Source: Rhodopirellula islandica (lineage in GTDB: Bacteria > Planctomycetota > Planctomycetia > Pirellulales > Pirellulaceae). Taken from it: a DNA stretch of 64,000 nt. The position numbers were made by a program, and so were the translations under genes. The stretch spans positions 1-64,000 of the forward strand of contig NZ_LECT01000017.1 of the NCBI RefSeq assembly GCF_001027925.1. Direction: 5' to 3'. Shown here one piece after another: positions 1 to 64,000 of the stretch; positions within the stretch are counted from its first letter, which is position 1, and each line of letters starts with the position of its first letter. Under the pieces are notes generated by a model. It saw nothing but the letters and a program-made list of their open reading frames with translations, did not search any database and was not told the DNA's origin.

Positions 1-146
1 AGACTTGGACATGGATTTGGTACCTCGTTGTGGATTGTTTCAAAAGCTATTAAACGTCCCAACGAGTGTGCCAAATCTTTTCCACTCTGACTTGCCCCCT
101 CCATAGTTTCTCCGCGGCTCGTCGAGGAAGGGGGTGACGCCCGAGA

Positions 147-166
147 CCTCGGGTTGAAACCCGAGG
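147..166. repeat. short perfect palindrome
   Basis: A 20-base palindrome (CCTCGGGTT, two-base centre, AACCCGAGG) lies in the first 359 bases, where I see no convincing gene. It is not followed by a T-run, so it is not an obvious terminator. It may be one unit of a dispersed intergenic repeat, but no second copy was noticed in this window. Confidence 0.5.
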
Positions 167-298
167 CTGGCAACTGTCACCGCTCCGCGGTTGTTCGATC
201 ATCGGTTGATCTTGAGAACTGCGAAACGCATTCAATCGACCGCCCGTGGCGCATTGGGTTGCCAGAAAGAGCGGTGGGGCTGGATTCTGTCGGCGCAT

Positions 299-331
299 AA
301 AAAAACCACCATCAAAAGAATCAATGGCGGT
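299..331 (-). terminator. rho-independent terminator of the cold-shock gene
   Basis: Read on the minus strand, ACCGCCAT pairs with ATGGTGGT (one G-T wobble) across an 11-base loop, followed directly by seven T residues. It begins about 28 bases after the cold-shock stop codon, the expected place for an intrinsic terminator. Confidence 0.75.
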
Positions 332-359
332 GTCAATTTTATCTACGAGATCAAGCCGT

Positions 360-557
360 TCAGGCAGGAGTCACGTTTTCGGCACAAGGTCCTTTGGGAC
401 CACGACCTTCAGTGTAAGTGACTTTTTGACCTTCTTGCAGTTCGTCGTAACTCGCGCCTTCGACATTCGTGCAGTGGAAGAACAAGTCTTTCGGCCCTCC
501 AGTGTCGATAAAACCGAAGCCTTTGTCGGTGAGCCGTTTGATTGTACCTTCTGCCAT
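360..557 (-). CDS. cold-shock domain protein (CspA family)
   Basis: A 65-residue single-domain OB-fold RNA/DNA-binding protein. RNP1 (KGFGFI, residues 12-17) and RNP2 (DLFFH, 24-28) are both present, and the length is normal for bacterial Csp proteins. The start is the ATG at 557 because MAEGTIKRL is the canonical Csp N-terminus and AGGAA lies about 8 bases upstream; longer readings add only unrelated sequence. Family members bind single-stranded nucleic acid and act as RNA chaperones in the cytoplasm. An intrinsic terminator follows, so the gene is probably monocistronic. Confidence 0.93.
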   Translation of the reverse strand: MAEGTIKRLTDKGFGFIDTGGPKDLFFHCTNVEGASYDELQEGQKVTYTEGRGPKGPCAENVTPA

Positions 558-751
558 TCTTCTAATTCCTTCGTGTAGACTGTGATGCTTCTCGTGCCGA
601 GTGCGCGAGCTATACCACCACGAGAGGGAGTATAACAGATTCCAGATGCTTGTGGTGAGTTGCGGCCGCTCAGATTTCCCAGAAAAAGTGAAATTTGGTG
701 TTTTTCGGCTGATATCCTGACGAAACCGGCCTGCGGTCACCCGCAAACTGG

Positions 752-1279
752 TCACCGAACATGGATCTTTTGAGACTGAATCGTGATCAGATTCACTCCC
801 TCATCGTAGGTCACGCTGCCAGATACGGTGACAATATCTCCCTTGGAAAGGCCCGCAAGATTGTCGGCCCGAGTCGTGCGAACGCTACCAGACTCATCGA
901 TCAACTGCACCACAGCCTTGGGCGCGTTGGCCAAGCGACGCTTGCAGAACGGGCAGTTGTCGGCGTGATCAGGATCGCCGCCCGTGTGATCTTCGTCGGG
1001 CAACTCACTCAGCATGAACGTCGCTGAACCGGGCTCAAATGCGTCAAACTCTCCCGCGTCGATCCTCCCGACCAGGGTGACCTCACTGGGCGCCGGCGTG
1101 GCCTCGTCTCCGAACCGCTCTTTCACTTCGGTCAACGAGAGCGCGTCTGCAGGCGCCTCGCTGAGCAGCACCGCTGGGTCAGCGTCCGAAGATGCCGTCT
1201 CGCTGCCAGATGGTTCGCAGCCGACAGCCATGATCAGGCAACCGGCGGCCAATGCCAAGGAATGAAAACGGTGAGTCAT
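752..1279 (-). CDS. lipoprotein with CxxC motif and OB-like C-terminal domain
   Basis: A 175-residue protein with a lipoprotein leader (MTHRF to LIMAVGC, lipobox Cys about residue 21), an acidic low-complexity linker, then a domain with CPFCKRR (near residue 110) and alternating beta-like segments ending VTVSGSV...GVNLITIQSQKIHV. The last part resembles small periplasmic OB-fold proteins; the CxxC may bind metal or be redox-active (inference). Its ATG overlaps the stop of the His-rich lipoprotein gene (ATGA), so the two are cotranscribed and probably translationally coupled. The name of the family was not recognised. Confidence 0.75.
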   Translation of the reverse strand: MTHRFHSLALAAGCLIMAVGCEPSGSETASSDADPAVLLSEAPADALSLTEVKERFGDEATPAPSEVTLVGRIDAGEFDAFEPGSATFMLSELPDEDHTGGDPDHADNCPFCKRRLANAPKAVVQLIDESGSVRTTRADNLAGLSKGDIVTVSGSVTYDEGVNLITIQSQKIHVR

Positions 1280-1881
1280 TGGAGGCCCCCGAGGACTTTG
1301 ATGGAATCGTCAATGTCGCCACTGACTTCGCTGTATTCAGCCCCGTTTTCACCATGCAGCTTGGCATCCACCGATCCAAACGCGTCGAACAGAGCGTCCA
1401 CTGCTGCCAGAGCCTGCTTCTTTTGCTCTTCGTTCAGATCGCTGCTTTTCGCCAGGGCTTCTGTTTGCTCCAGCAGCGTTCCAATGTCGTGCAATTCGTT
1501 GTGGATCGAATCAACATCGTCATCCGCGAAGCCGCTCGCGATGGTCGCCTTCATTTTGGACAGCTTCTCAACCGCAGCAGCAAACGACTTGGGTGCATCG
1601 GGCTTTTCCAGATGCACCAGAGCGTCGCTGCTCAACCCGGCCGCGTCGGCGTCAATGACTTCGTGGTCACCATGGTCATGGCCTTCATGCCCGTGAGCAT
1701 CGTGGTCATGCCCCTCATGGTCATGGCCCTCGTGATCTCCGTGATCGTGATCATCATGACCATGATCGTCACCGGATTCCGAGGCAGACGTGGCTGCCGA
1801 ATCCGTGGGGCTGGAAGGCTGGCAACCAGGGGTGGCCACCAGGGCCAACGAGAGCAAAGCGAGAAAGGTGATCTTGGTCAT
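1276..1881 (-). CDS. histidine-rich lipoprotein (metal-binding candidate)
   Basis: A 201-residue predicted lipoprotein: MTKITFLALLSLALVATPGC leader, lipobox Cys at 20, then a stretch of about 40 residues made almost wholly of H, D, G and E in degenerate HDH/HEGHDH repeats (residues about 38-75), followed by a helical domain that may be a four-helix bundle. The start at 1881 is chosen because it places the leader at the N-terminus; an upstream in-frame ATG at 2010 would bury it. Histidine tracts of this kind bind Zn, Ni or Cu in other proteins. The downstream CxxC lipoprotein overlaps by four bases, suggesting a two-protein periplasmic metal module. Function is inferred. Confidence 0.8.
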   Translation of the reverse strand: MTKITFLALLSLALVATPGCQPSSPTDSAATSASESGDDHGHDDHDHGDHEGHDHEGHDHDAHGHEGHDHGDHEVIDADAAGLSSDALVHLEKPDAPKSFAAAVEKLSKMKATIASGFADDDVDSIHNELHDIGTLLEQTEALAKSSDLNEEQKKQALAAVDALFDAFGSVDAKLHGENGAEYSEVSGDIDDSIKVLGGLQ

Positions 1882-2235
1882 GGGGGCTGATTTCCGAGGA
1901 GGGGAGGCATTGGAAACGCTGAGAAAAAATCGTGAGAGCGTGCCTGCGAAAGCGCCAATTCGCGAAATGGGGTCGTCACAAATGGCTTCGAGCGCTGGTT
2001 TGCTACGCACCTTGGCATCCTAGCGTTCACCCGCTTTTGGGGAGCGACAAACCAAAATGGATTTCAACGCGGACACGGGGGAAGCGAACGCACAGTCTCC
2101 CATAGGTCTTATTTGCCCTGTCTTTCCATTCCAGAGGCAGTCCATTCAGCATTTGAGCCCCCTGGGACGCCTTTCCCACTGCGTCATCGCTTCGTAGTCC
2201 GGGTGGCCGATTCGGCGCTGGTGGCCTGCTGTTTC

Positions 2236-2305
2236 TCTGAGCCGTTTCGGCGTTCGCCTCGGTTCCACCACCACAGAACCGTGGCGAACGCCCGAACGGC
2301 TCAGA
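2236..2305. repeat. 70-bp palindromic repeat related to the 129-bp family
   Basis: Lies in the 619-base gap 1882-2500, where no gene is supported. Arms TCTGAGCCGTTTCGGCGTTCGCC and the matching right arm pair almost perfectly across a short centre. The core (GAGCCGTTT..GGCGTTCGCC) is shared with the larger elements at 23684, 54602 and 60634, so this looks like a shortened or diverged member. It could also act as a transcription end between the divergent lipoprotein and cysS units. Confidence 0.65.
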
Positions 2306-2500
2306 TCATCCCCTTTCTTTCCAGCGGCAACTCAGCACGAGGAACCAGTTCAGAGGCATTTGAAACGGGCTGATTCGGCAACCATCGAACGGGCTTGGAA
2401 AGCGGGCTCGATCCAAGCCGGACTGATTCCCTATACTTCCTGGCTCTTCCAATTCGCGAGGACGCCTCGCCTTTGCTTCTTTCCAATCGCACGCACGCTG

Positions 2501-4120
2501 ATGAGCATGACCGCCGCTGACCCGACCTCATCGGTCGCCTCCCCTTCCACCTCCCAACCCGCCATTCGTGTTTACAACACACTGAGCAAAACCAAGGAGC
2601 CGTTTTTGCCGCTGCGTGCTCCGCGTGTGGGCATGTATCTGTGCGGGCCAACGGTCTACGCCGAATCACACATTGGCCACATGGTTGGGCCGGTCATTTT
2701 CGACACAATCAAACGCTATCTGACCTACAGCGGGTTCGAAGTGACGTGGGTGGTCAACATCACCGACGTCGATGACAAACTGATCAAGAAGTCCAAGGAA
2801 CGTGGCATCCCGATGAGCCAAATCGCGGTGGAGATGACCGCGGACTACTTGGCCAACCTCCGGGAACTGGGCGTCAATCAGATCGACCACTTGCCGCGTG
2901 CCACCGACCACATGCCGCAGATCATCGCGTTCATTGGATCGCTGGAATCGAAAGGCTTTGCCTACGCGATTGACGGCGACGTGTTCTTCGACGTGACCAA
3001 AGACCCTGGCTACGGGCAACTCTCCAATCGATCAGTCGAAGATCAGCAGGGCGAGGGCGGCGGCGCGGCAGCCAAGAAACGCAACCCCGGCGACTTTGCA
3101 TTGTGGAAATCAGCCCGCCCAGGCGAACCGTACTGGGAAAGCCCTTGGGGCGACGGTCGACCAGGATGGCACATCGAGTGTTCTGCGATGAGCCACGAAA
3201 TTCTGGGCGAAACCTTCGACATCCATGGCGGCGGGTTGGACCTGATGTTCCCGCACCACGAAAACGAGCGAGCGCAAAGCACGTGCTGCCACGGTGCGCC
3301 GATGGTGAAGTACTGGATGCACAACGGCTTGATGCGGGCTGGCGAGAAAGGCAAGGTTGGCGGCAAAAGCGACCGCGAAAACGCGGCGGCGGAAGCAGCC
3401 AGCGTCGAAGAACAAGCCTCGGGCAAGATCAGCCGCAGCAAAGGCGCCGGCGGTTTGGCCGATCTGATTCGCAGCCAGACCGGCGAACGCATCCGGTTCT
3501 TCTTGTTGCGAACTCAATATCGCAGCACGATTGTTTACAACGAAGAGACCTTGGCCGAAGCCGGCACATCACTGGAAGCGTTTTATCGTTACTTCGATCG
3601 CTTCGAAGAGATCACAGGCAGCTCGTTCTACGACCTGACCGCCGCGACCCGACGTGCCGAAGGCAGCTTTGATCCGGCGGGCGATGCATTGCTGACCGAG
3701 ATCCATGCCATCCGCGAAAAATTCTTGGCCGCGATGGACGATGACTTCAACACGGGCGCCGCGATCAGCGTGCTGTTTGACGCTCTGCGGACCCTCAACC
3801 GTCACGTCGACGCCAACCAATTGGCCGCCGGTGCGGATGTGAAATCGCCCGCCGTGGAATCACTGGTCAAAGCCACCTCGGTCATCGCGGAACTGTCGCG
3901 TGTGCTGGGTTTGTTTGCAAAACCACCGGCCACCTCCGGTGGCGACGAAGCGGATGCAGAGCTCCTGGATTCCGTGGTGCATTTGTTGATCAACCTTCGC
4001 AAGGAAGCTCGCGAGCGAAAAGATTACGCCACTGGCGACGCCATCCGAGATCGACTGGCTGATCTCGGGGTCGCCCTGCTCGACAAGAAAGAAGGCACCT
4101 CTTGGGAACGCAAGTCATAA
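2501..4120 (+). CDS. cysS: cysteinyl-tRNA synthetase
   Basis: Charges tRNA-Cys in the cytoplasm. The class I signature HIGH is at residues 57-60, the zinc site uses C48, C227 and the HHENE region (252-256), and the KMSKS loop is KISRSK (309-314). The start is the ATG at 2501; an in-frame ATG at 2360 would add 47 non-conserved residues. At 539 residues it is longer than the usual 460 or so, mainly through a Lys/Glu/Ala-rich insertion of about 30 residues just before the KMSKS loop (about 279-308) and a Gly-rich insert near 183-193. ruvC follows with a 19-base overlap. Confidence 0.96.
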
Positions 4121-4638
4121 CGGCACGCCCTGGATCGGCAGCCTGCATTTTAGGAATCGACCCGGGGCTCAACACCACTGGTTACGCGGTGATCTCGCGA
4201 GAGGGATCGCGTCTGTGCTTGCGTGAAGCGGGGGTGATCAAGTCACGCCGCTCTGACACGCTCCCAGAACGCTTGCAAGAAATCCATGTTGGGCTGTCGG
4301 AAGTTTTCGCGGCCCATCCCGTGGATCTGATGGCGGTGGAGCAATTGTTCTCGCATTACGATCGCCCTCGCACGGCGATCCTGATGGGGCACGCTCGCGG
4401 CGTGATCTGCCTGGCAGCCGCGACGGCTGGCGTGCCGGTCGAGCACTACGAACCAACTCGCGTGAAGAAGGTGATGACTGGCAACGGCCGAGCCCCCAAA
4501 AGCCAAATGCAATTGGCGGTGAAGATGCAATTGAACCTGCAATCTGCCCCCGAGCCCGACGACGTCGCCGATGCGATGGCAATCTGCCTGTGCGGGCACT
4601 ACCTGGCCAACAACCCAATTGACCAAGCGCTGGCTTGA
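4102..4638 (+). CDS. ruvC: Holliday junction resolvase RuvC
   Basis: Endonuclease that resolves Holliday junctions with RuvAB. The N-terminal catalytic motif [14 protein letters not shown], the acidic residue in AVEQLF, and the C-terminal [12 protein letters not shown] motif give the four acidic active-site residues. The proposed start is a TTG at 4102, with GAAGG upstream; no ATG precedes the catalytic motif in this frame, so an unusual start is certain but its exact position is not. The gene overlaps cysS by 19 bases. ruvA lies elsewhere (31668), so the ruv genes are not clustered. Confidence 0.92.
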
Positions 4639-4649
4639 AGGCCAGCGCT
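4626..4649 (+). terminator. hairpin across the ruvC stop codon
   Basis: A perfect 9-base inverted repeat, AGCGCTGGC and GCCAGCGCT, flanks the ruvC stop with a six-base loop. There is no T-run, so it is at best a stabilising or rho-assisted 3' end. The remaining bases up to 4937 hold no gene I can support. Confidence 0.35.
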
Positions 4650-4937
4650 CTCGTCGGCCTCCGGCGTGGACTGATCGCGATGACCGCGACAGTCCCCAAG
4701 GGAGCGAGATGGTTGAGAAGACTGGAGTTTGCTAGCCTACGTCGGCCCAGTAAAGGTGGCTTTGCAACACTCATCCGGTAGGGAGTTGCCTGAAAAGGTC
4801 CGCTCAACTGCCGGAGCGGCGCCGAAGCGGCTTGATCCGGCCTACCTGAGAAATCGATCACCTATCAATGTGAAACCCCATGTTGAAACCAGCTTCCGCA
4901 GTACGCTCTTTTCCTCTGGCGGAAGTCGGTTTGACCT

Positions 4938-6512
4938 TTGAGTGATTCACCGAACGGTCTGCCAACGCCACCTGCAGGCGATCTCGAAGGAGATGAATGC
5001 CAGCGGACATGGATGGATGCCGTCGGCCGCGAGGCGAAGCGGCTTGGGTGGCAGCGGTATGGGCTCTTGATGTTTGGCATTGTTTGCCAGTGCGTCACCC
5101 TTGCGATCACCTGGCCGCTCTGGCAAGCGCGGGCGATGCCACCGCACCTGCCGACGTTTGAACTGCCTTCGCTTTCCTTTGGCTGGCTCCTCATCGCTTC
5201 CCTTGCTTGGACCGTGATCCGTCCGAGGTCGGGGTTGGCAGTGCACTGGGGCATGTTGATTGTTGCAGCCGTCTTCGATCAGTTTCGTTTGCAGCCACAG
5301 TTCTTTTCCATCGCGTTGTTGATGGCGGCCTGCGTGCTGGACGCCGGTCATCGAATCGCCCGCTGGTCATTGGTGTCGACCTGGGTCTGGGCGGGGCTGC
5401 ACAAACTCCTGTCGCCAGATTGGTTCGGGTACGCATCGCACTGGCTGGTCGCCCGCAGTGGGCTGGACGCCGACTCAACCTACCTGTGGTTCGCTGGCGC
5501 AGTGGCGGCCGTTGAGCTCGCCGTTGGGGTGCTTGCGATTTTCCGGCCGCGGTGGGCGGCACCTGCCTGCTTGGCCATGCACCTGGGGATCGCGTTGACG
5601 ATCTCACCCTTGATCGTGAACTGGAACGAAAGCGTGCTTCCTTGGAACTTGTCGGTCGCGGTGATTGGCTCTTGGGTGATGTTGACCACGAAGTCCTGGC
5701 GGCCGGCCGCGGCCTGGGAGAAGGCGGTTTGTGCGGTCAGTTTGCTTGGCCCCATTGGGTTCTATGGCGGGTACGTCGATCACGGGTTTTCTGGCGTGCT
5801 CTACTCGGGTTCGATCCCGCAAGGACTGATCACTTCGCGGACCGGCACCCATCCGATTGAAGGTTGGGGCGACCTGCACGTTCCGTTTCCGAAAGAGCGA
5901 CGGACGATCCGGATCTACTTTGAACAGGTTGCTATGCCAGGCGACAAATTGCATCTTGCGGATCCTCGGCCGTGGCTCGACGATGCTTTTTACGCGCTGG
6001 ATTCGCAGGGCAACGCCCAAGCGATTGATCGAGACGAGTTCCTTGCCGGAATTCCAGTGGACAGCCTCGAGCGACTGAAGACGGATGAGGGCGTTGCCCT
6101 GGCAGGCTCTCCGAACCTGGCGACAATCGAATTCAGCGGAGTCGGAATCGACAGCCGGCGCTCCCTCTTCGAGCTGCAGAAAGCGGGCGTGCGAATGGTT
6201 CGCCGCGCCGAAGACCAGCCGATTTTCGCGATCGAATTCACCGCGGAGAATTTTGATCCCTCGCTACTGGAGCACGTGGCTCACCTGCCCAACCTGATGC
6301 AAATCCAGCTTGCTGGGACGAGTGTTCAGGATGAGGACTTGTCCAAGCTGGTTGACCTGCGATTGCTCACCGGCATTGGGCTGAACCAGACCAGCATCAC
6401 CGACAGGGGAATCTCGCACCTGAGCGACCTGCCGTTCCTGCAGCACATCGAATGCGAGGGAACCAGCATCACTGCCGAAGGCCTCGATGCCGTGGTGAAG
6501 ACTCCGTTCTAA
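4938..6512 (+). CDS. polytopic membrane protein with C-terminal leucine-rich repeats
   Basis: A 524-residue protein. Residues about 40-275 contain eight or nine hydrophobic helices (for example YGLLMFGIVCQ, FFSIALLMAACVL) resembling the HTTM/vitamin-K-carboxylase-like membrane domain of planctomycetes. A soluble region follows, then leucine-rich repeat units (NLMQIQLAGTSVQDEDL, LLTGIGLNQTSITDRGI). The start is TTG at 4938; ATG at 5013 is the alternative. The TAA stop is the TAA of CTAAGCAGG, the end of a dispersed repeat, so the C-terminus may have been trimmed by repeat insertion. Function unknown. Confidence 0.75.
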   Translation: MSDSPNGLPTPPAGDLEGDECQRTWMDAVGREAKRLGWQRYGLLMFGIVCQCVTLAITWPLWQARAMPPHLPTFELPSLSFGWLLIASLAWTVIRPRSGLAVHWGMLIVAAVFDQFRLQPQFFSIALLMAACVLDAGHRIARWSLVSTWVWAGLHKLLSPDWFGYASHWLVARSGLDADSTYLWFAGAVAAVELAVGVLAIFRPRWAAPACLAMHLGIALTISPLIVNWNESVLPWNLSVAVIGSWVMLTTKSWRPAAAWEKAVCAVSLLGPIGFYGGYVDHGFSGVLYSGSIPQGLITSRTGTHPIEGWGDLHVPFPKERRTIRIYFEQVAMPGDKLHLADPRPWLDDAFYALDSQGNAQAIDRDEFLAGIPVDSLERLKTDEGVALAGSPNLATIEFSGVGIDSRRSLFELQKAGVRMVRRAEDQPIFAIEFTAENFDPSLLEHVAHLPNLMQIQLAGTSVQDEDLSKLVDLRLLTGIGLNQTSITDRGISHLSDLPFLQHIECEGTSITAEGLDAVVKTPF

Positions 6513-6971
6513 GCAGGTCGGCAGGAGTCTTTCGGCGTTTGAAATGTCTTGGCAAGCGTGGTTGCTTCCACGTGTAACCGGGGCGAACGCTGGACTGCCA
6601 AATGTTTGGTGTTGACGCTCCGATAGCGGATGCAGCTTTTCTTCCGGCATGCTGTCCTTCTTCATCTCGGTAGGGATGCCAGGTGGTAGCCGGGGGTTGC
6701 TGCGTAGCAGCGTGCCCCCGGGGAACGAGCGTCCCAAAAAATACCCTCCATCCCGCCGTGGCCATCGGCCACGGCGGGATGGAGAGTGGCGACGTGGGTT
6801 TTGCCTGTCCGTCGGTGGCGCGATCGCTTGCCGACGGCTACCATCTGACATCCCTACCGGGATGAAAACTTGCGCAACCCCAGTGCGTCACGACGCCAAA
6901 TATTCAGCAGTCCAGGCCAGCGCCCAAACGGCTCACATGGCTAGGCCCGATCATTCCTGCCGACCTGCTTA
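6509..6971. repeat. composite repeat: 129-bp family arms interrupted by a 324-bp element
   Basis: The outer ends are CTAAGCAGGTCGGCAGG (6509) and its inverted counterpart CCTGCCGACCTGCTTA, the terminal sequences of the 129-bp palindromic family. The inner arm halves (AACCGGGGCGAACGC on the left, GCGCCCAAACGGCTCAC on the right) are the two sides of that family's core. The 324-bp element sits between them. The arrangement reads as one repeat nested within another. It fills most of the gene gap 6513-7151; the rest shows nothing recognisable. Confidence 0.7.
6591..6914. repeat. 324-bp inverted-repeat element, copy 1
   Basis: Ends are TGGACTGC and GCAGTCCA, with imperfect inversion continuing about 30 bases inward. 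Inside are three further nested inversions: CGGTAGGGATG...TGGTAGCCG on the left against CGGCTACCATCTGACATCC on the right, a CCGGGGG...CCCCCGG hairpin, and a central perfect hairpin formed by CTCCATCCCGCCGTGGCC and GGCCACGGCGGGATGGAG. No transposase is encoded. Copy 2 at 35429 has the same length and, by hand count, about 20 substitutions and no gaps (about 94% identity). Confidence 0.85.
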
Positions 6972-7151
6972 AAAGGCTCGCCCGACTTCACTCGTTGCCA
7001 GTTTCGGATCGGACCGGCAGGCCGAAGAATTGCGTTTCCTAGAGCGCAGCCCACTTTTGACGCCCCAAGAATTCGCGATGGACGCGGCTGCGAACCGCAA
7101 GCGAACGGATCGCACTCCGGTTATGTTCGAGGCAAATGGCTTCTGTCCTCG

Positions 7152-8513
7152 ATGAGAGTTGATATGCGCGCGTTGAAATTTTGGGGTGGCTCAGCCGCGT
7201 TTTTGGCGATCGCGTTGAGCATGGCAAGCGAGGGGGCCGGCGATGACTTCACTCGCTTTCGCGGTGGGGATGCGACGGGCGTCGCGGCAGACCACCCTGA
7301 ATTGCCGACGCAGTGGGACACCGAAACAAATGTCGCCTGGGTCGCAGATGTGCCTGGGCAGGGCTGGGGCAGCCCAGTCATTGTCGGTGAACGAGTGTTC
7401 GTCTCCGCCGTCGTGGCAGAAGAGGCAAACACGCCCCCGCAGGGAGGCTTGTACCTGGGCGAAGGCGTCCGCGATCCGGCCGCGGGAATCCACCACTGGA
7501 TGGTGACCTGCTTTGACCTGGGCAGCGGCAAGGAGCTCTGGAAGCGAGAGGCACACGCGGGCCGTCCCCTCGTCCCGCGACACCCCAAAAGCTCTTACGC
7601 GGCGGAAACACCCGTGACCGATGGCGAGCGTTTGTTTGTCTTGTTCGGTGACCTGGGACTGTACTGCTACAACCTTGAGGGCGAACTGCTGTGGTCACGA
7701 AACATCGAACCGAAGCAGACCAACATGGATTACGGCGCGGCCGCTTCACCGGTTGTGCATGGCGATCAAGTGTTTGTGGTTTACGACAACAAAGAGGCGT
7801 CTTGGATCGCCGCCTTCGACACCCAAACCGGCGAACAGCGTTGGCGCACCGAACGTGACGAAACGATGTCCTGGGCAACCCCACTGGTTTGGCAAAATGA
7901 ACTTCGCACGGAAATCGTTGTCCCAGGCAAAAACGCAAACCGAAGTTACTCCCTGAACGGAAAGGAGCTCTGGAGCTTCGATGGAGACATGTCGATCTTG
8001 GTCATCCCCTCGCCGTTTGCGGCGCACGGAATGTGCTACCTGTCATCCGGCTACGTCGGTGATTCCCACCGGCCTACGTTTGCGATTCGTCCCGGAGCGT
8101 CGGGAGAAATCGACACTTCCGATGGCTTCACCAGCAACCCGTACATCGAGTGGTATCAGCCGCGAGCTTCACCCTACAACACGACCCAGATCGTTGACGG
8201 CGACTACCTTTACACGGTCTACGACCAAGGCTTCATGACCTGCCACAACGCGTTGACTGGCGAGGAAGTCTACGGCAAGCAGCGGTTTTCGCCGAAAGGA
8301 TCCTTCACGTCCTCGCCGTGGGCGTACGGCGGAAAGGTGTTTTGCCTCAGCGAGCAAGGGCTGACCTACGTCATCCAAGCTGGGCCGGACTTCAAGGTTC
8401 TCAACACCAACCCGCTGGATGAACTCTGCATCGCCACACCGAGCGTGAGCGATGGCAGGCTGCTGATCCGCACGCTGACGAAGGTCTACTGCATCAGCGA
8501 AGCGAGCGAATGA
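7152..8513 (+). CDS. exported PQQ-like beta-propeller protein
   Basis: A 453-residue protein with an N-terminal signal sequence (FWGGSAAFLAIALSMASEGAG) followed by repeated beta-propeller blades of the PQQ/BamB type: WGSPVIVGERVFVSA, ETPVTDGERLFVLFGDLGLYCYNLEGELLW, ASPVVHGDQVFVVYD, and so on. Planctomycetes carry many such secreted propellers, usually annotated as outer-membrane assembly or quinoprotein-like proteins without known substrate. No PQQ-binding enzyme motif was recognised. An in-frame ATG at 7164 is equally possible as the start. The gene stands alone downstream of the composite repeat. Confidence 0.85.
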   Translation: MRVDMRALKFWGGSAAFLAIALSMASEGAGDDFTRFRGGDATGVAADHPELPTQWDTETNVAWVADVPGQGWGSPVIVGERVFVSAVVAEEANTPPQGGLYLGEGVRDPAAGIHHWMVTCFDLGSGKELWKREAHAGRPLVPRHPKSSYAAETPVTDGERLFVLFGDLGLYCYNLEGELLWSRNIEPKQTNMDYGAAASPVVHGDQVFVVYDNKEASWIAAFDTQTGEQRWRTERDETMSWATPLVWQNELRTEIVVPGKNANRSYSLNGKELWSFDGDMSILVIPSPFAAHGMCYLSSGYVGDSHRPTFAIRPGASGEIDTSDGFTSNPYIEWYQPRASPYNTTQIVDGDYLYTVYDQGFMTCHNALTGEEVYGKQRFSPKGSFTSSPWAYGGKVFCLSEQGLTYVIQAGPDFKVLNTNPLDELCIATPSVSDGRLLIRTLTKVYCISEASE

Positions 8514-8533
8514 GTGAGCGAACCGTGGTTCAC

Positions 8534-9604
8534 TCAGCGAGTCACCGAGCCGCTCGGGTAACCCGATGCCGCTCCCGTGCTGCCAGGCATGTAGCCGGCT
8601 GGCTGAACCGAGTTGGAACTGCCGGAAACGGAACCGGTTGCGGTTTGGTAAGCCGGGGACTCCGTCACAGCAGCGGCGGCGTTGGCGGCTGCGTCGGCAG
8701 TTGCCTTGGTGGCTCCCGATGCGACCGATGCGACACGGTCTTTCGTTGCGGAAATCGATTCACCCAAGTTGTCTGGCAACCCGATTGCCGAGATGGCGGG
8801 TGAAGACTTGGTTTCGCTGGACGCCGTGGCCGATGCGTTCGGCCCGGACATCAAATCGCTTGGAAGCGAAAACGCCGAGCCTGTCTTTGGTGCACTGGAT
8901 TGTTGCTGTGCCACAATCGCATCCATTTCAGATCCTGGCAAAGTGAATCCGTTGGACTTGCTTGCTGGTGTGCCTGACTGAGCGGCGATTGCATCAGCTC
9001 CTGCCGGGGCCGAGGTCGATGGCACGCTGATTGGCGGCATTGCCGTTGGGCGCGGTGTCGTGGCTTGAGGCGAAGCAGAGGGCTGCGTTCCCATTGCGTA
9101 GCCATTGGCCGAAGCGGCCGCGTAACTGGCAGGTTGCGAAGGGGTCTGGCTTCCTGGCAACGTATACGAAGCCGGCGGCAGAGAGCCATTGGACTGCGAC
9201 GCGACCGCGCCATAAGGGGTGGTCGCGGAAGCCGGTGGCGTGCTGGGAACACCGGGTGTGCTGTTGACCGTTGGCAAGCCAGCGGTGCTGGTTGCCGCGT
9301 ACATGTTCGATGAGGAGCCACCTGGCATTCCGCTCGGCGTGGTGGCAGGTGCAGTGCCACCGGCGATCGATGCAATCGCGTTCGGTGTCGCTTTGGATGA
9401 TGGCGGCTGCGGGTAAGTCAGTGAGGGGCCAGTGCCGGCCAATGTCTCAGCGGAGGGTTCCCCTCGCATGCCGAACATGTTAAAGCTTGGACGTCCGCTG
9501 CGGCAGCCCGTGGCAGCGATGCTCGCGGTCACACAAAAACCGATTGCGGCGTGGGCGACCAGGGTTCGCGCGGCGTTTCGAGTTTGAGTTGATCGTGTCG
9601 TCAT
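8534..9604 (-). CDS. Ser/Thr/Ala/Pro-rich lipoprotein of unknown function
   Basis: A 356-residue protein with a hydrophobic leader ending in a lipobox (TASIAATGC, Cys about 34). The rest is low complexity: long stretches of S, T, P, A and G, with recurring motifs such as GxxLPGSxxP and SLPSDLMSG but no catalytic signature. Such composition suggests an extended, surface-exposed or wall-spanning chain. The ATG at 9604 gives a sensible leader. The gene converges on the propeller gene with a 20-base gap. No family recognised. Confidence 0.7.
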   Translation of the reverse strand: MTTRSTQTRNAARTLVAHAAIGFCVTASIAATGCRSGRPSFNMFGMRGEPSAETLAGTGPSLTYPQPPSSKATPNAIASIAGGTAPATTPSGMPGGSSSNMYAATSTAGLPTVNSTPGVPSTPPASATTPYGAVASQSNGSLPPASYTLPGSQTPSQPASYAAASANGYAMGTQPSASPQATTPRPTAMPPISVPSTSAPAGADAIAAQSGTPASKSNGFTLPGSEMDAIVAQQQSSAPKTGSAFSLPSDLMSGPNASATASSETKSSPAISAIGLPDNLGESISATKDRVASVASGATKATADAAANAAAAVTESPAYQTATGSVSGSSNSVQPAGYMPGSTGAASGYPSGSVTR

Positions 9605-9837
9605 CGTCGCGTCCTTCCGTCGGAGGCGGATTGGGTGTTGTCGAAATGGTTTCAGTGCGTTGAATCGACCGATTCAATCGTCCAATGAAGCCAAACCGGA
9701 AAATCCAGTCCAATTGATACAGGCGGCCGCGAATCGATTGGCCGTCATACAAGCAGCCCATGTGAAGAACACACCAGGCGACTTGTTTAACTAGGGATTC
9801 TGCCTCGGTGGTGTCAAGAGATCCGCGACTGCAAAAA

Positions 9838-10317
9838 TCACAGGTACATCGCTTGGAAGCCGTCACCGTCTTCGATTTGCCGCTGGATTTTTTCCAAGCG
9901 TTTTTCGGTTTGGGTCAGATCACCTGCTTGGATGTAGCGGTCAAACTCCACCGCAATGGAATGCTTGACCGACTCAGCCAAGAACTCCACAGCCGGTTCG
10001 TTCAGCCAATCGCAGGTTTCTTCGCTGAGTGTCACCAACAGATCGACCGCCTTCGTTTTCAGATCCTTTTCACCGGTCATCACGACGCCCTCGACATGAA
10101 ACTCGACGCGACCTCGATCCGGGTCGTTGGTCAGATGAAAGGCACAGCGAGCGCGGTGCAGGTAATACGTGTTGTGGGTGCCATGTTTGGCGAGCGCCGC
10201 TTTGACTCGCAGGACAAACGCTTCGTAGTTCGGCGACGCATCCAACGGGACGTCCAACCGAGAAACGGTGCGAAGCGGCAAACAATCAAATTCGAATTCG
10301 ACCCAACGACCCAACAT
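9838..10317 (-). CDS. conserved-looking hypothetical protein
   Basis: A 159-residue soluble protein without signal peptide or membrane segment. The start at 10317 (MLGRWVEFEFDCLPLRTVSRLDVP) is preferred because GGAG lies five bases upstream; a GTG six codons earlier is the alternative. The N-terminal half is beta-like (HNTYYLHRARCAFHLTNDPDRGRVEFHVEGVVMT) and the C-terminal half helical and charged (EKRLEKIQRQIEDGDGFQAMYL). Codon usage and the ordered secondary-structure pattern support a real gene; the family was not recognised. Confidence 0.65.
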   Translation of the reverse strand: MLGRWVEFEFDCLPLRTVSRLDVPLDASPNYEAFVLRVKAALAKHGTHNTYYLHRARCAFHLTNDPDRGRVEFHVEGVVMTGEKDLKTKAVDLLVTLSEETCDWLNEPAVEFLAESVKHSIAVEFDRYIQAGDLTQTEKRLEKIQRQIEDGDGFQAMYL

Positions 10318-10580
10318 TCCACTCTCCTGGTGCACTGCGTGACAACTTTCACAAACCCCATTCCTGTTTCGACAACCGGGGCACGCGACTTGCCTTTGTG
10401 ACGCATTTCACCGTGAATTGCGACCCCAACGGCGAAGCCGCTCGCCCAGTACGCACGAAGTGAGCCCAGGGTTGAAAGGCCGTCTTGGATTTGCCGACTG
10501 GAATTTTCTTGACGGAGTCTCCCTGGAGGCCTCAAAGTGATCTCAGGTGAAGACTCTTTCTACAGATCCTGCCTTGTCAA

Positions 10581-11117
10581 ATGAGGACTCTCGTCATGAC
10601 CAAAACCATTGGAACCGCAACGCTTCCCACCCCCAGCCCTGGAACCATGCCGCATGTGACGGCTCGCGAGATGATGGTACGCAACCTCATCACGCTGTCA
10701 CCCCAAATGGATTCCCTGGAAGCTCTCGACGTGTTGCTGCGGCAACGCATCTCCGGTGCCCCCGTGGTGGATGACGACGGCCATTTCGTCGGTGTCTTTT
10801 CAGAGAAATCTTGCATGAAGTTTGTCGTGGGGATGGCCTACGAAAATCTTCCCAGCATTCCGGTGGGTGATCTGACGGACAAGAACCCACCGACGATCAG
10901 TGAAGAAACCGATTTGTTGACCATCGCACAAACGTTCTTGAACGCCGCCTGTCGTCGGTTGCCAGTGCTGGACAGCGAGGGCAGGCTACGCGGACAAATT
11001 TCTCGCCGCGACGTGATGCGTGCTGTTCGCAGTCACATGCAGACACCAACCAAACCACAAACGCATACCGGTTTGTATCTCAGTGCGATTTTCTCCTCTG
11101 ACGAACGTCGCGTCTGA
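10581..11117 (+). CDS. CBS-domain pair protein
   Basis: A 178-residue protein made of two CBS motifs: residues about 28-85 (TAREMMVRNLITLSPQMDSLEALDVLLRQRISGAPVVDDDGHFVGVFSE) and about 95-152 (VGDLTDKNPPTISEETDLL...RRLPVLDSEGRLRGQISRRDVMRAV). Stand-alone CBS pairs (Bateman modules) bind adenosyl nucleotides and serve as regulatory or sensory units; no effector domain is attached. M6 is an alternative start. It has no obvious operon partner, so its target cannot be named. Confidence 0.88.
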   Translation: MRTLVMTKTIGTATLPTPSPGTMPHVTAREMMVRNLITLSPQMDSLEALDVLLRQRISGAPVVDDDGHFVGVFSEKSCMKFVVGMAYENLPSIPVGDLTDKNPPTISEETDLLTIAQTFLNAACRRLPVLDSEGRLRGQISRRDVMRAVRSHMQTPTKPQTHTGLYLSAIFSSDERRV

Positions 11118-11504
11118 CGCAGGCACGACGCGTTTTGCCCCCCACCGTGGTAGAGGTCGAGCAGCTTTCGAATGCCGTGTACGCCCGAACGGCGTCGCGC
11201 GTCCTCCCCAAAAACTTCGTTTCGTGAGGGGAGCGCCGTATGGAAACACGCTAGAAAACGACATCAAGAAGCCGCACGACCTCGGTCGACGAGAGCGCCC
11301 CGTGGCGGTTCGGTCTCGCTGGCGAATGAGTGGGAGGGGCGACTGCGAACTGGATTCCGTTGGGAACTGGATTCATGGGTTGCAGGGGAATTGCCCGGGG
11401 AACAGTGTTCGGCGATAATGCCGGCCCATCGCCACGAGGGCGTTTGCTCTCGTGTTACGATCCGTTTTGAATGGATCCTGTTCCCTGTTTTCCTGGAGAC
11501 CTCC
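11118..11504. other. intergenic region without recognised feature
   Basis: About 390 bases between the CBS protein and the sugar isomerase. Open frames here are short and lack conserved-looking protein sequence. A weak CACGAG...CTCGTG inverted repeat near 11434 may contribute to a leader structure; no riboswitch motif, in particular no thiamine (TPP) element, was recognised upstream of the thiS/thiG genes. Confidence 0.4.
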
Positions 11505-12509
11505 ATGCCACGTCCCGTTACGATTTTCACTGGTCAATGGGCCGATTTGCCGATCGAAGAGATGGCAGCCATGACCGCCGACTTCGGATACGACGGGATC
11601 GAATTGGCTTGCTGGGGCGATCACTTCGAAGTCGACAAAGCGCTCGCAGAAGACGACTACTGCGAAAAAAAGCACGCGTTGCTTGCCAAGCACAACCTGC
11701 AATGCCACGCGATCAGCGCTCACTTGGTCGGGCAAGCCGTGCTGGACAAAATCGACGAGCGGCACAAATCCATTCTGCCTGAATACATTTGGGGCGATGG
11801 CGATCCTGAAGCGGTCAACCAACGCGCGATCGAAGAACTGAAGAACACCGCTCGTGCGGCCCAGAAGTTCGGCGTCGATGTCGTCAACGGCTTCACCGGC
11901 AGCAGCATCTGGCACCTGCTGTATTCGTTCCCACCCGTTTCCCCCGCCATGATTGACGCGGGATTCGACCTGTTGGCAGAACGCTTCAATCCAATCTTGG
12001 ATGTGTTTGGTGAGTGCGGCGTGCGTTTCGCGTTGGAAGTTCACCCCACCGAAATCGCGTTCGATATCTACACCGCGCAACGAGCCCTGGAAGCACTCGA
12101 CAATCGGCCTGAGTTTGGATTCAACTTTGACCCCAGTCACTTGATCTGGCAGGGCATCGATCCGGTCCAGTTCATCCGCATGTTCCCCGACCGCATTTAC
12201 CACGTGCACATCAAAGACGCGATTGTGACCCTGGATGGTCGCACGGGAATCAACGCCAGTCACCTGAACTTTGGTGACTCACGACGCGGTTGGGACTTCC
12301 GAAGTCCTGGACGCGGTGGCGTGAACTTTGAAGAGATCATTCGTGCTCTCAATGAGATCGATTACCAAGGTCCCCTGTCGATCGAATGGGAAGACAGTGG
12401 CATGGAACGCACGTTTGGTGCTCGGGAGGCCTGCGAGTTCACCAAGAAGCTGGACTTCTCGCCCAGCAACCGTGCTTTTGACGCCGCCTTCGACGACGAG
12501 AACGCCTGA
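11505..12509 (+). CDS. sugar phosphate isomerase/epimerase family protein (AP endonuclease 2-like TIM barrel)
   Basis: A 334-residue TIM-barrel protein. Metal-site candidates are E in [12 protein letters not shown] in [13 protein letters not shown] in YHVHIKD and E in LSIEWEDS, the pattern of the xylose-isomerase-like superfamily. The start is the ATG at 11505, with GGAG 8 bases upstream; the open frame extends to 11172 but that part is not protein-like. Planctomycetes have many paralogues acting on sugars or inositols; the substrate cannot be read from sequence. thiS follows five bases after the stop, so the two are probably cotranscribed. Confidence 0.88.
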
Positions 12510-12514
12510 GTCGC

Positions 12515-12718
12515 ATGATCGACATCACAGTCAACGGCCGCCCCACGCAGATCGATCGGCCGATGCCGATCGACGAGTTGCTGGTCACGGTCGAAGTCCC
12601 GAAGAATTATCTCGCGGTCGAAGTCAACGAAGACGTCGTCCCGCGAGAGAACTACGCCGCGACAATCGTTGGCGAAGGTGATCGCGTCGAGGTGGTGACC
12701 TTGGTCGGTGGCGGCTGA
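12515..12718 (+). CDS. thiS: sulfur carrier protein ThiS
   Basis: A 67-residue ubiquitin-like protein beginning MIDITVNGRPTQ and ending in Gly-Gly-Gly (TLVGGG). The C-terminal glycine is adenylated and converted to thiocarboxylate, delivering sulfur to ThiG for the thiazole ring of thiamine. It sits upstream of thiG with a 223-base gap and directly behind the sugar isomerase gene. No ThiF or ThiO/ThiH gene is present in the window. Confidence 0.93.
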   Translation: MIDITVNGRPTQIDRPMPIDELLVTVEVPKNYLAVEVNEDVVPRENYAATIVGEGDRVEVVTLVGGG

Positions 12719-12941
12719 TCGGCCGGATCGGTGGTCGGTGATTCCACGTTGATTGCCCGACCACATCAGCCTCGTCGAGTTTGGACGACCGAGTCCGCTT
12801 GGCCAATTGCTGGGCAGAGAAAGGACCGGGGATTGTTGCTGCGATCGATCGGTTGTCTGATCAGGGCGGATGCATCGGTCCCTCGCATTCCAAACGAGAC
12901 CGTTGCGACGCTTTCCTTCCCTTTCCACCCATCTGTTTCCT

Positions 12942-13805
12942 ATGACCACCGACGCTCTTTCCGATTCACCGCTCAAGATCGGATCGCACACGCTGAACAG
13001 CCGATTGCTGGTTGGCACCGGGCGTTACGACACGATGGAACAGATGCGTGATTCCCTGGACGCATCCGGCACAGAATGCGTCACGGTGGCGGTTCGTCGC
13101 GAGCGGTTGTACGACCGAACGGGCCAGAATATCCTGGATTTCATCGACTCGGATCGCTACATCCTGCTTCCCAACACGGCGGGTTGCTACACCGCGGCCG
13201 ATGCCGTGCGTGCAGCGAAGCTTGGTCGAGAAATCTTGCGGACGCTTGGCAACCCCGGCTCGGACTGGGTCAAACTGGAAGTCCTCGGTGACAGCAAAAC
13301 GCTGCTTCCCGATCCGGTGGAAACCGTGGCGGCGTGCGAGCAACTCGCTGCCGATGGCTTTTCGGTGCTTTGCTACACCAGCGACTGCCCGGTCACTGCC
13401 CAACGCCTGAAAAAGGTGGGTGCCGCAGCGGTCATGCCAGCAGGCAGCCCGATTGGCAGCGGAGCGGGGATCCTGAACCCCAACAACCTGCAGATCATCT
13501 TGGAATACCTGAAGGAAGACGACGAAGATTATCCGGTCATCATTGATGCGGGTGTTGGAACGGCCAGCGATGTGTCCGTGGCGATGGAATTGGGGGCCGA
13601 TGGTGTGTTGCTCAACACCGCGATCGCGCACGCTCGAGAGCCCGTTCGGATGGCTCATGCGATGCGAATGGCGGTCGACGCTGGGCGCCACGCCGCCCTG
13701 GCCGGACGCATCCCGAAACGTTTGTATGGAACCGCAAGCAGCCCACAGGAAGGTGTGATCAGCACGCGTCCTTACGGTTCGCAAGCCAATGAAATTGGGG
13801 ATTGA
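12942..13805 (+). CDS. thiG: thiazole synthase ThiG
   Basis: Condenses DXP, ThiS-thiocarboxylate and dehydroglycine to form the thiazole phosphate of thiamine. A 287-residue TIM barrel with [10 protein letters not shown] near the N-terminus, the Schiff-base lysine region [22 protein letters not shown] (phosphate loop), [10 protein letters not shown] and [12 protein letters not shown]. The ATG at 12942 is the start; an in-frame ATG at 12870 would add 24 residues without family similarity. The next small gene starts within a few bases of the stop. Confidence 0.95.
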
Positions 13806-13807
13806 TC

Positions 13808-14023
13808 ATGTCGATGGAAGATCGAATCACCGAACTTGAAATCCAACTCGTTCACACCCAACGAGTTTGCGAGCAACTCAACGAAATCGTGACCGAGCTG
13901 TCACTCGATGCACAACGTCGCGAACGTGAAATGAAGCGACTCGCCGATCAATTGAAGGACCTCAAAAACAAGGCCACCGAACGCGGTGGCGACCTGGAAG
14001 ACGAACGACCACCGCACTATTGA
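13808..14023 (+). CDS. slyX: SlyX family protein
   Basis: A 71-residue coiled-coil protein (MSMEDRITELEIQLVHTQRVCEQLNEIV...QLKDLK) with the heptad pattern and terminal acidic tail ending PPHY, typical of SlyX. The function of SlyX is unknown. The ATG at 13808 lies two bases past the thiG stop, so translation is likely coupled; a TTG at 13802 is an alternative. Confidence 0.85.
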   Translation: MSMEDRITELEIQLVHTQRVCEQLNEIVTELSLDAQRREREMKRLADQLKDLKNKATERGGDLEDERPPHY

Positions 14024-14353
14024 ACCGCCAGCCCTGATTGAATCGGCTGGCCGATTGAACCGGGTGGCCGTTGGGATCAGGTGGCCGTTGGGATCAGGTG
14101 GGCTGGTCGAACCGAGTGACCTGCCGCCGAGTGCGACGCAAATTCCCGCGGATTGGCGATGCCATTCAGAGGCCGCCGTTTAACAACGGCAACTGGCTGA
14201 ACGTCACCGCTCATCGCTCTGCGACGGGCGTAGAAAGCCGACGTGCGATTTTATTCCGACTGGGCGGACTTTTCCGTGGAGGCCGACTGGGTGGATTGCC
14301 GATGGCAGAGGGGACCGTGTCTCGTTTCCTCCCATCGATCTTGGCTGCTGCAC
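14024..14353. other. intergenic region with a 17-bp tandem duplication
   Basis: No gene is supported here. Bases 14063-14096 are two exact copies of a 17-base unit (GGTGGCCGTTGGGATCA), preceded by related GGCTGGCCGATTGAACC sequence, a sign of slippage or recombination in a neutral stretch. Confidence 0.6.
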
Positions 14354-14581
14354 ATGTCATCCAATTCACCTTCTCAGCGACCGCCCGCCAACGAACTGAC
14401 GGCGGAAGAATTGATCCTTCAGATGGAAGTCGAAGAGGTCCAAGAACTGCTCGGTGACATGGGATTTGACCCTCGGCCCGAGTTCGCACGTGGGATCCAG
14501 CAACTGGTTGCTTCGCTGGGCTCGCTCGACGCGGCCATCATTGCGTTGCAAGACAACCTGGTTCAGCGCCGCGCCGCCTGA
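14354..14581 (+). CDS. small acidic hypothetical protein
   Basis: A 75-residue protein, MSSNSPSQRPPANELTAEELILQMEVEEVQELLGDMGFDPRPEF..., predominantly helical and acidic. The ATG at 14354 is preferred over an upstream in-frame ATG at 14243 because the shorter form has uniform composition. It may belong with the oxidase subunit gene that follows 109 bases later, but no family was recognised. Confidence 0.5.
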   Translation: MSSNSPSQRPPANELTAEELILQMEVEEVQELLGDMGFDPRPEFARGIQQLVASLGSLDAAIIALQDNLVQRRAA

Positions 14582-14690
14582 ATTGCCAGATCGACCTGGT
14601 CGCTGGCTATGGCTTTTGCGCGGAACGGTTAAACTTGGCAGTCCGTCACGGTTCAACGAATCGAAGACCGCCGCTTTCGCCAGCCAATTG

Positions 14691-15296
14691 ATGTTGCCCA
14701 TGCCCACCAGTGTCCTCCCGACCGACCGACGCTATCAACAAGGTGGCTGGCTGTTCCTGGGAACACTGCTGGTGTTCTTCCTCAGCAGTCTGCTGCTTTA
14801 CGGCATTTACGCGAGCAGTCGGCTGGGCGACTCGCAATCGTCGGCTCCGTTGCCCGATGCATTTCTCACCAGCACGGCGTGCTTGCTCGTGATCAGCGGA
14901 TTGGTGCACTGGGGCACACGAACGGTTCGCCGGTCGAAACGCGTCTTGACTGGATCGCTGCTGGCGACCAGTGCGATTGCCGCGGTCGCGTTCATGGCGA
15001 TCCAATACGTCGCGATGCTAGAGTTGCTCAGCGGCCCCGCCATGCAAGGCGGCACCGGAAAAGGTGTCGCTGGGATGGTCGTGGTGCTCGCGTTCCTGCA
15101 CGCCCTGCACGTGGCCGGTGGCGTGATCGCACTGGGCATCGTGTCCGTGCGATCGATGCTTGGGAAATATGACCACGAACGACACTGGCCGGTCGATTTC
15201 GCCGCCCAGTACTGGCACTTCTTGGACGTGGTTTGGCTGTGCATGCTCGGCACGTTCGTTGTCACCACCGGTGGTTTCGCAGGCATCTCGTTGTAG
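14691..15296 (+). CDS. heme-copper oxidase subunit III (cytochrome c oxidase subunit III-like)
   Basis: A 201-residue inner-membrane protein with five hydrophobic helices: WLFLGTLLVFFLSSLLLYGIY, DAFLTSTACLLVISGLVHW, LLATSAIAAVAFMAIQY, MVVVLAFLHALHVAGGVIALG, and the final helix after the diagnostic motif YWHFLDVVWLCMLGTF. The five-helix form is the short bacterial COX3 type. ATG codons at 14691 and 14700 are both possible starts. Subunits I and II are not in the window, so this is an isolated subunit gene rather than part of a cox operon. Confidence 0.85.
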   Translation: MLPMPTSVLPTDRRYQQGGWLFLGTLLVFFLSSLLLYGIYASSRLGDSQSSAPLPDAFLTSTACLLVISGLVHWGTRTVRRSKRVLTGSLLATSAIAAVAFMAIQYVAMLELLSGPAMQGGTGKGVAGMVVVLAFLHALHVAGGVIALGIVSVRSMLGKYDHERHWPVDFAAQYWHFLDVVWLCMLGTFVVTTGGFAGISL

Positions 15297-15366
15297 GCCG
15301 CACGCACGGATGGCAATGCTAGAACCGCTTTCCAAAGCCCTGCTCATTCACTGTCGTGGCGAAAAT

Positions 15367-15439
15367 CACAACCCGACGCGTCAGCGAGGGACCATGCGGC
15401 GGATCAGTGGTGAGTCCCTCGCTGACGCGTCGGGTTGTG
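15367..15439. repeat. perfect 26-bp inverted repeat, GACGCGTCAGCGAGGGA type
   Basis: The left arm 15367-15392 (core ACCCGACGCGTCAGCGAGGG) and right arm 15414-15439 are exact reverse complements separated by 21 bases. From memory, similar arms recur in Pirellulaceae genomes, where they give rise to spurious peptides containing NPTRQRG, which can also be read here. No transposase gene adjoins it. It lies 70 bases past the oxidase subunit gene. Confidence 0.8.
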
Positions 15440-15781
15440 GTGAGGAGCCAAGTGACACGCCGAAAGGACGTTGCCTCAAGCCGCCTTTTCCGGGGCCTGG
15501 CGACCCCGGCAATGGCTGTGTCGGCCCCTCTGGGCCTAGAGTGAGCTCAACTTCAACCATTCGCAGATGGCACTGTACGGCCCCAAGCTAGCAGCTAATC
15601 GCTAGTCGCTATCAGCTTGCTTCAGTCGGGAGCCATGATTCGGATGAGCGAGTTCTCACGCAAGATGTGCGTCACTCAAGACCAGGTTGCATGGCTAATC
15701 AGTGCACCGGAGAGAACGGTGTACCGGATGGTGGGTGGCACAATCCGGCGATCGTCACGCGTTTTGAAGTTGCGCTTTTGC

Positions 15782-16170
15782 GGTCGGTTTTGTTGGCCGA
15801 CGGCCAACATCAACCCACACGTTTTGGATTGAACTTGGCCGTTGGCCAAAATGGGAGCGTGTTTTCCTGGTCCAGGGGCGTTGCCTGGGCTGATAAAAAT
15901 GTTGGCAGGATGGTAAGTGTGCGAACCGAATTCAACTCATTGAAAAAGTTAAATTGACAATTGAAAAATGCAAATTGATGCGATTTCATCCACGCATTCC
16001 GGCATTTTACAATTGTCAATTTACACTTTCACTTTTTCAATAACGACCAACGCCGTATCAATAGCATTCGTCGGAAACTGCCCAAACCGCCTGGTTGATT
16101 TCATTTTTATCAGCCCAGGCGTTGCCGGCTGGCTATGTTGAAAAAGGCCGTTGGCCAACAAACCAACTGC
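15782..16170. repeat. nested long imperfect palindrome (MITE-like)
   Basis: Three inverted pairs are nested around one centre. The outer pair is GGTTTTGTTGGCCGACGGCC (about 15786-15805) against 16146-16170. The middle pair is GCCTGGGCTGATAAAAAT at 15883 against 16102-16120. The inner pair is ATTGAAAAAGTTAAATTGAC at 15939 against 16010-16041. The inside is AT-rich compared with the flanks and has no convincing gene. The order and spacing suggest a decayed, non-autonomous mobile element or a long hairpin RNA. Confidence 0.65.
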
Positions 16171-16204
16171 GTTAGCACCATCGAAATCGCAGTCCAAGAC
16201 AAGT

Positions 16205-16343
16205 CCAGGCCACTAGTGGTTTGTCACAGCTAAAAGTTAGGGTTGATCGTAGTGGACGAGGCCACGAGTCCTTGGATTTTACGCCAGTTCAGGACTCGTG
16301 GCCTCGTCCACTACCCTAAAAACAAGTCCTGACAGGCCACTAG
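16205..16343. repeat. 24-bp perfect inverted repeat between direct repeats
   Basis: Arms 16249-16272 and 16291-16314 are exact reverse complements (core GTGGACGAGGCCACGAGTCC) with an 18-base loop. The unit is bracketed by the direct repeat CAGGCCACTAG at 16206 and 16333, which could be a target-site duplication. It ends at the 3' end of the sulfatase gene and could double as its transcription terminator, although no T-run follows on the minus strand. Confidence 0.65.
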
Positions 16344-17824
16344 TCTTTTTCAGTGGCTGGGAACCGTTGGCGTTGATCGCTGGGGACTGGTTTGCCGCTT
16401 TTGAGGTTCCACCATTCGTGAGCTCGTTCGGGATCGTAGCTCGGGTTCGGCATTGGCGTCCGGGCCAGCACGCTGCTTCTCCACTGCGTCAACTTGCGTT
16501 TGAGGTCGCCTGCTCGACCTTTCTTCTCAGAGGCTAGGTTCTTCGTTTCGCCCAGGTCGTTTGCCAGGTTGTAAAGTTCGAGGTCCCCGGTGCCGTCCAA
16601 GTACTCGATCAGCTTCCACTCTCGTTCGCGAATGGCGCTGGCGGGTCGGTCATGGTGGTAGTGCGGGTAGTGCCAATGCAGTGCATCTCGATCGAGTCGG
16701 CTGGTTGGATCAGACAGCAGTGGCGCCAGGCTGTGGCCGTCGATCGTTTGGTTGGCGGGCAGTTCGCCACCGGCCAATTCAACAAACGTGGGGTAGAAGT
16801 CATGGCTGATCGTCGGTTCGTCACAGACGCCGGCTGATTTCACGGTCGCTAGATGACGGATGATCAAGGGGACTCGAATGCCGCCTTCGTGAAGCGAGCC
16901 TTTTTCGCCTTTCAGAGGAGCTTGTGTGCTGACGAGATCGTCGGCGGCTTCTCGGTAGTCGTATCGTTGGTAGAGTCCGCCGTTGTCGGAAGTGAACACA
17001 ACCATCGTGTCATCCGAGATCCCCAGTTCGTCGAGCGACTCAAGCAAACGGCCGACCATGTCGTCGCAGTGCTCGATCATGGCGGCGTAAACCGGATGAG
17101 GCAGTGACTTGCCGGTCTGCTTTGCTTTGGCCTCGTACTTTTGAACTTTCTCTGACATCGCACCCAACGGAATGTGAACCGCGAATGGCGATAGCATCAG
17201 GAAGAACGGTTGGTCTTTGTTCTGCTTCATGAAGTCGATGCAGAGGTCGGCTTCGAAGTCAGTGCGGTACTGGTTGGGTTTTGGTTTCAGATCGGAACGT
17301 CCCTGGACTCGGTAGCGACCGGGGAGATGAGGCCCGCCGATGACGGCGCTGAAGTCGTAGCCTTGTCGATCGGGTTGGAATTCAGGGCCGTTGCCCAGGT
17401 GCCACTTGCCAACGTACCCCGTCGTGTAACCCGCCGCCTTCATGGATTCCGCGACGGTGACCGTGTCCAGCGGCAACGCCATGGTGGTCTGCGGCGTGAT
17501 GACTCGTTCGAACGGACGCCAGTGCCCCGGGATGTGAGCGGTGATTCCGATCCGAGCTTGATTCTGCCCCGATTGAACGGCACACCGTGTCGGTGAGCAG
17601 ACAGCACCGGAAGCGTAGAAGTTCGTGAACTTCAGGCCCTCGGCGGCGAGTTGGTCGATGTGCGGTGTCTCGACCAAATCGTTGCCGTAGCAACCGATGT
17701 CTTTCCACCCCAGATCATCGATGAAAATCAACAGGATGTTGGACTGATCAGCGCGTGCTTGCGAAGAGAAGCAACATGCGATCAACGCGATCGCCAGGGC
17801 GAACGGGGGCACTCGAAGTGTCAC
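16340..17824 (-). CDS. secreted sulfatase (formylglycine-dependent, arylsulfatase A family)
   Basis: Hydrolyses sulfate esters, most likely of marine polysaccharides. Residue 1 is placed at a GTG (17824) because it gives a clean signal peptide (MTLRVPPFALAIALIACCFSSQARA) with GGAA upstream; an ATG at 17878 would add 18 non-signal residues. The formylglycine motif is C76-S-P-T-R80, metal-binding DD is at 36-37, and later motifs GKWHLG, FTSDNGG and the final DLxETKNLA are present. At 494 residues it is normal for the family. An anaerobic or FGE-type maturase is required but not encoded here. Palindromes follow its 3' end. Confidence 0.95.
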   Translation of the reverse strand: MTLRVPPFALAIALIACCFSSQARADQSNILLIFIDDLGWKDIGCYGNDLVETPHIDQLAAEGLKFTNFYASGAVCSPTRCAVQSGQNQARIGITAHIPGHWRPFERVITPQTTMALPLDTVTVAESMKAAGYTTGYVGKWHLGNGPEFQPDRQGYDFSAVIGGPHLPGRYRVQGRSDLKPKPNQYRTDFEADLCIDFMKQNKDQPFFLMLSPFAVHIPLGAMSEKVQKYEAKAKQTGKSLPHPVYAAMIEHCDDMVGRLLESLDELGISDDTMVVFTSDNGGLYQRYDYREAADDLVSTQAPLKGEKGSLHEGGIRVPLIIRHLATVKSAGVCDEPTISHDFYPTFVELAGGELPANQTIDGHSLAPLLSDPTSRLDRDALHWHYPHYHHDRPASAIREREWKLIEYLDGTGDLELYNLANDLGETKNLASEKKGRAGDLKRKLTQWRSSVLARTPMPNPSYDPERAHEWWNLKSGKPVPSDQRQRFPATEKD

Positions 17825-17907
17825 AGTGATTTCCAATGGGTGGGGAATTGGATGGTGGGACCTCGAATGATAATCCATTGCGCTGGGGCGGTTGAGGACC
17901 GCGCATG

Positions 17908-17941
17908 AAAAACTCCCTTCCGATGCCTCGAAAGGGAGTTT
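17908..17941 (-). terminator. rho-independent terminator of yajC-secDF
   Basis: Read on the minus strand, AAACTCCCTT pairs with AAGGGAGTTT across a 12-base loop and is followed by further T residues. It begins about 43 bases after the secDF stop codon. Confidence 0.75.
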
Positions 17942-17983
17942 CGTGTTCTCTCAGATTTTCGCAGGGCCAGCCGCTCAAACCGT

Positions 17984-20900
17984 TCAGGCGTTGGCGGCTT
18001 TCTTTTCAGCTCGCTCGACCAACCACAGCAAAACGGGGCTGGCCACAAACACGCTGCTGTAAGTACCGACGATCACGCCGACCACCAGGGCGAACGCGAA
18101 TGCATGAATGCCTTCGCCGCCGAAGGCGTACAACAATACAACCACAATCAAGGTTGTGATCGATGTCAGCAAGGTTCGGCTGAGCGTTTGGTTGATGCTG
18201 GTATTGATCATTTCGCCGGTCAAACGAGGAGCCTTGCCCTTCGTTTCACGAATGCGGTCGAAGACCACAATCGTATCATTGAGCGAGTAACCAATGATCG
18301 TCAGCAGGGCCGCGACAACCGTCAGCGAAATCTTGAACGGATCAATCAGCAGGAACCCAAGGGCGTCCGCCACCCAGTAGCTGACTGCGATCGCACCCAA
18401 GGTGATGGCAACATCGTGCAGCAAAGCAACCACAGCAGCCAAGCCATAGATCACACGTTGGAATCGGAACCAGATGTAGCCGATGATGCACAGCAGCGAA
18501 GCGAACAAGGCACCGAAGGCACGGCTGATCATGTCGCCAGCAACACGTGCACCAACGGCACTGCTGCTGATCCAAACCGGATCGCTGTCGAGCTGACGTT
18601 CCATCTCAGCCATCACCTTGATGGCGTTGTCTCCACCGAGAGGCAACTGAACCCGCCACTTCGAAAACGCCAAGGTCGAACCTGGTGACCAAGCGTCCAC
18701 GTCGTCACCGAGTGGCTGAACCACAATGCCTTCTGCATTGATTGGGACGTTGACGGCTTCTGCCGCTGAAACGATTGAATCGACCAGGCCTTCTTCGTTT
18801 TTGACGGCGACTCCATCACCACCTTTGATGCCCAGCGAAATGTCCGAGGTGCTGAATGCCAAACCAGGCAGTTCGACGGACTTGGTTTCGGCTTCAGCTT
18901 CTTCGGTTACGACTTCATCAGCTTCCGTGGTTTCTTCCACAGCCACTTCTTCGGTGACAGCTTCTTCGTCATCAGCTTGAGCAACCACCAACATCACGCC
19001 GTTGTCGGACGCCTGCCATTGGCTGGTCGTGGTTTCCGAGGGCTCGACAGGATCGGAGGAACTCGTTGCCTCTGCCTCTGGCTCGGCCGATTCTTGCGAG
19101 GCACCCGACAGATCAGCAGGAGTGATGTCGACGGTGTAAGTCACCAAGCCAACCGATTCCGAGGCAGCAAAGCCTTCCTGGATGACCTTTTTCAAATCGT
19201 CGACTCGGTCAACGGATGAATCCACCTTGAAGACAGTGCCTTCTTCGGTGCCATCGATCGAAACGCCGTTGACGGTGAACTGAACGGACTCCATTCCCGA
19301 CGATGTCACGGCATCGTTCATGATCTGCCGAACTTCATCCGCTTCGGTGGGTTGATCCACGCGGAATTGAACCGAGGAACCACCGGCGAAATCGATGTCG
19401 AGAATGCTTTGACCGCGAGCGAACAAGGCACCCAGACCGCAAACGACCAAGATGGCTGACATCGTCAGTGTCACCTTGCCTTTGCTGATGAAGTTGAACT
19501 GCCCACCACCGGCGAATGCCGAGCGGATGCTGTTGACGCCATCGGACATTCCCAGCGACAGGAACCCACGGCGTTCAGCCAAATCAAAGATCGTTCGCGA
19601 AACGTAAATCGCGGTGAACATCGAGTACAAGATGCCCAAGATCAACGTGACGGCGAAGCCCCGGATTTGGTCCGTTCCGATCGCATAAAGAACGATGGCG
19701 GTGATCAACGTTGTCAGGTTGGCATCGATGATCGTGGTGGTCGCTCGAGCGAAACCGTTGCGAATCGCCATGCGAGCCTTGGCACCTTTGCCCAGCTCTT
19801 CGCGGATCCGTTCAAAGATCAACACGTTCGCGTCCACCGACATCCCGACGGTCAAAACCAAACCGGCCAAACCGGGCAAGGTCAGTGGCTGGCTGATGAA
19901 CACCATCGTGGCCAAGATCATCGCCATGTTCATGACCAATGCGATGCAAGCGACCATGCCGGCGAAGCGGTAGTAGAACAGGATGAAAACCAGCACCAAA
20001 CCGAGCGAAACACCGATCGAGTACAAACCTTTGGTCCGAGTGTCAGCACCGAGCGTTGCTCCCACTTCGTTTTCAGCGATGGGCTGCTTGGTCACCGTTG
20101 CAGGCAACTGCCCCGCCTTCAAGATTTGAACCAACGAGTCCACTTGATCACGAGTGAAGTTACCGGTGATGCGACCGTTCTTGTTCATTGGCTCTTGGAT
20201 CGAAGGAGCCGAAAGCAGCTCGTCATCCAAGACGATGCCCAATTGTCGCGTTCGCGAACCATCGGGAGCGTTGTTCGTTGTCAGAGCACGGAAACGTCCC
20301 GAACCCATGTCGGTCAGGGTGAACGCGACGGCAGGAGCACCGGTCTCATCGAAGGTGCTGGCGGCGTAAGCGAGGTCTTCCCCGAGGATGTCCAGCTTCG
20401 GGTTGACGACCATCAGGACTTCGATGTTGTCGAAATCTTGAGTCTTCAACCATTTGGCGACAGAAACCGACTCATCGCCGATGCGTGCTTCCGGTGGGAC
20501 GTTGAGGATCGCACCCGTGCGTGGGTTACGAGCCAACGCACCGGTGACAGGCACCAACAGAGGACGCACGCCATCGGTCTCGGTTTCTTCGAAACCAATG
20601 CGAGCCCAAAAGCCGTAGAGCGAATCCTCAGGCGATCCAACCATGTCTTTGGTTGCGACGCCCGGTTGCGGCGATTCAGCTTGCTCAATTGCTTCGTTGA
20701 TCAGAGTTTGGTGGTCAAACTGGTTGGCCAAAATCGCAAATCGCAACTGACCGGCCTCTTCGACCAAGTCCTTGATGCGTTTGACCGCGTCAGGATCTTT
20801 TTGCGGGATGATGATTTCGATTTGTTGTTCGCCGTAGGGGCGAATCACGATTTCTTGTGTGCCTGCCGGATTGATACGACGGGTCAACGGTGCCACCAAG

Positions 20901-21277
20901 TCTTCACTGGTGATTCGCTGGCCTCCGCCCTCGATCACAGCGGCTTGCTTTTCCGGGTCCAGTTCATAAACCAGGATGGTACCGCCCGAGAGGTCGATGC
21001 CGAGGCTGGGGAACTTGTTCGTCAGCGTCACAGCGCTGGCCGTGATGGCAAGCAAGATGAAACCGAAGCGAGAGCCGTAGGTTGGCATCTTCAAGGATTT
21101 CGCCAAGAAGTTGCCAACAATGAACGGCAGAATCAGAACGGCCGCAGCGCTGAGCAAAGTCAGAAACTGTTCGATGCTGATGCCCTTGGAGACTTCGTTG
21201 GCGACGGCAGCGTCGGTTTGCGCGAGCCACTGAGCCGAAATCGTTTGGCAAATATCGGGAAGAGTCGAAAGATCCAT
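17984..21277 (-). CDS. secDF: SecD-SecF fusion protein-export subunit
   Basis: Proton-motive-force-driven component that assists SecYEG translocation. A 1,097-residue fusion: the SecD half has GIDLSGGTILVYEL, a large periplasmic P1 domain and the VGMSVDANVLIFERIREEL motif; the SecF half starts near residue 627 (DIDFAGGSSVQFRV) and ends with GYSLNDTIVVFDRIRE. Between the SecF first domain parts is an unusual, very acidic, low-complexity insertion at about 725-800 (Glu/Ala/Thr/Val-rich). The start is the ATG at 21277. yajC lies 78 bases upstream on the same strand and an intrinsic terminator follows. Confidence 0.95.
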   Translation of the reverse strand: MDLSTLPDICQTISAQWLAQTDAAVANEVSKGISIEQFLTLLSAAAVLILPFIVGNFLAKSLKMPTYGSRFGFILLAITASAVTLTNKFPSLGIDLSGGTILVYELDPEKQAAVIEGGGQRITSEDLVAPLTRRINPAGTQEIVIRPYGEQQIEIIIPQKDPDAVKRIKDLVEEAGQLRFAILANQFDHQTLINEAIEQAESPQPGVATKDMVGSPEDSLYGFWARIGFEETETDGVRPLLVPVTGALARNPRTGAILNVPPEARIGDESVSVAKWLKTQDFDNIEVLMVVNPKLDILGEDLAYAASTFDETGAPAVAFTLTDMGSGRFRALTTNNAPDGSRTRQLGIVLDDELLSAPSIQEPMNKNGRITGNFTRDQVDSLVQILKAGQLPATVTKQPIAENEVGATLGADTRTKGLYSIGVSLGLVLVFILFYYRFAGMVACIALVMNMAMILATMVFISQPLTLPGLAGLVLTVGMSVDANVLIFERIREELGKGAKARMAIRNGFARATTTIIDANLTTLITAIVLYAIGTDQIRGFAVTLILGILYSMFTAIYVSRTIFDLAERRGFLSLGMSDGVNSIRSAFAGGGQFNFISKGKVTLTMSAILVVCGLGALFARGQSILDIDFAGGSSVQFRVDQPTEADEVRQIMNDAVTSSGMESVQFTVNGVSIDGTEEGTVFKVDSSVDRVDDLKKVIQEGFAASESVGLVTYTVDITPADLSGASQESAEPEAEATSSSDPVEPSETTTSQWQASDNGVMLVVAQADDEEAVTEEVAVEETTEADEVVTEEAEAETKSVELPGLAFSTSDISLGIKGGDGVAVKNEEGLVDSIVSAAEAVNVPINAEGIVVQPLGDDVDAWSPGSTLAFSKWRVQLPLGGDNAIKVMAEMERQLDSDPVWISSSAVGARVAGDMISRAFGALFASLLCIIGYIWFRFQRVIYGLAAVVALLHDVAITLGAIAVSYWVADALGFLLIDPFKISLTVVAALLTIIGYSLNDTIVVFDRIRETKGKAPRLTGEMINTSINQTLSRTLLTSITTLIVVVLLYAFGGEGIHAFAFALVVGVIVGTYSSVFVASPVLLWLVERAEKKAANA

Positions 21278-21355
21278 CGTGGTTTCTAAGTACGGGTGCG
21301 ATGTGTCCGCTGCGACCAAAACCAGTCGCTGTGGGAAGGATGGTTTGGGAAGAGG

Positions 21356-21775
21356 TCAGTCCGACGAATCGTTGTCGGGTTTGTTCTTCGGTTCGCCGAC
21401 GATTTTGACGATGGCTGACCGATTGACTTTGATGCGTGTCGAACCACTCTCGTCAATTTTCAGAGTCACCGTGTCACTGTCCGGTGCAGCGGAAACGATC
21501 GTGCCGTGAATGCCACCAATCGTGACCACGCGATCGTTTTTGCCCAGCGCGGACATCATTTTGGCTTCTTCGGCACGCCGGCGTCGTTCAGGGCCGAAGT
21601 AGGTGACGTAGAAAATGGCCACCACGCCAACAGGCAAAATCAACGGGTTTTCGAGAATTCGCTGCAGAATCGAGGATTCTCCAGCAGGCGGTGCATCCTG
21701 TGCCAGCAACTGAAATGCGAGCAAGGTTGCCTGCCGCGTCAGATCAGTTAAGAACAGATCGAAAGAAGGCAACAA
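21356..21775 (-). CDS. yajC: preprotein translocase subunit YajC
   Basis: A 139-residue single-pass membrane protein with helix PLILPVGVVAIFYVTYF followed by PERRRRAEEAKMMSALGKNDRVVTIGGIHGTI, the YajC signature. The N-terminal 40 residues are longer than in enterobacteria. It associates with SecDF and precedes secDF in the same operon. The gene is divergent from the DegT-like gene, with an 86-base promoter region between them. Confidence 0.93.
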   Translation of the reverse strand: MLPSFDLFLTDLTRQATLLAFQLLAQDAPPAGESSILQRILENPLILPVGVVAIFYVTYFGPERRRRAEEAKMMSALGKNDRVVTIGGIHGTIVSAAPDSDTVTLKIDESGSTRIKVNRSAIVKIVGEPKNKPDNDSSD

Positions 21776-21861
21776 GACAGGGGTTCCGGGGAAGATGACA
21801 CTAGCTCGACGCGGCCCCAGCCGTCCTGGCTGGTGGTTGCCTGCGTCATTCGCAATGCGGC

Positions 21862-23196
21862 ATGATATGGAAGCAAAAAAATCGCCACAAGCCCAGCCCT
21901 AACTTGCCTCGCCATCCTCCTTTGCGTAGCACAGAGAATCAATTGGATTTCCCCGCCGAAGAATCGTTCGAGGCCTCCTCCGATGGGTGGCCGGCTTGGC
22001 CACCTCAAAACGCCCAATTGACCAGCCAGATCGAACGCTCGGTGACAGAAGTTCTGCACGACGGCCAATGGGGGACCTATCCCGAGACAACCGCGGGCAA
22101 AACGGGCTCCCCCGGCGTTTACGAACGATGTCGAGCCTCCGTGGCTGAGGCCGCAACAAGCTGGGCGGCCCCCCCAGGAGTCGACCTGTTCGGTGTTCCG
22201 CCCCAGGTCCGTTTGTGCCCCTCGGGATCGTCGGCGATTGAGCTTGCCCTGAGATCGCTGGGAGCTGGGCCAGCGGGGGGAAAGCAAAAGGCTGCGACTC
22301 AGGTGATTTTGTCGGCCTACGATTACCCCGGCAATTTTCGGACGGTCGAATTGCTTGGGGCCCGGCCGGTGCTATGCGACACGGAGGCCCCCCAGGCAGC
22401 GTCAGACAGCTGCTCCCCTTCCGGTATCTCACCATCCCTGAAGTCAATTGAGCGAATCGAGGCCCCGCCAGAATCCGTCCTGCTGGTCTCGCACCTGCAC
22501 GGCCAGTTGGCGGACTCGCATGCCCTGGCGGAACTGTGTCGCCAACGCCGATGGTGGTTGATCGAGGACGCTTGCCAAGCGATCGGAGCAGGGCGAACTC
22601 AACCGGCCGCGACCGGACAACTGGTTTTTGTGCCCGTGGGGGCGATGGCCGACTGGACCACCTACAGCTTTGGCGGCAGCAAGCCACTGACGTGCGGGAA
22701 CGGAGGCGCTTTGGCGACTGGAGTCGAAGGCAAATTTCAAAAGTTGAAGGGGATGGTGGATCGGCCAAGCGATGCGTTCCCGCTGTCCCCGCTGCAATGT
22801 GCCGCACTGCTGCCGCAATTGAGCTGGCTGACTCGGATGAACCAAATCCGCTGCGAAAACGCGACACGTTTAAGTGAACTGGATTGGGCATCGGTCGGAT
22901 GCACCGCGATCTGGAACGACGATCCCACCGACGTCCGGGCTCCATACAAGTTCCCCGTCATGGCTCGAGACGCTCCGACCCGGGCGAACGTGTTGCAAGC
23001 CCTGCGTTCCAGACAGCTGCCGTGCGGAGAGGGATTTCGTGCGATGCATCGAACCAGCGACCGCCGGAGCGACAAACCAGTCCCGCTGACGAACGCTGAA
23101 AAACTGAGCGACTCGTTGCTGGTCATCGACCACCGCGCGTTGCTTTCCCCCGACATCACCGAACGAATTCGCGAGTGTTTGGTTGAAATGCGTTGA
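21862..23196 (+). CDS. DegT/DnrJ/EryC1/StrS-family PLP enzyme
   Basis: A 444-residue type I PLP aminotransferase-fold protein. Cofactor motifs: LCPSGSSAIELALRSL (phosphate contact), LIEDACQAIGA (ring-stacking and Asp), and YSFGGSKPLTCGNGGAL with the Schiff-base lysine. DegT-family enzymes usually aminate keto-sugars for envelope glycans, or perform related sugar chemistry. No nucleotide-sugar genes adjoin it, so the substrate is unknown. The start at 21862 is the first ATG; the first 35 residues (Pro/Lys-rich) are poorly ordered and the true start could be later. Confidence 0.82.
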   Translation: MIWKQKNRHKPSPNLPRHPPLRSTENQLDFPAEESFEASSDGWPAWPPQNAQLTSQIERSVTEVLHDGQWGTYPETTAGKTGSPGVYERCRASVAEAATSWAAPPGVDLFGVPPQVRLCPSGSSAIELALRSLGAGPAGGKQKAATQVILSAYDYPGNFRTVELLGARPVLCDTEAPQAASDSCSPSGISPSLKSIERIEAPPESVLLVSHLHGQLADSHALAELCRQRRWWLIEDACQAIGAGRTQPAATGQLVFVPVGAMADWTTYSFGGSKPLTCGNGGALATGVEGKFQKLKGMVDRPSDAFPLSPLQCAALLPQLSWLTRMNQIRCENATRLSELDWASVGCTAIWNDDPTDVRAPYKFPVMARDAPTRANVLQALRSRQLPCGEGFRAMHRTSDRRSDKPVPLTNAEKLSDSLLVIDHRALLSPDITERIRECLVEMR

Positions 23197-23346
23197 GTCC
23201 GCCCAGGGAGATCTCGCGAATGGAAGCGGCTTGAATTATCTTCTCCGCGTTCCCAGCCTTCCAACCCCGAGAGCGGCGGGCGAGCTGGACAATCGCGTGC
23301 TCTCGCCGAGCCATTATCACCGAATCCCCTTCTCACTGAGATCAAC

Positions 23347-23625
23347 ATGCAAGTCAACGAGTACTTCGACGGCAATGTCACTTCCATCGCGTTTGAAAAT
23401 GGCGAAGGCCGAGCGACATCGGGCGTGATGTTGGTGGGAGATTACGAATTTGGAACCAGCGAAAAGGAATTGATGAAAATCGTTTCCGGCAAACTCGAAG
23501 CGAAGCTGCCCAGTGAACCTGGCTACCGGGCCTACCCAGCCGGATCCGAATTCCGAATCGATGCCAACCAAAAATTCCAAGTTCGCGTGCTCGAACCCAC
23601 CGCCTACCTGTGCTTCTACAGCTGA
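23347..23625 (+). CDS. ppnP: pyrimidine/purine nucleoside phosphorylase PpnP
   Basis: A 92-residue cupin-like protein (former DUF1255/YaiE). It carries NVTSIAFENGEGRATSGVMLVGDYEFGTSEKE and the closing AYLCFYS. Family members phosphorolyse several purine and pyrimidine nucleosides to base plus ribose-1-phosphate. Length and motifs match the family along its whole length. It is monocistronic; a 129-bp palindromic element begins 59 bases after the stop. Confidence 0.92.
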   Translation: MQVNEYFDGNVTSIAFENGEGRATSGVMLVGDYEFGTSEKELMKIVSGKLEAKLPSEPGYRAYPAGSEFRIDANQKFQVRVLEPTAYLCFYS

Positions 23626-23683
23626 GCGGGTTCGCGACCGCCAATTGTCGCCTTTCTGACTCCGCTCGATGGAATCGGGCAAA

Positions 23684-23812
23684 GTAAGCAGGTCGGCAGG
23701 AATGATCGGGCACAACCATGTGAGCCGTTTGGGCGTTCGCCCCGGTTGTGCGTGAAAACCGTGGCTAACGCCAACGGCTCACATACCCGATGACACCTGC
23801 GTACCTGCTTAG
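23684..23812. repeat. 129-bp palindromic repeat, copy R1
   Basis: The ends are TAAGCAGGTCGGCAGG and CCTGCGTACCTGCTTAG; inside, TGAGCCGTTTGGGCGTTCGCC and GGCTAACGCCAACGGCTCA form a long imperfect stem around GGTTGTGCGTGAAAACC. It differs from R2 (54602) at about six positions with no gaps. It lies in the 492-base gap 23626-24117; the rest of the gap has no supported gene. Confidence 0.85.
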
Positions 23813-24117
23813 AACATTTGTCTCAACTGTTTGCGTGTTTGGATTGAACTGCCGAGACGTGCGATGCGGATGTTTTGCGGGTTGGTTGGGAGACCACGTG
23901 GCTTGGCGTTGGCAAGATTTCTGACGGAATAGTTGAGGACAACGGCTCTACTCTGGGGCCGGGGCTTCCTGCGTTTGGACCGGCCGATGCGAATCGATCG
24001 CATGGGAACGCGATGGACTTCAGGTTGGGTTACAATCAGACGGCATGTCTGTGAGCGCCGACGATTGCCTCACCCCGCCTGAATCCTCCCGCCTGGAACC
24101 TTGGTTCTCCCCCTTCC

Positions 24118-25122
24118 ATGAAAAATGATGTCTTATCGGCCACCTCGTGGTCACGGATCGCCGCTCTCGCGTGCGTCGTTGTTGGTTGGAACACCTTGGC
24201 TACCACGGCAAGATTCGCGGACGCCGCTGAGAAAAAAGTCTTGCTCATCGCTGGTTCCCCCAGCCACGGCTACGGTGCTCATGAGCACTACGCTGGACTG
24301 AAAGTTCTCGAACAGTCGCTGCTGGAAGCCAATCCAAACCTTCAAACCGAAGTCGTTCGTGGATGGCCCAAGGACGCTTCCAAGGTGGAATCAGCCGACA
24401 GCGTCGTCCTGTACAGCGACGGGCAAGGTGGCCATGTCGCGTTTGATCACCGCGATGAATTGCGGACTCTGTTGAAGCGTGGTGGCGGGCTGGTTTGCTT
24501 GCACTACGCCACCGAGATGACGCCGGGCGAATCCGGGGATGACATGGTCGAACTGTTGGGCGGTCACTTTGAAGTCCACTACAGCGTCAACCCGCACTGG
24601 ATCGCGAAGTTTGATTCGCTTCCCGAGCACCCGATCACTCACAATGTCGAACCCTTTGCAACCAATGACGAGTGGTACTTCCACTTGCGTTTTTCAGACC
24701 AAGGCAAGCTGACTCCGATTCTGCAGTCCGTCGCACCAGAATCGACGATGCGACGCCCAGATGGTGCTCACACCGGCAACCCACACGCTCGCAAATCAGT
24801 CGCGGCGGGCGAACCCCAAACAGTTGCCTGGGCCTATGAACCCGAATTCGGCGGCCGTAGTTTCGGCTTCACTGGCGGGCACCATCACTGGAATTGGTCC
24901 CATGTTCCGGTACGCCAATTGGTGACCAACGCGATTCGTTGGACCGCTGGCGACGATCCGACCCAGGAAGCCAACTCGCTTCAACCGATCTCGGCAGAAA
25001 GGTTGCTGGCAGACCAAGACTTCGAACCGCCCACGACGTTCGATCTGGAGACGGTCGCGAAACAGTTTGCCATTCCGGCCACCAGTGAGACGTCCAAGGA
25101 CAACGCAAAAAAAAAACGCTGA
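24118..25122 (+). CDS. exported ThuA-domain protein, probably the N-terminal part of a frameshifted ThuA-PVC cytochrome
   Basis: A 334-residue protein with an N-terminal signal segment (IAALACVVVGWNTLATTARFADA) and a ThuA (trehalose-utilisation-like, class I glutamine-amidotransferase fold) domain: KKVLLIAGSPSHGYGAHEH, GGGLVCLHYATE, HFEVHYSVNPHW, GGRSFGFTGGHHHWNW. ThuA domains are linked with sugar metabolism, and in planctomycetes often occur in front of PVC-type cytochrome domains. The reading frame ends just past a run of ten A residues (25107-25116); the -1 frame is open across the same run into the next gene. This may therefore be one protein of 1,494 residues. Confidence 0.85.
   Translation: MKNDVLSATSWSRIAALACVVVGWNTLATTARFADAAEKKVLLIAGSPSHGYGAHEHYAGLKVLEQSLLEANPNLQTEVVRGWPKDASKVESADSVVLYSDGQGGHVAFDHRDELRTLLKRGGGLVCLHYATEMTPGESGDDMVELLGGHFEVHYSVNPHWIAKFDSLPEHPITHNVEPFATNDEWYFHLRFSDQGKLTPILQSVAPESTMRRPDGAHTGNPHARKSVAAGEPQTVAWAYEPEFGGRSFGFTGGHHHWNWSHVPVRQLVTNAIRWTAGDDPTQEANSLQPISAERLLADQDFEPPTTFDLETVAKQFAIPATSETSKDNAKKKR
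25107..25116 (+). other. A10 homopolymer, candidate -1 slippage site
   Basis: Ten consecutive A residues encode the final lysines of the ThuA frame, followed by CGC TGA. Read one base back, the frame continues ACG CTG AAC CGA and is open into the downstream gene. This may be a programmed ribosomal or transcriptional slip, a true frameshift mutation, or a base-calling error in a homopolymer. Confidence 0.6.
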
Positions 25123-25151
25123 ACCGATCGACGGCGGCGCCCGCTGAGCTG

Positions 25152-28100
25152 TTGTTCGCCAGCCCACTGGTGACCACTGCGACCGAAGGACACCAAGTAT
25201 CGATCGAAGTCGACCTGACCGAGGTCGACGAAGCCGCGCGTCAAAAACTGTTCCTGGTGGTCAGCGAAGGCAACAACGATTACTCGTGTGACCATGTGGC
25301 TTGGTTGGCACCAACGCTTCATGGTGCCAAGGGACCACTGGGTTTAGTTGATCACGGCTGGGTGAGCGCTCGAGCCGGATTCGGCGAGGTCCGGAAGAAC
25401 GCCAATTGTTCGGGGGGCCCGGTGTTGGTTGAAAACCAGCTCGCGGGCAAAGCTGCGATTGGAACCCACGCTCCCAGCATCATCGAATTTGATGTCCCAC
25501 CCGGCTACGACCGTCTGACCGTGACGGGGGCTCTAGAAAGTGGCGGCACCAACCAGCAGGGCGGCAACAGCACCAGCGTCCGGTTTGCCGTTTACGCCGG
25601 ATCGCCGCCGAAGCATCTCAATGAAGTCGATGGCAAGGCGGCGGAAAACCAACGTTCGCCGGAACTTGCCATTGCGGGATTGGAGGTCGCTGAAGGCCTG
25701 GAAGTCACACTGATGGGCAGCGAACCGGACCTCTCCAGCCTGACCAACCTCGACATCGATCATCGCGGGCGGGTTTGGGTTTGCGATGTCATGAACTATC
25801 GCGGCAATCAGGGATCGCGTCCCGAAGGCGACCGAATCTTGATTTTGGAAGACACCACCGGCGACGGAAAACTCGATCGCGTTCACACCTACTATCAAGG
25901 TCGTGACATCGATTCGGCGATGGGGATCTGCGTGCTCGGCAACGAGGTCATCGTGTCGGCTTCGCCAACCGTGTGGAAGTTCACCGACACCGACGGTGAC
26001 GACATCCCAGATTCCAAGGTCGCGATGTTCACCGAAACGGGGCAACCTCAACACGACCACTCAGCCCACTCGTTCCTCTTCGGCGACGACGGCAAACTGT
26101 ATTGGAACTTCGGCAACACCGGCATGCAGGTCAAGGATGCCGAGGGCGAAACGGTGATCGACATCCACGGCCGGGCGGTTGTCGACGACGGCAAGCCTCT
26201 GTTCGGCGGAATGCCATTTCGATGCGACCTCGATGGTTCCAACTTCGAAGTCCTGGCTCATAACTTTCGCAACAACTGGGAAACCACCGTCGACTCCTTC
26301 GGCGCGTTGTGGCAGAGCGACAACGATGACGATGGCAACCGCGGCACACGAATCAACTTCGTGATGGAACAAGGCAACTACGGATACAAAGACGAGCAAA
26401 CCGGGGCCTCGTGGCGAGCCGACCGGATCACCTTGGAAGATGAAATCCCGCTTCAACACTGGCACTTGAACGACCCCGGTGTGGTTCCCAACGTGTTGCA
26501 AACCGGCGCGGGTTCCCCCAGCGGAATCTGCCTGTACGAAGGACGCTTGTTGCCAGAGCGTTTCTGGGACGAAGTCATCCACTGTGACCCTGGACCGAAT
26601 GTGGTCCGGGCTTATCCCATGACGTCCGACGGTGCAGGATACTCAGCCACGATTGAACCCTTGATCACCGGCACGACGGACAATTGGTTTCGTCCAGCCG
26701 ATGTGTGTGTCGCTCCCGATGGATCGCTGTTTGTGACGGATTGGTACGACCCCGGTGTCGGTGGCCACCAACAAAAGGACAGCGACCGCGGACGCCTGTT
26801 TCGCGTGGCCCCGCCTGGTGTGAAATACTCCGTGCCGAAGTTTGACTGGACGACCGTCGAAGGTGCCATCGAAGCACTCCAAAGCCCTAACCGTTCCGCT
26901 CGCTACCTGGCCTGGCAATCGCTGCACGCGATGGGCAAAGCCGCCGAGCCCGCCTTGCTTTCGCTGTACGAGAATGAAAACCCTCGCTATCGGGCTCGTG
27001 CTTTGTGGTTGCTTGGCAAGATCGATGGTCGCGGGCAATTCTACGTCGAGCAAGCCTTGGCCGACGACAACTCTGACATCCGATGCACGGCGATTCGGCT
27101 GTGCAAACAACTCGGTCTTTCAGCCGCAGAAACTTGTGGCGATGCAGCCCACGATCCAGCTCCCGCGGTCCGCCGTGAACTCGCTGTGGCCTTGCGATTC
27201 GACAAGTCCGACGCCATGCCAGCGGTTTGGGCGAAACTTGCGGTCCAGTACGACGGCAACGACCGTTGGATGTTGGAAGCGTTGGGGATCGCCAGCGATT
27301 TGCGAGCCGACGACTGCTACGCGGCTTGGATGAAAGCCAACGATGGCAACTGGAACACGCCCGCGGGACGCGACTTGGTCTGGCGACTGCGTACCGATGA
27401 CGCGGCAGCCAAAATGGTGGAACTGCTGGCCACTGGGATGCCAAGCGACGAAGCCAAACGCTACTTCCGGTCACTGGAATACCACTCCGATGCGGTGCGT
27501 GGATTGGTGCTGCGTCAGTTGCTGCCCGATGAAAACAGCGAGCTTGTTGTGGATCCTCAAGTTCTCATCCACACCGTCACGCGAATGCCCGATTTCGATC
27601 CGGCGAAGTTCCCCAAGACCCACTCCGCGATCACGGATTACATCCGCGGTCGCGCCGGCGAGCCCGACTTTGTCGAGCTGGTTGAGCAGTTTCAGATCAC
27701 GGACATGGACGAGGATCTGATTGCCGCGATGCTTCGAGACGGCGACGACAACCTGTCGCTTTCCGCCTTGCGTTTGTTGTTGAAACGCACGGACGGTTGG
27801 AACCGTTTCGTTGTCATTTTAGCAAAGGACTCGACGTACGATCCCGGCCAACGAGGCCGAATCCTGTCGCTGCTCGGTTCACTGGGCAACGGGCGTGCAA
27901 TCGGATTGCTGGCCAAGATGGCTGGTGACGAGGAGATGGATTACGGTTTGCGAAGCGCCGCGGTGCGCGCGATGGCCAAGTCCAACGGTGGCGCCGAAGA
28001 GTTGCTCAAGATGGCGCAGGAGAATCACCTTCCAGCGGACACGCATTTGCTGGCGGGCGGCTTGCTCGGTCGCAACGCCAACCCAACGATCGCAAAACGC

Positions 28101-28601
28101 GCCCAGAAGTTGCTGCCTCAACCCGCCGCGGCTGATAACGCTCCGCTTCCTCCGCTGGATGAACTGGTGCGCCTCAGCGGCGATGCGAAAAGGGGGCTGA
28201 CCATCTTCCGTGGCGTCGCGACCTGTGCGAACTGTCACCTGGTCAATGGGTTTGGAAAACAAGTCGGCCCGGACCTCTCTGAAATCGGGTCCAAGCTTTC
28301 TCGCGAAGCCATGTTCACCTCGATTTTGGCCCCCAGCGCCGGCATCAGCCACAACTACGAGAACATGATCGCGTTGACCGAGGATGGCCGCGTCGTCAAC
28401 GGCGTGCTGGTTTCGGAGACCGACGACAAACTTGTGTTGCGAACGGCAGAAGCCATTGACTTGGAATTGGACCAAGACGAAATCGTTGACGTCAAAAAAA
28501 GCGAGAAGTCGATCATGCCCGAAAACCTACACCACACCACCGACCAACAAGGCTTGGTGGACATGGTGGAGTACCTGATGGGACTGAAGAAGAAGTCGTG
28601 A
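25152..28601 (+). CDS. PVC-type membrane-bound dehydrogenase/heme-binding (CxxCH) protein
   Basis: A 1,149-residue protein. Domain order: an NPCBM-like sugar-binding domain (about 1-150), a beta-propeller dehydrogenase-like domain (about 180-560; LTNLDIDHRGRVWVCDVMNYRGN, GDGKLDRVHTYYQG), HEAT-like repeats (about 570-980), and a c-type heme domain with CANCH near residue 1026 followed by GPDLSEIG. Its only start candidate is a TTG at 25152, with no signal peptide and no evident ribosome-binding site, although the heme domain requires export. The frame is open upstream to the A10 run, so it is probably translated as an extension of the ThuA gene. Substrate unknown. Confidence 0.88.
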   Translation: MFASPLVTTATEGHQVSIEVDLTEVDEAARQKLFLVVSEGNNDYSCDHVAWLAPTLHGAKGPLGLVDHGWVSARAGFGEVRKNANCSGGPVLVENQLAGKAAIGTHAPSIIEFDVPPGYDRLTVTGALESGGTNQQGGNSTSVRFAVYAGSPPKHLNEVDGKAAENQRSPELAIAGLEVAEGLEVTLMGSEPDLSSLTNLDIDHRGRVWVCDVMNYRGNQGSRPEGDRILILEDTTGDGKLDRVHTYYQGRDIDSAMGICVLGNEVIVSASPTVWKFTDTDGDDIPDSKVAMFTETGQPQHDHSAHSFLFGDDGKLYWNFGNTGMQVKDAEGETVIDIHGRAVVDDGKPLFGGMPFRCDLDGSNFEVLAHNFRNNWETTVDSFGALWQSDNDDDGNRGTRINFVMEQGNYGYKDEQTGASWRADRITLEDEIPLQHWHLNDPGVVPNVLQTGAGSPSGICLYEGRLLPERFWDEVIHCDPGPNVVRAYPMTSDGAGYSATIEPLITGTTDNWFRPADVCVAPDGSLFVTDWYDPGVGGHQQKDSDRGRLFRVAPPGVKYSVPKFDWTTVEGAIEALQSPNRSARYLAWQSLHAMGKAAEPALLSLYENENPRYRARALWLLGKIDGRGQFYVEQALADDNSDIRCTAIRLCKQLGLSAAETCGDAAHDPAPAVRRELAVALRFDKSDAMPAVWAKLAVQYDGNDRWMLEALGIASDLRADDCYAAWMKANDGNWNTPAGRDLVWRLRTDDAAAKMVELLATGMPSDEAKRYFRSLEYHSDAVRGLVLRQLLPDENSELVVDPQVLIHTVTRMPDFDPAKFPKTHSAITDYIRGRAGEPDFVELVEQFQITDMDEDLIAAMLRDGDDNLSLSALRLLLKRTDGWNRFVVILAKDSTYDPGQRGRILSLLGSLGNGRAIGLLAKMAGDEEMDYGLRSAAVRAMAKSNGGAEELLKMAQENHLPADTHLLAGGLLGRNANPTIAKRAQKLLPQPAAADNAPLPPLDELVRLSGDAKRGLTIFRGVATCANCHLVNGFGKQVGPDLSEIGSKLSREAMFTSILAPSAGISHNYENMIALTEDGRVVNGVLVSETDDKLVLRTAEAIDLELDQDEIVDVKKSEKSIMPENLHHTTDQQGLVDMVEYLMGLKKKS

Positions 28602-28655
28602 GGGGCCAGCACGTGCCGACGACGTCGACGGAAAACGCGTGCTGCCAACCTGTCG

Positions 28656-28674
28656 CTCGGTGAGCCTCACCGAG
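28656..28674. terminator. short hairpin between convergent genes
   Basis: CTCGGTGAG and CTCACCGAG form a perfect 9-base inverted repeat between the 3' ends of the PVC cytochrome and the Gfo/Idh/MocA gene. No T-run is seen on either side, so terminator function is only a possibility. Confidence 0.3.
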
Positions 28675-28717
28675 ACGAGGCTGCCTTCGACTTTACCGGT
28701 TGGAAGCCGATGCCCAT

Positions 28718-30163
28718 TCAGGCCTCAAAGGAGTGGCCTTCGCGAGGTTCGAAACTCAGGAATGAATTGGCTTCGTCGGAGCCAGCGAATTGCTGCTTGG
28801 CTTCATCCCAACGGAGTGCCTGACCGGGAAAACGAGTCGCGATGCAGCCGAGCAGAGACGCCTGCGTCATGGTGCCGGCCGTTTGCAGATCGCTGGCCAA
28901 AGCATCCGACTTGCCTTCTCGGGCGGCTTGGATCCAGCGTTCATAGTGAGACTTCGATGTCTTGCTGCCCTCGGCAGACAGTTGCTCAGCCCGTTCCCGA
29001 GCAGCTTGCCGTGCTGCGGCGAGTTCGCTGTCGTCATCGCTGGCAACGGCAACGATCTGCGGCATCTGATCCGATTCATTCGCGAGCGTTGATCCGACAA
29101 GTGTCATCTTGTCGCCCACAATCATGCAGCCGCTGCCGCCGGCGGAGAAACCAGGTTCGCCGGTGGTTTCATCCGCAATGATGGTCGGCGTTTCGGGCTG
29201 CTTGCCTCCGTCGTCCCAGGTCAGCTTCAATCCCTTGGGACAGACATCGGTGGCATCGAACTCCATTTGGACTTGGGACCAGACGGGATAAGAAATCGAC
29301 GCCGCCGTTTCACAATCGGCAGTGACCGTTCGCGGCAGTTTCAACCGCAGCGCAGTGAAGGCGGGATCCAGCAGATGGCACCCCATGTCGCCGAGAGCTC
29401 CGGTGCCGAAGTCCCACCAACCGCGCCAGGCCACGGGAAGGTAGCCTTTGCAGAACGGACGATCCGCGACCGGGCCGAGCCACAGGTCCCAGTCCAGCGA
29501 AATGGGGGGCGATGTCGAAACCGGTGTCGTCGCCATTCCTTGTGGCCATTCCGGACGGTCTGTCCAGCAGTGAACCGATTGGATCTCACCCAACACGCCA
29601 CGCTGAACGAAGTCCTGGAAGGCTCGCATATGAAGGCTCGAGTGGCCCTGGTTGCCAACTTGGACTGCCAATCCGGATTCCGCGGCGGCAGTTTGCAACC
29701 GTTGGACTTCATCAAACGTGCGAGCCATTGGGCATTGCAAGTAAACGTGCTTTCCATGCCGCATCGCTGCCAAACCGATGGCCGCATGGGTGTGGTCTGG
29801 TGTGCTGATGACGACCGCGTCGAATTCCTTGTCGAACTCATCGAGCATGACCCGATAGTCCGTGAACCGTTCGACATCGGGATGCTGGCAAAAGGTTTTG
29901 CCTGCTCTTTGAACATCGACGTCACAGAGCGCCACGGGGGTCCCACCGGCGTGGATCATTCGGCGTACATCTCGGGCCCCCTGACCTCCAACGCCGATCT
30001 GGGCAAATCGAAATTGATCGCTGGGGGGAGTTTTGCCGGGTCCACCCAAAACATGGGGGGAGACAATCATCACGGACGCTGCAGCGAGCGTCGAACGTTT
30101 CAGAAAAGAGCGACGGTCGGCGGACGCGCAGCGTCCACCCCGGCTGGCCAAAGAATCGGTCAT
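28718..30163 (-). CDS. exported Gfo/Idh/MocA-family oxidoreductase
   Basis: A 481-residue NAD(P)-dependent dehydrogenase. The leader DRRSFLKRSTLAAASVMIVSPHVLGG resembles a twin-arginine signal, typical of planctomycete members. Rossmann motif IGVGGQGARDVRRM, then DAVVISTPDHTHA and HVYLQCPMARTFDE; the usual lysine of the EKP motif is replaced by QCPMA, so catalysis may differ or be lost. The ATG at 30163 has AGGTG six bases upstream. It converges on the ThuA/PVC gene, and both may act in periplasmic sugar oxidation. Substrate unknown. Confidence 0.9.
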   Translation of the reverse strand: MTDSLASRGGRCASADRRSFLKRSTLAAASVMIVSPHVLGGPGKTPPSDQFRFAQIGVGGQGARDVRRMIHAGGTPVALCDVDVQRAGKTFCQHPDVERFTDYRVMLDEFDKEFDAVVISTPDHTHAAIGLAAMRHGKHVYLQCPMARTFDEVQRLQTAAAESGLAVQVGNQGHSSLHMRAFQDFVQRGVLGEIQSVHCWTDRPEWPQGMATTPVSTSPPISLDWDLWLGPVADRPFCKGYLPVAWRGWWDFGTGALGDMGCHLLDPAFTALRLKLPRTVTADCETAASISYPVWSQVQMEFDATDVCPKGLKLTWDDGGKQPETPTIIADETTGEPGFSAGGSGCMIVGDKMTLVGSTLANESDQMPQIVAVASDDDSELAAARQAARERAEQLSAEGSKTSKSHYERWIQAAREGKSDALASDLQTAGTMTQASLLGCIATRFPGQALRWDEAKQQFAGSDEANSFLSFEPREGHSFEA

Positions 30164-30473
30164 TGCGATCACCTGACGGTGCAAAGAAGAGAAAAGGACA
30201 AGCGAAAGACCTCGCTGCGATCGTTCTCAGCGAGTCTCCGCCTGACGCGAGCATTCTACCGGTCAAGCAGCTTGCGGACCAATTTTCAATTTTCGGGCGT
30301 CAAATTTCACCGGATCGTTGCCCCATTTCAAACTGTTCCCAATCTGCGATCGCCCATGAAATGGCGTCAAATGCGGAGTGGAATGCTAGCATTTGGCCGC
30401 CGTCCGCCGAGTTCCTTGGGGGTTCGCCTTGGATTTCCAAATGAACCGGACACTCCTTCGCTGCGAAAAGAGG

Positions 30474-30503
30474 TTGTTGATCGGGTTGGCCTGCGGGTAC
30501 AAT
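30474..30503 (+). promoter_or_regulatory. candidate sigma70-type promoter for the IscA-type gene
   Basis: TTGTTG and TACAAT are separated by 18 bases, about 130 bases upstream of the ATG at 30632. It falls in the 468-base gap after the Gfo/Idh/MocA gene, which otherwise shows nothing recognisable. The long leader has no identified structure. Confidence 0.4.
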
Positions 30504-30631
30504 TTCCGATCACTCAGTAGTGGGCCGATTGGTGCCAAAACTGCCAAGATGCCGGATTTTCGCATTGGCGAGCCTTTCTCGGACCTAACTTCAAAACAAC
30601 TGTCCATCCATTCACGAGGATCATCCGAACG

Positions 30632-30964
30632 ATGGCAATCAAATTGACCGAACGCGCAGCCGAAGAAGTCATGCGTTTTCGCAAGGAACACAACTTCGAC
30701 GATTCGATGCTGTTGAGGATTGGTGTCGCCGGTGGTGGTTGCAGCGGATTCAATTACACGCTGAACTTCGACGACAGCTTTGACATGAAAGCCGACTCGA
30801 AATACGACTGTCACGGCGTCAGCGTCGTCGTCGACAAAAAGAGTTCGCTGTACCTCGATGGAACCGAAGTCGACTGGTACGACAGCCTCGAAAAGCAAGG
30901 CTTCACGTTCAACAACCCCAACGCTGTGAAAAGCTGCGGTTGCGGCAGCTCCTTCCAAGCCTGA
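30632..30964 (+). CDS. iron-sulfur cluster assembly/carrier protein (HesB/IscA/ErpA family)
   Basis: A 110-residue A-type carrier. The three conserved cysteines are present: GGGCSGF (about residue 36-38) and the C-terminal SCGCGSSF. These bind a 2Fe-2S or 4Fe-4S cluster delivered to apoproteins. The ATG at 30632 follows a purine-rich AGGA. No isc or suf genes adjoin it, so which pathway it serves is not shown. A strong terminator follows, so the gene is monocistronic. Confidence 0.92.
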
Positions 30965-30994
30965 TCGAGCTCGCTCGAATGGAAAACGACTCAT

Positions 30995-31038
30995 CGAAAG
31001 TCGGCTCGCTTCCCTGAAGCGGCCGGCTTTCGTTTTTT
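30995..31038 (+). terminator. rho-independent terminator of the IscA-type gene
   Basis: CGAAAGTCGGC pairs with GCCGGCTTTCG (one wobble) across a loop of about 16 bases and runs into TTTTTT. It begins 30 bases after the stop codon. Confidence 0.8.
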
Positions 31039-31233
31039 GCTGCGCGGATTGCCCCGGGATGGAGAACCGCTCTTGGCGGGGAAGTCCTTCGCGAATCGTC
31101 TGGGGAGAAACAACCGTTGCGATCGCCTCGTCCACTTCGTTTGGCCCGTCCGATCGCGTCCAACAGGCGCTCCACCAAAATCCCTCCGACAACTTTGCCT
31201 TGGCCTAGTTGACACTTCTGAGGTTCCTGCGGG

Positions 31234-31671
31234 ATGATCGCTCGCATGTCCACACGTCGACGCGCCCGCGAAATAGTCCTGCAGCTTCTCTACGAAGCCG
31301 ATCTCAATGATTGGCGTGATGCCGCCACATCACGCAAGTTCATCCGCTCTCGCTTGCAAGGTCGCAAAGTCCTCACCGACTTTGCCTCTGACTTGCTCGA
31401 TGGCACGATGGCTCGGCGGGATGACATTGATGCCAAGCTCGCCAAGCTTTCCACCAACTGGGCATTGCATCGCATGCCGGTGACCGATCGCAATGTTTTG
31501 CGTCTGGGTGCCTACGAGATCCTCTACAGTGGAACGCCGGGCCAAGTGGCGATTTCAGAGGCTCTGACGTTGGCGAAACGCTATGGCGGCGAGAACAGTC
31601 CGAGGTTCATCAACGGCGTTTTGGACCGGTTGTTCAAGTATCACTCCAGCCCTGAATCCATTTCCTCATGA
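31234..31671 (+). CDS. nusB: transcription antitermination factor NusB
   Basis: A 145-residue all-helical RNA-binding protein: [17 protein letters not shown] at the N-terminus and [15 protein letters not shown]...[28 protein letters not shown] at the C-terminus, the NusB signature. It binds boxA RNA with S10 (NusE) in rRNA antitermination. M5 (31246) is an alternative start. Its stop overlaps the ruvA start by four bases (ATGA), indicating coupling. Confidence 0.95.
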
Positions 31672-32291
31672 TCGTTTCGATCGCCGGCAAATTGGTCCAG
31701 GTGGGCGAGATCAGCGTCATCATCCAGGCGGCCCCGTTTGATTACGAGGTCTACGTGGGCGATTTCACCCGCCGACAATTGCAGAACCAAATCGGCAACG
31801 AAGTTCGGCTGCACACGCTGGACTACATCGAAGGCAACGCTCAAGGCGGACGCCTGACACCACGCTTGATCGGATTCTCAACCCTTCCTGAACGTCAATT
31901 CTTTGACCTGTTCTGCAGCGTGGACGGCGTCGGCGTGAAAAAGGCTCTGCGGGCAATGGTCCGCCCCGTCAAAGAACTGGCGGTGTTGATCGAAGAACAA
32001 GACGCAAAAACGCTGTCAGCACTTCCTGGCATTGGACCAGCGACCAGCGAAAAGGTGATTGCGAAACTGCGTCGCAAGATGCCACGATTCGCGTTGATGG
32101 TGGCCGGTGGCGAAGTCGCCGATTCGATGCAGTCCGAGTCGCCCATCATGTCGGACACTTACGAGGCACTCGTGATGCTCGGTCACAGCGAAGCGGATGC
32201 TCGCAAGCTGATCGACGAAACCCTGGCGACCGGCAAAAAGTTCAAAGACACCGAGTCGCTCCTCACCGCCATCTATCAGCGGTCGAAGTAA
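31668..32291 (+). CDS. ruvA: Holliday junction DNA helicase subunit RuvA
   Basis: A 207-residue protein with the N-terminal OB domain ([10 protein letters not shown]...[26 protein letters not shown]), helix-hairpin-helix motifs ([23 protein letters not shown]) and the C-terminal domain III ([18 protein letters not shown]) that contacts RuvB. It recognises four-way junctions. Translationally coupled to nusB; ruvC is far away beside cysS and ruvB is not in the window. Confidence 0.95.
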
Positions 32292-32600
32292 CCAGGGCGA
32301 AGCAACCAGGTCCAGGCAACAGGCCGAAGGACCTGCCGTGGATCTCCTGAGCCGGTGGTCGCCTGTTCAGACGTTTTTGGTATTGCCCCTACGACGGTTG
32401 GGACAGGCACAGAAACGCGAGGGGCGACGAACGAGCGTTTCCGCGACTGTCGTCAAAAAAACTGCGCAAATTGCCTAGGCCTCCATGTTGAACTCTTGTG
32501 ATTCCATTTTGAGACGCTTAGGTTTCCCCGGTCCAAGGTCCTTTCGACGCCCATCTTCGGGTCACGAGGGACAGGTGGCTGCCTTAAGAAGGGGAATCCT
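32292..32600. other. intergenic region without recognised feature
   Basis: About 310 bases between ruvA and the thioredoxin-like gene. It begins with short CCAGG/GCAACCAGG repeats and contains no convincing reading frame, tRNA or hairpin with a T-run. Confidence 0.4.
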
Positions 32601-33206
32601 ATGGCTCAGTCGATGGTTGCGGGACGCAGCCGTTTTTGCGGAACCGGCGAAGATCGCCACTCGGTGACGCCACGCTTTTCACAGCGAGTTTTCTTTCTGG
32701 TCCGGCCGGCCAAGCCTTGCTGGAACATTGCTCTGGCCACTTTCTTTGGCCTGTTCGCCACCACAGCCCGAGCCGAGTTGCCAATCATTGGCAAAGTCGC
32801 GTCGGCTCTCTCGTCGGCAAACTCGAATCGCCCGCCAGTCAAGGAACTCTTTTCACCAGAGACGCCCCAGTGGCACGACAACTTTGAATCCGGCTGGGCC
32901 GCAGCTCGTCGCTCAGGGCGACCGATGTTGATCTTCATCACGTCAGAACATTGCCGATTCTGTGACGCGATGAAACAAAACACGTTGTGTGACGCTGGGA
33001 TTCAATCTCGATTGGCGAATGGTTTTGTGCCGATTATCCTTCGACCGGACACCAACCCAGAGATTCTGTCGCGAATCCCTGTGACAACGTACCCGACCAC
33101 TTTGCTGGCCATTCCGCGCGGCAAAGTGATCGCTCACCGAGTAGGCTATCAACCTCCTGACCGTTTCCACGAACTGTTGGGCCTGGCCCCTTCCCCTCCG
33201 AACTGA
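32601..33206 (+). CDS. exported thioredoxin-fold protein
   Basis: A 201-residue protein. A hydrophobic segment (CWNIALATFFGLFATTARA, about 43-61) looks like a signal peptide preceded by an unusually long basic N-terminus, so the true start may be internal. The mature part has a thioredoxin fold: PMLIFITSEHCRFCDAMKQN with a CxxC active site (CRFC) and the cis-proline in TTYPTTLLAIPRGK. Periplasmic thiol reductase or cytochrome-maturation roles are typical; nothing nearby specifies one. The DapA-family gene follows after 7 bases. Confidence 0.82.
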   Translation: MAQSMVAGRSRFCGTGEDRHSVTPRFSQRVFFLVRPAKPCWNIALATFFGLFATTARAELPIIGKVASALSSANSNRPPVKELFSPETPQWHDNFESGWAAARRSGRPMLIFITSEHCRFCDAMKQNTLCDAGIQSRLANGFVPIILRPDTNPEILSRIPVTTYPTTLLAIPRGKVIAHRVGYQPPDRFHELLGLAPSPPN

Positions 33207-33213
33207 CCCCACT

Positions 33214-34197
33214 ATGAATCGACGCATCTCCGGCATTTTGACTCCTAACATCACGCCGGTCGATGACCGGGGACGTGTCGACGAAGACCAGTTGCGAGGG
33301 TACGTGGATTGGTTGATCGACCATGGCGTGGATGGGCTGTACCCGAATGGAAGCACAGGCGAATTCGTTCGATTCACGGCGGAGGAACGCCGCCGGATCG
33401 TTCGCATCGTGGTGGACCAAGCCGCCGGTCGAGTCCCCGTTCTGGCGGGTGCCGCGGAGGCAAACGTTGATGAAACCATCGAAGCCTGCAACGCCTACGG
33501 AGACATGGGAGTTCGAGCGGTGGCGATTGTGGCGCCGTTTTACTACCCGATCAGCAGCGAAGGCGTGCATGCCTACTACGCCCGGATCGCTCGCGACGTG
33601 CGAGTCGACGTGACGCTCTACAACATCCCGATGTTTGCGTCACCGATCGAGGTCGATGTGGTCATCCGGCTGGCCGAAGAGTATCCCCGGATCATTGGCC
33701 TGAAGGATAGCTCAGGCGATCTTCCCAACTTGATGCGAATGATGGCCGCGATTCGCCCAATGCGAGACGATTTTTCGTTCTTGACCGGCTGGGACGCGTC
33801 GCTTGCACCGATGCTGATCGCCGGAGCGGACGGCGGCACCAACGCAACCAGCGGCGTGTTGCCGGAACTGACCCGGGCCATCCACCGCGCCTGCGGGGAA
33901 GGTGATCACAAGCTGGCCATGGAACTGCAGTATTTGTTGCTGCCATTGTTCGACGCAATGATCGGTTTGGGTGAATTCCCAGAAGGCTTCCGAGCAGGAG
34001 CCCGTGCCCGTGGCTGGGACCTCGGTCGCAGTCGCTTGCCACTGTCGGACATACAACAAGCCCTGATCGCAGAGGCGGAACGCGACATCAACGCGATGGT
34101 CCATTCCACGCAAGCCAAGATGTCTGCCACATCGGAAATGCCGCTGGAAGCAATCCAAGTGATCGCTCGCCGAGTGATGGAACAGCTTCAGAAGTAG
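33214..34197 (+). CDS. dihydrodipicolinate synthase (DapA)/N-acetylneuraminate lyase family aldolase
   Basis: A 327-residue class I aldolase TIM barrel. Motifs: GLYPNGSTGEF (substrate carboxylate loop), the tyrosine in LYNIPMF and the Schiff-base lysine in IGLKDSSGD. The substitution of the usual GTTGE by GSTGE and the extra C-terminal helices indicate a paralogue rather than the lysine-pathway enzyme; lyases for sialic acid or keto-deoxy sugars belong to the same family. It is cotranscribed with the thioredoxin-like gene. Substrate uncertain. Confidence 0.88.
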   Translation: MNRRISGILTPNITPVDDRGRVDEDQLRGYVDWLIDHGVDGLYPNGSTGEFVRFTAEERRRIVRIVVDQAAGRVPVLAGAAEANVDETIEACNAYGDMGVRAVAIVAPFYYPISSEGVHAYYARIARDVRVDVTLYNIPMFASPIEVDVVIRLAEEYPRIIGLKDSSGDLPNLMRMMAAIRPMRDDFSFLTGWDASLAPMLIAGADGGTNATSGVLPELTRAIHRACGEGDHKLAMELQYLLLPLFDAMIGLGEFPEGFRAGARARGWDLGRSRLPLSDIQQALIAEAERDINAMVHSTQAKMSATSEMPLEAIQVIARRVMEQLQK

Positions 34198-34326
34198 CGA
34201 GCCACTTTTGAAAAAGAAGGTCGCCTGGGAAGCCAGACGTGCCGATCTGTGGGACACATCAAAGCGATTGCGCGGTAGGATAACGCGTCGACCTGCTTCG
34301 TTTTCACTGCATCGTGTTTTACCGTC

Positions 34327-35388
34327 ATGGCGAACATCCGACCGTTTCGCAACTCTGATCTCCCGGGCCTGTTTGACGTTTGGATGCGTCACTGGGAGGC
34401 GGCCGGCCAAATCCCTCCGGTCAGCGTTTCGATCCTCGAACGAGCCGTGCTTTCACGAACGTTCTTTTCCCCTGCCAGCCTGCTGGTGGCGGAGGTGGAT
34501 GGCGAAGTCGTGGCGTGGTGCCATCAGTTTTCAGACGACTGGCAATCGCCCCCGCCGGAATTGTTGGAAGGCGACTCGCAGGTTGCCCTCAACGAAGTTC
34601 CCGAAGTCGATGCGGTGCCGACATCTCTGGTCGCCGCGATTTGCTTTGCCGGCGAGGCTGGACTGGCGGTTTGCGATTCCTTGCTGATCGAAACCATGCA
34701 GCGAGCCGTCGACGCGGGCGTCAAACGGATGTGCGTCGGTCCCGTTCGCGACGCAAGAAATGGATATGGCGGTTTGCCTCCCATCGGGCACGGGATGGGG
34801 GTCCCCGTTTCGGACGCGCGCGTTGCCTCCCTGTTGTCGCGACATGGTTTCCGTGTCGCTCGCAGTTTGCTGCGATTGGTCGCCAACACATCGACCTATC
34901 GCCCGCCAGTCAATCGAGAGTTTTTGCAACTGCGTCGTTCCACTCGGATCGACCGGTTGCCCATGCTGCCGCTGAATCATCGCACGGCAGTCGCGATGAG
35001 CCATTTCGACATGGAACGCAATGTCTTGATGGACCACCAAACCAACGAGCCACTCGCCGCAATTGACCTGTGGGTGGGTGATCCCGAAGGCCAAGTTATG
35101 GATGGGGCCCGTTCGATCTTGTCTTTGCGGTTGATGCATCCGGTGGAACTCAATGGCTACCCGGCACCCAAGCCCAAGAAAGGGTTTGTGACATCGATGG
35201 CCGAACGCGAATTGTCGACGCACGAACAATTCTTAGTGGCATCGATCGTTCAGTCACTTTCTAACCGGCAAATCTTCACCGTTGAAACCACGATCGACTG
35301 CAACGCGGTGAAGCTGAAAGAACAGTTCGGGACGCTGAAGTTCAGCGATGACGAACAAGGTCGCCAATGGGAAAAAGACTTCGCCTGA
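34327..35388 (+). CDS. GNAT-like acetyltransferase, two-domain
   Basis: A 353-residue cytoplasmic protein. The N-terminal half (MANIRPFRNSDLPGLFDVWMRHW...SLLVAEVDGEVVAWCHQF...GVPVSDARVASLLSRHGF) follows the GNAT fold, and the C-terminal half (about 205-353) may be a second, degenerate domain. The acetyl-CoA-binding R/Q-x-x-G-x-G/A motif is not clean, so activity is uncertain. The gene has its own 129-base upstream gap. A 324-bp repeat begins 41 bases past the stop. Confidence 0.65.
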   Translation: MANIRPFRNSDLPGLFDVWMRHWEAAGQIPPVSVSILERAVLSRTFFSPASLLVAEVDGEVVAWCHQFSDDWQSPPPELLEGDSQVALNEVPEVDAVPTSLVAAICFAGEAGLAVCDSLLIETMQRAVDAGVKRMCVGPVRDARNGYGGLPPIGHGMGVPVSDARVASLLSRHGFRVARSLLRLVANTSTYRPPVNREFLQLRRSTRIDRLPMLPLNHRTAVAMSHFDMERNVLMDHQTNEPLAAIDLWVGDPEGQVMDGARSILSLRLMHPVELNGYPAPKPKKGFVTSMAERELSTHEQFLVASIVQSLSNRQIFTVETTIDCNAVKLKEQFGTLKFSDDEQGRQWEKDFA

Positions 35389-35428
35389 ATCGACAATCAC
35401 GGTTCGCACCTGCAACCGGGGCCAGCGC

Positions 35429-35752
35429 TGGACTGTCAAATGTTTGGTGTTGACGCTCCGATAGCGGATGCAACTTTTCTTCCGGCATGCTGTCTTTCTT
35501 CATCCCGGTAGGGATGCCAGATGGTAGCCGGGGGTTGCTGCGTAGCAGCGTACCCCCGGAAAACGAGCGCCCCAATAAACACTCTCCATCCCGCCGTGGC
35601 CAATGGCCACGGCGGGATGGAGAGTGGTGACGTGGGTTTCACCTGTCCGTCGGTGGCGCGATCGCTTGCCGACGGCTACCCTCTGACATCCCTACCGGGA
35701 TGAAAACTTGCGCAACCACAGTGCGTCACAACGCCAAATATTCAGCAGTCCA
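35429..35752. repeat. 324-bp inverted-repeat element, copy 2
   Basis: Same length, orientation and nested-hairpin layout as copy 1 at 6591, with about 20 substitutions by hand count. Changes in the central hairpin loop (CCATCGGCC against CCAATGGCC) leave the stem intact. The flanks again carry pieces of the 129-bp family (AACCGGGGCCAGCGC on the left; GGCCAGCGCCCAA and GATCGTTCCTGCC on the right), so the composite may be the mobile unit. It fills most of the gene gap 35389-35815. Confidence 0.85.
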
Positions 35753-35815
35753 GGCCAGCGCCCAATGGCACAGGAGGCGATTTCGATCGTTCCTGCCTCA
35801 CTGCTTCGATGCATT

Positions 35816-36766
35816 TCATTCGGCATCCGCTGCGTTGGATTCGGCGTCCGCTCGATCATTCCGATTGACCATGGATTGAAACAGCGGCTGATCAACGGTC
35901 TCGGAAAGAAACGTCACCGCACCATCGCCCTTGAGGACACTGGCGCCGCCGAAGTGCCGGCTGCCCAACCCTCCAACGAAACTCAGATCACTGAGCTGCT
36001 CTTCTTGTGGGAACGAGTTGATTGGGTGGCCTGAGTTGCGGAGCGTCGCTCGTGTGCCGCTCAACCAACCCAGATCGCCTGGAAACGAAAGCTTTTCTCC
36101 CAGCAAGATCGTGGCAGACATCCCGTCAGGAACTTCTTCCGAGCGAACCCAGGCGTTGAGAAACAACAGCCCATCGTTGGACGTGCCAATGGGGCTGGCG
36201 ACGGAATGATGCAACCCAGCGTAACTTGAATTGGTGGGTGCGGAATCGTCGGAGGGGCAACGAAAAACAGGAACCATTGTTTCGCGAATCAAGCGATTGG
36301 AATCGGAATAAACACTGGACGTGAAATCGATTGACTGAAACAGTCCCGTTTGATCGACGTAGGGAAGCAGTGCCGGAACCCAGTTGTGGTGATAACCTTC
36401 GGGAGCGCTGGCGATCGCGAGCTCCGCGTCCGCGGCAACCGGTTCGCCCGTCGACGGCACCTCCGGCCAAAATCGAAACGTGGCATTGAAAGAAGCCGTG
36501 CCCGTGGGCAGATGAGCCTGATCAGTCGAATAGGCCTGCATCGCAAGTGAGAGTCGGACCAGGTTTTGATCGCAGTTGCTGCGCCGAGTCAGTTCGCGCA
36601 TGTTGCGAACGAACGGGATTGAAAGCGACAGCAAGATCAACACGATCAGCACGACGACCATCACTTCCACCAAAGAAACGCCAGGTCGCGGCAGTGGACG
36701 CTGGCGGCGGTTCCAGGGGAGTGACGTTTCGAAACGAACGAGTCGGCGATGGGAAGCAGCATTCAT
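35816..36766 (-). CDS. DUF1559 prepilin-like protein
   Basis: A 316-residue protein with a type IV pilin-like N-terminus: cleavage motif PG|VSLVEVMVVVLIVLILLSLSIPF with Glu at +5, then DUF1559 features such as SNCDQNLVRLSLAMQAYSTDQAHLP, FRCPSDD and a C-terminal SRHFGGASVLKGDGAVTFLSETVD. Planctomycetes encode many such pseudopilins, thought to be type II secretion or surface-fibre components. It lies 51 bases downstream of the TPR membrane protein on the same strand and is probably in its operon. Confidence 0.93.
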   Translation of the reverse strand: MNAASHRRLVRFETSLPWNRRQRPLPRPGVSLVEVMVVVLIVLILLSLSIPFVRNMRELTRRSNCDQNLVRLSLAMQAYSTDQAHLPTGTASFNATFRFWPEVPSTGEPVAADAELAIASAPEGYHHNWVPALLPYVDQTGLFQSIDFTSSVYSDSNRLIRETMVPVFRCPSDDSAPTNSSYAGLHHSVASPIGTSNDGLLFLNAWVRSEEVPDGMSATILLGEKLSFPGDLGWLSGTRATLRNSGHPINSFPQEEQLSDLSFVGGLGSRHFGGASVLKGDGAVTFLSETVDQPLFQSMVNRNDRADAESNAADAE

Positions 36767-36817
36767 GCCCGTACTTTATCGAGCCAAGGCGTCTTCGCGA
36801 AGATCGCTGAATCCTGG

Positions 36818-37669
36818 TCAAGCCGCTTCAGGGTAATCGGTGGATTTCTGATCGGCATCCCGCTGCCCATCGAGCTGGTCGTCCGTCTGCTCCTCGAGGT
36901 CTACTGCTGAAAACGACTCCAGTGCCGTGTCCAGCGACAGGGTCGATGGCTCGCCATCTGGCTCGGCCAATCGACTGGGGGCGTTCGCAGCGGGGGAGAT
37001 GTCCTCTTCGCCGGTGTTCTCGCGCGATGCCACTGCGGCGGCGTCCGCCTTGGCTTGCTCGTCGTCCCCGGATTCTGGTTCGTCCGCTTCTTCTGCGGGG
37101 TCCCCCGAGTCGTCTTGCAGTTCACCTCGCGAATCGAGGTCGCGCTCCAACCGAGCCCGCTCGCTTTCCCACTCCAAGTTCCATGCGGCGGCGGCTTCCA
37201 ATTTTGGAATTTCGGTCAACAAGGCGTCTGCGGCGTTCAATCGCCCGGTGTGCCTCAGCACGGCGGCCAGCAACAACAGTGCAGGTGGATCACGCGGCTC
37301 GATTGACAGCCCAGCTGTCAACGCCTCTTCTGCCAACGCGTAGTTGCCCGTTAAATAAGCGACTTGTGCTTCGGCAAAGCGGTCCGGCTGGTCGCTGACT
37401 TGGCGGGGCGACAACAGCAACGGCAACTCGCGAATCGAACGAACCGTCAACACACCCCAGGCGGCGGCAACGATCCAACAGGCCAGCATGACCAATGCCC
37501 CGGACAACCATCCGGGATAAATGAACTTGGCGATCAGCAATGCGTTGACCACCGCGGCAAACGCGACGGACGCAGGCAGAGCCGACAACCGTCCACGCCA
37601 CCACAATTCCGACATCCCCGGCCACAGGCACGTCCAATAATGTTTCGCTTGGATCGACACGATTTCCAT
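36818..37669 (-). CDS. membrane protein with TPR-like and acidic domains
   Basis: A 283-residue protein. Two hydrophobic helices (about 30-75: SVAFAAVVNALLIAKFIYPGW, ALVMLACWIVAAAWGVLTV) are followed by TPR-like helical repeats (RFAEAQVAYLTGNYALAEEALTAGLSIEPRDPPALLLLAAVLRHTGRLNAADALL) and a long, strongly acidic, disordered tail (about 175-283). The tail suggests a cytoplasmic scaffolding role; the function is unknown. Likely cotranscribed with the DUF1559 gene downstream. Confidence 0.8.
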   Translation of the reverse strand: MEIVSIQAKHYWTCLWPGMSELWWRGRLSALPASVAFAAVVNALLIAKFIYPGWLSGALVMLACWIVAAAWGVLTVRSIRELPLLLSPRQVSDQPDRFAEAQVAYLTGNYALAEEALTAGLSIEPRDPPALLLLAAVLRHTGRLNAADALLTEIPKLEAAAAWNLEWESERARLERDLDSRGELQDDSGDPAEEADEPESGDDEQAKADAAAVASRENTGEEDISPAANAPSRLAEPDGEPSTLSLDTALESFSAVDLEEQTDDQLDGQRDADQKSTDYPEAA

Positions 37670-37758
37670 CGCACGACAAATACGAAATTCAGTGCCTGTG
37701 CAGCAAGTCGAAACGCAGCAAGCGAAACTCGCATCCGTCCAAGCCAGGGAACTTGCTC

Positions 37759-38772
37759 ATGCTGATGGACCCAGAAGCCTTTGCCATCATCATCAGCAGT
37801 GTCCTCGGCGTTTTCCTGGTCATGGGCGTCGGTGCGGTGTGCCGGATTCAGCATTGGTTGACTCATCAGGCCGATGTTTCGCTTGCCAAACTGACGGCGA
37901 AAGTCCTGCTGCCCTGCCTGTTTCTGGACCGGATTCTCGGTGATCCGACGCTGGACTCCCTGGCGTCGGCGTGGCTGCCCCCGGTGCTTGGTTTTTCGAT
38001 CACCACGTTCGGTTTTCTTGCGGCGTGGTATGTCGCCAAAAAGATGGGGCCCTGGGTGGGTTTGAAAACCGACGCCCAGCAACGAGCGTTCGCGTTGTGT
38101 GCAGGGATCTGCAATTACGGCTACATCCCGCTGCCACTGGCCCAGATCACTTACCCCAACGCGGAAGTCGAGATGATTCTGCACAACGTCGGCGTCGACA
38201 TCGCGCTCTGGAGTGTCGGCGTCGCGATTGTGACTGGCAGCAGCGGAAAGAAGGCCCCCCAAGAACAGACAAGTGTGTGGCGCCGAAACTGGAACCGAAT
38301 CAGCCCCGTTGCCACAAGCGCCCCCCTGATCGCTGTGATCGTTGCCCTGTTCCTTCGCGCCACCGGAGCCGAAACCTTGATTCCAACCTCCGTGATGCGT
38401 TCGGTGGGATTGCTGGCCTCCAGCTCAATCCCGCTCGGACTGCTGCTCAGCGGAGCGATCCTGGTCGACTTCCTACGCGCAGCCGACTGGACGGGGTCCG
38501 CACCGGTGATTGGATTGGCGGTTGGTTTCCGCCAGTTGTTCATGCCGGTCGTGATGCTCGGCGTCGCCTCGGTGACGGTGACCGCCACCGACCTGAAGCA
38601 AGTGTTGCTGCTAGAAGCCGCCATGCCATCGGCGGTGTTCCCGATCGTCTTGACCAGGCTCTATGAAGGTGACACGGCAACGGCCCTGCGAGTCGTGCTG
38701 TCGACTTCGTTGCTCGGAATCGTGTTGATTCCGGTCTGGATGGCCATCGGTGCTTGGTGGCTGGGCGTCTGA
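37759..38772 (+). CDS. AEC (auxin efflux carrier) family transporter
   Basis: A 337-residue membrane protein of about ten hydrophobic helices, of the AEC/bile-acid-like transporter fold. Family motifs include LAKLTAKVLLPCLFLDRIL in TM2-3, CAGICNYGYIPLPLAQ, and LLLSGAILVDF; helix 4 to 5 is followed by a charged loop. AEC proteins export or import organic acids or auxin-like compounds; the substrate is not deducible. The start is taken at ATG 37759 (AGGGA upstream); TTG at 37753 also opens the frame. Divergent from the TPR gene. Confidence 0.85.
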   Translation: MLMDPEAFAIIISSVLGVFLVMGVGAVCRIQHWLTHQADVSLAKLTAKVLLPCLFLDRILGDPTLDSLASAWLPPVLGFSITTFGFLAAWYVAKKMGPWVGLKTDAQQRAFALCAGICNYGYIPLPLAQITYPNAEVEMILHNVGVDIALWSVGVAIVTGSSGKKAPQEQTSVWRRNWNRISPVATSAPLIAVIVALFLRATGAETLIPTSVMRSVGLLASSSIPLGLLLSGAILVDFLRAADWTGSAPVIGLAVGFRQLFMPVVMLGVASVTVTATDLKQVLLLEAAMPSAVFPIVLTRLYEGDTATALRVVLSTSLLGIVLIPVWMAIGAWWLGV

Positions 38773-38812
38773 TTCGCGAGTCGCTCCGATCAAACGCTCC
38801 GATCAAACGGGC

Positions 38813-39364
38813 TTACCAACGAGCTTCCATCTGGCTGACAATTCGGTTTGCCAGATCTTCAATGGCTTTCTGTGTGGCTGTGTCGATCGATTGACCAGCT
38901 TCGGGAACAAAGCGTTCGTCCTGACTGAAAAGGATTGTCAGGTCATCCGTGGGGACAATGGAATTCTTCATCAGCAATCGGCCTTGCCGATCCGACCAAG
39001 AGGCTCGGACCTGAATCGCTGCATCCAGAGCACGCACGTAGTCAGCATCGTTCTCGGTCAGTACCCGTTTGGTTTCGTCGACGACCTCGCAACGCAGCAC
39101 CGTGTCGGCGAGCGGGTCCGCCGTGACCTTGTAAGGGGTTCGCAGCTCAATCTCTTTGTTGAGCGCTTCGGTCAAGCGAACACCAAGGTCTTCTCGAAAC
39201 GTCGCATTGCGGATGACCGGCACGTGCACAGTTCGAATGTTCTGCGGGAACATCGAGGCATTGCCGAATTGATACGGCGTGCAACCCGAGAGGCATCCCA
39301 CAACGATTGTGGCAAGAATCCCAAACAACGTCCCTGAATTCGGTCGTCTTGTGCGTTGACTCAT
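38813..39364 (-). CDS. lptE: LPS-assembly lipoprotein LptE-like
   Basis: A 183-residue outer-membrane lipoprotein: leader LFGILATIVVGCLSGC, lipobox Cys about 28, then PYQFGNASMFPQNIRTVHVPVIRNATFREDLGVRLTEALNKEIELRTPYKV and a C-terminal segment with DLANRIVSQMEARW. This is the LptE/RlpB pattern. LptE plugs and supports LptD for delivery of LPS to the outer leaflet. Its ATG overlaps the stop of the TPR gene (ATGA), and it closes the recO-TPR-lptE operon. Confidence 0.85.
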   Translation of the reverse strand: MSQRTRRPNSGTLFGILATIVVGCLSGCTPYQFGNASMFPQNIRTVHVPVIRNATFREDLGVRLTEALNKEIELRTPYKVTADPLADTVLRCEVVDETKRVLTENDADYVRALDAAIQVRASWSDRQGRLLMKNSIVPTDDLTILFSQDERFVPEAGQSIDTATQKAIEDLANRIVSQMEARW

Positions 39365-40569
39365 CGGTAGATCGACTCGTTTTGTTCACCGGTCGACGAG
39401 TTGAACTTGGTTTCCAGAGGTGGCGACCGGCGACTGTCTGGGAAGACTCGCTTGAGCATCATCGCGGTGACTCGCTCAGCGGGAACGGCGGGGTACCCTG
39501 AAATGGCCTCCAAACGCTCACGGGCACGTTCTGCGAAGGGAGTGCTGGGATAGTCACGGAGAATCATTTGGTAGTGCAAGCGTGCCGCACCATACTCCGA
39601 TCGCTTCTCACGAAAGGTCGCTCGGTCGTTCAGCTTTTCAGCGCGGCGGAAGGCGACTTCGGCGGCGGCGCGAGCCACCATCTCGGAGGTTTCTGGATCC
39701 TGCAGGCGATCCGGGAAACGCTCCCTGGTTTGCCGAACCAACTTGTCAGCTTCTTCCAACATCAACCCGCTGTACTTGGGCCCCGCAAAAACCTCGAGCT
39801 TGCATCGGATGCCCATCAGGTGAGCGTTGAAAAAGTGATCGCTCTCGGGAAAGGTTTCGCGGAGGTCCGTCAAGAATTCATCGGCAGTTTCGAAATCGCC
39901 CTGACGCATGTACTCGACGGCCGCGGCCATCGTCGCATCATCGGCCAAGCGTCCGGTTGGATTGTCGTATCGGATTTGGTCCAGGACGCGAACCGCGTGT
40001 CCCTCGGTGTCCAAACGCGGGCGACTGGGGTCGAACAGATTGAACTTGAACCAATCGTCTTCGGTCGCCCGTTCGGTGTCGATCCAGTACTGAGAAATCG
40101 CAAACGCGCGTGCGGCGGCCTGGTCGACATGGCGGTTGTTGGGGAACTCTTTGTTCAAGCGTTCGTAGACGTCCGTCGCATCGGGGAGTTGGTCCGAGAA
40201 GAACAAACTCTCCGCTTGCATGAACATCGCATCTTGCGCCAACGCTGTGCCGGGCTGCGCGTCGGCGGCGCGAGCGAATAGTTTCGCGGCGCGGGCAAAG
40301 TCCTTCTTTTCCGTGCCTTCCGCTTCGCCATCGAGTTCGGTTTGCTTGGTGCGAGCGGCAGCAGCACGGAACAACTGGTCGGCTTCTTGGTAGAGCTCTC
40401 GGGCTCGCTCCGCATCGGGTTGCTCACGCATGGTGAGAAACCGCAGGGCACGGTCAGTGGAATCTTTCGTCGAGTCCCAAAACCCATCTTGGGCCTGAAG
40501 AGAATTCACGCCCAACAACGGAGCAGTAAAAACAGCGAATGCGAGTAACAGCGAACGGCGAAACGTCAC
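39361..40569 (-). CDS. exported TPR protein, BamD-like outer-membrane assembly factor candidate
   Basis: A 402-residue protein with a signal peptide (MTFRRSLLLAFAVFTAPLLGVNSLQA) and TPR-like repeats such as ARELYQEADQLFRAAAARTKQ, AQDAMFMQAESLFFSDQLPDATDVYERLNKEFPNNRHVDQAAARAF and GAARLHYQMILRDYPSTPFAERARERLEAI, the arrangement of BamD (YfiO). No lipobox cysteine, so anchoring differs from canonical BamD. Located between recO (65 bases upstream) and lptE (4-base overlap), consistent with an envelope-assembly role. Confidence 0.78.
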   Translation of the reverse strand: MTFRRSLLLAFAVFTAPLLGVNSLQAQDGFWDSTKDSTDRALRFLTMREQPDAERARELYQEADQLFRAAAARTKQTELDGEAEGTEKKDFARAAKLFARAADAQPGTALAQDAMFMQAESLFFSDQLPDATDVYERLNKEFPNNRHVDQAAARAFAISQYWIDTERATEDDWFKFNLFDPSRPRLDTEGHAVRVLDQIRYDNPTGRLADDATMAAAVEYMRQGDFETADEFLTDLRETFPESDHFFNAHLMGIRCKLEVFAGPKYSGLMLEEADKLVRQTRERFPDRLQDPETSEMVARAAAEVAFRRAEKLNDRATFREKRSEYGAARLHYQMILRDYPSTPFAERARERLEAISGYPAVPAERVTAMMLKRVFPDSRRSPPLETKFNSSTGEQNESIYR

Positions 40570-40634
40570 GAGCAGCTTCCTTCAGTCAAGTTCGAAATGA
40601 CTCGTTGGAGATACTCAACTCGCTCGCCGCGTCG

Positions 40635-41522
40635 CTAGTGCGAATCGAGCTTGCTGGGCAGGAATGCTTGCATTCGCGGCGTCTGCCCGATCAGTGCTTC
40701 CAGAGTACGATTCAGCAACCCACGCAGGTCGCGGTAGATTGCCGGGGTCAGCGTGGGAAACAGGCGGCCAATCGGAAACGCGGCCGTAGGCAGCAGACTC
40801 GGATTATCGGGTCTGGGATTCACCGAGGGCGTGCCCCCTGCGACGCCATTTTCACCACTCCGGGTGGCTGAATTTGCCGCGCCGACCGGGTCTTCACTAG
40901 GGTCGCGGGCCAGTTCACGCAGCGCCCCCAGGGCATCCCAGCTGACTGTCATCAGATGGGTCTGCGCCGGACGGCAGGTTTCACACACTACGCCGCCGCC
41001 GACCAATGAAAACGCAGCACGTCGTCGGCTTCGCTCGACGTCCTTCCCGCACACCGTGCAACGATCGGTTGCTGGCGAATGCCCCAGCAATCTCAAACAC
41101 TGGGCGTCAAAGGCCAACAACGTTTCCGCGACCGGGCCATCCCCATCGATCATCCCCATGGCCGACAATGTCATCTCAAACAATTCGCCGTGCGGGTCGT
41201 CGTCGTCGACCAACAACCGCAGCATTTCCGCGATGTGGTACCCAGCGTGCAGTCGGTCCAACGATCGCTGGGCGCCGCGAAAACGGCGGCGGAGCTTGGA
41301 TTCCGTCAACAAATCCAGTGTATCGCCTGGTTTGTCAATCAACGTGATGGCGCACACTGACAACAGGTCCAACGATCCCTCAAACGGACCTTTCAGTCGC
41401 CGAGCCCCTTTGGCGAGCGCCGAGATCCGCCCGAGATCCTTCGTCAGCAACGTGACGATCAGGCTGGTTTCGCTGAATTCCACCGTTCGCAGAACAATCG
41501 CGGTGGTGGATTGATTGATCAT
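40635..41522 (-). CDS. recO: DNA repair protein RecO
   Basis: A 295-residue protein: N-terminal OB domain (TTAIVLRTVEFSETSLIVTLLTKDLGRISALAKGARRLKGPFEG), helical domain, and a four-cysteine zinc-finger-like pair (CTVCGKDVER ... CETCRPA). An insertion of about 30 Pro/Gly/Asn-rich residues lies near 225-255. RecO loads RecA onto SSB-coated ssDNA with RecR. It is the first gene of recO-TPR-lptE. Confidence 0.93.
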   Translation of the reverse strand: MINQSTTAIVLRTVEFSETSLIVTLLTKDLGRISALAKGARRLKGPFEGSLDLLSVCAITLIDKPGDTLDLLTESKLRRRFRGAQRSLDRLHAGYHIAEMLRLLVDDDDPHGELFEMTLSAMGMIDGDGPVAETLLAFDAQCLRLLGHSPATDRCTVCGKDVERSRRRAAFSLVGGGVVCETCRPAQTHLMTVSWDALGALRELARDPSEDPVGAANSATRSGENGVAGGTPSVNPRPDNPSLLPTAAFPIGRLFPTLTPAIYRDLRGLLNRTLEALIGQTPRMQAFLPSKLDSH

Positions 41523-42206
41523 CGATGAAGTGGGATGGGGTCCGACCCAAGGTTGTTCATTGGTTCAGCGTCAGGGCAGCGATCGCTTGTCCTCGCCAGA
41601 GCAACCGTGAGAAGCGGGCGAACGCCTCCTATCGCCTGCATTGACATCAGCGACACCACGGAAGGCGGCAAGCTGAACTGCTTGGGCATTCCGGGTTGAG
41701 TGTTCCCAAAACGAGTTGCGCCCGGAGGGAGTGCGAGGAACCTTGAAATACACAGCCGTTACATGCAAATCCCATTACTCCTGCGCACCCCGTCCGGACG
41801 CAATTCGCCGCCGCGGAATTTTACCTCCGCAAGCCTTCGCTCTGCGGTGCACTCCATTTGAACACACAGCAAAACTGGGTTGCGAAGTGAATTCTACCAC
41901 GGTGTTTCGTAGTCTAACTACTGGGCCGTTCAGGGAAAGCTGCGTCCAACCGAAACGACCTATTTGCATCTTCCGGGGTGATGTTTGCAACCTAAATTTT
42001 CCCGCACTGTGTCGGATTTGTCCGCTGTCAGCGGATCAATCCTGATTCCGATTGGATTTGACAGGGACACTCTCGCGGCGACGCTCCAATTGACGACATC
42101 TTCCGCCGGGAAACCTGAGAAGTGCCCCGGGGTTCACGACCGGAACGGCGATGCGCATACTGCCGGGTTCCCGTCCAACCTGTTCTCTCAATCAAAGTGA
42201 ATTTCG
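41523..42206. other. 684-base intergenic region without recognised gene
   Basis: Between divergent recO and tpx. No protein-like frame, tRNA or clear terminator was found. A short perfect stem (TCCGCTG/CAGCGGA near 42021) and a TTGACA hexamer at 42058 are present, but the matching -10 is poor. It may hold the tpx promoter and a leader; I cannot place either. Confidence 0.4.
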
Positions 42207-42725
42207 ATGAGTCAAAGTGGTGTGATCACGTTCAAAGGCAATCCGATGACTCTCGCTGGTAGCGAATTGGCAATCGGCCAAGCGGCTCCCGATTTCAGCT
42301 TGCACTACGCCCACGAAGGTTTGAAAGAACTGAAGTTGGCGGACCTGAAGGGCAAACCTTCGATGATCAGCATCGTTCCCAGCTTGGACACGCCCACCTG
42401 TGCGATCCAAACAAAAAAATTCAATGAGCAGTTGGGCGAACTGGGCGACAAGATCAACGCGGTCACCGTCAGCCGCGATTTGCCGTTTGCACAAGCTCGT
42501 TTCTGCGGAGCCGAAAACGTTTCGATGCGAACCGCCAGCGATTATCAAACGCACGCGTTTGGTGAAGACTACGGCGTCGAAATCGAAGAACTGAAATTGC
42601 TCAGTCGTGCTGTCATCGTCTTGGACGCGGATGGCAAAGTGGTCTACAAGCAGGTCGTGTCAGAAGTCACCGAAGAACCCAACTACGACGGAGCCCTGCA
42701 GGCTCTCAAAGATCTGGTTGGCTGA
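42207..42725 (+). CDS. tpx: thiol peroxidase (2-Cys peroxiredoxin Tpx)
   Basis: Reduces hydrogen peroxide and alkyl peroxides with thioredoxin in the cytoplasm. A 172-residue protein with the peroxidatic cysteine in PSLDTPTCAIQTKKF and resolving cysteine in QARFCGAENV, plus FKGNPMTLAG at the N-terminus, all as in bacterial Tpx. The ATG at 42207 is well placed. No oxidative-stress operator was recognised upstream. Stands alone, 165 bases ahead of cdsA. Confidence 0.96.
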   Translation: MSQSGVITFKGNPMTLAGSELAIGQAAPDFSLHYAHEGLKELKLADLKGKPSMISIVPSLDTPTCAIQTKKFNEQLGELGDKINAVTVSRDLPFAQARFCGAENVSMRTASDYQTHAFGEDYGVEIEELKLLSRAVIVLDADGKVVYKQVVSEVTEEPNYDGALQALKDLVG

Positions 42726-42890
42726 TTGACTTGATTGGCAGAGTGAAATGAAGGCCCTGAAAACGTTTTCCTCCGTCGGCAACGTCGACGCGAGGGAAAT
42801 CGTTTCCAGTCAGCCGCTCCTGATATCTGAGTCACCTTTCGTGCCCCGATTTCAATTTCTCGATTCGTTTTTTTTCAAGGACCCCCTTCA

Positions 42891-43946
42891 TTGTTGATCG
42901 ACCGGCTTCGCAGCGCAGCGGTGTTGATAGCGATCTCGATGGGGTGCCTGTTCGCCGATTCGAAATTCAGTGCCCCTGGAACGGAAGGTTTCCTTCTGAT
43001 TCCGTTGCTGCTGTTTTTCGCCCTGGGCACCACCTGGGACGTCACGTCTCTCTTGCTGGCATCTGGCCGCAACTTGTGGCGAACCGGGTGCATGATCGCG
43101 GTGGGAGCAATCAGCTTAGGCTCGGCCATCCCGACCTTGGTCAACGCAGCGTCCCAGTTCAGTGGGGGTGCCATCGGGGTGTACCCTGAGAATTGTCCGA
43201 TCGGGCCATTGGGGTGGGCGATGACCATGGCCATCGCGTCCCTGTTCGCGTTGTTGATTCGCGAAATGCGAACCTATGGCGTGACAGCGACGAACGATTT
43301 GGATACCGCGATTGACTTGGATGCCTCGATCGCGTCCAGCGACACGGCGTCCGAACCCAGTGCAGGCAGCATGGACCGCCCCAGTGGCAGGGACCGATCC
43401 AGCAGCATCGACCGAACCATGCGGGCCGCGTTTGTCTCCCTGTACATCGGGTTGCCAATGAGTTTGCTCTTCTCGATTCGCGGTTTGGGCAGCGACATCA
43501 GCACCTCCTGGGGGCTGGCGGCGCTGTTGACCATGATCGCGGTGACGAAATCAGCCGACGCAGGGGCTTACTTTGCCGGCAAGGCATTGGGCCGCCACAA
43601 ACTGATTCCGCGTCTGAGTCCTGGCAAGACTTGGGAAGGCGCCATCGGCGGAGTGCTCATGTCGACGTTGGTCGCGATGGCTTGTTTCCAGTGGTTGTTC
43701 CCAGCGATGGTTGCCGGTTCGGTTGCTCCTGCCTCGCTTCCCTCGATCGGTTGGGCGTTGATTTTGGGCCCGGCTCTGGCAATCACAGGCATGGTCGGTG
43801 ATTTGGCGGAATCGATGTTCAAACGCGACTGCGGGGCAAAAGATTCCGGAAATTGGCTTCCCGGTTTGGGGGGAGTCTGGGATGTGACGGATTCATTGAT
43901 TGCTGCGATTTTGCCGGCTTTCCTGTGTTTAGCGGCAGCGGCATGA
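42891..43946 (+). CDS. cdsA: phosphatidate cytidylyltransferase (CDP-diacylglycerol synthase)
   Basis: Makes CDP-diacylglycerol for phospholipid synthesis in the inner membrane. A 351-residue, eight-helix protein with SPGKTWEGAIGGVLMS and the CdsA signature region MVGDLAESMFKRDCGAKDSGNWLPGLGGVWDVTDSL. The usual PGHGGxxDRxD is changed to PGLGGVWDVTD, a divergent signature. A Ser/Asp-rich cytoplasmic loop (about 140-180) is an insertion. The start is a TTG at 42891 with AAGGA about 10 bases upstream; TTG 42894 is possible. phoH follows 106 bases later. Confidence 0.88.
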   Translation: MLIDRLRSAAVLIAISMGCLFADSKFSAPGTEGFLLIPLLLFFALGTTWDVTSLLLASGRNLWRTGCMIAVGAISLGSAIPTLVNAASQFSGGAIGVYPENCPIGPLGWAMTMAIASLFALLIREMRTYGVTATNDLDTAIDLDASIASSDTASEPSAGSMDRPSGRDRSSSIDRTMRAAFVSLYIGLPMSLLFSIRGLGSDISTSWGLAALLTMIAVTKSADAGAYFAGKALGRHKLIPRLSPGKTWEGAIGGVLMSTLVAMACFQWLFPAMVAGSVAPASLPSIGWALILGPALAITGMVGDLAESMFKRDCGAKDSGNWLPGLGGVWDVTDSLIAAILPAFLCLAAAA

Positions 43947-44052
43947 CGGCCCCCCGGCCTCCCGTGAATTCTGCCCAATCCAACGCCGCACGATGGTCGG
44001 ACCACGTGTGGGACGGTTAGAATGAGTCACTCTTAATGAAACGCTCTGACGC

Positions 44053-45111
44053 ATGTCGGTCCAATCTGCAATGAACGAAGCCACGCTGTCGACAGCGGGT
44101 CCCAATGAAGTCCTGACGCTGTTCGGTCCTCGCGATCAACACGTGCGAAAGCTGCGACGGCTGTTTGGTGTCGACATCACGCATCGAGCGGGGAAAATCC
44201 GCGTCGCTGGTGAAGAGACCGGCGTGGGGGCGGCGATCCGAACGCTGGAAAAACTGCGTTTGCTCTGCCGCAAAAATGGCTCACTCAGTCTGGGCGACAT
44301 TGAAACCGCGGCCGCCGAAGAGGGTGCCGAAATCGAAAATGGTCGCCCACCGACCCCCAGTGGCGAAGCCATCAACCTGCAGAACGCGGGACGCAAAATC
44401 GCCCCGCGAACGCCTGGTCAAGCTCGCTACGTCGAAGCGATCCGGCAGCACGATTTAACAATCGCGACGGGCCCCGCCGGCTGCGGCAAGACTTATTTGG
44501 CCGTGGCCACCGCCGTCGAAGCACTTCGCAACGAATCGATCAAGAAAATTGTGCTGGTGCGTCCCGCCGTGGAAGCCGGCGAGAGCCTCGGTTTTCTACC
44601 GGGTGACTTGCGAGCCAAGCTGAACCCCTATTTGCGGCCCCTGCTCGATGCCCTGGGCGAAATGGTTGACTTTGACCAAGCCCGTGCATTGATGGAACAT
44701 GATGTCATCGAAATTGTTCCTTTGGCGTACATGCGAGGCCGCACACTCAACGATGCGTTCATCATTCTGGACGAAGCTCAAAACACGACCGTGGCACAAA
44801 TGAAGATGTTCCTGACCCGGATGGGCGAACGGAGCAAAATGGTGGTCAGTGGAGATGCAACCCAGCTGGATTTGCCACGCGGGGTCCGCAGTGGGCTCCA
44901 TGACGCGGTTTATCGGTTCAGCCGCATTCAAGGCATCGCTCAGGTTCGCTTGGGAGCCGCCGACATCGTGCGTCACCGTCTGGTGCAACAAATCGTGGCT
45001 GCCTACGAAAACAAAGACGGCGAAACCGTTGTGGACGAAGTGTCTTCGTCAACGAAACTCAACAGCGACGACGAAGCCATTTCAAACGATCCGGGTGCTG
45101 CGAGCGAATGA
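44053..45111 (+). CDS. phoH: PhoH family ATPase
   Basis: A 352-residue P-loop protein: an N-terminal KH-like region (VLTLFGPRDQHVRKLRRLFGVDIT), Walker A GPAGCGKTYLA, the ALGEMVDF and DVIEIVPLAYMRGRTLNDAF motifs, Walker B FIILDEAQNTT, and GDATQLDLPRG. PhoH proteins are cytoplasmic ATPases tied to RNA metabolism; in bacteria phoH is usually beside ybeY, as here. First gene of a tightly packed operon: its stop overlaps the next start by four bases. Confidence 0.94.
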   Translation: MSVQSAMNEATLSTAGPNEVLTLFGPRDQHVRKLRRLFGVDITHRAGKIRVAGEETGVGAAIRTLEKLRLLCRKNGSLSLGDIETAAAEEGAEIENGRPPTPSGEAINLQNAGRKIAPRTPGQARYVEAIRQHDLTIATGPAGCGKTYLAVATAVEALRNESIKKIVLVRPAVEAGESLGFLPGDLRAKLNPYLRPLLDALGEMVDFDQARALMEHDVIEIVPLAYMRGRTLNDAFIILDEAQNTTVAQMKMFLTRMGERSKMVVSGDATQLDLPRGVRSGLHDAVYRFSRIQGIAQVRLGAADIVRHRLVQQIVAAYENKDGETVVDEVSSSTKLNSDDEAISNDPGAASE

Positions 45112-47492
45112 GCGGAGCGAGCAAAAGCGGGACGACCAAAGGCAAACAACGTGCGGGCAAAGAACGCATTGAGTCGCTGGGAATCCCGAAGTCCAAATGG
45201 GCGACCTGGTGGTCTCGAAAAGACAAAGCGGAATGGTCGCTCCGCGTCGGGATGACGCTGATCGCAGCGATCACCATCCTGGTTTTGTGCTCCACCTGGA
45301 AACCAGCCTTCAGTTATCGCAGCGGCGCCATCCCCGCTCGCGATTTGATCTCACGTGTTGACTTTCAAGTGGCGGACGCGATTGCAACCGGTGATTTGAA
45401 GGAACGCCGGCGTCGGGAAGTGATGACGCTGTACCGCAATTCACCTCAGCGTCTGGAACAATTGCGTGCCGCGCTCAAGAACCGACTGTTTCTGGTCCTT
45501 GGTGCTGCCAATTACGAACAACTCGGCAAAGAAGAACGATCCGCGCTGACGGAATTCTACGAGGGCAGCGAGACCGCTCCCGATGGTGAATCACCGGCCG
45601 AGCGTTTTGCTTTGCTCAAGCGAGTCTTCAGCAAGGACAAGGACCTGGCAACGCTGGAAGCCGCCGTCGATTCGTCGATGCTGAAGCTCTACAAGAACGG
45701 CATTTTGCAGGCCCCGCAGCACCCGCCCGAAAAAGGGTCGCAGCGGATGATCCGTGTCTTCACTGGCGATCAAACCGAAGAAGCGGTCCCCGTGGAACTG
45801 TCCAAGGTCATCATCGCGGAAGCCGGCAACCAACTCGTCAAAGAACTGCGTGACCAATTTCGGTCACGATTCCCCGGTGACGAAGGCTTGATCGCCGCCG
45901 ACATGATTGGCGATTGGCTGCGAACACGACTGCCCGAATTTGAGACACTGAAATACGACGACGAAGCCAGCCAAAAGGTTCGCGATCAAGCGGCCGCGGC
46001 GGTCGAAGACGTGATGATGACGTTCTACGCTGGCCAAACCAAATTGGCCGATGCTGGCAAACCGCTGACGGGCCGCGAATTGGGGCTGCTCCGCAGCGAG
46101 TGGTCCAAATTGGTGGAGTCCATGCGTTGGATGGACCGTGTCGCTCGAGTCGCTGCCTACGCTGGCATGATCGCCGCACTTTACCTGCTGTGCGGATCGT
46201 ACATTTGGTTTGTTGACGACCGTTCCCTGCTGCTGGATCGCAACAAACTCGCCAAACTGCTCGCGTTGATGGTGATCACCATTGCGTTGGCCTACCACGC
46301 CTCACGCGATGCCTGGCGAGCCGAACTGGTTCCTCTGGTTTTGGCGTCGATCACGGCCGCGGTGATCTACGGTCGTGAATTGGCAATTCTACTGATGGCG
46401 TCGGTTTGCTTGTCCGTGATCCTGTTGCTCGGTGCCGACATCCCGAACCTGGTTGCCGTGACGGCGGCCTGCACCACCTGCACCTTGTTGACTGGTCGCA
46501 TCCGTTCTCGCACCTACCTGGTCACCGTCGGCCTGATCTCCGCCACGATCACCATGTTCACGGTCGTCGGCGTCGGGATCGTCACTGGACAAACCCTTTC
46601 CTCGGGCGCTCCGGGCGGCAACCTGGAAGGCATGCTCAGCGGCGGATCGCTCAATCACGTCGTCAATGGATTGATCGGCGAAGCGGGCTGGGCAGGCGTC
46701 TGCATCTTGTTCTCGTCGCTGGCGATGACGGGTTTGTTGCCTTTGGTTGAAAAAGCATTCGGCGTTCAAACCGACCTCAGCCTGTTGGAGCTCGGCGATG
46801 CATCGCACCCGCTGCTGCGTCGCTTGGCACAACGAGCCCCAGGGACTTACAACCACTCCATCAACGTGGCGTCGATCGCAGAAGCCGCCGCCGATGCGAT
46901 TGGTGCGAATGGCTTGCTCGTTCGCGTGGGAGCGTACTTCCATGACATCGGAAAGATGTTCAAACCGGAATACTTCATCGAGAATCAATCGGCGGGAATC
47001 AACCAGCACGATTCCCTGCAACCGGCAATGAGCACGCTGGTCATCATCGCGCACGTCAAAGACGGCGCGGACCTGGCTCGCAATCACCACCTGCCCGAAC
47101 CGATCATCGATTTCATCCTGCAGCACCACGGCACGACACTGGTCGAATACTTCTATCGGGAAGCCGCCAAACGCAGCGAAGAAGACCCCAATCGCGAAGC
47201 GGTCAGCGACAAAGACTTCCGCTACCCAGGCCCCAAACCGCAGACACTTGAGGCCGCCGTGTTGATGCTGTCGGACACCGTCGAAAGCGCTTCGCGGACG
47301 CTGGTCGACCCAACCCCCGCTCGAATTCAAGGCTTGGTGGACGCGATCGCCCAAAAGAAAGTCGCGGACGGTCAGTTCGACGACTGCGGGATCACGTTTG
47401 CCCAGCTGCATCGTGTGCGACAAAGCCTCGTGAAATCGTTGACTGCGATTTATCACGCTCGCGTGAAGTATCCAGGACAACAATCGGCGTGA
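45108..47492 (+). CDS. 7TM-HD membrane phosphohydrolase (PgpH-like, c-di-AMP phosphodiesterase candidate)
   Basis: A 794-residue protein. Topology: one N-terminal helix (near 50), an extracellular 7TMR-HDED domain (about 75-340), seven helices (about 350-560; MIAALYLLCGSYIWF, LLALMVITIALAYHASRD and others), then a cytoplasmic HD domain: HSINVASIAEAAADAI, YFHDIGKMFKPEYF, HHLPEPIIDFILQHHGTT. Listeria PgpH with this layout degrades c-di-AMP; the substrate here is inferred. Coupled by ATGA overlaps to phoH upstream and ybeY downstream, the common phoH-pgpH-ybeY order. Confidence 0.92.
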   Translation: MSGASKSGTTKGKQRAGKERIESLGIPKSKWATWWSRKDKAEWSLRVGMTLIAAITILVLCSTWKPAFSYRSGAIPARDLISRVDFQVADAIATGDLKERRRREVMTLYRNSPQRLEQLRAALKNRLFLVLGAANYEQLGKEERSALTEFYEGSETAPDGESPAERFALLKRVFSKDKDLATLEAAVDSSMLKLYKNGILQAPQHPPEKGSQRMIRVFTGDQTEEAVPVELSKVIIAEAGNQLVKELRDQFRSRFPGDEGLIAADMIGDWLRTRLPEFETLKYDDEASQKVRDQAAAAVEDVMMTFYAGQTKLADAGKPLTGRELGLLRSEWSKLVESMRWMDRVARVAAYAGMIAALYLLCGSYIWFVDDRSLLLDRNKLAKLLALMVITIALAYHASRDAWRAELVPLVLASITAAVIYGRELAILLMASVCLSVILLLGADIPNLVAVTAACTTCTLLTGRIRSRTYLVTVGLISATITMFTVVGVGIVTGQTLSSGAPGGNLEGMLSGGSLNHVVNGLIGEAGWAGVCILFSSLAMTGLLPLVEKAFGVQTDLSLLELGDASHPLLRRLAQRAPGTYNHSINVASIAEAAADAIGANGLLVRVGAYFHDIGKMFKPEYFIENQSAGINQHDSLQPAMSTLVIIAHVKDGADLARNHHLPEPIIDFILQHHGTTLVEYFYREAAKRSEEDPNREAVSDKDFRYPGPKPQTLEAAVLMLSDTVESASRTLVDPTPARIQGLVDAIAQKKVADGQFDDCGITFAQLHRVRQSLVKSLTAIYHARVKYPGQQSA

Positions 47493-48055
47493 TGGGACAA
47501 CTCGAGACCAACTTGACCGCGGATGTCCTCGTCGACGAGGAAGCAGAACCTGACTTATCGGTGTGGTTTGGTTCCCTGGAGATTGCGCGCACGCAACTTG
47601 CGGAAGCTGCGATTGCCGCCGCCGCTGTGGAAGGCTGCGACCATGGTTCGATCGGAGTCCGGATCTGCGACGATGCCACGATCCATCCCATCAACCGCGA
47701 ATTCTTGCAGCACGATTACCCGACCGACGTGATCAGTTTCCCGTATGAACTGGCCCCGCCTCAGGTCGAAGGCGAATTGGTCGCCAGCTTTGAAACCGCC
47801 ATCGAAAACGCAAGTGAACCCAGCAACCCGCTTTCGCCCCGCGAAGAATTGTTGCTGTACGTCGTTCACGGAACCCTGCACATCGTTGGTCATGACGATC
47901 AATCTCCAGAGCCTCGTGCTGCCATGCGTCGCGCAGAAGCCGTGGCCATGAAAGCGATCGGGATCGAATTGCCACTGAGCCCCCCTTCCTTGTTGGAGAC
48001 GTCCCCGGACGATGACTCGTCGGACGACGGCATGTCGAGCGGAGACTTTTCATGA
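47489..48055 (+). CDS. ybeY: rRNA maturation RNase/factor YbeY
   Basis: A 188-residue UPF0054 metalloprotein acting on 16S rRNA 3' end and ribosome quality control. INREFLQHDYPTDVISFPYE and VVHGTLHIVGHDDQSP identify it. The canonical zinc motif is HGxLHxxGYDH; here the third histidine position holds Asp (HGTLHIVGHDD), so one ligand is replaced or shifted to the preceding His. N- and C-terminal extensions are acidic (the tail is Asp/Ser-rich). Overlaps both neighbours by four bases. Confidence 0.9.
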   Translation: MMGQLETNLTADVLVDEEAEPDLSVWFGSLEIARTQLAEAAIAAAAVEGCDHGSIGVRICDDATIHPINREFLQHDYPTDVISFPYELAPPQVEGELVASFETAIENASEPSNPLSPREELLLYVVHGTLHIVGHDDQSPEPRAAMRRAEAVAMKAIGIELPLSPPSLLETSPDDDSSDDGMSSGDFS

Positions 48056-49344
48056 GCAACTTGAGCGATCTCAATGCGTTGCCGTGGGCAGCCCTGGGTT
48101 TTGTGCTCGGCAGCATCGGCGGTCTGGGGAGTGAACTGCTGGATCGTTTCGCCGGTCGGTCGCTGGAGATTTATTGCCGGGTCAAAAAGAACCGGGACCG
48201 CTTTGGTTCGGTGCTGGACCACCAAGACACCGTGATTCGCGCGGGCGCCTACCTGCACGTCATCGGTTCGGTGATGTTCGTTCTGTTCGGCACAATCGTG
48301 GTCGTCAATCGCGTGGATGTGGATCTCAACACGTTGTTGGCATGGGGAATCGCGGCCGCTGGTCTAACCATGCTGACTCACACTTGGTTGCCCAACGCGG
48401 TGACTCGGTTCGCCTCCGCACCACTGCTTTACCACACGTGGCCGTTTTGGCGAACGATGTCATTTGTGATGCGCCCGCTGCATGCTCCCGGTGAACTGCT
48501 CGAGATCATCTCTCGCCGCTTGGCTGGCGTGGAAGAAACAGAAGACGAGGACGAAGAACAACTCGAAGACGAAATTCGCACGATCGTGGCCGCGGGAACC
48601 CGGGAAGGTTTCTTTGCCCCCGGTGTTCGCGAAATGATCCAAGGGGTGATGGAACTTCACGAGGACACCGTGGGTCACATCATGACGCCTCGTGTTGACG
48701 TCAATGCCATCGAAATCAGAGCGACTTGGGAAGAAGCCATCGAGTCGATCATCGAAACCGGACGGACACGCTATCCCGTTTACGAAGACACCATCGACAA
48801 TGTGGTGGGGATTTTGTTCGTCAAAGATTTGCTGCCGTATTTGGCGGGCGAAGGTTTGCCGAACAAACCTTTGATTGATCTCTGTCGTCGCCCTTGGTCG
48901 GTGCCCAAAGATCGCAGCGTCGACCTGTTGCTGCGTGAATTTCTACACAGCCGCTCGCACATGGCGATTGTGCTCGATGAGTTTCAGCAAACTGCCGGTG
49001 TGGTGACCATCGAAGATGCGTTGGAAGAAATCGTTGGCGAAATCGTTGACGAATCAGACGAAGAAGAAGAGATCGAAATGCGAGTGATCGACGACGACAC
49101 CATCGACGTCGACGGACGGGTCATGATTGATGACGTCAACGACTTGGTTCACTGGGACCTGCCCGAAAGCGATGACTACGAAACCGTGGCCGGCTGGGTG
49201 CTGCATCACACGGGAATGATCCCCACCACCGGGCATCTGATTCGCGTCGGCCATTGGGAGATCGAAGTGTTGCACGCCACCAGTCGCAAGATTGAAAGCA
49301 TGCGGATTCGTCGTGCAAACGGCGAAACTCAACGCGTCGGCTAA
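48052..49344 (+). CDS. CorC/HlyC family protein with CBS domains (CNNM-like)
   Basis: A 430-residue membrane protein: three or four N-terminal helices (AALGFVLGSIGGLGSELL, GAYLHVIGSVMFVLFGTIVVV, TLLAWGIAAAGLTMLTHTW) of DUF21 type, an acidic linker (EETEDEDEEQLEDEI), a CBS pair (VGHIMTPRVDVNAIEIRATWEEAIESIIETGRTRYPVYED... and HMAIVLDEFQQTAGVVTIEDALEEIVGEI), and the CorC_HlyC domain. Family members are implicated in Mg2+/Co2+ efflux. In many bacteria this gene follows ybeY, as here. Last gene of the phoH operon. Confidence 0.9.
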   Translation: MSNLSDLNALPWAALGFVLGSIGGLGSELLDRFAGRSLEIYCRVKKNRDRFGSVLDHQDTVIRAGAYLHVIGSVMFVLFGTIVVVNRVDVDLNTLLAWGIAAAGLTMLTHTWLPNAVTRFASAPLLYHTWPFWRTMSFVMRPLHAPGELLEIISRRLAGVEETEDEDEEQLEDEIRTIVAAGTREGFFAPGVREMIQGVMELHEDTVGHIMTPRVDVNAIEIRATWEEAIESIIETGRTRYPVYEDTIDNVVGILFVKDLLPYLAGEGLPNKPLIDLCRRPWSVPKDRSVDLLLREFLHSRSHMAIVLDEFQQTAGVVTIEDALEEIVGEIVDESDEEEEIEMRVIDDDTIDVDGRVMIDDVNDLVHWDLPESDDYETVAGWVLHHTGMIPTTGHLIRVGHWEIEVLHATSRKIESMRIRRANGETQRVG

Positions 49345-49416
49345 ATCGTCATCGAGATGATGGCGTTCGATTATGTGATTTAACTTCCCTTCCTGACTCC
49401 AGCCCTCTCGTTATCT

Positions 49417-51321
49417 ATGTGCGGTATCACCGGCGGTCTCTGGCAACGCGAAGACCAAGCGATCAGCGCCGAATTGCTGTCCAGGATGACAACCGAAATC
49501 GCTCATCGCGGTCCCGATGATTCGCAAATCTGGATGGACGCCGAGCATCGCGATGCGACCGGCCAACCCATGGGGGTTGGGCTGGGATTTCGACGCTTGT
49601 CGATCATCGACGTGGACGGCGCACGCCAACCACTTGCCAACGAAGACGGCCAGGTCCGGATGGTCTTCAACGGGGAGATCTACAACTACGAAGTGCTGCG
49701 AAAACGCTTGCAGGGCGCTGGGCACCAATTCGCAACGCAAGGTGACGGCGAATCGATCCTGCACCTCTATGAAGATGTGGGGACGGACTGTTTCTCGTCG
49801 CTCAACGGGATGTTCGCCATCGCGATTTGGGATGCCAGACGCAACCGAATCGTTCTCGCTCGAGATCGCATTGGTCAAAAACCGCTTTACTATTCGTACA
49901 AGAATGGGCGTTTGGTTTTTGCCAGCGAACTGAAAGCACTTCGATTGGTGCCTGGCGTTTGTGAGGAAGTGGATCCCAACGCAATCGATGAGTTCTTGAC
50001 TTATCAATACATCCCCCATCCAGGAACCATTTTCAAAGGCGTTCACAAACTACCGCCTGGCCATTTCGCGGTCTTGGACCAGCGTGGGCTTCGAGTGGAA
50101 CGGTACTGGAACTTTGATCCATCGGTGGAACGTCCAATCGGTCGGGAAGAGGCCACTGAAAAAGTTCGCGACTTGCTTTCCGACTCGGTGCGGTTGCGAA
50201 TGCGCAGTGACGTTCCGCTGGGATCGTTTTTGTCAGGCGGAATTGACTCGTCGTTGATCACGGCCTTGGCGGGCGATCACACCGACACCGCCCTGCGAAC
50301 GTTCAGCATCGGGTTCCCCGTCGCGGAATTTGACGAGACACGCTACGCCGCGCAGGTGGCGGAACACTTGCAAACCGACCACACCCGGTTTGAGGTCCAA
50401 CCCAGCGGCATCGAGATTCTTGAAAAGCTGGTTTGGCACTACGACGAACCCTACGGTGATTCATCTGCGGTGCCAACTTGGTACTTGTCGAAACTCACCC
50501 GCGAAAGCGTCAAGGTGGCGTTGTCGGGCGATGGTGGCGACGAACTGTTTGCTGGCTACGAGCGTTACCGAGCTCTTTGGATGAGTCAAAAAATTGCTCG
50601 CCTGTTTCCACTGAACCGCATCCCCGGGATTGGACTGATTCAAAAACTTCCCGATTCGAATCGCCGCCGCTCGGTCATCCGGCGAGCCAAGCGTTTCTTG
50701 GAAGCGATCGACCAACCCGTCGTTCGGCGTTATCTGAATTGGTTGCAGATCTTTCCCGAATCGATGCGGGCGTCGATGTACAACGATGACTTCATCGCAC
50801 GATTGCCCGGGAATGACCCCGTCGACTTTCTGGAATCCGTTTGGGCTCGCAGTGAAGGGCGAGACGTTGTCACGCGAGCCTCCACCTCAGACATCCTTTC
50901 GTACTTGCCGTGCGATTTGTGCACCAAAGTCGATATCGCATCGATGGCTCACGGTTTGGAAGTTCGCCAACCGATGCTCGATCATCGTTTCGTTGAGTTG
51001 GCGGCCTCCCTTCCCGTGGAGCACAAGTTCCGTGGGCGACGCGGGAAGCTGATTCTGCAAGATGCCTTTGGTGATCGGATTCCTGCCTCGATCTTCACTC
51101 GTCCCAAAATGGGCTTCGGGATCCCAATCGGGCAATGGTTCCGGGAGGACTTCAAACCGTTGGTCCACGACACGATGCTGGCTCAAGACGCTCGAATCAA
51201 TCAATTTTTCCGCCCCGAGGCCATCGCGGGTTTGGTCCGGTCCCATGAAAACGGCGAGCAAAATCATGGGTATCGACTTTGGAATTTGCTGGTTTTGGAA
51301 ACCTGGCTGCGTCAGCTTTAG
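49417..51321 (+). CDS. asnB: asparagine synthase (glutamine-hydrolysing)
   Basis: A 634-residue cytoplasmic enzyme. The N-terminal glutaminase domain starts with the nucleophile Cys2 (MCGITGG) and has AHRGPDD and FNGEIYNY. The synthetase domain has the PP-loop SGGIDSS (273-279), LSGDGGDELFAGYERY and a C-terminal RPKMGFGIPIGQWFR. It converts Asp plus Gln to Asn. AsnB paralogues also act in envelope or exopolysaccharide clusters, but none adjoins here, so the amino-acid role is the simplest reading. Start ATG 49417 is fixed by Cys2. Confidence 0.95.
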   Translation: MCGITGGLWQREDQAISAELLSRMTTEIAHRGPDDSQIWMDAEHRDATGQPMGVGLGFRRLSIIDVDGARQPLANEDGQVRMVFNGEIYNYEVLRKRLQGAGHQFATQGDGESILHLYEDVGTDCFSSLNGMFAIAIWDARRNRIVLARDRIGQKPLYYSYKNGRLVFASELKALRLVPGVCEEVDPNAIDEFLTYQYIPHPGTIFKGVHKLPPGHFAVLDQRGLRVERYWNFDPSVERPIGREEATEKVRDLLSDSVRLRMRSDVPLGSFLSGGIDSSLITALAGDHTDTALRTFSIGFPVAEFDETRYAAQVAEHLQTDHTRFEVQPSGIEILEKLVWHYDEPYGDSSAVPTWYLSKLTRESVKVALSGDGGDELFAGYERYRALWMSQKIARLFPLNRIPGIGLIQKLPDSNRRRSVIRRAKRFLEAIDQPVVRRYLNWLQIFPESMRASMYNDDFIARLPGNDPVDFLESVWARSEGRDVVTRASTSDILSYLPCDLCTKVDIASMAHGLEVRQPMLDHRFVELAASLPVEHKFRGRRGKLILQDAFGDRIPASIFTRPKMGFGIPIGQWFREDFKPLVHDTMLAQDARINQFFRPEAIAGLVRSHENGEQNHGYRLWNLLVLETWLRQL

Positions 51322-51447
51322 GGCTCGCTGATCGCCCGCCCCCCACCAAGAAGATACAAACGACTCTCGGATGAACTGATAAACTGCGGTCTTTGCTGAT
51401 CATCCACGAATCAGCATCGCGCTCCCGCGAATTCGATTGAGTATCTG

Positions 51448-52914
51448 ATGAGACGAACTTTGTGCTGCTTGCTTGGCTGTTGGCTGCTCGGTTGTTGCTC
51501 CTTCGCCACTGCCGAAGATTTCTTCCTCACAATCGGGGGCGGGTACTCGCCCTCGGGCAATCAAGCCTCGCTAGAAAACAACGTGCTGTTCTCGCAGCGC
51601 GCCTTGAGTGAGCAAGGGGTGCTCGGCGAGCACAACGACATCTACTTTTCAGATGGGGATGCGGTCGGAAAGGACCTTCAAGTGATGGATCCGAACTCGG
51701 TTCCGAAAGCCAATCGCTTGATGGCCGAGTTCTTCGGCAATCGCGATTCTCTGGGGCTGTCCTATCGCAACCACAGTGTTCCCAACGTGAAGGGCAGCAC
51801 CGAACCCAAAAACATTCGCAATTGGTTTCGAGACGTGGGCGAAACGATGCAATCAGGAGATCGGTTGTATGTTTACGTCACCGCCCATGGAAGCCGAAGC
51901 AGCGATCGCCAATCGCCCTATGACACCACGATCGCAACCTGGAACAACAGCTCCATTCGAATGAAGGAGTTCGTTGAGATGTTGGATGGTCTGCCAAAGG
52001 GAGTGGATGTCGTTGCGATCATGGTCCAGTGCCATGCGGGCGGGTTCGCGAGATTTATTTTCGATGAAGGCGATCCCGACCAAGGCCTTTCTCAACAAAA
52101 CCGAATTGGCTTCTTCGCCACCGTGCACGATCGCCCCGCATCGGGCTGCACCCCGGAGGTGGACGAAGCCAGCTACGTCGAATACAGCACCTACTTTTGG
52201 GCGGCACTCTCAGGTCGAAACCGTTCCGGACGCTTGATTGAACGTCCGGACTACAACGGCGATGGTGTTGTTTCATTTGATGAAGCCCATGCATACACGG
52301 TGATCACCGCCGACACGATCGATTTGCCCGTGATGAGTTCGGGCGAGTTCCTGAGCATCCACAGCCATTTCGACGAAGACAATCCGGACCTACTGCGAAA
52401 CGATGAGTCCTACGCGTTGATCCTGGATCTGGCGACTCCCTCCCAACGTGCGATGCTGGAAGGTTTGTCCGATCAATTGAATCTTTCCGGTGATGAACGC
52501 ATCAATGAAGCCTGGAAGACGACCCAATCCGATCGAGACCGGAATTCGAATCGCCGCCGCCGACGCTCCTCCCCGGAGGATGGCCTGCGACGTCAGATCA
52601 CACGTGACTTGGAACGCAAATGGCCGGAACTGGCCAACGTCCTCAACCCAGTTGCCATCGAACTGCTGACCAGTCGCCAAGACGAGTTTGTCGAAGTGGT
52701 GGAGAACCATCCCGACTACCCGCGTTTTCGCGAACTAACCGATGCCCGCGAATCCGATGAAGCCAAAACGAAAGTGAAGTACGAACGATTCGTTCGGATC
52801 GCTGACAATGTCGCGTTGGGGGAGAACCTCCGGCGTCTCGGTGACGAACGGCTTGTCGCGCAATACGAGGCCATCGTGGCTGGAGAAGCCGGTACGCTGA
52901 AGTCATCCAATTGA
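51448..52914 (+). CDS. exported caspase/legumain-like (clan CD) cysteine protease with an EF-hand
   Basis: A 488-residue protein with a lipoprotein-like leader (LLGCWLLGCCSFATA). A clan CD dyad is visible: His147 in YVYVTAHGS and Cys195 in IMVQCHAGGF, spacing and surrounding hydrophobic strands fitting C13 (legumain)/caspase-like folds. An EF-hand, D268-Y-N-G-D-G-V-V-S-F-D-E279, lies soon after and may make the enzyme Ca2+-dependent. A basic, Arg-rich stretch (about 365-375) and a helical C-terminus follow. The stop overlaps the convergent PEP-CTERM gene by 12 bases. Substrate unknown. Confidence 0.78.
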   Translation: MRRTLCCLLGCWLLGCCSFATAEDFFLTIGGGYSPSGNQASLENNVLFSQRALSEQGVLGEHNDIYFSDGDAVGKDLQVMDPNSVPKANRLMAEFFGNRDSLGLSYRNHSVPNVKGSTEPKNIRNWFRDVGETMQSGDRLYVYVTAHGSRSSDRQSPYDTTIATWNNSSIRMKEFVEMLDGLPKGVDVVAIMVQCHAGGFARFIFDEGDPDQGLSQQNRIGFFATVHDRPASGCTPEVDEASYVEYSTYFWAALSGRNRSGRLIERPDYNGDGVVSFDEAHAYTVITADTIDLPVMSSGEFLSIHSHFDEDNPDLLRNDESYALILDLATPSQRAMLEGLSDQLNLSGDERINEAWKTTQSDRDRNSNRRRRRSSPEDGLRRQITRDLERKWPELANVLNPVAIELLTSRQDEFVEVVENHPDYPRFRELTDARESDEAKTKVKYERFVRIADNVALGENLRRLGDERLVAQYEAIVAGEAGTLKSSN

Positions 52915-53907
52915 ATTCGCCCCAACGTTCCCTGGCATTTCACGATTGTCGAGACCGTGTTTTTGGCGACGTCGTCGTTGCCAAGCCACCCCCAACCCCA
53001 CGCAGGCTATCCACGCCAGTGACCCCGGTTCAGGAACCGCGGTCACAGTCGCAAAGTTATCCAGTGCAAAGTAACCCGGCGTGTTCATGCCGTAGGGTCC
53101 CACGTCGCTGGAAGACAAATTGAAATGCAAGCTTGTGGCTTCGGACAGAGAAGACAAATCGACGGTCCGCCACTCATCCAGGATGTAGTCCTCCAGTGAG
53201 TCAGTGAAGCGAAAGTCCGCAAGGAACACGTCGATGCTGGTGTCCAGGATTTGGTCGTTCGCATCAATTCCAAAAATGGACAGTTTGAGAAAGTCGGGAT
53301 CTGTTCCCGACACTCCACCAAACGGTTTCGCAAAGGAATCGCCGTCACGCATCGAAAGTGCTGCGTACGTCGTGTTGCTCACATCCAAGCGGATCGCCTG
53401 CTCCCCATCGGGCAGATAAATGCTTGGCAGGGCGGTCAACGTGTTGATGTTGGTTGGAGTCGAGTTGGCATAGCCAAAGGCCACTGCGTAGTTGCTGGAA
53501 CCGTCTGATCCCGCCCCCGGGTAAGCACTGAATTCATTGGTGTAGCCCTCTGTGGTGGTGTCGGTGTGATTGGAAACGGCAAACCCGCTCCAACTGCCGT
53601 ACAGATCATTGTGGCGGTTGGAAAAGTCCACTCCATCAGCGGAAAAGACTCCGATGTGGTCATTCCCTCCATAGGTGCCCGGTACGACGGAGGCATTGTT
53701 GACAGGCCCATTGAACACGCCTGATGCCCCCAGAGTTTGGTTCTCGAAACCAACCACCACATCGGCCTGAATGACGCTGCCTCGCAAACTCGAGAGACAA
53801 ACCAAAGCCAGCAGCACCCACCGAGGCAGTGCCAGTGAATGGTCCTGTAGCGGATCGCGTGAAGAAACGGTGACCCAACAAAAACGGCATGGGCGAGAAG
53901 AAGACAT
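52903..53907 (-). CDS. secreted DUF4465 protein with PEP-CTERM sorting signal
   Basis: A 334-residue protein: a signal region (ALPRWVLLALVCLSSLRGSVIQA, about 26-48), a DUF4465 domain (SWSGFAVSNHTDTTTEGYTNEFSAYPGAGSDGSSNYAVAFGY) and a PEP-CTERM segment VPEPGSLAWIACVGLGVAWQRRRRQ starting near 291. The tail continues about 19 residues past the Arg cluster, longer than usual. Start 53907 or 53934. A cobalamin riboswitch lies about 260 bases upstream. From memory, DUF4465 includes B12-binding surface proteins (BtuH) of Bacteroidetes, so a B12-related role is inferred. Confidence 0.83.
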   Translation of the reverse strand: MSSSRPCRFCWVTVSSRDPLQDHSLALPRWVLLALVCLSSLRGSVIQADVVVGFENQTLGASGVFNGPVNNASVVPGTYGGNDHIGVFSADGVDFSNRHNDLYGSWSGFAVSNHTDTTTEGYTNEFSAYPGAGSDGSSNYAVAFGYANSTPTNINTLTALPSIYLPDGEQAIRLDVSNTTYAALSMRDGDSFAKPFGGVSGTDPDFLKLSIFGIDANDQILDTSIDVFLADFRFTDSLEDYILDEWRTVDLSSLSEATSLHFNLSSSDVGPYGMNTPGYFALDNFATVTAVPEPGSLAWIACVGLGVAWQRRRRQKHGLDNREMPGNVGANSIG

Positions 53908-54170
53908 GATGACAATTCCAAATGCACTTTGCATTGAATCTTCTGTTGTCGGCGCATATTTCCCCTGATGACTTCCAGCTTGTTCGCGAAAATTGCGAGC
54001 CAAGTGCGAGAAGTTCAATCCATGGAGACGCTGCGACGAAAACTCGATTCAATTGCTGAAGACGGAAACCCAACACATGAACCGCCGCAACCTCGATCAA
54101 AGCATGGCAACATTGGTTTCATACGTTGCAACGTTTGCCTCAATCCAAGAAGGCACCCAAACGTCTTGCG

Positions 54171-54390
54171 CGAGGTAGGTCTTCTGACTCACCACCCGTT
54201 TGTTCACTCACTGCCTTCTCATTCACGTATCACGTCACGACGCAAAAACGAGAACAATGGCTGAATAGAAAAAGTGAACAATGAGATCGACTTCCGAAGA
54301 TCTCTGGTGGCACACAGCGGCCGGACCGTCCCGGAATTTCACCGGAGTTCCCTGTTCACTGATTGGGTTGAAACCCAATCAGTCACCTCG
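54171..54390 (-). promoter_or_regulatory. cobalamin (B12) riboswitch
   Basis: On the minus strand P1 pairs CGAGGT (54390-54385) with ACCTCG (54176-54171). The core reads GAACAGGGAACTCCGGTGAA, then ATTCCGGGACGG and CCGCTGT, matching the GGGAA...GGTGxAAxTCC...CxGCCACTGT consensus with a few changes. The B12 box AGTCAGAAGACCTACC is at 54189-54174. It lies upstream of the DUF4465 PEP-CTERM gene and probably lowers its expression when B12 is plentiful; whether by RBS sequestration or termination cannot be seen. Confidence 0.9.
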
Positions 54391-54601
54391 AACGCCGGCG
54401 ATTCTAGCCACGGTCGATCTCCTGTCAACACATTTCGAAACGCTTTGAGTTGCCAGAGAAAACGGAGGTCAAGCGGCTCTACTTTACCCTTCCTCCAGAG
54501 GACGCAGGCCGCACTGGGCCAGGGAGGGGGACGCGCTGCATCCGATGTTCGTCCCCCCGCTTCGCTCAGCTCTGGCGGCAGGAAGGCAACAACAAGCACG
54601 T

Positions 54602-54730
54602 CTAAGCAGGTCGGCAGGAGTGATCAAGCACAACCATGTGAGCCGTTTGGGCGTTAGCCCCGGTTGTGCGTGAAAACCGTGGCTAACGCCAGCGGCTCAC
54701 ATACCCGATGACACCTGCGTACCTGCTTAG
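54602..54730. repeat. 129-bp palindromic repeat, copy R2
   Basis: Begins CTAAGCAGGTCGGCAGG and ends CCTGCGTACCTGCTTAG; the interior stem is TGAGCCGTTTGGGCGTTAGCC with GGCTAACGCCAGCGGCTCA, nearly perfect. About six differences from R1. It separates the B12-riboswitch region from the accessory island; a same-orientation copy (R3) marks the other side of the island. Confidence 0.85.
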
Positions 54731-54745
54731 TTCAGTGGCGGAACG

Positions 54746-54997
54746 ATGCCGTATCTGCTTGAGTTCACCGAAGCGGATCTGGACCGACCGTTGACCGAAC
54801 CCGAGAAGATGGCGGAGACGGTTCGGGAAATGTTTGACGGGAAGACGCCGGTTCGGACGAAGGATGTGGCGGATCGTTTGTCGCGGATCTACGGAACGGT
54901 GAAAACGCATTTGCATCGGGCAGGGAAACTCGGACTGCTGCTCCATGTTCCCCGTCGGGGTTGGCTAATGCCAGAGACCGACCACGCCAACGGATAG
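54746..54997 (+). CDS. small helix-turn-helix protein
   Basis: An 83-residue soluble protein (MPYLLEFTEADLDRPLTEPEKMAETVREMFDGKTPVRTKDVADRLSRIYGTVKTHLHRAGKLGLLLHVPRRGW). The middle, TPVRTKDVADRLSRIYGTVKTHLHRAGKLGLL, fits a winged-helix or HTH DNA-binding fold. It starts 16 bases past repeat R2 and is the first gene of the accessory island. Possibly a transcriptional regulator of the island or a fragment of a replication initiator; no named family recognised. Confidence 0.6.
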   Translation: MPYLLEFTEADLDRPLTEPEKMAETVREMFDGKTPVRTKDVADRLSRIYGTVKTHLHRAGKLGLLLHVPRRGWLMPETDHANG

Positions 54998-55028
54998 GCT
55001 CCGAAAGTTCTGAATAGATTCAAAAAGC

Positions 55029-55382
55029 ATGTCGAACGCGAACACCGCGTCTTCCCCAAACAACGCCATGAGGCATTTGTCCGCCGTCGCCAAGGACGAC
55101 GGGAGCGAAGATGGCGATGACGGAAGTATCGATCTCCCCGAGCGCGTAGCCGACACCTGGGCGGCCGTGCTGATCGACGTGCATGAAAACACAAAGATCG
55201 ACTCTGGCGTAGATGCGGAGAAGGAGTCGGTGCAAGACGATGACGGACATCCCGAAGCCGAGGTTGCGGCCGAAGATACCGCTCGGCAGTTGATGGAGTC
55301 ACGAAATCGGCGACTGTCCAATTCGAGCGGAACGGAAACCTCAACTAAAGAATCCGACAATAAACATCAGTCTTCGTTGTAG
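55029..55382 (+). CDS. hypothetical acidic protein (doubtful)
   Basis: A 117-residue frame, acidic and low in hydrophobics (MSNANTASSPNNAMRHLSAVAKDDGSEDGDDGS...). Codon third positions look gene-like (GC-rich), but there is no recognisable domain, and a long frame also exists on the other strand over the same bases. It follows the HTH gene at 31 bases. Kept at low confidence as a possible gene. Confidence 0.35.
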   Translation: MSNANTASSPNNAMRHLSAVAKDDGSEDGDDGSIDLPERVADTWAAVLIDVHENTKIDSGVDAEKESVQDDDGHPEAEVAAEDTARQLMESRNRRLSNSSGTETSTKESDNKHQSSL

Positions 55383-55573
55383 ATTCTTTGTACAGACTGC
55401 TGCTCAGCCTCAAGTGCGCCCTTCGCGGTCTCCGCTTCAACCTTCGCTTCTTCGTACATGCGTTCGGCTTCCTCTTTGGCTTCCATCGCCTGCTCGTATT
55501 CGTCTTGGTAGGGCATGCATCCTGGGGCGATCAGTAGCATCGCGAAAACAGCAACAACAAACTTGATTCTCAT
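55367..55573 (-). CDS. small coiled-coil lipoprotein
   Basis: A 68-residue protein: MRIKFVVAVFAMLLIAPGC leader with lipobox Cys19, then a continuous heptad-like helix of Glu/Ala/Lys (YEQAMEAKEEAERMYEEAKVEAETAKGALEAEQQS). It resembles Lpp-like or Slp-like small anchors only in general design. Its ATG overlaps the stop of the membrane protein gene (ATGA), so the two are coupled and may form one envelope complex. Family not recognised. Confidence 0.7.
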   Translation of the reverse strand: MRIKFVVAVFAMLLIAPGCMPYQDEYEQAMEAKEEAERMYEEAKVEAETAKGALEAEQQSVQRIYNED

Positions 55574-56316
55574 GTTCGTTCTAGTCCTTTGATTTGGCAA
55601 TCGATTCCAGAAAAGAGCGTTACTAGCCCGTACGCCGGCAGAGCATTGGGTATCAGGAAAAAGAAGTATATCAACCATCCATATGGCCAGCCATTTAAGT
55701 CGCGGATCCGAAGCATTTGAAGATCGAAATAGCGTAATGTCCGCACGCAGTGGCGAACGATCAAAACTGGGTGTTTAACGCCATTAATTGTTTCTGTGGC
55801 AATCTCGTTGCTTGTCGACGCCGAATGATCAGTTGCAATTCCCTTAGCAACGCTGGTCAAAGCAATGAAACACAGAACCAAGATCACCGCGAACCAATAG
55901 AAGACTCGCACGTGCGTCAGCTCCGTCAGTCGCTCAGCTATGTTCGTATCCACTGGTCGTGACAACTTCTTGTGAATAGTTGAGGCCACGAAAACCGCAG
56001 CGGAAATAGCAATGCAATCAATGAAGTCGTACGAAAAGATCACGATGTACGTTGCGAGTGCAAGTGGAATGCAGAGTGCAACCGAAATCAGCCTTAGCCA
56101 TTTAGTCGTTCGCAGAAACGTTCGGATGGGACTCTCGTCGCGAAGATAGGTTGATATCCAGAATTCACGCGCCAGCGTACGTGTGTAGAAAACCTGAAGG
56201 TGCATGAAGTAGGCGAGTGCACCCAGCACAGGAATCAGCAAATAGATCGGAAGTGGTATGTACGACAGCAGCAAGATGCCGATCGTCGAAGCAATGAATG
56301 ACTGTGGTTGAGACAT
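55570..56316 (-). CDS. four-helix membrane protein of unknown function
   Basis: A 248-residue integral membrane protein with about five hydrophobic segments (ASTIGILLLSYIPLPIYLLIPVLGALAYF, LISVALCIPLALATYIVIFSYDF, FYWFAVILVLCFIALTSVAKG, WLIYFFFLIPNALPAYGLVTLF). The start is ATG 56316; a TTG at 56379 also opens the frame, but AGGAG is only two bases from it. Base composition is visibly more AT-rich than the flanking chromosome, consistent with horizontal acquisition. Coupled to the coiled-coil lipoprotein gene. No family recognised. Confidence 0.7.
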   Translation of the reverse strand: MSQPQSFIASTIGILLLSYIPLPIYLLIPVLGALAYFMHLQVFYTRTLAREFWISTYLRDESPIRTFLRTTKWLRLISVALCIPLALATYIVIFSYDFIDCIAISAAVFVASTIHKKLSRPVDTNIAERLTELTHVRVFYWFAVILVLCFIALTSVAKGIATDHSASTSNEIATETINGVKHPVLIVRHCVRTLRYFDLQMLRIRDLNGWPYGWLIYFFFLIPNALPAYGLVTLFSGIDCQIKGLERT

Positions 56317-56410
56317 GCGGTTCGTGGTTTGGATGACGTTGGCACGCAGTTCATACTTGCGAATCTGTTTAATGATCAAGCTCCTGTAGCTTCACGCTGA
56401 TGCTACTGAG

Positions 56411-56629
56411 CTATTCACTTGAGTTCATGTATTCCTTTCCAGCAGAGTATGCTTCTTGTCCCGCCATCATTCCTGCTCCCCCAGTTGCCTTTTTTCCTCC
56501 TTCACGCCCAATTGTCGGCGCGGCTGATCTCGCTGCTTTGGCAGCGTTCATTGCAGGTCGGCAGCCAGTTGCGAACGACAAGACTAAAGAACAAAAGACC
56601 ACAGGCAACCAAACACTATTTCGATTCAT
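56411..56629 (-). CDS. small Gly/Ala-rich lipoprotein
   Basis: A 72-residue predicted lipoprotein: MNRNSVWLPVVFCSLVLSFATGC leader, lipobox Cys23, then RPAMNAAKAARSAAPTIGREGGKKATGGAGMMAGQEAYSAGKEYMNSSE, rich in Gly, Ala and Lys. It is the first of three minus-strand envelope genes in the AT-rich part of the island. A TTG at 56638 may also start the frame. Function unknown. Confidence 0.6.
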   Translation of the reverse strand: MNRNSVWLPVVFCSLVLSFATGCRPAMNAAKAARSAAPTIGREGGKKATGGAGMMAGQEAYSAGKEYMNSSE

Positions 56630-56862
56630 TCTACTCAAGATTTAAGAACTCATCGGTTAACCGGATTAGCCATCTATGCCGTTGAAACAACGGGCCAGCT
56701 CCCCTCGTAGTTTGAGCGGTTTTGCGGCTAACCCTTCGGTGGAAGAGGGTAGAAGATTGTGGCCTCAGTAGATGCCAACGTCAACAGATGTGTGCGATGC
56801 CCGTGCTCGCTGTGATCGATTTGATTTCTCAATGACGATGATGCTCAATAGAACTCGCCGCC

Positions 56863-57906
56863 ATGGCCGATAGCGATAACCAACCAACCCGAATCTACAA
56901 CGACGGACCTTGCTTCCCGCGAACCACGTTGGCGGTGGAAGCGGAGAAGGCGTATCGCGATTGGTTTGCGAAGACCGCGATGAGCGTTCCAGCTTGGAAG
57001 CAACCCAACCGGACTCTGTTTCGCCAACTGATGTTGGCCAGGGAACGCTTGCGTGCAAAAGCCGTTGTCGGTGCGGACCACGGCGTTTGTGTGTTTCGGC
57101 CGGATCATCCAATCGAAGCGTCGAAAGCTCGCGGGCGAGCCCAGGCGGTTTGGATCGCTATCGAAGGGTGGCGGCATTTCAGTCGCGAGGGTTTCGATAC
57201 GCAGACCATTCGCACCGTGGCGATGACGGGATGGAACGCTCGCGTGCAACGATGGTGCAAAGGCTTGCTGTGTCCCGACCAGATCATCGTTCCGCCTCGG
57301 CCGCACGAAAACCTCGATGCCAGTACGCAAGATCGCCTCGATGAGATTCGCCAATCATGGGAACTGACACACGATACGCTGCCTCGGGCGGCCGACATCC
57401 GACCGCGGAGTCGACGACGACTGCTCGATCGCTATCCGCTGCTCAAACCGCCAGTCATTCATGGGCTGCTTCGTGCCGGCGAAACGATGAACGTCATCGC
57501 GCCACCGAAGGTCGGCAAGTCGTGGTTGGCCAGCGACATGGCACTCGCCGTGGTTATCGGACGTTCTTGGCTCGTACGGTTCGACACCGAACCCGGCGAT
57601 GTATTGATCATCGACAACGAACTCCACCCGACGACCTCGGCGAACCGGATCCCGAAAGTGATAGACGCTCGCGGCATCACGCCAGGCGATGTTGCCGACC
57701 ATTTGTTCGTCTCAAACCTTCGTGGCAACCTCAAAGACATCCGTTCGCTTGGTGCGTACTTCGACCACGTCTTTGAAGACCGGTTCAAGATGATCGTCAT
57801 CGACGCGTTCTACCGAATGCTACCTGCCGAAGCCGACGAGAATGACAACGCGGCGATGGTCATTCGATCGCTGTTCCTTGTTGATTACTTGGCCCGTCAT
57901 TCGTGA
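56863..57906 (+). pseudogene. RepA-like P-loop ATPase, C-terminally truncated
   Basis: A 347-residue protein. The N-terminal 190 residues are a plasmid/element-type DNA-binding or linker region; then the RecA-like ATPase (RepA/hexameric helicase) with Walker A APPKVGKS (213-220), DVLIIDNEL (about 247-255) and Walker B IVIDAFYR (311-318). The reading frame stops at DYLARHS, where homologous ATPases continue with the xxxHHxSKG switch motif and the last 100 or so residues. Only six bases separate the stop from the convergent excisionase-like gene. A rearrangement or deletion fits. Confidence 0.75.
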
Positions 57907-57912
57907 CATAGC

Positions 57913-58113
57913 TTACGCTTTTGGCTTTACCGGCTTGGCTGTCTTTTTCAAAAAGTCGTCGAGGTCTCTCCGTTTGAACAGCCGGTAACCATTCGCTGGA
58001 TTGCGGTGCATCGGAATGACACCACGCTCCGCCCATTTGCGAAGTGTGTTTTGAGCAACGCCCAGAATCTCAGCCGCTTCAGCAGTTTTAACGTACTCAC
58101 TCAATTTCGGCAT
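57913..58113 (-). CDS. excisionase-family/MerR-type helix-turn-helix protein
   Basis: A 66-residue DNA-binding protein: KTAEAAEILGVAQNTLRKWAERGVIPMHRNPANGYRLFKRRDLDDFLKK, the HTH_17/excisionase pattern in which a winged HTH reads DNA through the NTLRKW helix. Such proteins accompany tyrosine integrases and RepA-like ATPases in mobile islands; no integrase is present in this window. It is convergent with, and six bases from, the truncated RepA-like gene. Confidence 0.85.
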   Translation of the reverse strand: MPKLSEYVKTAEAAEILGVAQNTLRKWAERGVIPMHRNPANGYRLFKRRDLDDFLKKTAKPVKPKA

Positions 58114-58241
58114 TGAACCGCTCCCGTATCTGAAACTCGTTTCATGCCCACAGAAGTAAGTCTATCAAAGTCTGCAGTCCTGCGATATACTCTGTTGGGA
58201 ACAGTTTTGCCTAACCGAGTGTTCACACAGCAGGGTGAAAA

Positions 58242-60362
58242 TTGAGACGTCGGAAAAAGGGAGTCGCATCACATACGCTTCAGTATCTTTGGAGTTGTCC
58301 AGTATTTGGGAACCCCGGTACTGTGCGTCGGAACGTCGATTTGACAATCGCACCTGAGTTGTTTAACCAACACGACACAGATAGCAATTTGAGCAATTTG
58401 CCTTACCAGCACGCTCATTTGCTGGAGCAGCGCAGCCCAGATTCGATTCGCGGAGTTTGGGGGATTTCACATTGGCGTAGCGAACGAATGTTCGGCAATG
58501 TTACGCGAGACCTGCATCCAACCGGCAAGCTGTATGCTGAGGTCGAAGAAGCAATCTGGAAGGAGGCGAGATGGTTTCGACTCCTCTCGTACCATCGAAT
58601 CGATTCCTCGGCGCAGGCGGTCCAACAATTGCAACGGATGCGAGAAGTGCGATTTGCGTGCGAGATCAACGAAGATTGGTATGATCCGCCGAAAGGCGAG
58701 ATTCCGGTGCTTGGTCCAAGCCCTGCCTTTTCAACTTCTCATGCGTTTCCATTGCTGCATTTCGATCCCGCAAGTCGCCGGTTTATCTTCCCAAACTCTT
58801 GGGGACACGAATGGGGCGATGGAGGATTTGGATCATTTCCAATCGAGAATTGGGATCGATCCATCGTTTCCGCTTGGAATATTACGACGCATGCAGTGTC
58901 TGTTCCTGCTAACGGTGAAACGGGCATTGTTTCACCAGGTTGGAAGCTGGGGGATCGTTACGGAGAGGGTGTTCATTGTGTAGAGATCGTCGACGTCGAT
59001 AACGATGAATACTTGGCATGGGCATTTTGTATTCCGAGAAACGGTTCTCTTGACGTTGATGAATTCTTTGTACGCCCTGAGGCACGCGGCATGGGTTATG
59101 CGAAAGAACTCTGCCGGCTTGTTCAGCGTCTCAGCAATCTGACAAAGTACGAGATTCGCTTAGTTGTTAGTTTTGCCGACACCGAGGACTACGCAATAGA
59201 TGGTGCGTCAGCTGTTGCCAGACTGTTTGGCGTCAACTTTGTTGAGGCGGATGTGCGGTGGGCGTCCAGGTTCGGCATTGCGAATGCAACACCGCCGCCG
59301 CCTCGCAATTGGAAACCTGTTCGTCCGGAGTCGATTCTTGAAAAGCTTCGGCCGAGAGATGAACAGGCACTGCGTGATCCAAGGCAGTACACGGTCTTCT
59401 TTGGTACGAATCGCAAGCCTGTAGACGCTGGTGATCTGTCAAAAGGGTTTACGAACGAACGAGACTACGAACTTCACCGTGGGCACTGCTTAGTCGAGAT
59501 TCCTGCGACACACAAATTCGGATCCGTCGGACGTGGCTGGATTCCGTTTTTCAAGAAGGCGGCCAGCGACGAGAAACGGATCGTTGCAACGCAACCGTTG
59601 ACGGATGAAGAAATGCGATTGTTCGCTAGGCAGCTGACCAAGAAGTTTGAACAAGATAAGCACAACCTACTGTTCTTGCATGGTTTCAAGAACTCGTTTG
59701 AAGATGCTGCTCTCCGATCTGCGCAGCTCGGGTTCGATCTTAAATTGCCAGGTGCCACGTTCTTCTACAGCTGGCCTGCCAAGGGTTCTTTGAAGGGCTA
59801 TCCCGCCGACGAGGCAACAATTGAAACAAGCGTGACCTACTGCCTGTCATTCGTCCTTGAACTGCTAGAAACGTTCCCAGACATACCGTTGCACATCGTA
59901 GCGCACAGCATGGGAAACCGACTCGCAGTTAGGGTATTTGAGAAATTGGCTCTCATGGAGAATCTACCCGGGCAGTTGGGACAAATTGTTTTTGCGGCTG
60001 CAGACATCGACGTTGATCTTTTCGCTCAGTCGCTCCCTGCGATTGAACCCCTAGCAAAACGACTAACGGCCTATACGTCGCGTGGGGATCTAGCCGTTCA
60101 CCTTTCGGAACGTATTCACGACTTTCCGCGTCTGGGCTTAGCTCCGCCAATTCAATGTTTCGATGGCGTCGATACCGTACTTGCTGAAGGATTTGCTATC
60201 TCGGAGTTGTTGGGGCACGACTACGTTACCGAGGCTGCACCACTACTCTCCGATTTGTTTAACTTGATTCGTTATGGCAGTGACCCAGACGAACGCCCTA
60301 GAACAATTCGCGAGATAGATTCGAAAACCAAATTGGCTTTTTGGTCATTGCCGCTTGCCTAG
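58242..60362 (+). CDS. papain-like/GNAT/alpha-beta-hydrolase fusion protein
   Basis: A 706-residue protein with three recognisable parts. First, residues about 60-205 resemble the C1A (papain) fold: His167 in TSHAFPLLHFD and Asn185 in FPNSWGHEWGDGGFG match the catalytic His/Asn, but the expected Cys-Trp is replaced by RGVWGIS (Val72). Second, about 245-345 looks like GNAT (DEFFVRPEARGMGYAKELCRLV). Third, about 380-650 is a DUF900-type alpha/beta hydrolase: FFGTNRKP, NLLFLHGF, nucleophile Ser556 in VAHSMGNRL. The start is TTG 58242; a TGA precedes it in frame. Base composition is AT-richer than the flanks. Function unknown. Confidence 0.75.
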   Translation: MRRRKKGVASHTLQYLWSCPVFGNPGTVRRNVDLTIAPELFNQHDTDSNLSNLPYQHAHLLEQRSPDSIRGVWGISHWRSERMFGNVTRDLHPTGKLYAEVEEAIWKEARWFRLLSYHRIDSSAQAVQQLQRMREVRFACEINEDWYDPPKGEIPVLGPSPAFSTSHAFPLLHFDPASRRFIFPNSWGHEWGDGGFGSFPIENWDRSIVSAWNITTHAVSVPANGETGIVSPGWKLGDRYGEGVHCVEIVDVDNDEYLAWAFCIPRNGSLDVDEFFVRPEARGMGYAKELCRLVQRLSNLTKYEIRLVVSFADTEDYAIDGASAVARLFGVNFVEADVRWASRFGIANATPPPPRNWKPVRPESILEKLRPRDEQALRDPRQYTVFFGTNRKPVDAGDLSKGFTNERDYELHRGHCLVEIPATHKFGSVGRGWIPFFKKAASDEKRIVATQPLTDEEMRLFARQLTKKFEQDKHNLLFLHGFKNSFEDAALRSAQLGFDLKLPGATFFYSWPAKGSLKGYPADEATIETSVTYCLSFVLELLETFPDIPLHIVAHSMGNRLAVRVFEKLALMENLPGQLGQIVFAAADIDVDLFAQSLPAIEPLAKRLTAYTSRGDLAVHLSERIHDFPRLGLAPPIQCFDGVDTVLAEGFAISELLGHDYVTEAAPLLSDLFNLIRYGSDPDERPRTIREIDSKTKLAFWSLPLA

Positions 60363-60633
60363 CACTTGGGCTGTCGGCCGCGCTGGCAAACCAACCCGTC
60401 TATCTACCCAGCCAGCCAACACGCCCGCGACGTCGCCATTGTGCGGCCTTGTCGCGGGCATATCTATAAGACCGTGGGCCAACGTTTCCCCGCGTTTTTC
60501 GGCACACGAAAAAGTTCTTGGAATAACTCCGGAACAGCGCTGGTTGTGTTTTCGAGACAGAGGTAAGAGGTAAGAGGTAACTGTGTGGTCCCGTCGGCCA
60601 CGGTGGCCAACGCGGAACCCCCAGCTACGGGAA

Positions 60634-60746
60634 CACAAGCATGGCTATGTGAGCCGTTTGGGCGTTCGCCCCGGTTGTGCGTGAAAACCGTGGCTAACGC
60701 CAGCGGCTCACATGGGGAAGCCCAATCTTTCCTGCGTACCTACTTC
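60634..60746. repeat. 129-bp palindromic repeat, copy R3 (left end eroded)
   Basis: Shares the core TGAGCCGTTTGGGCGTTCGC to GGCTAACGCCAGCGGCTCA exactly with R1/R2, and ends CCTGCGTACCTACTT, a decayed form of CCTGCGTACCTGCTTAG. The left terminal CTAAGCAGG is not preserved. It fills part of the 575-base gap 60363-60937; the rest shows no gene. Confidence 0.8.
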
Positions 60747-60937
60747 GCTCGTTCAGAGAGGGGTGCTGCGATCGGATGGGGCCAGCCGGGAAGCACTTTC
60801 CAATCGTTTGCGAGATGAAGACAAACTTCGGGCTTGGCGGGCATCGGGGCGGGGAACACATCATTGAATTGCACCGAAACTGTTTTCGATGGCAGTTTCA
60901 GTTTGCCTCTCCAACAAAACCTCTCACTGTGCAACTC

Positions 60938-61780
60938 ATGCCATTCTCTTCAACTCGTCTCGTTGCCTCGATCCTCTTCACGCTTGTCTGGATGATGAGC
61001 TTGCCCGCCCAAGAAACGGCAAGCGTCCCAAAGGAGGCTCCTTCTGAAGAAGCCAACCAACTGCAACCGGATCCCCCCATGCTCCACTCCGATACGACCA
61101 TTCCAAAAGTGATTGTGTTCGACGTGAACGAAACGTTGCTCGACTTGGCCCCGTTGAAAACATCGGTTGGCAAAGCCTTGAACGGACGCGAAGACCTGCT
61201 GCCATTGTGGTTTTCAACGATGTTGCATTACTCGTTGGTTGAAACGTTGGCGGGCGAGTATCACGACTTTGGCGAAATCGGTACCGCCGCCTTGATGATG
61301 GTCGCTGAGCGGGAAGGAATCGAACTGGACCGTGAATCCGCCCGGGCTGCGATTGTCACTCCCTTGCGATCCTTGCCAGCCCACGCAGACGTTCGAGAAG
61401 GCTTGCAACGACTGGCTGAACAAGGCTTTCACATTGTGAGCTTGACCAACTCTTCGTCCGTGGGCGTCGCAACGCAGATGAAGAACGCTGGACTCACTGA
61501 TCTTTTCGAAAAACGTTACAGCGTGGATCAACTTAAAAAGTACAAGCCTCACCCGGCACCCTATCAAATGGTGTTGGATGACTTGGGGGTCCAACCTCAT
61601 GAAGTTTTGATGGTCGCTGCCCATGCTTGGGATCTGGCCGGAGCGAAAAGTGTCGGGTTGCAGACCGCATTTGTGAAACGCCCTGGAAAGGCGCTTTACC
61701 CCAATGTTCAGCGTCCCGATCTCATCGTGAAGGATCTCAATGAATTGGCTGACATCCTGTCGGAAGCAAAACAGAAATGA
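60938..61780 (+). CDS. exported haloacid dehalogenase type II-like hydrolase
   Basis: A 280-residue HAD-superfamily protein. Motif I is VIVFDVNETLLDL (DxNxT), then SLTNSSS (motif II), KKYKPHPAPY (motif III Lys) and VAAHAWDLAGAK (motif IV). This order fits type II L-2-haloacid dehalogenases. A hydrophobic N-terminal segment, VASILFTLVWMMSLPAQETA, indicates export, unusual for this family. The ATG at 60938 is the preferred start; a GTG-type extension to 60776 is not protein-like. The symporter gene converges on it. Confidence 0.85.
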   Translation: MPFSSTRLVASILFTLVWMMSLPAQETASVPKEAPSEEANQLQPDPPMLHSDTTIPKVIVFDVNETLLDLAPLKTSVGKALNGREDLLPLWFSTMLHYSLVETLAGEYHDFGEIGTAALMMVAEREGIELDRESARAAIVTPLRSLPAHADVREGLQRLAEQGFHIVSLTNSSSVGVATQMKNAGLTDLFEKRYSVDQLKKYKPHPAPYQMVLDDLGVQPHEVLMVAAHAWDLAGAKSVGLQTAFVKRPGKALYPNVQRPDLIVKDLNELADILSEAKQK

Positions 61781-61824
61781 TGCGTTGATAGACCAGCGAT
61801 CGCAACGCGACCAACGCCTTGGAT

Positions 61825-63627
61825 TCATTGCTTTTCCGAGGGCGGCCCATCGATTCGCAGCGACGGCCACGTTTGCCACAAGGCAACGGCAGAGACAACG
61901 CACACACACAAACTGCCTCCCAAGCAAATCCAAGATTGGTACAGCAAGTACCCGGTGCTGAATAAGACCGAGTAGATCAGAAACGTCGCGGCCATCATGG
62001 CTTTCAACCCCGTCGTGATTGAATCACCGGTTTCAACATGAACGCCATCCGCTGCCAATTCGTTGCGAATCGTTTTCCAGCCCGCGCCTCCTGGACGAAT
62101 CTTCCGATAGAATTTTCGTAGCGTTTCACGATCGGTCGGTGGAGTGATGATCGTGGCCAACATCCACGCTAGGGTCGTGATCACAACGCCAAACAACAGT
62201 TGTTGCCAGGAACGGAGTTCCGGCAACCCTGTGTGCACATACCCAAATTGAAAGAACATCGCGACCGCCAACGAAACCGCCATCCCGGTGATCTCCGTGA
62301 ACGCATTGATCCGCCACCAAAACCATCGCAAGATGTAAATCAGCCCAGTGCCTGCACCGATCTGCAGGATGATGCTGAAGCTTTCCATCGCACTTTCCAG
62401 CATCAATGCGACCGCACCGGCGACGATCATCAGCCCCACGGTGGCCCAGCGTCCCGTGGCGACCAAGCGATGTTCGCTGGCTTCTGGATTGACAAATCTG
62501 CGGTAGAAATCGTGAGCAATGTAGGAGGCCCCCCAATTCAAGTGCGTTGAGATGGTGGACATGAAAGCTGCAATCAAACTCGCAATCACAATGCCCAGCA
62601 GACCGCTGGGCAAGTACGTCAACATCGCCGGGTAGGCGAGGTCATCTTGGACCAATTGGGGATCAACGCCAGGGAAGGCGACTTGAATGCTTTCTAGACT
62701 TGGGAAAACGACGATGGATGCGAGTGCCACAATGATCCATGGCCAAGGACGCAGCGAGTAGTGGGCTGCTTGAAACAACAGCGTGGCCAGGGTCGCATCC
62801 CTCTCACTCCGTGCACCTAACATTCGCTGAGCCACATAGCCACCGCCACCCGGTTCGGAGCCTGGGTACCATCCGCTCCACCACTGCACCGCAAAAGGCA
62901 TGATGATTAGCGGAATCAATGCGTCCATGTCGCTGAAGTCGGGCAGCAACGCTGTCTTGGATCGCACTTCTTCGTGCTGAAGCAGGTTGGTAAAACCGCC
63001 GACTTCCGGCAAGTTGCAAACGACGTAGGCCGCAGCGATCGCTCCGAACATGGCCACGAAAAACTGAAAGCAATCCGTCAGGATCACGCCCCGCAGTCCT
63101 CCCAGCAAGGTGTAGACAACGGTGATGGTTCCGGTGACAAGCACCACTTGAATGGGTGTCGCGCCGACCAAGACGCCGCCTAACTTGATCCCCGCCAAAA
63201 TCACGTTGGCCATGACCAAACAATTGAAAACGACCCCCAGATAGATCGCTCGGAATCCACGCAGAAACCCCGCGGTTTTGCCACTGTAGCGAAGTTCGTA
63301 AAACTCCAAGTCCGTCGAAACGCCGCTGCGTTTCCAAAGTCTGGCGTAGACAAACACGGTCAGCAGTCCGGTCAGCAGGAATGCCCACCAAACCCAGTTT
63401 CCGCTGACGCCATCTCGACGGACGATGCCAGTGACCAAGTTCGGCGTGTCGGCAGCAAACGTGGTGGCGACCATTGAGATGCCCAGCATCCACCAGCTCA
63501 TCTGCCCGCCAGCCAAGAAGTATTCCGAAAAGCTCTTGCCCGCCCGGCGACTCGCGAAAAGTCCAATGGACGTCGTGATGACAAAGAACGCAACAATGAT
63601 CGCGTAGTCAATGGATGAAAGTGCCAT
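61825..63627 (-). CDS. sodium:solute symporter (SSS family)
   Basis: A 600-residue inner-membrane transporter with about 13 helices. The N-terminus IDYAIIVAFFVITTSIGLFASRRAGKSFSEYFLAGGQMSWWMLG is the SSS family signature, followed by AADTPNLVTGIV, GGLRGVILTDCFQFFVAM and AAFMSTISTHLNWGASYIAHDFYRR, where the conserved serines bind Na+. Family members take up sugars, inositol, proline or acetate; the exact solute is not evident. The C-terminal cytoplasmic domain (about 480-560) is longer than in many members. Converges on the dehalogenase gene. Confidence 0.93.
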   Translation of the reverse strand: MALSSIDYAIIVAFFVITTSIGLFASRRAGKSFSEYFLAGGQMSWWMLGISMVATTFAADTPNLVTGIVRRDGVSGNWVWWAFLLTGLLTVFVYARLWKRSGVSTDLEFYELRYSGKTAGFLRGFRAIYLGVVFNCLVMANVILAGIKLGGVLVGATPIQVVLVTGTITVVYTLLGGLRGVILTDCFQFFVAMFGAIAAAYVVCNLPEVGGFTNLLQHEEVRSKTALLPDFSDMDALIPLIIMPFAVQWWSGWYPGSEPGGGGYVAQRMLGARSERDATLATLLFQAAHYSLRPWPWIIVALASIVVFPSLESIQVAFPGVDPQLVQDDLAYPAMLTYLPSGLLGIVIASLIAAFMSTISTHLNWGASYIAHDFYRRFVNPEASEHRLVATGRWATVGLMIVAGAVALMLESAMESFSIILQIGAGTGLIYILRWFWWRINAFTEITGMAVSLAVAMFFQFGYVHTGLPELRSWQQLLFGVVITTLAWMLATIITPPTDRETLRKFYRKIRPGGAGWKTIRNELAADGVHVETGDSITTGLKAMMAATFLIYSVLFSTGYLLYQSWICLGGSLCVCVVSAVALWQTWPSLRIDGPPSEKQ

Positions 63628-63820
63628 GTCCCTGCACAGTTAGATGTTGAGGTGGAAGCGTCGAGAGATCAGTCAAAGAATTGGTCTTCGCGGAATGGAT
63701 CCAGCGGCCTGGCGTCACACCAGTGGGTTCGCGTCCTTCCACTGTCATGGGAACATCGAAGTTGCTCCGAGACGATTTCCTCGCGGGTCCCTTCGAAGGT
63801 CGTCCCTGGCAACCATGAGC

Positions 63821-64000
63821 TCAGAAGACTTGCACTTCGATAATCTTCGAGAACGAATTGAACACGTAGCCTTTGTTGCCATGCGATCGAATTTGAACGT
63901 AGCGAACCTTGCGGGGTGAGAAGCGATGTTCGGCAGGAGTCGTTGGATCTTCGGGCTTCTCCAGTCGCGTCGCCACCTCCTCGAAGTCGACTCCGTCGGT
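63821..64000 (-). CDS. partial gene: C-terminus of an F5/8 type C (discoidin)-domain protein
   Basis: The minus strand is open from the window edge at 64000 to a TGA at 63823-63821, giving 59 residues that end RYVQIRSHGNKGYVFNSFSKIIEVQVF. The pattern (R-Y-V-Q-I-R-S...E-V-Q-V-F) is the terminal strands of a discoidin domain, which binds glycans. The rest lies outside the window, so length and other domains are unknown. It is upstream of the symporter on the same strand, 193 bases away. Confidence 0.7.
   Translation of the reverse strand, partial: TDGVDFEEVATRLEKPEDPTTPAEHRFSPRKVRYVQIRSHGNKGYVFNSFSKIIEVQVF

Follow-up and report, generated by a model that had tools for sequence, protein, structure and literature searches.

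The locus and the question it raises

What is a single gene for an apparently exported protein doing behind a cobalamin riboswitch in a planctomycete? The question is raised by a locus of Rhodopirellula islandica that lies in a stretch of 64,000 nucleotides (contig NZ_LECT01000017.1, positions 1 to 64,000), called the window below. The best explanation, which we consider probable, is a one-gene vitamin B12 capture unit that joins three predicted steps: an off-switch, B12 binding and sorting of the product by its C-terminus. Computed for this unit and described below are an aptamer, a promoter-like site, a DUF4465 domain with conserved B12 contacts, a conserved tail, an exosortase gene in the same genome, and coupling of riboswitch and gene in related genomes.

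The unit would work as follows. When B12 is scarce, the leader RNA would permit expression of the DUF4465 gene; when B12 is plentiful, the aptamer would be bound and the gene turned off. A signal peptide would take the product through the inner membrane, and an exosortase would recognize, and presumably cleave, the C-terminal VPEP tail. The product would end up on the outer surface or beyond it. There its DUF4465 jellyroll would bind cobalamin as BtuJ does in Bacteroides, and the vitamin would be handed over into the cell. The parts are collected in Table 1.

Table 1. Positions of the unit's parts in the window, and of the second cobalamin riboswitch of the same genome
Feature	Position	Strand	Remarks
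Predicted sigma-70-type promoter, TTGACA-16-TAGAAT	54401..54428	minus	at the 5' edge of the aptamer
Cobalamin riboswitch aptamer (RF00174)	54157..54405	minus	Rfam match; compensatory changes in the hairpin after P1
P1-closed core	54171..54390	minus	P1 54390-54385 with 54176-54171; B12 box about 54190-54174
Leader, 249 nt	53908..54156	minus	between aptamer and start codon; no terminator-like site
DUF4465 (BtuJ-like) gene, 334 residues	52903..53907	minus	single-gene unit
N-terminal hydrophobic helix, residues 26-41, probable signal peptide	53785..53832	minus	AlphaFold model and sequence
DUF4465 domain, residues 103-285	53053..53601	minus	PF14717
PEP-CTERM-like sorting tail, as matched by Pfam	52972..53040	minus	VPEP, hydrophobic helix, Arg cluster
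Second cobalamin riboswitch	contig C31:202996-203240		whole locus C31:202996-210309

Aptamer, promoter and leader

A first-pass annotation of the window had proposed a B12 riboswitch closed by a P1 helix, and both proposals are confirmed. In an Rfam scan of the 64 kb window, the sole match above the gathering score is RF00174 (Cobalamin), which covers the full length of the model (positions 1-189) on the minus strand at 54405-54157, with 65.8 bits against a cut-off of 31.5 (E 5e-14). The P1 strands are CGAGGT (54390-54385) and ACCTCG (54176-54171). Promoter-like site, aptamer, leader and gene are all on the minus strand. The promoter-like site agrees with the consensus at 11 of 12 bases, and shuffles of the region hold a mean of 0.2 such sites.

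The leader can be compared among five sequences, namely the window and four genomes of the same genus (G442, G443, G444 and G452). P1 is identical in all five and so gives no covariation. The hairpin after P1 (alignment A1, columns 48-73) has three pairs with two-sided compensatory changes, in a set of only five sequences, and 1 of its 55 cells is non-standard. The 570-column consensus fold of the leaders deviates in places from the Rfam aptamer pairing and was used for the hairpin only.

The long stretch between aptamer and gene bears on an alternative, in which the riboswitch senses B12 but is an on-switch, or in which control has been lost and expression is constitutive or otherwise set. 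No terminator-like site lies between the aptamer and the start codon of the window gene; the one such site in the region is inside the gene, and shuffles average 1.4. A hairpin just after the aptamer (54165-54130) pairs in the five-sequence consensus and, folded alone, is modestly more stable than shuffles (z -1.63; z -1.23 in the orthologue L085), and within a longer piece it folds like them (z 0.06), as does the leader piece 54060-54175 (z -0.47). Also in keeping with this alternative, all five leaders have an ATG (53957, minus strand) 50 nt upstream of the DUF4465 start and out of frame with it, preceded by a ribosome-site-like GGGGA or GAGGA whose sequence and spacing are kept. The upstream ATG is possibly the start of a leader peptide or a means of translation control. 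A second gene starting there was considered and rejected, because the frames that it opens differ in length among the five leaders (173, 173, 45, 43 and 31 codons). The off-switch is an assumption on our part, because neither a terminator nor any other expression platform could be found. Against the alternative, both promoter hexamers are unchanged in the five aligned sequences, as are long stretches of the aptamer and most of its core, and off-switching is the rule in the cobalamin riboswitch family. We judge on-switching or lost control to be unlikely, and the off-switch remains the preferred reading.

The gene and its PEP-CTERM-like tail

The open frame holding the gene was scanned from 54018. 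The ATG at 53907, where the feature described in the first-pass annotation begins, is taken as the start because it is the only start codon of the frame that is conserved in the five leaders; the stop is at 52903. The gene runs toward a convergent frame of 488 residues (51448-52914, no Pfam match) and overlaps it by 12 bases, so that only this gene is served by the riboswitch. In the four genomes that supplied leaders, the gene is present as well and has the two downstream neighbors that it has here. Upstream of the unit, two small frames occupy window positions 54746-55382; the first (83 residues) has only sub-threshold Pfam matches, and the second is 117 residues long.

The first-pass annotation had also read a PEP-CTERM sorting tail in the product, and this holds in a slightly weaker form. 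As read from the sequence and the structural model, the protein has a probable signal peptide and, near its other end, VPEP at residue 291, a hydrophobic helix and a basic end (RRRR), with 20 further residues beyond. Because the PF07589 (PEP-CTERM) score of 17.8 bits is below the cut-off of 20.7, we call the tail PEP-CTERM-like rather than filing the protein as a member. No lipobox was found by eye at the signal peptide; the nearest candidate, LALVC, has Val before the Cys.

The tail can be followed through related proteins with a simple pattern (P-E/Q/T-P, a hydrophobic stretch and a basic end), which was written after some of the sequences had been read. It is found in 45 of 47 fetched planctomycete frames with one DUF4465 domain, in 44 of them with the letters PEP; in L052, IPTP replaces PEP. 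The two others are L142, which is a fragment from a masked multi-domain gene, and L090, which is truly without a tail; counted over the 46 listed one-domain loci, the exceptions are L090 and the IPTP of L052. PEP is invariant in 29 aligned proteins, a subset of the 47, and the V before it is kept in at least 90%. With a slightly wider pattern, 29 of the 32 complete frames shorter than 900 residues from named planctomycete loci pass, and two of the three failures (L187 and L222) still show VPEP. None of the 11 multi-domain proteins that were fetched, out of 39 listed, has the tail. It appears in some loci with other labels, such as Aquabacterium L163, Verrucomicrobiota L165 and Myxococcota L219, and the same pattern finds none in Bacteroidetes-labelled DUF4465 loci. 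An exosortase gene is present in all 12 genomes searched; in the window genome it scores 262.9 bits with TIGR02602 (cut-off 105.55) and 164.7 with the exosortase U C-terminal model (cut-off 40).

The sub-cut-off PF07589 score and the 20 residues beyond the basic cluster would suit a different view of this C-terminus, as a stretch that anchors the protein in a membrane or a hydrophobic end arisen by chance, with the protein kept in the inner membrane or periplasm. The invariant PEP, the recurrence of the tail in nearly all one-domain frames and the exosortase in every genome searched argue against it, and we give it only a small chance; the tail is better taken as a probable exosortase signal.

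A partly similar protein is ZepA of Anabaena, a PEP-CTERM exoprotein serving zinc supply, which is likewise an exported nutrient-handling protein with a signal peptide and a PEP-CTERM tail and is more abundant when its nutrient runs short (PMC10957091). ZepA, however, involves zinc and Zur, whereas the window unit would involve B12 and a riboswitch.

A BtuJ-like domain with conserved B12 contacts

The DUF4465 assignment made at first pass is secure, with 189.6 bits for PF14717 against a cut-off of 25 (E 8e-56). In a Foldseek search of the PDB with the AlphaFold model (pLDDT 87.6), the first nine matches are DUF4465 chains, which gives the protein a predicted augmented beta-jellyroll fold; carbohydrate-binding modules are among the matches that follow. 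The nearest solved structure is 9HMU, a B12 complex, both by sequence (E 7.7e-24) and by fold (Foldseek E 1.4e-19, 32% identity), and BtuJ1 is next in both cases (E 1.5e-18 by sequence).

The equation of DUF4465 with BtuH in the first-pass annotation is wrong. The DUF4465 proteins of B. theta are BtuJ1 and BtuJ2 (PMC12751083, PMC13398666), and BtuH is a different protein, whose C-terminal B12 domain was described as having no known structural homologs (PMC8941943). The BtuH B12 domain (7BIZ) is absent from the seven sequence matches of the window protein at E<=1, and no BtuH chain is among the best 50 of its 393 Foldseek matches; an identification of the window protein as BtuH was accordingly rejected. 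BtuH and the H-domain of BtuG1 in B. theta are also surface B12-binding proteins of B12-riboswitch loci, but the BtuH domain is a separate one.

Binding of B12 by the DUF4465 family is already known. A paper published in 2026 describes eight distantly related DUF4465 proteins, with identities of roughly 15-50%, as B12 binders; all six of the members newly taken forward bound B12, and one of these is planctomycetal, the protein ‘Pan’ of Mucisphaera calidilacus (PMC13398666). The conserved hydrogen-bonding residues of BtuJ1 are given as Tyr146, Asn241, Thr242 and Tyr245 (PMC12751083; in its text, two Asn numbers stand in the order opposite to the rest). These contacts, a Tyr in the DE loop and Asn-Thr...Tyr in the HI loop, are conserved between BtuJ1 and BtuJ2. 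They correspond to Y181, N275, T276 and Y279 of the window protein, so that all four are kept; in the 29 aligned planctomycete proteins, Y181, T276 and Y279 are invariant and N275 is present in at least 90%. The window protein very probably binds vitamin B12, and with the four contacts kept and binding by the family published (PMC13398666), B12 scavenging, as suggested at first pass, is its likely role.

The window protein thus shares with BtuJ1, BtuJ2 and other DUF4465 proteins (IPR027828, PF14717) the domain, the four contacts and the predicted fold, and its gene is riboswitch-linked like those of BtuJ1 and BtuJ2 in B. theta (PMC12751083, PMC13398666). It differs in having a PEP-CTERM-like tail where BtuJ has a lipid anchor, and its gene stands alone, with no B12 transporter gene adjoining; nor did the genome yield a TonB plug, or a BtuC-type permease above cut-off.

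Coupling of riboswitch and DUF4465 in other genomes

The first-pass annotation had proposed surveying planctomycetes for riboswitch-DUF4465 pairs, and the pair does recur. Across the phylum, RF00174 is found in 255 of 294 genomes and PF14717 in 7; in the family of the window organism, PF14717 is found in 123 of 241 genomes, including 13 rows of its own genus. The loci used here are the 85 that were listed, 46 with one DUF4465 domain and 39 with two to five. They come from 75 genomes, of which 69 are among the 123 family genomes with PF14717 and six are others that were positive in the survey of the phylum. All 46 one-domain loci and 11 of the 39 multi-domain loci were fetched; a further one of the 85, G450:C90, was read for the riboswitch only and is counted after an Rfam scan of its fetched stretch. 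A cobalamin riboswitch upstream, defined as on the same strand and less than 5 kb away, is present in 83 of the 85, and the two remaining loci begin 226 and 243 bases into their contigs. The 75 genomes hold 121 listed riboswitches, about 1.6 per genome; at that density, with 6.5 Mb per genome assumed, about 0.05 of the 85 loci would be expected to have one by chance. Coupling in planctomycetes is near-universal among the listed loci.

Among the 48 named planctomycete loci, 20 were scanned with Rfam and the riboswitch is present in 18 of these; L162 and L167, which do not show it, are at contig starts, with 0.6 and 1.2 kb of sequence before the match. Named loci with other labels (three of them ‘uncultured bacterium’) have it in 23 of 30 cases. 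No riboswitch was found upstream in L155, L159, L189, L194, L199, L208 and L221; in L159 and L199 the upstream sequence is shorter than 0.5 kb.

Two further arrangements were noted. At L164:1162-2842, labelled Deltaproteobacteria, two cobalamin riboswitches and a c-di-GMP riboswitch precede one DUF4465 gene. At L049:11508-13799, in another planctomycete, MetE (cobalamin-independent methionine synthase, by NCBIfam) follows, at a distance of 2.8 kb, a riboswitch that belongs to a tailed DUF4465 gene.

The open-access literature searched (most subscription papers being outside this scope) yielded no report of PEP-CTERM-like tails on DUF4465 proteins, nor of coupling between DUF4465 and cobalamin riboswitches in planctomycetes, and the words PEP-CTERM and Planctomyc are absent from the main text of PMC13398666. 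The tails and the near-universal coupling are what the present analysis adds to that literature.

In a further alternative, the protein is under B12 regulation and belongs to the surface or matrix, its DUF4465 domain binds something else (another corrinoid, a heme-like molecule or a sugar), and the riboswitch only reports B12 status. This could accommodate the low identities within the family (PMC13398666) and the carbohydrate-binding modules that come next in Foldseek, jellyrolls often being sugar binders, but is improbable in view of the four kept contacts, the binding of B12 by every newly studied member (PMC13398666) and the coupling itself.

B12 need and entry in the window genome

The capture unit would serve an organism with a use for the vitamin. 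The window genome has MetH (1952 bits against a cut-off of 1497). Another frame, which includes a B12-binding domain, is similar to radical SAM enzymes, at scores below the cut-offs of those models. Entry of B12 was approached with TonB plug and FecCD models; a divergent BtuB or an importer of another type would escape this search. The TonB plug model has no match in the window genome, the controls (E. coli, Caulobacter and Bacteroides) being positive. No FecCD/BtuC-type permease there exceeds the cut-off: both FecCD matches are below it, and the one scanned further (L229) resembles zinc-type permeases, itself below the cut-offs of those models. Bound B12 thus has no known route inward, as neither a TonB plug nor a FecCD permease above cut-off was found, and this counts against the best explanation. 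The four genomes with an orthologue of the window gene have no TonB plug match either, and they match FecCD weakly and in part, with two matches in G443 barely passing (28.4 and 27.4 against 26.5). Another genome of the genus, G446, encodes both a plug protein and a complete FecCD permease, and its three DUF4465 matches are all in one multi-domain gene.

In Stieleria tagensis TO1_6, growth was promoted by B12 and thiamine (PMC10541342); its genome has a riboswitch, a pilin-like frame and a tailed DUF4465 gene (L148).

The second riboswitch and a BtuH-like domain

Both cobalamin riboswitches of the window genome lead into DUF4465 genes. The second does so by way of a DUF1559 pseudopilin gene (224.4 bits; L008:1388-2203), which is apparently co-transcribed with the gene that follows. 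The latter encodes a protein of 2041 residues with a planctomycete extracellular motif (24.3 bits, against a cut-off of 25.5), a domain that begins with GPYAPAA and is called by these letters here, and three DUF4465 domains. It further has a Calx-beta match slightly below cut-off and a dockerin (57.1 bits). Elsewhere in the genus and the family, too, there are genes for which two to five DUF4465 domains are listed.

No Pfam family was found for the GPYAPAA domain (L008:2325-2990). In several genomes it also forms a gene of its own next to DUF4465, and loci from several phyla have it adjoining DUF4465 or fused to it (alignments A3 and A4). Domains of this type are in the fetched flanks of 30 of 48 planctomycete and 14 of 30 other named DUF4465 loci; the 16 loci checked that are of the window type or similar to it have none. 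For its predicted model (pLDDT 83.6), the first two Foldseek matches in the PDB are BtuG1 (E 6.3e-5) and BtuH2 (E 7.9e-4). The superposition is poor (TM-score 0.44; rmsd 12.5 with BtuG1 and 10.5 with BtuH2), and galactose oxidase and discoidin/CBM32 domains are close behind in the same list, from E 1.2e-3. Profiles built from 10 and then 27 relatives each find one PDB sequence at E<=10, that of BtuG1 (residues 373-473, E 2e-4, then 372-476, E 2.3e-5), and both miss BtuH2 (7BIZ). BtuG1 has a C-terminal extension of about 250 residues that is homologous to BtuH2 (PMC10404256). The GPYAPAA domain is apparently a distant relative of the BtuH domain, so that a relative of the BtuH/BtuG1 H-domain seems to be present in the other riboswitch locus of the window genome; that it binds B12 is a guess.

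Other sequences were tried. L214, Bacteroidetes-labelled and beside DUF4465, was rejected as a sequence bridge to BtuH, its PDB search giving only sorting-domain or unrelated matches, and the single H-like proteins from L047 and L087 have no PDB match at E<=1.

Other cobalamin riboswitch loci

Six riboswitch loci of the window's own genus that are not tied to DUF4465 were fetched, and five of them (L096, L097, L099, L100 and L101) lead into a frame like the alpha subunit of class I ribonucleotide reductase, confirmed by NCBIfam in L096 (1383.6 bits) and recognized by look in the rest; four of the five have a beta-like frame after it. Class I ribonucleotide reductase is a B12-independent alternative. 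In the sixth, L098, the riboswitch is followed by a DUF1559 pseudopilin and cobQ (621.9 bits against a cut-off of 273), and further frames beyond look like cobalamin salvage genes.

In several loci, DUF1559 or prepilin-type genes come first behind cobalamin riboswitches, before DUF4465 or cobQ; examples are L008:1388-2203 and L098:6334-7410 (by Pfam) and L090:3830-4627 and L092:5126-6286 (by look). In G057, from another class, the order is riboswitch, tailed DUF4465, BtuH-like gene, pilin-like gene, ABC binding protein, ATPase-like frame and FecCD permease. The binding protein scores 106.8 bits with IsdE and 104.6 with BtuF, both below cut-off, and is above cut-off for the TroA-like model; the permease scores 281 bits with FecCD, and its best NCBIfam model is BtuC, below cut-off.

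What the capture unit would mean

A broader picture, which we offer as doubtful, is that Rhodopirellula and its relatives use an exported B12 capture layer rather than the route of Bacteroides or E. coli. Both riboswitches would then make extracellular binders, a single tailed BtuJ-like protein and the 2041-residue protein with one BtuH-like and three BtuJ-like domains, and import, neither BtuB nor BtuCD having been found, would take an unrecognized route, perhaps linked to the pilus-like fiber that the pseudopilin suggests. An exported B12-capture set without a recognized importer is the part that would surprise, if true, and it leaves a testable puzzle: how B12 enters an organism that has MetH, two capture genes predicted to be under B12 control and no recognized B12 importer. 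The GPYAPAA domain would add possible relatives of the BtuH domain outside Bacteroidetes, where the 2022 description of BtuH gives no structural homolog (PMC8941943). PEP-CTERM sorting, for its part, would gain a nutrient whose capture can be assayed. BtuJ-type B12 scavenging would reach from the lipoproteins of gut Bacteroidetes to widespread exosortase-type-tagged proteins of environmental bacteria, planctomycetes above all, and also to loci labelled betaproteobacterial, verrucomicrobial and myxococcal.
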